Of a stretch of DNA of 30,085 nt, positions 1 to 30,085 are shown piece after piece; within the stretch, counting starts at the first letter, position 1, and every line of letters begins with the position of its first letter. Origin of the DNA: a virus; the IMG/VR virus record IMGVR_UViG_3300009506_000192, positions 1 to 30,085 of that record. One strand, written 5' to 3'. A program made the position numbers and the translations under genes. Under the pieces are notes generated by a model, which worked only from the letters and a program-made list of their open reading frames with translations, was not told the DNA's origin and ran no database searches.

Positions 1-79
1 TATATATATAATTATTTAGGGTATCATACTTTCTTATCTTTGTCAATACCTACAATCAGGTCAGCACGCCCTCCCTAAT

Positions 80-93
80 CTCGGTCAACCGAG
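80..93. promoter_or_regulatory. 14-bp palindrome, candidate operator
   Basis: The sequence CTCGGT-CA-ACCGAG is a perfect 6-bp inverted repeat with a 2-base centre. It lies 6 bases upstream of the TTGACA box at 100-105. It shares the central GTCAAC and the 6-2-6 layout with the palindrome at 177-190. A repressor or activator binding site is an inference. In RNA it could fold as a 5-bp hairpin with a UCAA tetraloop. Confidence 0.35.
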
Positions 94-99
94 GGGGGC

Positions 100-128
100 T
101 TGACAAAGCCGGTTTTATGTGGTAACGT
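100..128 (+). promoter_or_regulatory. sigma70-like promoter for the structural block
   Basis: A perfect TTGACA box (100-105) is followed after 17 bases by TAACGT (123-128). TAACGT is a poor -10 hexamer with three of six consensus bases. It is preceded by TGG at 120-122, which fits an extended -10 element. The site lies about 90 bases upstream of the first + strand gene and is the only good sigma70-type candidate seen in front of the operon. Activity is inferred. Confidence 0.5.
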
Positions 129-176
129 TAAGAGCCTCTGGAGTATTATTTCAGAGTCTCCGGGCGATTTCGCCTT

Positions 177-190
177 CCCTGTCAACAGGG
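177..190. promoter_or_regulatory. 14-bp palindrome in the 5' leader
   Basis: The sequence CCCTGT-CA-ACAGGG is a perfect 6-2-6 inverted repeat with the same GTCAAC core as the site at 80-93. It lies downstream of the predicted transcription start and 27 bases before the first start codon. It could be a second operator or a leader hairpin. The function is inferred only. Confidence 0.35.
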
Positions 191-216
191 ATTAACAAAA
201 TACCAGAAAGGGTTTT

Positions 217-930
217 ATGAAAAAGCTTCTTGCAGGTCTGCTGATTTTTGCTGCATCTCTCCTCAACATCGGTCAGGTTACCGGTGAGGAGTCTCTTCCG
301 CTACCTGCTGAGGCTGCTCAGGTTGGTCTACTTCAGGGTGATTATGGTTCCTGTTCTGCGGTGGTAATCTCGTATGACACCATCGTTACCGCCCGTCATT
401 GTGATGAAGTTTCTTTCGTATTTGTGTATAAGAATCACACCTACCGTGTTATCGACACTAACGCGGATCATGTGACCAACACCGATACGATGGTTCTGAA
501 AGTTGATGGTTATCTGGAAGGTCCTTACGCCAAGGTCTATACCGGTGAGGTTAAGGAAGGTACGCCGATCCTGACGATTGGCTATGCCTGGGGCACCGAC
601 AAGATCGCCCGCGAAGGTAAAGCGATTGACTACCGAGTTCTCGAACGTGATGTCTTCGATGTCTTTGATTCCTTCGGGATGGTTCCTGATGGGGTGACTT
701 TCGAAGGGGCATCCCAAGCAGACCAGATCTGCGGTCCTGATCCGTACTGCAAAGGTCCTTCTCTAGTACATAATTCCACCATCATTCCGGGAATGTCCGG
801 GGGTGGTACTTACGCGAAAATTGATGGTGAATGGCGGTTGGTCGCAGTCAACTCATGGCTGCTTCGTGATCCGTTCATGGGTTATCCCATTGAGTACGGT
901 TCCGCACCGATCAATCATATCAAGTTTTGA
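217..930 (+). CDS. Exported trypsin-like serine protease
   Basis: This 237-residue protein has an N-terminal signal peptide: KK at 2-3, then a hydrophobic stretch at about 4-19, with possible cleavage near residues 20-24. A chymotrypsin-fold (S1-type) protease follows. The catalytic triad is readable as His61 in TARHC, Asp90 in NTDTMVLKV and Ser194 in GMSGGG. Cys46 and Cys62 flank the His segment as in the conserved disulfide of the family, and a second Cys pair lies at 172 and 178. The signal peptide predicts action in the periplasm or outside the cell. The start is ATG 217 with AGAAAGG upstream. It is the first gene after the predicted promoter and ends 58 bases before the small terminase gene. 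Known capsid maturation proteases are not exported, so a role in processing the host envelope, a receptor or a competitor is more likely. That role is inference. The protease assignment is strong. Confidence 0.85.
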   Translation: MKKLLAGLLIFAASLLNIGQVTGEESLPLPAEAAQVGLLQGDYGSCSAVVISYDTIVTARHCDEVSFVFVYKNHTYRVIDTNADHVTNTDTMVLKVDGYLEGPYAKVYTGEVKEGTPILTIGYAWGTDKIAREGKAIDYRVLERDVFDVFDSFGMVPDGVTFEGASQADQICGPDPYCKGPSLVHNSTIIPGMSGGGTYAKIDGEWRLVAVNSWLLRDPFMGYPIEYGSAPINHIKF

Positions 931-938
931 CATGTGGC

Positions 939-975
939 GGTTGAGGGGTGACCCGTCCTTTTAAAACCCCTAACC
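939..975 (+). other. Intercistronic stem-loop
   Basis: GGTT-g-AGGGGT (939-949) can pair with ACCCCT-AACC (966-975), giving a 10-bp stem with one bulged base and a 16-base loop. It sits between the protease gene and the small-terminase gene, just before the ribosome site. No T-run follows, so it does not look like a classical terminator. It could separate or stabilise transcripts. Confidence 0.3.
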
Positions 976-988
976 TATAGGAAAGTTG

Positions 989-1534
989 ATGACAAAGCAA
1001 CCTCGCAAGAAGACTAAGCACTGGTCCACCGAGAAGAAGATTCAGGTGGTCATGGCTTATCTCGTTCTGGGCAAGATGCCAATGGTCGAGGCAGCCACCG
1101 GTGTACCGGCAGGAACAATTCATCAATGGAAGCGGCAGGAATGGTGGGACGAGTTAGTTCGCCAAGTCCGCGTTGAAGAAAACATTCAGCTAGACGCTCG
1201 TCTATCTAAAATCCTTTCCAAGACCCTCGACATCGTTGAGGACCGCCTTGACAACGGAGACTGGATGTATGACCCCAAAGAAGGTAACATCACCCGCATC
1301 CCGGTTAAGCTTCGGGACGCCGCAGCAGTGTCCGACACGGCATGGAACCGAAGGGATGCTGTGCGTAACATGTTGGGTGAGAAAGAAGCTAAGCAAACTG
1401 GCGTTAAAGAAGCGCTTCAAGAGATAGCGGCGGGATTCGCCGCACTAGTGCAGGGGAAAGCAAATGACAAAGAAGTTTCTGTTAATGGGAGCGGGGAACT
1501 CCCGAGTTCGGAAGATCAGCACGGGTCCAACTGA
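989..1534 (+). CDS. Putative terminase small subunit
   Basis: This protein has 181 residues from ATG 989. An in-frame TTG at 986 is less likely, because AGGAAAG at 979-985 is correctly spaced for 989. The N-terminus is basic and is followed by a helix-turn-helix-like segment. That segment contains motifs of the kind EKKIQVVMAY, EAATGVPAGTIHQWK and WWDEL, resembling DNA-recognition domains of phage small terminases and transposase-type HTHs. A helical middle region (about 60-150) could serve oligomerisation. Small terminases bind the packaging site and hand DNA to the large subunit. The call rests on the HTH and on the position upstream of a clear large terminase in the same orientation. The last 71 bases overlap the methyltransferase gene. 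An HTH regulator is the main alternative. Confidence 0.65.
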   Translation: MTKQPRKKTKHWSTEKKIQVVMAYLVLGKMPMVEAATGVPAGTIHQWKRQEWWDELVRQVRVEENIQLDARLSKILSKTLDIVEDRLDNGDWMYDPKEGNITRIPVKLRDAAAVSDTAWNRRDAVRNMLGEKEAKQTGVKEALQEIAAGFAALVQGKANDKEVSVNGSGELPSSEDQHGSN

Positions 1535-2030
1535 TTTCTCGGATGGTGAACTTGTAACACTGGACATTGACGACGCTTGTGGTGCGGATTATATCTGGGA
1601 TCTGAATATTCGACCCCTTCCGTTCGCAGATGACACGTTCGATGAAATCCATGCTTACGAAGTCCTTGAACATATCGGAGTTCAGGGCGACTGGAGGACA
1701 TTTTTCAAAGAGTGGCAGGAATACTGGCGACTCCTCAAACCGGGTGGTTTGTTCGTCGGCACAGTGCCCTCATACAAAAGCATGTGGGCGCTCGGTGATC
1801 CCGGACATACACGGGTCCTACCCCACGGCTTGTTCGTCTTTCTGGACCAGAGGGAGTACGAGAAACAAATAGGCAAGACGGCGATGACGGACTATCGGAG
1901 TGTATTTCCGGCTCCGTATTCTTTCGAAGCTGAGTTTGTTCAGTACGACGATAACAACATGTTTTTTGTACTGAGGAAGATCGTCTATGCCAAAGAAACG
2001 GAGACCGGGGAAGCGACTGTTCAGGTTTAA
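1464..2030 (+). CDS. SAM-dependent class I methyltransferase
   Basis: This 188-residue protein matches the Rossmann-fold SAM methyltransferase pattern (Methyltransf_11 type). Motif I appears as GAGNSR (9-14), the acidic residue after strand 2 as LDID (33-36), and a DDTFDEIHAYEVLEHI-like segment spans 56-71. The post-motif LLKPGGLF is at 90-97. The substrate cannot be read. No DNA target-recognition domain or catalytic NPPY/DPPY motif is seen, so a small molecule, protein or sugar substrate is more likely than DNA. The start at ATG 1464 has AGGGGAAAG just upstream. It overlaps the preceding gene by 71 bases and the next gene by 44 bases, and lies inside the terminase locus. Confidence 0.8.
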   Translation: MTKKFLLMGAGNSRVRKISTGPTDFSDGELVTLDIDDACGADYIWDLNIRPLPFADDTFDEIHAYEVLEHIGVQGDWRTFFKEWQEYWRLLKPGGLFVGTVPSYKSMWALGDPGHTRVLPHGLFVFLDQREYEKQIGKTAMTDYRSVFPAPYSFEAEFVQYDDNNMFFVLRKIVYAKETETGEATVQV

Positions 2031-2373
2031 CCTCTTCGGCATGGAGTTTGATGTCAGGCAGGTAAAAGCCGGACACGCTAAGTTGGATGGGGCGCATGAC
2101 ATATACGGCATGTGCTACATGGAAGACAGGGAGATCTATATCAGGGATGAGGAGACTGCGACGTTGGAACAACGGCAGACTGCTCTCCTTCATGAGATCC
2201 AACATATCATAGAAGATCACTACTCGATAGACTTCTTGAGGGCATCAGAGGATGTAGCTGCATCCGAGAATCGAACGGACCATATCAGTTTAGGTTGGTT
2301 ATACGTGATTCGCGGTTGTCCTCAAGTAGTCGAGTTTGTGAGACAGAGAACACCAAATGGCAAACAAACGTAA
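1987..2373 (+). CDS. HExxH metallopeptidase-like protein
   Basis: This 128-residue protein has a zinc-binding motif HEIQH at 69-73 inside a helix (ALLHEIQHIIED), with a region of beta character before it. The size and layout resemble small phage zincins related to the ImmA/IrrE peptidase family. The third metal ligand is probably one of the Glu/Asp residues downstream (75-95), but it cannot be fixed by eye. No HTH or other partner domain is attached. The start at ATG 1987 has GAGGAAG at a good distance. It overlaps the methyltransferase gene by 44 bases and the HNH gene by 17 bases. The substrate is unknown. Candidates are a host repressor or a phage protein. Confidence 0.6.
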   Translation: MPKKRRPGKRLFRFNLFGMEFDVRQVKAGHAKLDGAHDIYGMCYMEDREIYIRDEETATLEQRQTALLHEIQHIIEDHYSIDFLRASEDVAASENRTDHISLGWLYVIRGCPQVVEFVRQRTPNGKQT

Positions 2374-2614
2374 CTACCGTAAAGAGTACGATAACTACCA
2401 GGGTAAGCCTGACCAGATCAAAAAGCGAGCAGAACGTAATCATGCGCGTCGTGAAATGGAGAAATCTGGAAAGGCTCACAAGGGCGATGGTATGGACGTG
2501 GATCATAAAAAGCCACTGGCGAAGCATGGCTCTAACAAAGATAGCAACCTACGCGTCGTATCTAAACATGCTAATCGCTCTTTTGCGAGGACACGATCGG
2601 CGAGGATGAAGTGA
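2357..2614 (+). CDS. Small HNH-like protein
   Basis: This protein has 85 residues and a very basic N-terminal half. The C-terminal half shows a minimal HNH (beta-beta-alpha metal) pattern: DVDH with His50, then SNLRVVS with Asn64, then a helix with His71 and Asn73. The Cys pairs found in larger HNH enzymes are absent. Small HNH nucleases near terminase genes are known partners of packaging. HK97 gp74 stimulates cos cleavage by its terminase. The gene ends two bases before the large terminase start, which suggests translational coupling and a packaging role. Whether it is catalytically active cannot be judged by eye. Confidence 0.6.
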   Translation: MANKRNYRKEYDNYQGKPDQIKKRAERNHARREMEKSGKAHKGDGMDVDHKKPLAKHGSNKDSNLRVVSKHANRSFARTRSARMK

Positions 2615-2615
2615 G

Positions 2616-4145
2616 ATGCTCACCCCTCAAGTCATCGAGGGGTTTGTCAACGCAGTGTTGGCAGACAGCTTTCAGGAACGAGCCTCTACTCCTGAAGCTC
2701 ACCGTGAATGGTGGGAACTTTGTTGTGATCCGCACCCTAGAGTCGCAATTGCCGCGCCCCGTGGACATGCGAAATCAACCGCGATTACTCATGCCTACGT
2801 TCTTGCTGCAACGTTATTTAGAGAGCATCAGTACGTCCTCATCGTCTCGGACACGGAAGCGCAAGCGGTCCTCTTCCTCCAGGATATCAAAAAAGAAATC
2901 CTAGACAACGAGAAGATCCACAGATTGTTTCCCATGAAGACCGATAAGGTTGGATTGGTTAGGTTGGTCAAAGAGACTGAAGCAGACATCATCGTAGAGA
3001 TGGCGGATGGTTACCAATTCCGCATCATGGCGAAAGGCTCAGAGCAGAAGGTCAGGGGTTTGAAGTGGGGTTCGAAGCGTCCCGATCTAATCATCGGAGA
3101 TGACTTGGAGAACGATGAGATCGTCATGAATAAAGACCGTAGGGATAAATTCCTTCGGTGGTTCTATGGAGCATTGTTACCATGTCTGAGCAAGTCCGGA
3201 AAGATCCGAATTGTGGGTACCATATTGCATATGGACTCACTCCTGAATCGCTTAATGCCGAGGCAACAACTTATTGGAAGAGCAAAGTTCAACGATTTGT
3301 CCGTAACAGCCTTGCGGGAATGGACAGACCGGAGGATGCCGTGGAAGTCGGTACTCTATCGAGCACACGGAAAGGACTACGAACCGATACTTTGGCAGGA
3401 ACGGTTCAGTCGTCAGTTTTTCGTAGACAAGTATAACGACCTTAAGAGGCAAGGTATCCCTGAAACTTATGCTCAGGAATATCTCAACGAACCTCTTGAC
3501 GAGTCAACAGCATATTTTCGGCGTTCTGACTTCATCGGAATGTCCGAAAGAGATAAAAATCTTCGCAAGACGTACTACATCGTTGCGGATTTAGCTATCT
3601 CTGAGAAGGAAAGAGCGGATTACAGCGTCTTTATGGTCGCTGGAATGGATGAAGACCGGTTTCTACACATCGAAAAGGTGCTTCGTGCTCGCTTGGATGG
3701 TCGAGAAATCGTAGATTTGCTCTACGAACTCAACAGAACGTGGAAACCAGAGGGTTTTGGCATCGAAACGGAGAAGATTGACAAGGCGATTAAGCCATTT
3801 CTCTTCGAAAAGATGCGTGCACAAGGGGAATTCTTCGATTTGATCCCTTTGAAACCTTCTAAGGACAAAGAAACACGCGGTAGAAGCATTCAAGCACGTA
3901 TGAGGTCGGGTTCAGTCAAGTTTGACAAGGTAAGTGACTGGTATCCTGAACTCGAAGAAGAGTGTTTGCGCTTCCCAAGAGGAAAACACGATGACCAAGT
4001 GGACTGTTTAGCCTACATTGGTCTGTTGTTGGACAAATTGAACGAAGCGCCGACGAATCGTGAGCTAATCGAGGAAGATCGCGCAGAAATGTGGCGTCAT
4101 TCAGGTCTCGAAGAGCAGGGTCGTAATCAAACTACAGGATATTGA
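2616..4145 (+). CDS. terL: Terminase large subunit
   Basis: This 509-residue protein has both enzyme parts of a packaging motor. The ATPase has a Walker A-like APRGHAKST at 47-55, a Walker B at 157-163 (DLIIGDD), and a coupling segment near 200 (IVGTILH). The RNase H-fold nuclease has Asp325 (VADLA), Glu384 (GIETE) and Asp463 in GKHDDQVD. It cuts concatemeric DNA and pumps it through the portal. The length and motif spacing are normal for the family. The start at ATG 2616 follows the HNH stop by one base. The gene ends one base before the ATG of the next small gene. Confidence 0.95.
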   Translation: MLTPQVIEGFVNAVLADSFQERASTPEAHREWWELCCDPHPRVAIAAPRGHAKSTAITHAYVLAATLFREHQYVLIVSDTEAQAVLFLQDIKKEILDNEKIHRLFPMKTDKVGLVRLVKETEADIIVEMADGYQFRIMAKGSEQKVRGLKWGSKRPDLIIGDDLENDEIVMNKDRRDKFLRWFYGALLPCLSKSGKIRIVGTILHMDSLLNRLMPRQQLIGRAKFNDLSVTALREWTDRRMPWKSVLYRAHGKDYEPILWQERFSRQFFVDKYNDLKRQGIPETYAQEYLNEPLDESTAYFRRSDFIGMSERDKNLRKTYYIVADLAISEKERADYSVFMVAGMDEDRFLHIEKVLRARLDGREIVDLLYELNRTWKPEGFGIETEKIDKAIKPFLFEKMRAQGEFFDLIPLKPSKDKETRGRSIQARMRSGSVKFDKVSDWYPELEEECLRFPRGKHDDQVDCLAYIGLLLDKLNEAPTNRELIEEDRAEMWRHSGLEEQGRNQTTGY

Positions 4146-4146
4146 C

Positions 4147-4305
4147 ATGGCAAAGACGCGTAGCTACTCAGCTAAGGCCGCTGCCGCTGGTAAAGACATC
4201 GGCAAGCCTGGAAAAAACTTCGCTAAGATCGTTGCTAAGAGCGGCGGTGGCGAAAAAGGCAAAAGGATTGCTGGAGCAGTTCTCAAGAAACTGCGAGCCA
4301 AGTAA
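4147..4305 (+). CDS. Tiny basic protein, 52 residues
   Basis: This protein has 52 residues rich in Lys, Gly and Ala, with motifs such as GKPGKNFAKI and GGGEKGKRIAGAVLKKL. It starts one base after the large terminase stop. Its stop overlaps the start of the next gene as TAATG. I recall similar tiny Lys/Gly-rich proteins in other phages at the same place, but no function is known to me. The charge suggests nucleic-acid binding or an attachment to portal or terminase. That is inference. Coding is supported by the exact stop-start packing and by the second gene of the same kind right after it. Confidence 0.7.
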   Translation: MAKTRSYSAKAAAAGKDIGKPGKNFAKIVAKSGGGEKGKRIAGAVLKKLRAK

Positions 4306-4457
4306 TGCCTAGCAAGACGAAGAAGCAAGCCAGATTTATGGCTGCTGCTGCACACAACCCCGCTTTCGCTAAGAAGGCGGGGATTAGCACGTCTGTCGCC
4401 AAAGAATTCAATCAGGCAGACAAAGGCAAGAAGATCCTTAAAGGGAAGAAAAAGTAA
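4305..4457 (+). CDS. Tiny basic protein, 50 residues
   Basis: This protein has 50 residues. It starts MPSKTKKQARFMAAAAHNP and continues with FAKKAGISTSVAKEFNQADKG and a Lys-rich tail. The pattern with a conserved AAAHNP segment and a VAKEF helix is one I have seen in small proteins of many tailed phages next to portal genes, but I cannot assign a named family or role. Both borders are TAATG overlaps: the ATG shares its A with the upstream stop, and its own stop shares an A with the portal ATG. Translation is therefore probably coupled to both neighbours. Confidence 0.7.
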   Translation: MPSKTKKQARFMAAAAHNPAFAKKAGISTSVAKEFNQADKGKKILKGKKK

Positions 4458-6685
4458 TGCCTCAGATGCCTCAACCTCCAATGGCCCCCGCAGGGGCACA
4501 GCAAAGGACTCCCCCTGCTAGTCCGATGGGCGCCCCTGGCGCCCCTGCCGGTGGGCCACCCATGCCCGGCCAGCAGCCGCAACAACCTCCGCAAATGCAC
4601 CCCGATGACTTTCTGCCAGATGAGCAGGAAGATCCGTCTGAGAATGCAGACGAGAAGCGTGCTGCTGAACTAGACCGCCTCCTAGTCTCTACCAACATCG
4701 TTGATGAGTTGGATGAGGACGAGCGTAATAAACTCGCTCAGGTGGTTATCAAGGGATGGGAACTCGATAAAGTTTCCCGTAAACCTTGGGAAGAAGGTTA
4801 TGAAGGCTGGCTTAAAATGGCCGGTCAGTATCGGGAACATAAGAACTTCCCGTGGCAAGGTGCGTCTAACGTAAAGTTTCCATTGCTATCCACGGCGGCT
4901 ATGCAGTTTAATGCCCGTGCTTATCCTACCCTGATACCTAGTTCTGGCGACGTGGTACGCATGAAGGTAAAAGGAAAGGACGTTGACGGGTCGAAATCGG
5001 CTATGGCCGTGGCAGTGGCTCAGGTTATGTCTGAGCAAGTTATGGAAGAGATGCATGGTTGGGAAGAGGATATGGACAAACTCCTCCTCATCCTACCGAT
5101 CTCTGGTACCTGCTTCAAGAAGACGTACTACGATGAGTTCTCCAAGAAGGTGTGTTCCTACTTGGTTCATGGTATGGATCTGGTGGTTAACCACTGGACC
5201 AAGAATCTGTGCGACGCATCGCGTGTGACGCAAGAGTATCGCTGGACTAGGCGAGAACTTAAAGAGAAGATGGCAACTGGTTCCTTCCGGAAGATTGATC
5301 TACCGGATAGTGTGCTGGATCTGGCGAAGCGTGAAGTTGATGGGGTCAACATGACCACACCAACCTCGATTCCTGATGAAGCCACTCCGTATCTTTGCCT
5401 TGAGCAACACACATGGTATGACGTAGACGGTGACGGTTATGCTGAACCGGTCGTGATTACCGTTCTGGCCCAACAGAAAGAGGTTCTCCAGATCCTCCCG
5501 CGTTGGTATTCCGAGGACGTGATTACGGACGAGAAAGAGCGCATCGTCAAAATCAAACCCATCAACTACTTCACCAAATATGGCTTTATTCCGAATCCTG
5601 ATGGCGGCTTCTATGACCTTGGTTGGGGTCAGTTGTTGGGTCCTCTCAACGAAGCTGTCAACACACTCGTCAATCAACTCGTTGACGCTGGCTCCCTCTC
5701 AAACCTACAATCAGGGTTCCTTGCCAAAGGACTCCGGATTAAGGTTGGTGACAATAAGTTTACCCCTGGTGAGTGGAAACCAGTCAACGCGATGGGAGAA
5801 GACTTGCAGAAGTCTATCTTCCCGCTTCCTGTCCGTGAACCGTCTAATGTACTCTTTCAGCTTTTCGGTGCATTAGTCCAGTCTGTGAAAGAATTGGCCT
5901 CGGTTGCAGAAATCTTCACAGGTAAGATGCCCGGACAGAATACCCCGGCCTATACGGTTAAAGAAACAGTAGATCAAGGTCAGAAAGTCTTTACGGCTAT
6001 CTACAAGCGAGTGTATCGCTCGATGACCGAAGAGTTCCGCAAGATCTACAAGATGAATTACCTCTTCTGTGATGACGATCAGCTTAAGTCGCTGTTCTCT
6101 GAATCGGAGGAGTACATTGTTCCGGCTGCCGATCCTCAAGCCGAGACTTCAGCGACAAAGATGCAAAAAGCACAAATGCTCGCGCAGATGATGCAGTTGG
6201 GTGTGCCGCGTCCGAAGGTCCTGGAACGCTTACTCGAAGCGATGGAGATTCCGAATTGGAAAGAACTCCTGCCAGATCCGAATACGCCTCCCCCACCGCC
6301 GCCAGAAGTTCAAAAAATGCAGATGCAGGCCAAGATGGATCAACAGAAGCTTCAGGCCGAAATGCAAATGAAGCAACAAGAGCATGAAATGAAGATGAAG
6401 GAACTACAGGCTGAACTGGAGTTCCAGAAGCAGATCTTCCAACTTAAACTGGAAGAAGCCCGGATGGGGATGCAAGTAGCCCAAGCCAAACTCGGGATAG
6501 ATGCACAACGGGCTAAGATGGATATGGTAACTGGTGCTATGGACCACCAACAATCGATGGCTCAGAGTGACCAGACCCATCAACAGAAGATGACACACCA
6601 AGAGGAAGCCAATGCTGCGAAGAGTAAGCAAGCGGGAGTTTCGGGAGTGGCTGGAAAATCCAGTAAGCGGCCAACTAACGGCTGA
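4457..6685 (+). CDS. Portal protein
   Basis: This 742-residue protein is the likely dodecameric portal through which DNA enters and leaves the head. The N-terminus (1-46) is a Pro/Gly-rich disordered stretch. The core contains segments typical of P22-type portals: a PWQGASNVKFPLL-like motif near 133, followed by predicted helices and the stretch GWGQLLGPLNEAVNTLVNQ. After a run of prolines (about 610-616), residues 617-725 form a long Gln/Met/Lys-rich heptad-like helix that probably makes a coiled-coil barrel extending into the head, as in P22. The start at ATG 4457 overlaps the upstream stop. The position between terminase and scaffold supports the call. Confidence 0.85.
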   Translation: MPQMPQPPMAPAGAQQRTPPASPMGAPGAPAGGPPMPGQQPQQPPQMHPDDFLPDEQEDPSENADEKRAAELDRLLVSTNIVDELDEDERNKLAQVVIKGWELDKVSRKPWEEGYEGWLKMAGQYREHKNFPWQGASNVKFPLLSTAAMQFNARAYPTLIPSSGDVVRMKVKGKDVDGSKSAMAVAVAQVMSEQVMEEMHGWEEDMDKLLLILPISGTCFKKTYYDEFSKKVCSYLVHGMDLVVNHWTKNLCDASRVTQEYRWTRRELKEKMATGSFRKIDLPDSVLDLAKREVDGVNMTTPTSIPDEATPYLCLEQHTWYDVDGDGYAEPVVITVLAQQKEVLQILPRWYSEDVITDEKERIVKIKPINYFTKYGFIPNPDGGFYDLGWGQLLGPLNEAVNTLVNQLVDAGSLSNLQSGFLAKGLRIKVGDNKFTPGEWKPVNAMGEDLQKSIFPLPVREPSNVLFQLFGALVQSVKELASVAEIFTGKMPGQNTPAYTVKETVDQGQKVFTAIYKRVYRSMTEEFRKIYKMNYLFCDDDQLKSLFSESEEYIVPAADPQAETSATKMQKAQMLAQMMQLGVPRPKVLERLLEAMEIPNWKELLPDPNTPPPPPPEVQKMQMQAKMDQQKLQAEMQMKQQEHEMKMKELQAELEFQKQIFQLKLEEARMGMQVAQAKLGIDAQRAKMDMVTGAMDHQQSMAQSDQTHQQKMTHQEEANAAKSKQAGVSGVAGKSSKRPTNG

Positions 6686-6873
6686 CCTGAAACAACGCAT
6701 AGAAGAAGGTCGTGACCAACTCGAAAGGTTGGCAGAGAATGCCAGAGAATGCAGAACAAAGGGACGACTACATTAGGGGTGCACTATATGCCTTCCGTAT
6801 AGTCCTAGACTTTGAACCAGAGTTCGATGAAGGAGAGCAGGATGAAACCAGTAGGGTATCGGGTTTGGATTAA
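6612..6873 (+). pseudogene. Small phage gene split by a frameshift
   Basis: Two short frames read as one protein if the 10-bp direct repeat at 6733-6752 is counted once. The first part runs from ATG 6612 (SD AGAGGAA just upstream) to TAG 6774-6776 and carries SKREFREWLENPV and a helical RIEEGRDQLERLAENA segment. The second part can start at ATG 6739 and runs to TAA 6871-6873 with RDDYIRGALYAFRIVLDFEP. The joined product would be 83 residues. The pattern of a REFREWLE start followed by a helix and a terminal G-A-L-x-A-x-R-x-V-L segment is familiar from small proteins downstream of portal genes, with unknown function. The gene overlaps the portal end and the next gene. It may be broken, or made as two peptides. 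Confidence 0.65.
6733..6752 (+). repeat. 10-bp perfect tandem duplication
   Basis: CAGAGAATGC at 6733-6742 is repeated exactly at 6743-6752. Ten extra bases shift the frame by +1 and end the small gene early. Removing one copy restores one uninterrupted frame from 6612 to 6873. Confidence 0.9.
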
Positions 6874-7216
6874 ACCTGAATATGAGAATGAACATTCGGT
6901 TGAAGGTACTGATATCAAGTTGATCCTAGCTGAATCTGATCGCACCGGTATAGCAGCGGTCACAGTTGGTTGGGTTATTGGGGTTGGACCTACGGCTTTT
7001 ATGTTCGACAGGGAAGCAGCACGAACCGGGCAACGGTCTCCGTTGAACGAACCGTGGTGTAAAGTGGGTGACAAGGTGTTGTACTCCAAGTATGGTGGAC
7101 GCGTCATTGTTGACCCGAAGACAGATGAGAAGACTATAGTCATCAACGATCAAGAGATCATCATGGTCCTCGATGACGAAGAGACATTAGAGGAGTCCAA
7201 AGATGGAAACGTCTAA
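6842..7216 (+). CDS. GroES-like co-chaperonin
   Basis: This protein has 124 residues from ATG 6842, chosen because AAGGAG (6829-6834) lies at the right distance. An upstream TTG at 6812 would add 10 residues without such a site. The body follows the GroES beta-barrel pattern. An N-terminal YRVWIKPE strand is followed by GWVIGVGP (43-50). A longer mobile-loop-like insert spans 51-71. Then KVGDKVLYSKYGG (74-86) and a final INDQEIIMVLDDE (101-113) correspond to the GroES edge strands. Phage co-chaperonins such as T4 gp31 work with host GroEL in folding the capsid protein. This gene lies between portal and scaffold, which fits that role. It overlaps the next gene by 14 bases. Confidence 0.65.
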   Translation: MKPVGYRVWIKPEYENEHSVEGTDIKLILAESDRTGIAAVTVGWVIGVGPTAFMFDREAARTGQRSPLNEPWCKVGDKVLYSKYGGRVIVDPKTDEKTIVINDQEIIMVLDDEETLEESKDGNV

Positions 7217-8057
7217 CGACATTAAAGACCCTGGCGTAGATGTCGGGAAAGGTCCTGATGCGGAAACTAACGTTGAAGTTACCGCTCCACAGAAGGAACC
7301 CAAGGAAGATCAAGCCCGCTCGATGGGGTGGGTGAACCTCCATGAATGGACGGAGGCAGGTAACGATCCGGAAGACCATGTGTCTGCCAAAGAATTCGTT
7401 GCACGCGATTCGTTCTTCAAGAAGATTAATGCTCAGAATAAAGAGAACTCTACTCTGAGGCAACAAATCCAGTCGCTGCAACATACGCAGAAATTGATCT
7501 TTGAAGAAGCAAAGCGACGCGCCATTCAAGAATTGAAAGATAAACACAACGAAGCCGTTGAAGCGGGTGATCTAGCAAAAGCTGACCAGCTTGTTGATGA
7601 GATCTCCAAGAAGCACGCAGAACCGAATCCGGTCCAACCGGCTCCTTCGGGACCCTCTGCATACGTCCAACAGTGGATGCAGGATAACTCCTGGTATGCT
7701 GAGAATGACGTGAAACGTGCTTATGCCAACGCCGTTGGTGTGGACTATGTAAATCAATACCGCATGTCGAACAATGGGGCAATTCCATCTGAAGAGGAAA
7801 CCCTGACACATGTGGAAAAACGAGTGAAGGAGAAGTTCCCTGTGGAACGTAAACCTCTCAATAAGACGACGGTCCAAGCACCGCACAGCCCGGCTGCTGT
7901 AGCGAGTCAAACTGGCCGCACAAAGAAACCGGGTCTGACGGTAGATGACCTATCCCCGATGGAGCAGTCCATCATGAAGAGTCTCGTTGCTCGTGGCGAT
8001 ATTACTGAAGAAAAGTATCTCGCTGACATCGAAGCTCTGAACAAGAAAGGAAAGTAA
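7203..8057 (+). CDS. Putative head scaffolding protein
   Basis: This 284-residue hydrophilic protein has an acidic disordered start (1-40), a coiled-coil-like stretch at about 70-125 (rich in K, E, Q and L), a Pro-rich linker near 140-150, and a basic helical C-terminus with MEQSIMKSLVARGDITEEKYL. Scaffolds of podoviruses are helical, poorly conserved, and encoded just upstream of the capsid gene, as here. Their C-terminal basic helices contact the capsid protein. The call rests on composition and position, not on a sequence signature. It overlaps the GroES-like gene by 14 bases and ends one base before the next start. Confidence 0.65.
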   Translation: METSNDIKDPGVDVGKGPDAETNVEVTAPQKEPKEDQARSMGWVNLHEWTEAGNDPEDHVSAKEFVARDSFFKKINAQNKENSTLRQQIQSLQHTQKLIFEEAKRRAIQELKDKHNEAVEAGDLAKADQLVDEISKKHAEPNPVQPAPSGPSAYVQQWMQDNSWYAENDVKRAYANAVGVDYVNQYRMSNNGAIPSEEETLTHVEKRVKEKFPVERKPLNKTTVQAPHSPAAVASQTGRTKKPGLTVDDLSPMEQSIMKSLVARGDITEEKYLADIEALNKKGK

Positions 8058-8058
8058 C

Positions 8059-8481
8059 ATGCGCGAAGACGCCAAAACACGCGAACCTCGTATTGAAGCT
8101 GAAGTTAAGAAAGAGCGGAAACGAGTGCCCCTCCACGGGCGTATGAATTTGACTATAGATAATGAACGACCAGGTTGGCATCGGTGTTGGGTTGCTGAAG
8201 ACCCGACCCGTCCTGGGGATGTCAAGAGATATCAAGCCGCTGGCTATACGTTTGTCGAAGATCCTTCGATGATGGTGGGCGATCCCACTGTCAACGCAGC
8301 GACCCCCTTCGGTAGCGTTGTCACCAGAAATGGTGGATTGGGTGTGACCCTTTACCTTATGGAGATTCCTCAAGAGTGGTACGATGAAGATCGTGCTGCG
8401 GAAGAAGAGGAACGTAAGGCCGTTGAGGCTCAGATCTTCAATCCTGATCGTGATGGAGGTCAGTACGGCACAATCAAGTAA
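8059..8481 (+). CDS. Conserved phage protein of unknown function
   Basis: This 140-residue protein sits between scaffold and head proteins. A charged N-terminus (1-25) is followed by a compact part with RVPLHGRMNLTI, WHRCWVAEDP and GDVKRYQAAGYTFVED. The C-terminus is a charged helix (EEEERKAVEAQ) followed by a short tail. I recall the pattern of a PL-G-R start and W-R-W-V with a later Y-x-x-A-G-Y from unnamed small phage proteins in the same position. A minor head protein is possible, but nothing in the sequence proves it. AAGGAAAG precedes the ATG. Confidence 0.6.
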   Translation: MREDAKTREPRIEAEVKKERKRVPLHGRMNLTIDNERPGWHRCWVAEDPTRPGDVKRYQAAGYTFVEDPSMMVGDPTVNAATPFGSVVTRNGGLGVTLYLMEIPQEWYDEDRAAEEEERKAVEAQIFNPDRDGGQYGTIK

Positions 8482-8521
8482 GTTTGTTGCCGTGGGACTT
8501 CCCTTTAACTAAGGAAAACTC

Positions 8522-9130
8522 ATGGCTAATACGTCTCGCCCGCATGGGTTCCGTCCGGTTAAGATGCGTAATGGTTCGCCGTGGAATGGTCGCGTTGTTG
8601 AAATGTACTTCGCTGCGGCCGATGCTACGGCTGTTGGAATTGGCGATCCTGTCAATTTCGACGGTTCCGCGTCTAGTTCGGATGGGACTCCTGGGTGCAC
8701 TCTGAGTCCGGCTCTTGGTACGGCAGCGTCTTCGACGGTGTTCGGTATCGTGGTCGGCTTTCGTGCAAACCCGAGTGACCTCAACACCACTGGTCTGTAT
8801 CGCACGGCTTCGACCGCTCGTTACGCGCTGGTGTGTCCGGTTGAGGATGTTATTTTTGAAGCACAAGCAGACGGCACTCTCACGAGCGTCGCTTCTGTTG
8901 TTGGTAAACTGTTTTCGATTACGACCGACCAAACCGTGTCTACGACCACTGGTCTAAGCACGGCGCAAATCGATGCGTCCACCGTTGCCACCACGACTAC
9001 GCTCCCGCTGATGATTATTGGCGGTGTGAATCGTGAGGACAACGATATGACTCTTACCAACGCCAAGTGGCTTGTTCAATTTACGTACCCGCAAGGTAAG
9101 TTCGCGGTGACGCAAGTTAACATGCAATAA
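8522..9130 (+). CDS. Putative capsid-associated (decoration-type) protein
   Basis: This 202-residue protein is rich in Ser, Thr, Ala and Val with a beta-strand pattern. It begins MANTSRPHGFRPVK. It contains a GDPVNFDGS segment and an alternating-hydrophobic ALVCPVEDVIFEA strand pair, and ends with WLVQFTYPQGKF. It has a good AAGGA site and its own 40-base spacer, and is directly followed by the major capsid gene. Position, size and beta-rich composition fit a head decoration or minor capsid protein. The assignment is by context. No catalytic motif is visible. Confidence 0.55.
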   Translation: MANTSRPHGFRPVKMRNGSPWNGRVVEMYFAAADATAVGIGDPVNFDGSASSSDGTPGCTLSPALGTAASSTVFGIVVGFRANPSDLNTTGLYRTASTARYALVCPVEDVIFEAQADGTLTSVASVVGKLFSITTDQTVSTTTGLSTAQIDASTVATTTTLPLMIIGGVNREDNDMTLTNAKWLVQFTYPQGKFAVTQVNMQ

Positions 9131-9142
9131 TAGGAGGGCAAT

Positions 9143-10054
9143 ATGGCTATTGTTACTGGTGATTTTGCCAAAGCCCTCTGGCCCGGCGTTAATTCGTGGT
9201 ATGGAGATTCGTACGCTGAGTTCCCGGTGGAATACACCGCGCTCTTTGATACGTTCAACTCCGACCGTAACTACGAAGAAGACGTTGGTCTGAGTGGGTT
9301 TGGTCTTGCTTCGGTTAAGTCCGAAGGTGGGTCTATCAGCTACGACACGATGCGTCAAGGCTTCACGACCCGGTATACGCACATCACGTATGGTCTCGGA
9401 TTCATCATCACTCGTGAGATGGTTGAAGATGACCTGTACAACGTGGTTGGTAAGAAGCGTGCTCAATCGCTCGCGTTCTCGATGCGTTCGACTAAAGAAA
9501 CCATTGGTGCTAACGTGTATAACCGGGCGTTTACGTCTGGCTACACTGGCGGTGATGGAATCATCCTGTGTTCGACTGCCCACGTCAATGTGGCTGGCGG
9601 CACTTGGTCGAACCTCCTGTCGGGTAACGCTGCGCTGAGTGAAGCGGCTCTGGAAGATATTACCGTCCAGATGCACAGTGCTACGGATGACCGTGGTCTG
9701 AAGATGGCTCTCCAGCCGAAGACCCTGATTATCCCGCCTGCGCTGGTCTTTACCGCTAAGCGTATCCTTGGTAATTCGGACCGTCCGGGTACCGCGAACC
9801 GCGATATCAACGCGCTCGTGGCGATGAACTCGATCCCGAACGGCTACAAAGTCTGTCACTACCTGACCAGCACGACTGCGTGGTTCGTGAAAACGAACCT
9901 GCCGACTGATGGTATGAAGCATTGGTCCCGTCGGGCCGATGATTTCGGTATGGACAATGACTTTGATACCGAAAATGCCAAGTACAAAGCAACGGCTCGT
10001 TACAGCTTCGGCTGGACCGATCCGCGTGCGGTGTACGGCTCGGCTGGTGCGTAA
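9143..10054 (+). CDS. Major capsid protein
   Basis: This 303-residue protein has the traits of an HK97-fold capsid protein. An N-arm (1-50) is followed by an E-loop-like segment (GGSISYDTMRQGFTTRYTH) and a long helix containing ITREMVEDDLYNVVGKKRAQSLAFSM. A P-domain and A-domain pattern follows, ending with WFVKTNLPTDG and KATARYSFGWTDPRAVYGS. The ribosome site AGGAGG (9132-9137) is the strongest in the window, as expected for the most abundant virion protein. The gene lies downstream of scaffold and decoration genes. No prohead protease gene is seen nearby, and there is no obvious long N-terminal delta domain. Confidence 0.85.
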   Translation: MAIVTGDFAKALWPGVNSWYGDSYAEFPVEYTALFDTFNSDRNYEEDVGLSGFGLASVKSEGGSISYDTMRQGFTTRYTHITYGLGFIITREMVEDDLYNVVGKKRAQSLAFSMRSTKETIGANVYNRAFTSGYTGGDGIILCSTAHVNVAGGTWSNLLSGNAALSEAALEDITVQMHSATDDRGLKMALQPKTLIIPPALVFTAKRILGNSDRPGTANRDINALVAMNSIPNGYKVCHYLTSTTAWFVKTNLPTDGMKHWSRRADDFGMDNDFDTENAKYKATARYSFGWTDPRAVYGSAGA

Positions 10055-10085
10055 TGGTTCTTTGAGGTGTTGCATTGAACATAAC

Positions 10086-10108
10086 AGGTAGAACTGAGTG
10101 CGCTACCT
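10086..10108 (+). other. Stem-loop downstream of the capsid gene
   Basis: AGGTAG (10086-10091) pairs with CTACCT (10103-10108), giving a 6-bp stem and an 11-base loop, in the 84-base gap after the capsid gene. No T-run follows. It may protect or process mRNA or act as a weak terminator. The rest of the gap shows only the GGAGA ribosome site of the next gene. Confidence 0.3.
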
Positions 10109-10138
10109 ACCTCATTAACCCTTCAATAGGAGACCATT

Positions 10139-10663
10139 ATGGCAAATAAAAACCTGATCGACCTTTTTGCTGACACCAAGCAGAGCGATGATCCTCAATT
10201 CCAAGTCTACTACGACGACACGAATGGGGTCACCGCTGTCAAGCTGGACGGCAAGTCCGGGATCGGTTCGGTCCAAATTGGTGACGTTACGACCTATACG
10301 GTCCTCGCCGCCAATAGTGGTCGTACCCACTTCTGGCCTGACCTCACGACTAACCTGACGATTAGCCTCCCTACGGCGGCTGATGGTCTGGAGTATACTT
10401 TTGTATACGCGGGCGTGACGGACGACGCGGCGGATGTGTCTATCGATGCTGGTTCGACAACGAACTACCTGCTCGGTGGACTGTTCCATGCCGACTCCGA
10501 TGGCACTACGGTTGGTTCAGTAGTTCCGGACGGAAACAGCAACAACGTTGCTGTCATTAATAATCCGGGTGCTGGCACGCGCATCCACTTGGCCTGTGAT
10601 GGTACCAACTGGTACATCTCTGGTTACGTGATTGGTGCAACTGCTCCTCAGTATACGGACTAA
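10139..10663 (+). CDS. Putative head-associated beta protein
   Basis: This 174-residue acidic protein is rich in Asp, Thr, Gly and Val. The pattern of short beta strands includes TTYTVLAANSGRTHFWPDL, LTISLPTAADGLEYTFVY and ATRIHLACDGTNWYI-like stretches. It resembles domains seen in head fibres, head decoration proteins and fibre proteins, where a surface beta sandwich is repeated. It is isolated by an 84-base gap upstream and a 55-base gap downstream, each with a hairpin, and has a good GGAGA site. This suggests strong independent expression next to the capsid gene. No enzymatic motif is visible. Confidence 0.5.
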   Translation: MANKNLIDLFADTKQSDDPQFQVYYDDTNGVTAVKLDGKSGIGSVQIGDVTTYTVLAANSGRTHFWPDLTTNLTISLPTAADGLEYTFVYAGVTDDAADVSIDAGSTTNYLLGGLFHADSDGTTVGSVVPDGNSNNVAVINNPGAGTRIHLACDGTNWYISGYVIGATAPQYTD

Positions 10664-10672
10664 ACGCTCGCG

Positions 10673-10695
10673 GGGGACCGAGGATAACTGTCCCC
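10673..10695 (+). other. Stem-loop between head protein and glycosyltransferase genes
   Basis: GGGGAC (10673-10678) pairs with GTCCCC (10690-10695) around an 11-base loop, the same geometry as the hairpin at 10086-10108. No clear T-run follows. It could reduce read-through or stabilise the upstream mRNA. Confidence 0.35.
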
Positions 10696-10718
10696 ACCAA
10701 TTCTTTACAGGGGGTAAT

Positions 10719-11477
10719 ATGGAAAACACAGGGAAAAAGTCGATTGAGATTGATCTCTCAAAAGAGAAGATTGGGCTGGCTATGCCATGCCATATGGGCA
10801 CTCTGCCCATGTACACGGTAGTTGGGTTGATGGAGACGGCAGGGATGCTTACAAAATTGAACATTCCCTGGACCTTCTTCAATAACTACCAGCACAGTCT
10901 AGTAGACCAAGCACGTAATGAGATCGCGGAACAGTTCATGGCTTCGGACTGTACCAAGATCTTTTGGATTGATGCTGATATCGCCTTCTTTGCAGAAGAC
11001 GCTATGCGTCTAATCGCTCTCAGCAAGTTGTATCCTATGGTTGGAGCACTGTATCCGATTAAAGGTCTTCCGGACGGAGTTGAAAGCTACTTCGTAGATC
11101 TGCCCGAAGAGGGTCCGCTGGTCACTGAACATGGTCTGTTTCATGCCCGCAACTGTGGGTTTGGTTTCCACGTTGCTGATCGTGCGGTATATGAGGATCT
11201 AGCGAAAGAGGCTCCTCGGTATTGGAAGCGTGGTAAAGAGTACATTGACTTCTTCCATGTTGGTCGGAAAGAAGTTGATGGAATTCGTACCCCTTACGGT
11301 GAGGACTATTGGTTCTTCCGTCAAGCAGAAAAGAAAGGTTGGCATCTTGTTATCGATCCTTCGGTCAAGATCGGCCACGTAGGTATCAAGGTATGGCGCG
11401 GCGATCCTGCCAAAGCCTTCCAAGAAGTTACTAAAAAGGAGAAAGTTCATGGTCCCGACAACGATAAAAGTAGCTGA
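10719..11477 (+). CDS. Glycosyltransferase-like protein (GT-A type)
   Basis: This protein has 252 residues from ATG 10719, chosen because AGGGGG (10709-10714) lies just upstream. A longer frame begins at 10632, inside the previous gene. The GT-A pattern is visible. The nucleotide-sugar strand-loop appears as LVDQARNEIAEQF (61-73). The metal-binding DxD motif is DAD at 85-87 in FWIDADI. Then come a VGALYPIKG segment (108-116), a catalytic-base-like GED at 194-196, and a late His220 in VKIGHVG. GT-A enzymes transfer sugar from a nucleotide sugar. The acceptor is unknown. The location among head and tail genes suggests virion or host surface modification, which is inference. Its last 29 bases overlap the next gene. 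Confidence 0.7.
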   Translation: MENTGKKSIEIDLSKEKIGLAMPCHMGTLPMYTVVGLMETAGMLTKLNIPWTFFNNYQHSLVDQARNEIAEQFMASDCTKIFWIDADIAFFAEDAMRLIALSKLYPMVGALYPIKGLPDGVESYFVDLPEEGPLVTEHGLFHARNCGFGFHVADRAVYEDLAKEAPRYWKRGKEYIDFFHVGRKEVDGIRTPYGEDYWFFRQAEKKGWHLVIDPSVKIGHVGIKVWRGDPAKAFQEVTKKEKVHGPDNDKSS

Positions 11478-11748
11478 TGTAACGGCTGACGGCAATGCCG
11501 TTCTCTCCGGTATTCGATTCATTCATGGTGTCATTGGTAAGACGACTACGCTAACCAGTGCTGCTGGTGTCTTGCTGTATGATGCGGCTACCACGGCTGG
11601 TACGCCTACTGTCGATATCAGTGCGAACACGGCAGATAGCACTAATTTCGAAAAGACCTTCAGTATCATGTTCCCATTCCCTCTGAAGCACCTCAATGGT
11701 CTTAGTGTGGATGTGACCAACTGTACCTGCAAAGTATACTACAGTTAA
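11449..11748 (+). CDS. Small beta-rich protein of unknown function
   Basis: This 99-residue protein is rich in Thr, Ala, Val and Ser. Beta-like segments include GIRFIHGVIGKTT, GVLLYDAATTAGTP and FPFPLKHLNGLSVDV, ending CTCKVYYS. The layout resembles small structural proteins or single-domain fibre modules of phages. AAGGAG at 11436-11441 supports ATG 11449. It overlaps the glycosyltransferase gene by 29 bases and precedes a small membrane protein. I do not recognise a named family. Confidence 0.65.
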   Translation: MVPTTIKVADVTADGNAVLSGIRFIHGVIGKTTTLTSAAGVLLYDAATTAGTPTVDISANTADSTNFEKTFSIMFPFPLKHLNGLSVDVTNCTCKVYYS

Positions 11749-11757
11749 TCGAGGTGT

Positions 11758-12006
11758 ATGATGGAGTGGCAACAAATAGCATTATGGGCGCTGGCGGCGC
11801 TTGCCACCGTTCAAGGAGTGATTATGAAGATGCTTTGGACTAAGACCGAGAATACATCACAAGCATTGGCTAAACACGCTCAACATGACGCGGAGACCTT
11901 TGTAACGAAGGTTGACCACGAACGGTTCGTTGGGCGTGTAGAATCCAAGTTGGACAAGATTCTCGACAAATTAGACCGCAAAGCTGATAAACCCAATGCT
12001 TCTTAA
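11758..12006 (+). CDS. Small one-helix membrane protein
   Basis: This protein has 82 residues, or 81 if ATG 11761 is used. The second ATG is better spaced from GAGG at 11751-11754. One hydrophobic segment at about 5-24 (IALWALAALATVQGVIM) is followed by a charged helix with heptad character (FVGRVESKLDKILDKLDRK). This layout is seen in small phage membrane proteins, including some holin or XhlA-like accessory proteins. It could also anchor a structural complex. A separate holin candidate lies at 29032-29445, so the role here is open. Confidence 0.65.
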   Translation: MMEWQQIALWALAALATVQGVIMKMLWTKTENTSQALAKHAQHDAETFVTKVDHERFVGRVESKLDKILDKLDRKADKPNAS

Positions 12007-12214
12007 AGGCAAACAGGATTATCATAAACCCGGTGACTACAACGCTTACTGCGATGTTTGTGGCTTCAAGTTCAAAGCCTCGGAACTCCAGAAGCGGTGG
12101 GATGGTTATAGGGTTTGTCAAAAGGATTGGGAACCACGCCATATCCTAGACTTCATTCGTGGACCGGAACAATATCCTCAACCGGAAGACATTAACTCTA
12201 AAGACGGATCATGA
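11996..12214 (+). CDS. Zinc-ribbon protein A
   Basis: This 72-residue protein has Cys19 and Cys22 (YCDVCG) and, after 18 residues, Cys41 and His49 (VCQKDWEPRH), the pattern of a Cys3-His zinc site. A conserved FKASELQKRWDGYRVC core lies between them. The following gene encodes a clear paralogue. The function is unknown. Small zinc ribbons often mediate nucleic-acid or protein binding. It overlaps the upstream gene by 11 bases and the downstream one by 4 bases (ATGA). Confidence 0.75.
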   Translation: MLLKGKQDYHKPGDYNAYCDVCGFKFKASELQKRWDGYRVCQKDWEPRHILDFIRGPEQYPQPEDINSKDGS

Positions 12215-12486
12215 CCAAATACTATTCTGGAGACCACAACGCATATTGTCAAGTCTGTGGATTCCGGTATAGGGCATCGGAACTACGCAGACGATGGGAT
12301 GGCCTACTGGTCTGTAACGACGATTTCGAATCGAAACATGATGCGGATATGCGTGATCCGCATAGAATTCCAAAAGAGAGTCTACCATCCTGGGTTCGGA
12401 ACTCTGAACCTATTGGTACACAGTTCCTTGGGTTGGGACCTCTCCAGGCTGACATTGGTCGGGCTGGATATAACTGGGCGGGATAA
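12211..12486 (+). CDS. Zinc-ribbon protein B (paralogue of A)
   Basis: This 91-residue protein has the same zinc pattern as its neighbour: Cys13, Cys16, Cys35 and His43, with core FRYRASELRRRWDGLLVC. Matching residues between the two include NAYC-x-VCGF, the ASEL helix, RWDG and VC. The C-terminal 40 residues are unrelated to A and end with a Gly-rich GTQFLGLGPLQADIG segment that is likely to be a binding tail. The pair looks like an old tandem duplication. The stop overlaps the start of the large fibre gene as TAATG. Confidence 0.75.
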   Translation: MTKYYSGDHNAYCQVCGFRYRASELRRRWDGLLVCNDDFESKHDADMRDPHRIPKESLPSWVRNSEPIGTQFLGLGPLQADIGRAGYNWAG

Positions 12487-14921
12487 TGGCAAGTACAACC
12501 TTCGTAACCGGCACAATTGTTCAAGCCGCATGGCTGAACGCAACTAATACCGTTGTCTACGGTGTTGGTTCCACTACGGGTCAAATCCTGACTTCAACAG
12601 GGGATGGTACCGCTGCGACCTGGCAAGATGCCACCGTTGCAACGCTTAATGACCTCACTGACGTCACCATCACGGCTGTTGCCTCTGGTGACTATTTGCG
12701 TTATAGTGGCAGTGCCTGGGTTAATGTAACTAATTCACAGATTATTACGGATATCAATGCGACGCTAGATCATGGGACGTTAGCGGGTCTAACCGATGAT
12801 GACCATACTCAGTATCTTCTAGCTGATGGAAGTCGTGCGCTAAGTGCTGATTGGAACGCTGGTTCTCAGACAATCACCAATTTGCGTATAGTCACGGGTG
12901 AACCAGGTGCAGAGGGAACTGGAGTCACTGTTTCCGGTGCAACCTACAATGCACACCTTAAGTCCAGCGACATCAATGATTCAGATCCAGCACACCTGCA
13001 TCTGCACCGCCACTCACTTACCTTGCCTCCTCTGTGGCTTACGAGCCGCTCTCATAGCGCCGGTAGTAGCCATACCATCGTTAGTAACGGGGATGGTCTC
13101 GGTACATGGTATGCTGTTGGCTGGGATGGTACGGACTACGCCTTCGGTGGTGCTCAAGGATTCTTTGTTGACGGGACTCCCGGCAGCAATGACATGCCGA
13201 CTCGATGGGCGCTATACACTTCTGCCGATGGCACAGAAAACCTTACTGAACGTCTGCGTATAACGTCAGCCGGTGCTTGGGGTCTTGCTGGAGCTAATTA
13301 TGGTACTGCTGCTCAGGTACTCACCAGCAATGGTTCTGCCGCCGCTCCTACGTGGCAAGATGCAGCTACCGGTGCGGGAGCATCCAAAGACATTACCCAA
13401 GCCTCACACGGATTCGCTGTTGGTGATCTCATTTATTACACCGGTTCGGCGTATGCTAAGGCAGTAGCTTCAGCAGCGTCAACCGCCGAAGTAGTTGGTA
13501 TAGTCAGTGCCGTAGCCGATACCAGCAACTTCACGCTCCTCTTTATTGGTGAGGTTACTGGTCTATCGGGTCTGACTGCCGGGAGCGTATACTTCTTAGA
13601 TCCATCGACTGCCGGGGCCATGACGGCCACTGAGCCGACAACGACCGGGTATATCAGTAAACCGGTATTCGTGGCTACCAGCACTACGGCTGGATACTTC
13701 TTCAACTACCGTGGTACCACAGTCGGTAGTGCCACCAGTACGCTGGCTCAGGACATTCAGTCTGGAGACGGTAGTACGACAGCCTTCACTCTTCCGGCAG
13801 CACCAGTTAGCGAGAACAACGTTCTGGTATTCATTAGTGGTGTGTGGCAACAGCGCGACACATATAGCGTTAGCGGCACGACTCTGACGTTCAGCACAGC
13901 TCCTCCGAGTGGCACTAACAACATCGAATTTATCGTCATCGGATCGGTTAGCGTCGGGCAAGTCGCGTCATCCGAGCGTGCACGCATCGTAGCGAACCAC
14001 ACGCTGTCGGCCTCGGTTGGATCGAGTGCCCTGACGATTGCCCTTAAGGATCACAATGGCAGCGATCCGAGTGCTTCTAGTCCGGTATCATTTTCGTTCC
14101 CGGACGGGAGTGGTGGATTCACCGATGTTGACGTGACAGCGGCGACTTCGCTGACGATTTCCAGCGGCTCGACGCTCGGCACGGCGAGCGGCGCGGTCTC
14201 GCGCATCTGGATTGTTGGATTCAACGATGGTGGGACGTTCCGCCTCGGCGCAATCAACTGCCACAGCGCGAACTACACTGCCGACGCGATGGCGTACATC
14301 AAGACGCTAAATGAGCATATCCCGGCTTCTTCGACAGCAGAGGGCGGTGCGGGTGGCGCGGATAGCGGACAGACGTTCTACACGGGGGCCTCGGTCACGT
14401 CGAAGTATTACGTGATCCTCGGCTACGTCGAGTCCACGCAGACCACAGCAGGTACGTGGGCTACTTCCCCGAGTACGGTGATGGCGTGGCGAGAAGGAAT
14501 GCCGCGCCCCGGCGATGTCATTCAGCGGGTGTGCAACACGACACTTGCCTCGCTTTCGACCACTAGCACGTCACCGGTCGCGTGGACAAACGGATCAGCT
14601 ACATTGACTGCGAATTCTGCGGCAAATGTGATTCGTGTTCGTGCTTCACACAACAGCTACTACAGTCTTGTTGGTGCAACGAACGTGGCTGTATATGCTC
14701 GAATCTATCGGGATTCAACCGGCATCAACACTACTCACAGCGTCTATGCTCAAAGTGCTGGTGGTGGTGAACAGGCATCGGGAGACATGGCCCATGAAAC
14801 GATAGTGGTTCCCGCATCAACGTCAGCTATCGCATACGCCATTTACGGCTGGATTAGTACGGCGTCATCGACCCATACCGGGGCCGGCGGGTTCATCAGC
14901 GCAGAAGAGATAATGGGATAA
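12486..14921 (+). CDS. Tail fibre / receptor-binding type protein
   Basis: This 811-residue protein is rich in Ser, Thr, Gly and Ala. Two related repeats are visible: GQILTSTGDGTAATWQDA (about 31-48) and AQVLTSNGSAAAPTWQDA (about 276-293), a module common in phage fibres. Between them lies the HGTLAGLTDDDHTQYL segment (about 95-110) typical of fibre shafts. A beta module at about 422-486 has FISGVWQQRDTYSVSG and TFSTAPPSGT, again a known fibre-type domain. The C-terminal third (about 500-811) has other motifs and higher G+C, and may be an exchanged receptor-binding tip. Fibres bind host receptors at the virion surface. No tailspike hydrolase motif is recognised. The N-terminal ATG overlaps the upstream stop. 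Confidence 0.75.
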   Translation: MASTTFVTGTIVQAAWLNATNTVVYGVGSTTGQILTSTGDGTAATWQDATVATLNDLTDVTITAVASGDYLRYSGSAWVNVTNSQIITDINATLDHGTLAGLTDDDHTQYLLADGSRALSADWNAGSQTITNLRIVTGEPGAEGTGVTVSGATYNAHLKSSDINDSDPAHLHLHRHSLTLPPLWLTSRSHSAGSSHTIVSNGDGLGTWYAVGWDGTDYAFGGAQGFFVDGTPGSNDMPTRWALYTSADGTENLTERLRITSAGAWGLAGANYGTAAQVLTSNGSAAAPTWQDAATGAGASKDITQASHGFAVGDLIYYTGSAYAKAVASAASTAEVVGIVSAVADTSNFTLLFIGEVTGLSGLTAGSVYFLDPSTAGAMTATEPTTTGYISKPVFVATSTTAGYFFNYRGTTVGSATSTLAQDIQSGDGSTTAFTLPAAPVSENNVLVFISGVWQQRDTYSVSGTTLTFSTAPPSGTNNIEFIVIGSVSVGQVASSERARIVANHTLSASVGSSALTIALKDHNGSDPSASSPVSFSFPDGSGGFTDVDVTAATSLTISSGSTLGTASGAVSRIWIVGFNDGGTFRLGAINCHSANYTADAMAYIKTLNEHIPASSTAEGGAGGADSGQTFYTGASVTSKYYVILGYVESTQTTAGTWATSPSTVMAWREGMPRPGDVIQRVCNTTLASLSTTSTSPVAWTNGSATLTANSAANVIRVRASHNSYYSLVGATNVAVYARIYRDSTGINTTHSVYAQSAGGGEQASGDMAHETIVVPASTSAIAYAIYGWISTASSTHTGAGGFISAEEIMG

Positions 14922-14923
14922 TT

Positions 14924-15466
14924 ATGGGATCAGCATTCACACCTACATTTAATGTTTCAGATGCCTCGGTCGGAGAACCTCAACTGGCCGCTGGCGCGAC
15001 TCTGAAACTCGCGACGCAGCAAGCAACGACAAGCGGGACATCGATTGACTTTACCGGAATCCCAAGCGGGACGAAACAAATCATCATCACCTATCAGGAT
15101 ATTTCCAAGGGGGCTGCCGCCAATTGGTTGATCCAAATAGGTGATTCCGGCGGAATTGAAGCAACTGGGTATGTATCTGGATGCTGGCAAGGCGGGAGCG
15201 GGGACACGTTGGCGACTGACACAACCGGCTTTATCATATCCGCATCTTCTAGTGCTGCTACGAACCAGACGGGAACCGTTATTCTCACTCTGTACGACGC
15301 AGCTACCTTCTCTTGGACCGCCTCGGGAATTGGATCGCGGAGCGATGGAGCCGGCCAAACTAGTGGCGGGTATAAAGCATTGAGTGCGGAATTGGATCGC
15401 ATTCGACTCACAACCACCGCAGGTAACACCTTCGACAACGGCAGCATCAACATTGCATACAAATAA
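14924..15466 (+). CDS. Small fibre-domain protein A
   Basis: This 180-residue protein has a beta-rich domain with TSGTSIDFTGIPSGTKQIII, IQIGDSGGIEATGY and a terminal LDRIRLTT...INIAY segment. The gene at 15840-16337 encodes the same domain. It follows the large fibre gene after two bases (stop 14919-14921, ATG 14924). The domain is similar to beta-sandwich tips often found at the C-terminus of fibre proteins. A free-standing version could be a fibre tip or accessory receptor-binding subunit. An N-terminal extension (1-30) is absent in the paralogue. Confidence 0.65.
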   Translation: MGSAFTPTFNVSDASVGEPQLAAGATLKLATQQATTSGTSIDFTGIPSGTKQIIITYQDISKGAAANWLIQIGDSGGIEATGYVSGCWQGGSGDTLATDTTGFIISASSSAATNQTGTVILTLYDAATFSWTASGIGSRSDGAGQTSGGYKALSAELDRIRLTTTAGNTFDNGSINIAYK

Positions 15467-15476
15467 GGATCAACAC

Positions 15477-15836
15477 ATGGGACGAGTTCTCACACTAGAA
15501 GAAGTAGCACTTGCGGATAGCACCGCGAAACAGCCGTTCAACGAGCCGACCGAGATCGTGCCGGTGCCAACCGACGCCGAAATGGCGACGTGGATGCCGG
15601 ACCCCGATCCGACGCGCGTCCGCTACCGCAAGGAAGTGAACGTCAGCACGGGCGAAGTCAAGTACATCGAACTGACACTCGAAGAGTACCGGGCTAGGCA
15701 CGTAGCCAAGATCAAGTCACGGAACGAGTACGTGCTTCGTAAGCAGGCGGAAGCCAAGAAAGCTGCTCGGGATGCGCTGATGAAGCGCCTGATGGACAAG
15801 ATCGAAGCGGACCCCACTATTCTCGATAGGATCTAA
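15477..15836 (+). CDS. Helical protein between fibre-domain genes
   Basis: This protein has 119 residues from ATG 15477, chosen because AAGGA lies 7 bases upstream. The frame is open upstream to 15384 but overlaps the previous gene. The N-terminal half contains an acidic Pro-rich piece (WMPDPDPTRVRYRKEV). The C-terminal half is a long charged helix rich in Arg, Lys, Glu and Ala. Fibre assembly chaperones are often small helical proteins encoded beside fibre genes, which is a possible role but not shown by a motif. G+C is clearly higher than in the genes after 16347. Confidence 0.6.
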   Translation: MGRVLTLEEVALADSTAKQPFNEPTEIVPVPTDAEMATWMPDPDPTRVRYRKEVNVSTGEVKYIELTLEEYRARHVAKIKSRNEYVLRKQAEAKKAARDALMKRLMDKIEADPTILDRI

Positions 15837-15839
15837 GTC

Positions 15840-16337
15840 GTGGCATTGACTAAACCACAAGGCGACATGGTGATGAAGCTCGGGACGGAACAGGCGTCCA
15901 CTAGCGGCACGGCGATTGATTTCACCGGCATCCCGGCAGGTACGAGGCAGATCGTTATCTGCTTTAAAGGTGTTAGCACGAACGGGGTTTCCGCCCTAAT
16001 CATCCAAATCGGTGACTCAGGGGGTATCGAGAACACCGGGTACCTAGGTGGGCAGATATTCATCAATACATCAACCCCGTCAGCGGCAAACCAGACTGAC
16101 TCGTTCCGTGTGGCATTCACTGCTGCGGCGGCGACATTGCATGGATCATTTATACTAACTTTAGAGGATGATTCCGATAACACTTGGACTATGCTTGGCG
16201 GGATGGTGCAGGACACTACTGCGGGTGGTATGACCGCTGGCAGTAAGGCGCTGTCAGGTGTGTTGGACCGTATTCGGATCACAAGCGTTAGCGCCGATAC
16301 CTTCGACGCAGGTGTTATCAACATCGCCTATTTCTAA
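15840..16337 (+). CDS. Small fibre-domain protein B
   Basis: This 165-residue protein starts at GTG 15840. It is a paralogue of the protein at 14924-15466, sharing STSGTAIDFTGIPAGT, IIQIGDSGGIENTGYLGG, SAANQT and the closing LDRIRIT...VINIAYF. It is a beta-rich, probably trimeric fibre-tip domain. Two copies with different surfaces could give two receptor specificities or form one heteromeric tip. The GTG start has only a weak AGGA site at 15827-15830, so expression may be lower. Confidence 0.65.
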   Translation: MALTKPQGDMVMKLGTEQASTSGTAIDFTGIPAGTRQIVICFKGVSTNGVSALIIQIGDSGGIENTGYLGGQIFINTSTPSAANQTDSFRVAFTAAAATLHGSFILTLEDDSDNTWTMLGGMVQDTTAGGMTAGSKALSGVLDRIRITSVSADTFDAGVINIAYF

Positions 16338-16346
16338 GGACACGTA

Positions 16347-17291
16347 ATGGCAACTTCAGGTTCTTATAATTTTGCTACATCCCGCACAGGGATCATTGAG
16401 GCTGCCCTTCGAAAACTGCAAGTACTCGCAGAAGGACAATCGGCCAACTCTACGCAATTAACTAATGGTGCCGAAGCTCTTAACTTTATGCTCAAGGCTT
16501 GGGCAGCAGATGGAATGCCTCTTTGGGCGATAAAATATGTTTACGTTTATCCGATTGCGGGCACGAATAATGTCACTATTTCGTCTTCTGGTGGTCATGC
16601 GTCATTGGAACTCGGAGCAACCGATCTCGATGGTGCCCTCTCGGCTTCCGACACCAGTGTTACAGTATCTGATGGGTCCGGGACAGCCAACTCCGACAAG
16701 ATTGGTATTGAACTTGACGACGGAACAATCCATTGGACTACCATTAGTTCAGGTGGGGGAACTAATACTGTTGTCATCGCCTCCGGAGTTGCATCCGCAG
16801 CCGCAGATGCCAATCGTGTATGGTATTATACAACCAAAGCTGAACGGTGTATCCAGATTCTAGATGCTTGGATGGTTGACCCATCAGACAACACACGTAC
16901 TCCGATTAACATTGTTGCTGAACGAGAGATTAAGAATTTTGGTAATCTGACTTCGGAAGCGAGAACCATCAGCACAATTAGTTATGTACCTTTGGATTAT
17001 ACAGGTCGGTTGACATTTTACCCGCAATGGCAAGATGGTAAGAAATATATTGAACTTCGTGCTCAGTATCCTAACGAAGATATGGATACAGCATCTGATG
17101 AACCTGCTTTTCCGGCTGAGATGTGGGAAGCGGTTGTTTACCAACTCGCCATGCGTTTGATTCCTGAATACCCAGGAGCGGATTCAGAAACTGTAAAACT
17201 TGTGTGTCAATTGGCTGTTCATTTCAAAGACCAAGCGGATGGGTTCATCCGTGAACAGGCCAGTCTATTCTTTCAACCTGAGAAGCGATAA
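16347..17291 (+). CDS. P22 gp4-like tail accessory / head-tail adaptor
   Basis: This 314-residue protein has an N-terminal SRTGIIEAALRKLQVLAEG helix and an AEALNFMLKAWAADGMPLWAIK segment, characteristic of the gp4-like adaptor family of P22-type podoviruses. A beta-rich insertion (about 85-155, Ser/Gly/Thr rich) makes it much longer than P22 gp4 (about 166 residues). The C-terminus has helices with FPAEMWEAVVYQLAMRL. gp4 binds under the portal, closes the head after packaging and connects to gp10. The gene is directly followed by the gp10-like gene with a TAATG overlap. P22 also has gp4 followed by gp10. Confidence 0.8.
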   Translation: MATSGSYNFATSRTGIIEAALRKLQVLAEGQSANSTQLTNGAEALNFMLKAWAADGMPLWAIKYVYVYPIAGTNNVTISSSGGHASLELGATDLDGALSASDTSVTVSDGSGTANSDKIGIELDDGTIHWTTISSGGGTNTVVIASGVASAAADANRVWYYTTKAERCIQILDAWMVDPSDNTRTPINIVAEREIKNFGNLTSEARTISTISYVPLDYTGRLTFYPQWQDGKKYIELRAQYPNEDMDTASDEPAFPAEMWEAVVYQLAMRLIPEYPGADSETVKLVCQLAVHFKDQADGFIREQASLFFQPEKR

Positions 17292-18958
17292 TGCCTTTCA
17301 CATCGTTGCCATTGAAATTGGATTGGGCAGGAGACGTACTTACTACGACTCCGGCTGTTGTGTGTTCGCATGTTTTTGGATTCGTACCTCAAGTCTCGTA
17401 TACCCATCATCAGATGATCTGGAATGGTTTTTATGATGAGGTAGGTGGCAAACCGGTCATTACTCCACGCGGTTCGGTAAAACCCGCAAGCGTGACGACT
17501 TTCAGTAAATCTGTGGCCCCAACAGGAGATACCCCGCGTGGGATTTTCTGGGCGAATGATATTGCTCGACTAATCGAGGTCTGGAGTGACGATATCTATG
17601 TTGATGGAACAAAAGGAACAGGTACGATGGTGGATACCGCCAGTGCCGGTCCTTGTGGATTTGCTGAAGGACGGGATACAGACGGAACTGCATATTGCTT
17701 TGTAGCTTCTCGTACCAAATCGGTCTATGTCAATAGTGCTGGAACAGTAACTGCAATTACTGATAGCGATTACCCTGCCAACGTCGTTCCGACTCCGGTA
17801 GTGTTGGATAGTTATGTATTCATTCCACAAGAAAGCACCAACAAAATCTATAATAGTTCTCCTGGTGACAAAACGGTATGGCAAGCTTCGACCTACATGG
17901 TGATGGAGCAAGAAGGCGACAACGTTGTTGGTTTGGCTAAACATCACAATATGTTGGTAGCCTTTGGCACACGACATACTGAATTCTTCCGGGACGCGGG
18001 TATCGCGTCTCCTAACTCTCCGTTGCTGCGGGTGACTGAATATACCCGTAAGATTGGTTGTGTCAATCGTGCATCGATTGTCACGTTTGATGACGTGACC
18101 TTTTTCATTGGAATTGATGAAAGTGGGATTATTGGTGTTTACAAGTTAGAAGACTTCCGGATTGAGAAGATCTCTACTCCAACAATCGATCAACAACTTC
18201 GTAACGCTGCTGGTTCGAATAAGAAGATTGGAGTATTGACTACGGATTGGGTAGACTATGCTACGGCCACTCCGGGTTCTGGCAGTACCACTGCAATGGT
18301 ATTAGAGAGTTTCGGTCGTCCTTTGTATATCATTAACCGAGGTGGGGCGTCTTCTCTTGGCGCAACATCACAGTATGATCCAGCATTGGTCTATGATACC
18401 AAATTTAAACTTTGGTACATGTGGAGTGGGCGGCATTACTATACGGCAGGTGGTGCCTATGTGTGGGGTGCTTGGTCCTTTCCTTTTATGACATCAGTGA
18501 AGTCCTCTGCCCTGTCTCAAACATATCAATATGGACAGCCAACTCTAGGATCACAAGCTACGAAACCGTGGGAATATGGTACATCATACCAAGATACCAC
18601 CGTGGAGAACACAGCATTAGCAACTGCACTAGAATGGGCTATCTATCTTCCAGCTATTAAAGAAGACGGTCGTTATGCTATTTCGCGTGTTGTTGTGGAT
18701 TCGTATACCGGTGGCGGAACGATCTATACATTCTCAGGATCTACGTGCCCCATGTTTTATCCTATATCTACTTCGACATATGATACAGCGAATACCGTAT
18801 CTCCTTCGTCTGGCAATCCCGCCATCTTTAATCGGGTGACAGGATGGAATGACATTAGCCAATTGATTTACCATCAAACAGCAAGTGCCGATCCCTCGCA
18901 AAGTAGAATGTGGGGTATTCATGTGTTAGTGAATGCATCGAAGGTGAGGCAAGGATAA
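17291..18958 (+). CDS. P22 gp10-like packaged-DNA stabilisation / tail hub protein
   Basis: This 555-residue protein follows the gp10-type pattern. The beta-propeller-like body is readable from about 80 to 430, with repeated beta blades and segments such as GLAKHHNMLVAFGTRHTEFF, ASIVTFDDVTFFIGIDESG and YKLEDFRIEKISTPTIDQQL. The last is a recognisable family stretch. P22 gp10 is about 472 residues, so this is a somewhat longer member with an extended C-terminal beta domain. It forms the hub joining the tail to the gp4-like adaptor. The start overlaps the upstream stop. Confidence 0.8.
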   Translation: MPFTSLPLKLDWAGDVLTTTPAVVCSHVFGFVPQVSYTHHQMIWNGFYDEVGGKPVITPRGSVKPASVTTFSKSVAPTGDTPRGIFWANDIARLIEVWSDDIYVDGTKGTGTMVDTASAGPCGFAEGRDTDGTAYCFVASRTKSVYVNSAGTVTAITDSDYPANVVPTPVVLDSYVFIPQESTNKIYNSSPGDKTVWQASTYMVMEQEGDNVVGLAKHHNMLVAFGTRHTEFFRDAGIASPNSPLLRVTEYTRKIGCVNRASIVTFDDVTFFIGIDESGIIGVYKLEDFRIEKISTPTIDQQLRNAAGSNKKIGVLTTDWVDYATATPGSGSTTAMVLESFGRPLYIINRGGASSLGATSQYDPALVYDTKFKLWYMWSGRHYYTAGGAYVWGAWSFPFMTSVKSSALSQTYQYGQPTLGSQATKPWEYGTSYQDTTVENTALATALEWAIYLPAIKEDGRYAISRVVVDSYTGGGTIYTFSGSTCPMFYPISTSTYDTANTVSPSSGNPAIFNRVTGWNDISQLIYHQTASADPSQSRMWGIHVLVNASKVRQG

Positions 18959-19338
18959 TGATTATTCTGACGTCCGTTAATCGCAAATTGCAGGTTGTAT
19001 TAGGTGCAGCCGCCACCACAAATAATATTCCAGTGATCGTGCATTTTGAAGATGTACGAGCACAAGATGACCAACAAGGTTATGGTTGTCAGATTAATAA
19101 TAGCAACGATACCACACAAGTCGTCATTTGTACTGCACCGACTGGAGGTGTAACTCGTCTAATCAAATCCTTGTCTATTTGGCAAGCAGATACGACTACG
19201 GCAACTGTAACGGTGTCTTATAATGATAATGGTACTTTGTATACCGTATTCAAAGCCGCATTGGCTTCTGGAGATCAAGTCTTCTATGAAGATCAAAGTG
19301 GCTGGCAAGTGTTGGATTCGACTGGAGCAATCAAATAA
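18958..19338 (+). CDS. Beta-domain virion protein (paralogue pair, first)
   Basis: This protein has 126 residues from ATG 18958, the TAATG overlap with the upstream stop. A longer frame at 18910 lies inside the gp10-like gene and is rejected. It consists of one beta-rich domain with CTAPTGGVTRLIKSLSI, ATVTVSYNDNGT and a closing FYEDQSGWQVLDSTGAI. The same domain forms the N-terminal part of the next protein. It is probably a small virion or fibre-associated protein. I know no named family. Confidence 0.65.
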   Translation: MIILTSVNRKLQVVLGAAATTNNIPVIVHFEDVRAQDDQQGYGCQINNSNDTTQVVICTAPTGGVTRLIKSLSIWQADTTTATVTVSYNDNGTLYTVFKAALASGDQVFYEDQSGWQVLDSTGAIK

Positions 19339-20420
19339 TGATGGTCGTATCCAGCCCTAGTCGTAAGATTGAGGCTGCTCTAGCGGATACCGTAGCATCT
19401 ACTAGTGTAGAGTTTTCGTGTGTCTATAAGATCTGGATCGAGTATGGTGAAAGTCCTGGATACGGAACTACAGTTGGAACGATTAGTGGCACGACTCCTG
19501 CCACATTAGTACCTGCTCCAACGGGCGGTCGTGTACATGAAGTCGAAAGTCTGATCTTTCATAACGCAGATAGCACTTCAGTCACAGTCAACTTTAGACA
19601 AGATGAATCTGCAACAGACAATACGTTCATGCAGGTTTCCGTACCTAGTGGATACACACTGTCCTATAGTGACAAAAATGGGTTTCAGGTAAGAGATACT
19701 ACAGGAAGTCTATTGCAATCCAGCGTACCAACCTCCCTGGTACTTTGGCATTGTGATGGAACGGATGGAGATACAAGTTCTCCGTGGACTCCAGATATCG
19801 GTAATCCTCCTCTCTTCTACAGGGCAACTGCCTTTGGAGAATTGGATACCGCTATTACCAAGTTTGGCACAGCGTCATATAGAATGCCGTCTGGTGGTAA
19901 CCGCAGACTAGAGACTTACGATGGTTCCCCGTGGACACCTAACCTAAGCGACCAATCGTTTTCGTGGGATTTCTGGTTTTATGTGGTTGCATCAGGAACC
20001 CCTAGTCTAACATGGGCATTACATAACTCGACTGGTACTGGAACATTCGCTTGTCAATTCTTACTGGACTTTTCTACCGGGACCAACAATGTATATAGTT
20101 TGATTTACGAATCTGATGGTACGACACCGGTCATAGACCACTACACAACCGCCCAAGACAGTTATACATTTTCCAATGATACTTGGTATCACTTTGCATT
20201 ACAACGAGACCGCACTTCTGGTCATTGGACGATGTGGATAGATGGTACGGTGGTTTGGGATGTAGCCAATGACAACACAACACTGGCGATTCAAGGAATG
20301 CAGTTTAATTCAGGAACAGGCGGAACGGATGTGCATTTTGAAGAGATCCGTTTGACCAACGCTACTCCATACACGTATAACACAGCATTCACTCCAGAAA
20401 CTGCAGCATATACTCGCTAA
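19338..20420 (+). CDS. Beta domain fused to LamG-type lectin domain
   Basis: This 360-residue protein has two parts. Residues 1-128 are homologous to the previous protein, with PAPTGGRVHEVESLIFHN and YSDKNGFQVRDTTGSLL aligning to its motifs. Residues about 132-355 have a LamG / concanavalin-type fold pattern: LVLWHCDGTDG, ITKFGTASYRM, FSWDFWFYV, WYHFALQRDRTSGHWTMWIDG and FEEIRLTN. Such domains usually bind glycans or other surface ligands. It is probably a virion surface or adsorption protein. The ATG at 19338 overlaps the upstream stop. Another ATG follows at 19341. Confidence 0.75.
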   Translation: MMVVSSPSRKIEAALADTVASTSVEFSCVYKIWIEYGESPGYGTTVGTISGTTPATLVPAPTGGRVHEVESLIFHNADSTSVTVNFRQDESATDNTFMQVSVPSGYTLSYSDKNGFQVRDTTGSLLQSSVPTSLVLWHCDGTDGDTSSPWTPDIGNPPLFYRATAFGELDTAITKFGTASYRMPSGGNRRLETYDGSPWTPNLSDQSFSWDFWFYVVASGTPSLTWALHNSTGTGTFACQFLLDFSTGTNNVYSLIYESDGTTPVIDHYTTAQDSYTFSNDTWYHFALQRDRTSGHWTMWIDGTVVWDVANDNTTLAIQGMQFNSGTGGTDVHFEEIRLTNATPYTYNTAFTPETAAYTR

Positions 20421-20430
20421 TAGGTAGATA

Positions 20431-22359
20431 ATGGCCTCTCAGTATTACGATCAGTGGTATAACATCCCTGGACAAAATCAGTACATGGATGAGTATGGCA
20501 CGCCCGCGAATGCGCCGACGTGGTGGACCGGTGCGGGTTACTATGATGTAACTCAATCCTATGATTGGTCGGGCATGCCCACCTATTCATATACTCCACA
20601 AGGCCAGAACCTCACCAATACTTTTACTGCTGGTGGCACAGGTCTAGGTACATGGGACCCGGCAGGAGCCACTTCGACTATTGATCCGGCTGGTAATACA
20701 TACTGGACTGACAATTCTGCCTATCAGATTCCTAAGTTTGACTTTGGACAAATCTCTTCTGGATGGACCCAGGTTCCAACTGGTTTGGGGATGAATCAAA
20801 ATGCTATTGATTATCTGAACCAACAATATGGTCAGAAGATCAATGATTGGGCACTCTCTCAGTTGCAATCCGGCAACAACGATATTCTATACCAACTGCA
20901 ACCAGGTTCGGATAGTCGTCTGTATGTTGATCCGTCGGGCGCTGCATCTGGGGGTATCACTACACTATTCAAGAATGCCGGTATCGATGTTAATAATGAT
21001 CCCCTGGCTAAACAATACATCGATGCTTTCAATAAGTCTTATCTCCAAGGACAAGATCTACAGAGTCAGATGGAACATGCGGCTACTGTTGGAGACTTCA
21101 CGAAGTTCGCCGCATTGGCTGCTGCAGCATTTGGTGGTGCAGGTTTATTGGCTGCACTTCCAGCCTTGTCCGCTGGCGGAGCATTAGCTCCTTCTGCTCT
21201 CGGATTGGATGTAGCTGCCAGTGACTTCGCTGGCATGATGGCAGCATCTGGATTTGATGCAGCAACCATCGCTTCTTCGATGGGTGCAATGGGATTTGCT
21301 CCTGAGACTATCTATGGTGGACTGCAGGCAGCAGGTACAAGTACAACTGGCGGTCTACCGGGACTTGATGCGGCTCTAAGTAGTATCGATGCTCAAGCCG
21401 GTAGTTCCCTTGGCTTGACAGGTATGGAAGGAAATGCGGGTTATGATGTAGCCCCTCAAACAACTAGTCTGACCGATACTCTGCAAACCGGTCAGGATGT
21501 AATCAGCAAGTTGCAGGATCTTTACAAAGCGATAAACGCCCCTACAGGTAGCGATATGATGGACCAGTTCCAACAGATGCTTGGTGGGGGATCTTCCGGT
21601 GGTGGCACACCGGGTACAGGAGGAAACGTGGCAACTAGTGGAACCGACCTGTGGAGTATCCTTGGACCAATCATTAGTGGTGCTACTGGCCTACAAGGTC
21701 AGGAGAACTCTGAGGACAAACTCACACAAATTTATAATGACGTTAAGGCGAGTGGTGATTATTACCGTCCGTGGAGACCTGATATTGCCAATACGGCAAG
21801 TCAGATGATTAACAACCCGGACCAATATCTCCAATCTCCTGCGGCTCAAGCGATGCTCAAACAAGCGAAAGACGCCATGATGGCGAAAGACGCTCAGTCG
21901 GGCAACCTATTCAATGCACCAGAACGTGTGAACCAGTATCTTGGTACACAATCAAATCTATTGAATAGTCGTTTGAACTCTATCTCCAACTACCAGAATG
22001 CGATGGGTAACCCCAATGCTGCGACTAACGCAATGGCGCAACTTGGTCTGCCGCTGGCTATGATGCAGAACTACAGTCCCACTTGGTCCTCGATGTTGGG
22101 TCAGGCGGGTGGTGCTGCTACTGGTGGTGGAACCGCTGGAACAGGTGGAACTGCCGGAGGTGGTGGCGGTCTTAACGACATCATGAACCTGATCTCTGGC
22201 GGTGGAAACCTCCTTGGGGGTGCTGTCGATTGGATCGGTAGTCTGTTTGGTAGTGGAGGTACAGACCTCGCTGCTCAGCCGTTGACCGATACTAGTTGGA
22301 TGGGTGACCTCTTCGGTGGTAACACTTTTGATGCCAATACTTTTGGATGGTTGTTCTAA
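20431..22359 (+). CDS. Putative internal virion / ejection protein A
   Basis: This 642-residue protein has a Tyr/Trp/Pro-rich start (1-110) and an amphipathic to hydrophobic Ala/Gly/Leu stretch at about 222-275 that could insert in membranes. The middle is Gly/Ser-rich, followed by a helical part, and a very Gly-rich C-terminus (about 565-640) with MNLISGGGNLLGGAVDW. Such sequences are typical of podovirus ejection proteins that form a conduit through the host envelope after infection. The gene starts the set of three proteins before the terminator. No enzyme motif is recognised. Confidence 0.55.
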   Translation: MASQYYDQWYNIPGQNQYMDEYGTPANAPTWWTGAGYYDVTQSYDWSGMPTYSYTPQGQNLTNTFTAGGTGLGTWDPAGATSTIDPAGNTYWTDNSAYQIPKFDFGQISSGWTQVPTGLGMNQNAIDYLNQQYGQKINDWALSQLQSGNNDILYQLQPGSDSRLYVDPSGAASGGITTLFKNAGIDVNNDPLAKQYIDAFNKSYLQGQDLQSQMEHAATVGDFTKFAALAAAAFGGAGLLAALPALSAGGALAPSALGLDVAASDFAGMMAASGFDAATIASSMGAMGFAPETIYGGLQAAGTSTTGGLPGLDAALSSIDAQAGSSLGLTGMEGNAGYDVAPQTTSLTDTLQTGQDVISKLQDLYKAINAPTGSDMMDQFQQMLGGGSSGGGTPGTGGNVATSGTDLWSILGPIISGATGLQGQENSEDKLTQIYNDVKASGDYYRPWRPDIANTASQMINNPDQYLQSPAAQAMLKQAKDAMMAKDAQSGNLFNAPERVNQYLGTQSNLLNSRLNSISNYQNAMGNPNAATNAMAQLGLPLAMMQNYSPTWSSMLGQAGGAATGGGTAGTGGTAGGGGGLNDIMNLISGGGNLLGGAVDWIGSLFGSGGTDLAAQPLTDTSWMGDLFGGNTFDANTFGWLF

Positions 22360-23327
22360 TGAATCCCCTTCAACTTATGATGGCTGGTCAACCCAACGCC
22401 TCTAACTTTAACCAATACAGTGCACCGTATGGGGCAATGGGATTTAATTACGGAACCCAATCTAACGCCTATAATCAGATGCTCCAACAGGCGCTTCAAG
22501 CTAACGCGATGAACCTCCAACAACGCGGAAGTGAGATGTCTGATTATCAGAAGGATGAGGCTCGGCGTGAAGCCGAACGTCAAGCCGCGATCAAGACCGC
22601 TGCTGCCACCAGCGCGACTATCGGGCGTGAGAAGGAAGCCGGAGTTAAAAAGACTGAACTTGAGAATCAGTTTCAACAAGGAACACTTGCCAGCCGGACT
22701 GCCGCGACCAATGCTGGTAATGAAGCCGTGACTGCTGCTCATGCGATGGATACTCTATCCCAGGGAACACAGGCGATCATGTCTGCCGGTCCAGCGTGGA
22801 AGAGTGTGGTCGAAAGCCAACTCCAAGCTTCACATGCTCCTCAACAGATCATGCAAGTTCTCTCTCAGGCGCAGACTCCCGAAGAGTATCTACAACGTCT
22901 GGGTCAGTTGAATGCTGTCTTTGAACAGCGTCTGTCTCAACGTGAGAAGATGGCTCAAGCTACAGCGGGCAATGCGACTCGGATCGAGGTTGCGAAGATT
23001 AGTGCTGAAGCTACTCGTGAAGCCGCACGGATTCGTGCTGCGGCTCAAGTTGCTGCCTCTAAGGCTGACAAGTATTCTCTGGAACAACTGATGTCCCGAG
23101 CGATGGAAAAGGCCCGGACGTCAGATGGAGAAGAACGTGCGATGTGGCAGGAAGAAGCCAATAGGATTGGTGCATTCCTCTACAACAAGGCACAAGCTGG
23201 ATTCAAAGGGTATCCCGGTATTGGTAACATTCCTGGACAGAACCCGCAACCGTTTGCTGCACCGTATGGTGGACAAGGTGGTGGCGCAACAGGTGATAAC
23301 GATCCACTAGGAATGCGTAAAAAATAA
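22359..23327 (+). CDS. Putative internal virion / ejection protein B
   Basis: This protein has 322 residues from ATG 22359, chosen because it overlaps the upstream stop as TAATG. An in-frame ATG at 22347 would add four residues without a ribosome site. It begins MNPLQLMMAGQPNASNF. The rest is mostly helical and rich in Ala, Gln, Glu and Arg, with coiled-coil-like stretches (about 65-110 and 200-260). The end is Gly/Pro-rich. The composition and place between two putative ejection proteins suggest a helical virion core component. No catalytic motif is visible. Confidence 0.55.
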   Translation: MNPLQLMMAGQPNASNFNQYSAPYGAMGFNYGTQSNAYNQMLQQALQANAMNLQQRGSEMSDYQKDEARREAERQAAIKTAAATSATIGREKEAGVKKTELENQFQQGTLASRTAATNAGNEAVTAAHAMDTLSQGTQAIMSAGPAWKSVVESQLQASHAPQQIMQVLSQAQTPEEYLQRLGQLNAVFEQRLSQREKMAQATAGNATRIEVAKISAEATREAARIRAAAQVAASKADKYSLEQLMSRAMEKARTSDGEERAMWQEEANRIGAFLYNKAQAGFKGYPGIGNIPGQNPQPFAAPYGGQGGGATGDNDPLGMRKK

Positions 23328-26300
23328 TGGACATCTCTCAATTCCGTCAACAGTACCCGCAGTACAATGACATGTCGGATCAGCAACTCGCTGATGCGAT
23401 TCATGAGAAGTTTTACTCGGATATGCCGAAGGAAAAGGTCTATGAGGCTTTGAGATTCTCACCTCAAGGTGAATCAGATTTGTCTCAACGTGCTCATGCT
23501 GCGGCAGGGGGTTTGGCTGCCTACGGTGGTGCAATTCCAGAAGCACTCATAGGGGGTATGAGCGCAATTGGGGCTGGCGCACAGTCCTTGCTTCCCGAGG
23601 GTAGTCCCCTCAAGGGAGCCTCTCCTGCGGGTGAGACAATGACGGAAGCTATGTCCAGGGGTATGGAACAGGGTGCCGGTGGTGCCCATGAACTCCTGCG
23701 TAGTGGGGTCAATGCTGTCTCTCCTGAGACTGCCAAGTGGATGGATGTTGGCGGTGAGTTGATGGGTAAGGGTTCCGAACTGGCGAAGCAGTATGGTGGA
23801 CAGGCTGGTGAAATGCTGGGCCAAGCGCTACCCGGTCAGGAAGGACAACCTCAACCCGGTATGCAGACGGCTGGTGAGGTCGCTGGTGATCTTCTGTACT
23901 GGACTGCTCTCTTTGGTGGACCCAAGAAAGCCGGAGAAGCTGTGCGTGGTAAACCGGTAGCACCTAAGTCTGAGGGATTGAATTGGGCACGGGATCAGTT
24001 TCCTGAACTCAAGAATGCCTCGGATGCTGAGGTGATGACGTTCTTGGAGCGCCAGAAGGGTCAAGAGGATGTGAATGCTCAGACTCCTGCCGTTAAGCAG
24101 GAAGAACAATTTGCTGGTCCGCCTCAACAACAGGTTGACCAGATGACTCAAAAAGAAACCAGGGCCAAGATGAAGCAGGCTCTGGATGAAGTACAAACAA
24201 TGGCGTTGGAGACTCCAAAGGAGGAGGTTGCCCGCCTTCAAACATCGAAAGAAGGTATCAACTATGAAAGACCTATTGACACGGGTAAGCCGTTCCGTCA
24301 AGCATTGGATACTGGCGTTGCAGTGGAAGGTGCAAGACGAAGTGATGCGCGTTCGCGCCTTGCTGTTGAGAATTTCCGACAAGCTGTCGAAGATGCGGAA
24401 CTCGCTGCGCCCCTCCAACCTAAAGAACTGGCTGAAATCCAAAGTACGCTAACCGGCGTACTGAAGGAAGGATTCAACCAAAACACAGCGGTTGCTGATG
24501 CCATGCTGGACGCTCTACAAGAGCGGAAGCAACGTGCTGCCCAGGTGGCAGAGGATCAGTGGAGTAAGATGACGCCAGAGGAACAGAAGGCGTCGAGGGA
24601 TGTATTGGCTGAAGCCGGATCTCCGAGTGCAATAAATGATATCTTGGGTCGTTCGAATGAGATGAACCCAAGGGACGCTCTGCGGTCTGATGATGCGCGT
24701 ATGAAGCAAGCACTCTCCATGATGGAGAATGGTAAGAGTCTACCTGGGGAAGCCGTGTGGCAGATCGCCACCAGTCTACAGTCTCCCGCTATGGGAGCTA
24801 GGATTGCTCGGATTGCTGGTAATCTATTTAAAGGATTTACCAAGGATCTGCCTACCGTTTCTGTTCGCTACAATCGGGCAGGAGATATGGGTAAGCATGA
24901 AGTCTTCAGCACTGAAGGACGCAAGATCGCGGCTGACGCTTTCTATGATCCCATTGCTCATGAGGTAATCCTCAACCCTGACCGTGCACCTAATTGGTCT
25001 GCTGCCCACTTCGCTGGAATTGTCACCCATGAATTGATGCATGGGATGATTAACAATGCCCAACTTCGTTATAGCAACATGACCCACTTCAATATCAAGA
25101 TGCTGCCTGAAGAGAAACAGGCTATCGCTCTTAGCGTCAAGCGTATTGAACAACTGCACAACATAGCGAATCAGGTTTGGAGGAAGAAGTTTCCTGGTGG
25201 TCTGGAGCAGAACTCCAATTTGGAGTGGCACTATGGTCTCACCAATCCTCGTGAGTTTGCAGCGGAGATCATCTCTAATCCGAGTTTCCAACGGTTCCTG
25301 GATGGTATTCAATTCGACTCTTCAAAGTATGGTTGGGAGCAACCCAAGGGTGCCCTGCGTACTATGCTGGATGCGGCTGTCTCTCAGATCCGCACCATTC
25401 TGAATAAGGCTCTTGGCAATAAAGCCAATGCTGGTGACCTGAGTCTTTACAAGCAGTCAATGAAAGAGTTGGCTGACCTTGTTGTGCGTTCGGAAAAAGA
25501 ACGGACACCTCTTGATCCAGCAGAAGCAGTCGCGGCTATGCAGCGTGGGGCGCTCTCACGTACATCACAGGATGTGGCCCAGGTAATCCGGGGTGAGAAG
25601 GAAGAGTTTATCAACAACCTTCCTGATGAATATAAGTATCTGGGTGACAGACTGTGGGCTGAAAAACAGCGCCAGGAATCTAAACTATCATCGGGTGGGA
25701 ATACCAAAGCAGCCACCGGTGGGTATAAGGCTGTCCTCGATAAGTTCCAACCGTTGACCCAAGAGTACGATGCCATTAAGGATACCCTTCGTAAAGAACA
25801 TGACATTCCCTCTGGTGTCAGGGAGAAGGTTGGGCAACAAATTGTGGCGGGTGCTAAACTCTATTCCAGAATCAAAGACAATAAGATCGTTCAATATGCT
25901 GCCGACCAAGTAACCGCAATGATGCGGGCTAAGGATGCGGCGGCTTACAAGCTACTGGATGATCCCCACACAGGCGTCACTACAGCCTGGACGGCCTTGC
26001 GTAAGGTCGATCAAGTTAAGATGTGGAACATCATCAACGATCCGAAGAACTGGAAGAAGCGTTGGTTGTCCGCAGAAGACCTTAAGCGCGAATACAATGC
26101 CAGCCCAGCTATGGTCAAGGCATACGAGACCTGGAAGTTGGCGGCAGAGACTACGCTTGGTGAACTGAATAAGGTATGGGAGCGGGAAGGATTGCCTACC
26201 GTTGAAGCCAAGCCTGGATACTTCCCGGCTCGGTGGGATGGTGCGTTCTATTCCGAGATCTATACCAAGGACGGTAAGTTGGCTCGGATTGAATCGGACA

Positions 26301-28387
26301 ATAGCCGCAATGCCCTGAACAAGAGGATCAACCTCTTCAAAGAGCAACACGGTGACAAGTACGATATCAGTCCTATCAAGTCGCGTCCTCGTGTCTCTGA
26401 CAAAGAAGCTGTGGGTAAAGGTATACGGGATCTGTTCAGCATCCTGGCTGAGACTCTTGGCAAGAACTCCTTTGAAGCTGCGGAGCTAGAAGAGATCTTC
26501 AAGATGTATGGGGAGTTGACCGCTGAGAAGCGGAAGGACTTCCTGCGCCACACGATGCAGGCTCGGACTGAGCGGGTGGAAGGTTATCTGGGTTCTGGGT
26601 TCGGTAAGTCGGACTTCGTGAACATGAAGGATGGTGTGCGGGCTATGCAGACCTACCTGAAGGATAGCCACGACTACATCGAGACTCGTAAGACTTCACG
26701 GGAGATCAACAAGCTTCTGTATGATCGTGAACTGGATGCCCCGAATGCTAAGGCATACATCCAGGATTACTGGAACAATGCATTGGGCATCGAACAGGGT
26801 GCGGCTCGGTTCATCAACTCGATGGCTGAGTGGCTTCCGCGTGAACTTGGGATGAACCCCAAACTACTCCAAATGGGGTTGCGTGGGATGAAGACCCAGG
26901 CTCTCCTGCTCTTCCTCGGTTACTTCCGTCCGATCTTCTTGGCTACCCAGCTTATGCAGCCGTGGCAGTTCATGATGCCTCAGTTTCTTGAGGTAGCTAG
27001 GATCTACGGTAAGGATGCTCCCGAGTTGGGTCTTGGAGCTATGGTACGTGGATATGGGGAAGCCTTGAACTCGATGGTGAGCAAGGGTCAGAACCTGACC
27101 GGCATCACTAAGGAACTGTACAATTACGCTATGGACCGTCGTCTGGTCGATCCCCACTTCCTAGAGGAACTCAGCTCTGCCGACTCAGTGAACCAAGTCC
27201 GTAAGGTGCTTCGGTATGCTCAGGGCCGGAAGGCTCTGGAGTGGGCGGAACAACAGGCTCGCCTTATGTCGCTCTATGCGGCAGGGCACGTCCTGGAGAA
27301 TATGGGTATCCCCCGTGCTAAGATCCCTGGTATCGCCGCTGACCTAGTGGACGTTGGGATGACCAACTACATGCGGCACGAGCGGGCCATGATTTATAAT
27401 AAGTTGGGTATTGCCGGTGAGATGATCTCCCCGCTTACCACCTTTAAACATAATTACTTCTCTCAGTTATATATGTTCACTAAGGTCGCTTTGGCGGAGG
27501 GTATCAAAGACCCAGCCGCGTGGCGTCCTGTGTTCTACCTTCTGGGTATGCAAGCCCTTCTCGCAGGAGCTATGGGGATGCCCGGCTTCCAGGAACTGGA
27601 ATGGCTATTCGGTGTGGCATCAAAGGCTGGTCTAATGCCTAAAGACTTCAATCTGACTCGCAGTCTCTTCAACTGGTCTGCCCAGCAGCCGAAGAGTGTG
27701 AGGGATAGTGTTAGGTATGGCGTAGTCTCTGGTCAGACCGGGTGGGATATCAGTCCTAGCTTCGCGTCCGCTCAACTGCTCCCGCTGGACGGGTTTGCAT
27801 CTTTCTTAACTGTTCCGGGCAAAGCCTTGGATATTGCCTCGGCGGCTGCAGATGTGGCCGGTGGCGAGCTTGGTAGGCTTGCCGGGGGCCAAGGTAGCAC
27901 CGTGGATGAGCGAGCCAACCTGATGCGTCAGGTGACGCCTGCGGGCCTACAAGGGGCTGCTGAGTACGCCACCAGCACTCCGACCCCTAGTGGGGGATTA
28001 ATGGTAGGTTCTCCGGGGTCCAGAGGGGCTGGGATGTATGAACGTAAAGGGGCGGAGCCATGGATTGCCAGAGCCTTTGGGGTCAGGACGACCGAGGAAT
28101 CGAACCAGCGTCATATCATGAGCGCCGAGAAGCAGGTCCGGGCACAACTAGCCAAGGCTAAGGCTAAGATCATTACAGAAGCCATTGCCAGGGCAGCAGC
28201 CGGTCAAGACTTAACACAATTGTATACCGACTATGCCGAGATGGGTGGTACTCCTACTGAGTTCATCCAAGCCGTTCGGGATGGAGTGATTAACCGATAC
28301 AAGAGCGCCACTCAGCGACTGACCAAGCCGGGTACCCCGACAGGGAATGAGTCGATGAACCGCATGAATGAAATGGGAGCGTACTAA
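23327..28387 (+). CDS. Giant internal virion protein with HELMH metallopeptidase-like domain
   Basis: This 1686-residue protein is the largest in the window. The N-terminal 50 residues (FRQQYPQYNDMSDQQLADAIH) match a short domain seen at the start of large phage ejection proteins. A hydrophobic Gly/Ala region follows at about 50-95. Residues about 540-700 form a zincin-like domain: HELMH at 568-572, followed by NPREFAAE, whose Glu643 or Glu647 could be the third zinc ligand. Long helical segments fill about 700-1190. Hydrophobic stretches at 1192-1220 and 1402-1418 could cross or perturb membranes. T7 gp16 is likewise a very large core protein with a wall-degrading domain. A peptidase that cuts peptidoglycan or a host protein during entry is a fair inference. 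Confidence 0.75.
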   Translation: MDISQFRQQYPQYNDMSDQQLADAIHEKFYSDMPKEKVYEALRFSPQGESDLSQRAHAAAGGLAAYGGAIPEALIGGMSAIGAGAQSLLPEGSPLKGASPAGETMTEAMSRGMEQGAGGAHELLRSGVNAVSPETAKWMDVGGELMGKGSELAKQYGGQAGEMLGQALPGQEGQPQPGMQTAGEVAGDLLYWTALFGGPKKAGEAVRGKPVAPKSEGLNWARDQFPELKNASDAEVMTFLERQKGQEDVNAQTPAVKQEEQFAGPPQQQVDQMTQKETRAKMKQALDEVQTMALETPKEEVARLQTSKEGINYERPIDTGKPFRQALDTGVAVEGARRSDARSRLAVENFRQAVEDAELAAPLQPKELAEIQSTLTGVLKEGFNQNTAVADAMLDALQERKQRAAQVAEDQWSKMTPEEQKASRDVLAEAGSPSAINDILGRSNEMNPRDALRSDDARMKQALSMMENGKSLPGEAVWQIATSLQSPAMGARIARIAGNLFKGFTKDLPTVSVRYNRAGDMGKHEVFSTEGRKIAADAFYDPIAHEVILNPDRAPNWSAAHFAGIVTHELMHGMINNAQLRYSNMTHFNIKMLPEEKQAIALSVKRIEQLHNIANQVWRKKFPGGLEQNSNLEWHYGLTNPREFAAEIISNPSFQRFLDGIQFDSSKYGWEQPKGALRTMLDAAVSQIRTILNKALGNKANAGDLSLYKQSMKELADLVVRSEKERTPLDPAEAVAAMQRGALSRTSQDVAQVIRGEKEEFINNLPDEYKYLGDRLWAEKQRQESKLSSGGNTKAATGGYKAVLDKFQPLTQEYDAIKDTLRKEHDIPSGVREKVGQQIVAGAKLYSRIKDNKIVQYAADQVTAMMRAKDAAAYKLLDDPHTGVTTAWTALRKVDQVKMWNIINDPKNWKKRWLSAEDLKREYNASPAMVKAYETWKLAAETTLGELNKVWEREGLPTVEAKPGYFPARWDGAFYSEIYTKDGKLARIESDNSRNALNKRINLFKEQHGDKYDISPIKSRPRVSDKEAVGKGIRDLFSILAETLGKNSFEAAELEEIFKMYGELTAEKRKDFLRHTMQARTERVEGYLGSGFGKSDFVNMKDGVRAMQTYLKDSHDYIETRKTSREINKLLYDRELDAPNAKAYIQDYWNNALGIEQGAARFINSMAEWLPRELGMNPKLLQMGLRGMKTQALLLFLGYFRPIFLATQLMQPWQFMMPQFLEVARIYGKDAPELGLGAMVRGYGEALNSMVSKGQNLTGITKELYNYAMDRRLVDPHFLEELSSADSVNQVRKVLRYAQGRKALEWAEQQARLMSLYAAGHVLENMGIPRAKIPGIAADLVDVGMTNYMRHERAMIYNKLGIAGEMISPLTTFKHNYFSQLYMFTKVALAEGIKDPAAWRPVFYLLGMQALLAGAMGMPGFQELEWLFGVASKAGLMPKDFNLTRSLFNWSAQQPKSVRDSVRYGVVSGQTGWDISPSFASAQLLPLDGFASFLTVPGKALDIASAAADVAGGELGRLAGGQGSTVDERANLMRQVTPAGLQGAAEYATSTPTPSGGLMVGSPGSRGAGMYERKGAEPWIARAFGVRTTEESNQRHIMSAEKQVRAQLAKAKAKIITEAIARAAAGQDLTQLYTDYAEMGGTPTEFIQAVRDGVINRYKSATQRLTKPGTPTGNESMNRMNEMGAY

Positions 28388-28842
28388 TGAATCCGATGCT
28401 AATGCAACTGTTGATGATGATGCAAGGTCGCGGTAGCGCGGGTCAAGGCATTCAAGAGTCGATGGGCAACAACATGAGTTTCCCCGAGATGCAACGACTT
28501 CGGGAGAATCCTCGGTTTGCACAAAACCAAGGGATGCAGGACTACCTTGCTCCACCGGAGCATCAGGCTTTTATGAGGGGTGTGACGGGTGAGAATCCTA
28601 TGATGGGATCTCTATTGGCAGGAGCGGCTGCTCCCTATGAAGGTGCCAAGGCTATGGCACCGGGTATGGTGAACAGGATGGCAGGTGGAGGAGGACCGGC
28701 TATGCAGTCCAACCCCCAACTGCTCTCCCTGCTTATGGCTCTAAAAGGCTACCAACAAGGTACTGGCAACTTCAATCGTCAGGCTGCTCAGGCTCCGAAT
28801 CCTTTTGCCCAATTCCAAGGGCAAGGGATGATGATGCCATAA
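28387..28842 (+). CDS. Small Met/Gln-rich protein after the ejection proteins
   Basis: This 151-residue protein is rich in Met, Gln, Gly and Pro. It begins MNPMLMQLLMMMQGRG, like the start of ejection protein B, and contains PPEHQAFMRGVTGENPMM followed by a short hydrophobic LLAGAAAPYEGAKAM. I recall similar small proteins near internal virion protein genes of other podoviruses, with unknown function. A virion core accessory or membrane-active peptide is possible. The ATG overlaps the upstream stop as TAATG. It is the last gene of the + strand block before the terminator. Confidence 0.6.
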   Translation: MNPMLMQLLMMMQGRGSAGQGIQESMGNNMSFPEMQRLRENPRFAQNQGMQDYLAPPEHQAFMRGVTGENPMMGSLLAGAAAPYEGAKAMAPGMVNRMAGGGGPAMQSNPQLLSLLMALKGYQQGTGNFNRQAAQAPNPFAQFQGQGMMMP

Positions 28843-28887
28843 AGTCTCTAAGTTCCTGCTCCCAATCTTCTTGTTTGAGTTGGTGAG

Positions 28888-28919
28888 AAAGCCGCTTCAT
28901 TTGGGAGCGGCTTTTTCTT
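28888..28919 (+). terminator. Rho-independent terminator closing the structural operon
   Basis: A 9-bp stem AAAGCCGCT (28888-28896) / AGCGGCTTT (28906-28914) with a 9-base loop runs into TTTTTC and further T residues. It lies 45 bases after the last + strand stop. In the other direction the stem is followed by only TTTCTC, so it may also stop the convergent - strand transcripts, but less well. Confidence 0.85.
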
Positions 28920-28922
28920 TGC

Positions 28923-29039
28923 TCACTCTTCTCCGTCTCTGTTTTTATAGACTTGGTATTCGACATATGCCACCAGAACCATTCCTACTACTAGTGCGCC
29001 CAAGACATAAGCACAGTCCAACCAAAACCAATTAGGCAT
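28923..29039 (-). CDS. 38-residue one-helix membrane protein
   Basis: On the - strand, ATG 29039-29037 to TGA 28925-28923 encodes 38 residues. A short aromatic start (MPNWFWLDC) is followed by one hydrophobic segment at about 9-26 (YVLGALVVGMVLVAYV) and a charged tail ending RDGEE. The start lies inside the last codons of the holin-like gene and overlaps it by 8 bases (ATGCCTAA). This is typical of coupled lysis genes. It could be a second holin, an antiholin or another small lysis accessory. It ends just before the terminator stem. Confidence 0.55.
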   Translation of the reverse strand: MPNWFWLDCAYVLGALVVGMVLVAYVEYQVYKNRDGEE

Positions 29040-29445
29040 CTTCTTTATCGGCTCCATTCTTGTGCATCATATACTCTGCATACTTCTTGATGCCGAAGGT
29101 TGCAGCAATCATGAGACCCACCGCAGCTTGATACCAACCCGGAGTAGTCTGCAGAATGGCAAACCCTTCCGTGATGTACTTGCTGAAGCCAGGAATGAAA
29201 CAACCGACTAGCGGGACAGAGAGGACGATGGTAAGCCATTCATCCTTCCACCCGTTGTTACGGATAGCTTCTACTTCCCATTGACTGTCGAGTTCACCTT
29301 TCTTGATGGTGGCGTCGATAGTCGCCTTCTTGATTTCAATCTCTCCCTGCCGTTCGATCTTAGTGATCTCCATCTTGTGCGCGAAGTAATCCGTTACCGG
29401 TTTAGCTACCAGCCCAAGAACATTCAGAATCGCAGTGAACCACAT
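29032..29445 (-). CDS. Holin-like membrane protein
   Basis: This 137-residue protein has three hydrophobic parts: about 3-16 (weakly, FTAILNVLGLVAKP), 70-87 (WLTIVLSVPLVGCFIPGF) and 103-121 (GWYQAAVGLMIAATFGIKK). A charged helix at about 22-65 (MEITKIERQGEIEIKKA) lies between the first two. The layout and the Trp-rich NNGWKDEW entry to the second segment resemble three-segment holins of podoviruses and gene-transfer agents. Holins make the membrane hole that ends infection. Its ATG overlaps the upstream stop as TAATG, and the small membrane gene overlaps its end. No endolysin gene is in the window to confirm a lysis cassette. Confidence 0.6.
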   Translation of the reverse strand: MWFTAILNVLGLVAKPVTDYFAHKMEITKIERQGEIEIKKATIDATIKKGELDSQWEVEAIRNNGWKDEWLTIVLSVPLVGCFIPGFSKYITEGFAILQTTPGWYQAAVGLMIAATFGIKKYAEYMMHKNGADKEDA

Positions 29446-29687
29446 TAGTATACGTCCCCATTCTCTTCTATTTTCGTGTCTTCATAAGGCGCTGCAAGAC
29501 GACGGTAGAACTCCAGTTTGCAACACTCCAATGCGCCAACAATGTCGTTGAGTTTCTGGTACCGAGTTCCGTTCTTTTCCAGGTACATGAGAGCGACTTT
29601 CGTGAAGATATAGTTAAGGTCGCCTGGGGTTTCAAGGGCACCTTCTTCCTCTACTTCAACGATTCGCTTTGTATCGAGATATGGCAT
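29445..29687 (-). CDS. DUF6899-like phage protein
   Basis: This protein has 80 residues from ATG 29687, with GGAGG 7 bases upstream. The in-frame TTG at 29690 is less likely. The sequence has a TPGDLNYIFTKVALMYL helix, then YQKLNDIVGALECCKLEFYRR and a terminal APYEDTKIEENGDVY. This order matches a widespread small phage family that I recall as DUF6899. The family number is from memory. The function is unknown. It overlaps the DUF4406-like gene upstream by 32 bases and shares a TAATG junction with the holin-like gene. Confidence 0.8.
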   Translation of the reverse strand: MPYLDTKRIVEVEEEGALETPGDLNYIFTKVALMYLEKNGTRYQKLNDIVGALECCKLEFYRRLAAPYEDTKIEENGDVY

Positions 29688-30054
29688 CAATAGCCTCCGT
29701 TACAGTGTAAGTAGGAAGACGAACCCAAGTGGCGACAGCTACTTCTGCTTTCGCCCCAATCGACTCTTCCCAATCAGGAAGAACAATAATAGCATCGCCA
29801 TCTTCTGCCTTCAGTCTATGAATGATTGTGTTTACGTCCCTATGGGCATACACTCGTGCGACTAATGGAGTACCAGCATGACGGTGTTGGTCATCCAATG
29901 ACATGGATAGATCTGTACCTTCAGCTTCCAAATCCATTTCGGCCGGATTGAAGATCTCCCAACCCACTGCCCTGAGAGCCTTAGCGGCTCCCATGAACAA
30001 CGGATAATTGAACTGCGGTTTACTACGCATCGGTCCAGCTAAGTATGCTTTCAT
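29656..30054 (-). CDS. DUF4406 / nucleoside 2-deoxyribosyltransferase-like protein
   Basis: This 132-residue protein begins MKAYLAGPMRSKPQFNYP and has a GWEIFNPAEMD segment, RDVNTIIH and a DAIIVLPDWEESIGAKAEV stretch. These match the DUF4406 family, a Rossmann-like fold related to nucleoside 2-deoxyribosyltransferases. In that superfamily the Tyr near the start, the Asp of RD and the Glu of AKAE are catalytic or substrate-binding positions. Phage members may act in nucleotide or base salvage. The real substrate is not known. The start overlaps the stop of the upstream gene (ATGA). Confidence 0.75.
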   Translation of the reverse strand: MKAYLAGPMRSKPQFNYPLFMGAAKALRAVGWEIFNPAEMDLEAEGTDLSMSLDDQHRHAGTPLVARVYAHRDVNTIIHRLKAEDGDAIIVLPDWEESIGAKAEVAVATWVRLPTYTVTEAIDAISRYKANR

Positions 30055-30085
30055 TCAAATTTAGCCTTTTCAGGTTGAGCTGCAG
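30051..30085 (-). CDS. C-terminal end of an upstream gene, cut by the window edge
   Basis: On the - strand the frame entering at 30083 reads AAQPEKAKFE and stops at TGA 30053-30051, which overlaps the ATG of the DUF4406-like gene as ATGA. The tight overlap suggests a real gene end. The rest lies outside the window and the product cannot be named. Confidence 0.45.
   Translation of the reverse strand, partial: AAQPEKAKFE

Follow-up and report, generated by a model that had tools for sequence, protein, structure and literature searches.

A predicted exported chymotrypsin-fold protease upstream of the small terminase gene of a phage structural operon

What is a gene for an exported protease doing just ahead of the terminase genes of a phage? 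The window analysed here, a linear IMG/VR record of 30,085 bases that is incomplete at both ends, carries such an open reading frame at positions 217–930 of the plus strand. An earlier note had read it as an exported trypsin-like protease encoded by the first gene of a structural operon. We ask what kind of protein the gene encodes, whether it is the phage's own, and what its position suggests about its role.

Fold, active site and relatives of the protease

The open reading frame starts with ATG, has AAAGGG upstream and encodes 237 residues. Its N-terminus reads MKKLLAGLLIFAASLLNIGQVTGEESLP, from which we infer a Sec-type signal peptide (approximately residues 1–23) with an MKK n-region, a LLAGLLIFAASLL core and a possible cleavage site between VTG and EE, in agreement with the earlier note.

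The motifs TARHC (His61 and Cys62), NTDTMVL (Asp90) and PGMSGGG (Ser194) provide a candidate catalytic triad. In an alignment of the window protein with 30 other exported phage proteases (31 sequences), the His–Asp–Ser order and GxSGG are present, His61 and Ser194 are invariant, and Asp90 is retained in at least 90% of the sequences. The complete triad proposed earlier is therefore correctly numbered, its residues aligning with the catalytic ones of the 30 proteases. Cys46 and Cys62 were also found where they had been placed, and we take this pair to be the equivalent of Cys42–Cys58 of chymotrypsin; Cys172 and Cys178 may form a second disulfide bridge. In the Pfam scan, the protein scored 27.6 bits against a cut-off of 27.6 for Trypsin_2 and 20.8 against 20.6 for Trypsin, and it matched PHROG 9683, annotated as "protease", at 6e-14 over residues 10–136 only.

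AlphaFold2 gave no usable protease model from the single sequence (pLDDT 35). With the alignment of the 30 other exported phage proteases, the mean pLDDT was 75.5 and the pTM 0.72, with a helix at residues 2–22; the model is poor at loop 130–180 and at the C-terminus. The top Foldseek matches of this model in the PDB are bovine chymotrypsin and tryptase (E = 3.6e-8, probability 1.00, TM about 0.5), and in a viral structure library it matches, among others, the protease of Rhizobium phage AF3 and a "periplasmic serine protease" of a podovirus. As the input alignment consisted of trypsin-like proteins, the fold call is not independent, while the Pfam and PHROG matches do not depend on that alignment. 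The earlier note had named a model lacking the chymotrypsin fold as evidence against its reading; the fold was recovered.

According to the model, the window protein has a chymotrypsin fold (PA clan, S1); its residues show that it is not a true trypsin. In trypsin, Asp189 gives Lys/Arg specificity and Asp194 serves zymogen activation. In the window protein, Thr188, six residues before Ser194, occupies the position of Asp189, and Met193, immediately before Ser194, that of Asp194, so that neither Lys/Arg specificity nor zymogen activation of the Ile16 type is to be expected. Thus, the description "trypsin-like" holds for the fold and fails for the specificity residues. The spacing of 29 between His and Asp is also unlike that of S1A enzymes and is as in bacterial Trypsin_2 proteins. 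Taken together, the sequence features suggest that the protein is probably a protein-cutting enzyme exported from the cell interior. The signal sequence and the chymotrypsin fold set it apart from phage head-maturation proteases, which are cytoplasmic and non-S1, as the earlier note had argued.

The claim that such a protease is unusual in a phage did not survive comparison. The Rhizobium phage protein P10VF_080 is a full-length member of phrog_9683 (2e-75), and a tblastn search with it matched 43 INPHARED records, most of them from phages of Rhizobium, Sinorhizobium and Brevundimonas; a few (Salmonella, Acinetobacter) resemble bacterial DegP/DegQ sequence entered under a phage name. In IMG/VR, an alignment scan for exported phage proteases found 45 loci, nearly all of whose proteins open with a hydrophobic stretch of the export type, in several cases with a lipobox. 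The family is found mostly in Rhizobiales phages, and an exported trypsin-like protease has been named in phages P10VF and phiM9 by a meta-analysis (PMC10783043).

The members of phrog_9683 (among them P10VF_080, Sinorhizobium phage phiM9_102, phage 16-3 p036 and RHph_X2_25) are likewise single-domain and exported and have the same triad. They are only about 20–25% identical to the window protease, lack its Cys46-type cysteine, and occupy genomic locations other than the one upstream of terS; most carry GSGVHIG and a C-terminal VPxxxVC, both absent from the window protein. None of the phage trypsins examined elsewhere sat at the head of a structural operon. The terminase of the present clade is absent from all 45 IMG/VR protease loci. 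Genes found near these proteases include those of a DNA repair exonuclease family (9 of the 58 neighbours scanned), of endolysins and of Rz-like spanins. What is new is thus the position of the exported protease, not its presence in a phage.

The homologue search in phages yielded a distant family and no close relative. With the window protease as query, tblastn found nothing in INPHARED at 0.01 (three weak chance matches at 10) and nothing in plasmids, and neither IMG/VR nor GTDB genomes gave a confirmed match in pattern scans; therefore, a bacterial source could not be named. By these sequence comparisons, the window protein is a divergent form among phage trypsins.

Promoter and gene context

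Two terminase-alignment scans of IMG/VR, each providing the best 80 loci of 580–599 related stretches, gave 127 distinct terS loci, 92 of them with at least 420 bp of upstream sequence; the frequencies below refer to this sample.

The order of the terS, HNH-like, terL, portal, GroES-like, scaffold-region and major capsid genes in the window is that of its relatives, which include MW202796 (43.8 kb, circular) and Alcaligenes phage vB_Af_QDWS535 (50.1 kb, circular). The gene of the small terminase subunit, terS (989–1534, +), and the conserved HNH-like gene between terS and terL (2357–2614, +; Pfam HNH 0.0075) each have homologues in 16 of the 23 first relatives, and the large subunit gene terL (2616–4145, +; phrog_38, 1.2e-85) was used to define the clade. 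The position "directly upstream of the terminase genes" proposed earlier is correct for terS and not for terL, since three more genes lie between the two.

Upstream of the protease, we predict a rightward promoter of the structural operon at positions 100–128 (+), TTGACAAAGCCGGTTTTATGTGGTAACGT, of the form TTGACA-17-TAnnnT with an extended −10 TGn. Of the 92 loci, 35 have a match to TTGACA-N13..15-TGnTAnnnT in the 300 bp that precede the first structural-operon gene, where 0.015 would be expected; these promoter calls are pattern-based. Typical forms in the clade are TTGACAAAT...TGTGGTATAAT. Loci of the clade share a near-consensus sigma-70 extended −10 promoter (TTGACAAA...TGTGGTATAAT) ahead of the structural operon, for example L004 at 1710, L006 at 1007 and L031 at 5355. 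The −10 hexamer of the window (TAACGT) is weaker than the clade TATAAT, and because of it a generic sigma-70 scan found nothing; the site emerged by comparison with relatives. Two further elements accompany it. A divergent, leftward promoter-like site, TTGACAAAGATAAGAAAGTATGATACCCT (18–46, −), forms a 9-bp exact inverted repeat with positions 100–108; a minus-strand partner is matched in most relatives having the rightward site, and in the window, which starts at base 1, it points off the contig end. A palindrome, CTCGGTcaACCGAG (80–93), lies just 5' of the −35 element and is a putative operator.

With the predicted promoter at 100–128, the protease gene becomes the one nearest the promoter in an operon of the phage itself, lying between a clade-conserved promoter and terS, which bears out its earlier description as heading the structural operon. 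The protease gene and the late genes are close in GC content (49.7% and 50.6%, respectively), and in codon usage it stands at a distance of 0.181 from them, within the 0.086–0.254 spanned by individual late genes; a recent acquisition from a bacterium is disfavoured by this match. The conserved promoter, the codon usage and a second phage with the same arrangement, described below, indicate that the gene is owned by the phage and does not lie in flanking bacterial DNA. The second condition that the earlier note had named against its reading, a gene located outside the phage, thus did not arise either.

Several other features of the window were recorded. The accessory gene at 1464–2030 (+), for a SAM-dependent methyltransferase (Pfam Methyltransf_11, 1.1e-6), overlaps the end of terS; its sole full-length homologue in the first 80-locus scan is 2905–3384 of L091, the second locus with a slot protease (49% identity), with a weak partial match in L013. 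Positions 1987–2373 encode a small HExxH protein (LLHEIQHIIEDHY) with weak likeness to IrrE/M78 metallopeptidases and phrog_1233 and with no counterpart in the relatives searched. A clade-conserved GroES-like co-chaperonin gene (6812–7216, phrog_3188) occupies the portal–capsid interval, and two adjoining small genes at 11996–12486, apparently a tandem duplication, match the same relatives (the MW202796 product is annotated "ubiquitin"). A DUF4406/MazG-like protein is encoded at the right end on the opposite strand (29656–30054, −). A candidate hairpin in the protease–terS interval (939–975) was dropped as an attenuator, being no better than shuffles (z 0.33), and the window gave no Rfam and no tRNA match.

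Exported proteins upstream of terS in related phages

We searched the 92 loci for open reading frames that have a signal peptide or lipobox and a ribosome-binding site and end just upstream of terS. By this simple rule, an exported-type reading frame was found upstream of terS in 19 of 92 loci, compared with 15 of 923 downstream control windows (Fisher 1.6e-12); chance reading frames may account for one or two of these calls (L048, L151). A second implementation gave 14 of 79 in the sense direction, 0 of 79 antisense and 6 of 638 downstream.

Three small-protein families, mutually unrelated, are backed by homology among independent loci. Family A (about 70 residues, WxDGT...WxC...C) occurs at six loci (L004 1774–1977, L005, L049, L080, L087 and L159); its members from L004 and L005 had no Pfam family above the cut-off and no PHROG match. 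Family B (about 100 residues, two conserved cysteines) occurs at seven loci, with three lipoprotein-like versions, and family C (about 110 residues), related to phrog_2315, at three. PDB profile searches with families A and B gave nothing usable, nor did tblastn detect any INPHARED phage when family A and family C members were the queries. Chymotrypsin-fold proteases are the fourth kind, at two of the 92 loci, namely the window and L091. A "triad" motif match in L177 proved to be a portal protein and was rejected, and the whole records of the 23 first relatives contain no Trypsin_2 or phrog_9683 match.

The spacing between promoter and terS gives a similar picture. In 36 loci, terS begins within 120 bp of the promoter with no exported reading frame between them. 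The gap exceeds 120 bp in 19 loci; 13 of these have slot genes called exported, and among the other six, L134 carries an evident signal peptide that escaped the rule, L033 an HNH-like reading frame, and four no convincing gene. In this clade, the slot between promoter and terS thus appears to hold either nothing or, nearly always, one exported protein.

The L091 protease (576–1220) has the full triad and a signal sequence, and it is like that of the window in being exported, in the Cys pair around the His motif, in GEWRLV after the Ser motif, in the absence of GSGVHIG and VPxxxVC, and in standing directly upstream of terS, which it overlaps by 8 bp, in a phage of the same clade. The two differ in that identity is only 22% (45/202), the Ser motif is PGNSGGP in L091 and PGMSGGG in the window, and L091 lacks the long insert before this motif. 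With two loci only and 22% identity, the common ancestry of the slot proteases is uncertain. L091 and L115 are related in TerL (71% identity), terS (60%) and the major capsid protein (60%), and their slot genes are unrelated, a protease in L091 and a family B protein in L115. The occurrence of unrelated exported proteins at one place suggests that the position is reserved for envelope-altering proteins.

Possible role of the protease

Our preferred reading, to which we assign a probability of roughly 40%, is that the window encodes a Sec-exported S1-fold endopeptidase in an optional promoter-proximal slot, which cleaves envelope proteins in the periplasm and possibly excludes other phages. Rightward transcription would start at the predicted promoter, with the protease as its first product, and the signal peptide would direct it to the periplasm of a Gram-negative host, which is likely since one relative infects Alcaligenes. 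There, the disulfides Cys46–Cys62 and perhaps Cys172–Cys178 would form, and the enzyme, active without zymogen cleavage, would cut one or a few envelope proteins. The likeliest benefit would be the exclusion of further phages from the committed cell, or some other remodelling of its envelope. The interchangeable effectors in the slots of relatives would serve the same purpose; that the slot receives secreted or lipoprotein effectors, a protease among them, whose common target is the host envelope, as in superinfection exclusion, is a view that we hold just as tentatively. Superinfection exclusion is possibly the common task, as argued from the timing, location and exchange of the slot genes. 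The exported superinfection-exclusion proteins T5 Llp and phi80 Cor are small and envelope-directed, and three slot genes here are lipoprotein-like, a likeness by kind. We know of no protease among such proteins.

Changed receptors, cleared competitors, help with lysis and a benefit to the lysogen are candidate roles named in the earlier note. Other explanations than our preferred one are less probable and are considered in descending order. An HtrA/DegP-like helper could clear misfolded periplasmic proteins or damp envelope stress during phage production. HtrA/DegP enzymes (S1C) have a periplasmic chymotrypsin fold, a profile of phage trypsins finds its best PDB matches in DegP, DegQ and HtrA, and related phage genes are annotated as HtrA- or DegP-like. 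However, the window protease ends about 40 residues after Ser194 without the C-terminal PDZ domain (no PDZ match in Pfam), it and the L091 enzyme have a chymotrypsin-type Cys pair in place of the HtrA-like GSGVHIG, and the other slot families consist of small proteins that give no hint of a chaperone role, which makes such quality control unlikely.

Counter-defence or attack on rivals, with the enzyme acting outside the cell or in the periplasm on defence proteins, bacteriocins or free phages, would suit an exchangeable accessory slot, as in arms races; with no known envelope defence target identified and no second secretion system for crossing the outer membrane, we regard it as quite unlikely.

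A little lower still we place an aid to lysis, in which cutting of outer-membrane or peptidoglycan-linked proteins would ease particle release. In other phages, several trypsin genes are found no more than about 3 kb from those of endolysins or spanins. In the window, however, the holin-like membrane protein gene (29032–29445, −; phrog_2524) is at the opposite contig end; its reading as a holin rests on hydrophobic segments and a relative's annotated 3TM holin, phrog_2524 having no assigned function. Moreover, most relatives have an empty or otherwise filled slot and yet must lyse without the protease, and for both reasons a primary role in lysis is less likely.

That the gene is a neutral passenger (moron) of bacterial origin that contributes little to infection would fit its presence in two of 92 loci and its divergence from all other phage trypsins, but the intact triad, the phage-like codon usage, the location downstream of the operon promoter and the enrichment of exported proteins in the slot far above control make this the least probable explanation.

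Many phage genomes have an exported trypsin-like protease annotated, and we found no reported function for these proteins. If the task of the slot is superinfection exclusion by proteolysis, the window protease would represent a mechanism that is not known to have been described. As unrelated exported proteins occupy a fixed position, their genes lend themselves to comparison as alternative solutions to a single task, and examining this slot in the approximately 600 related contigs should yield further effector families.
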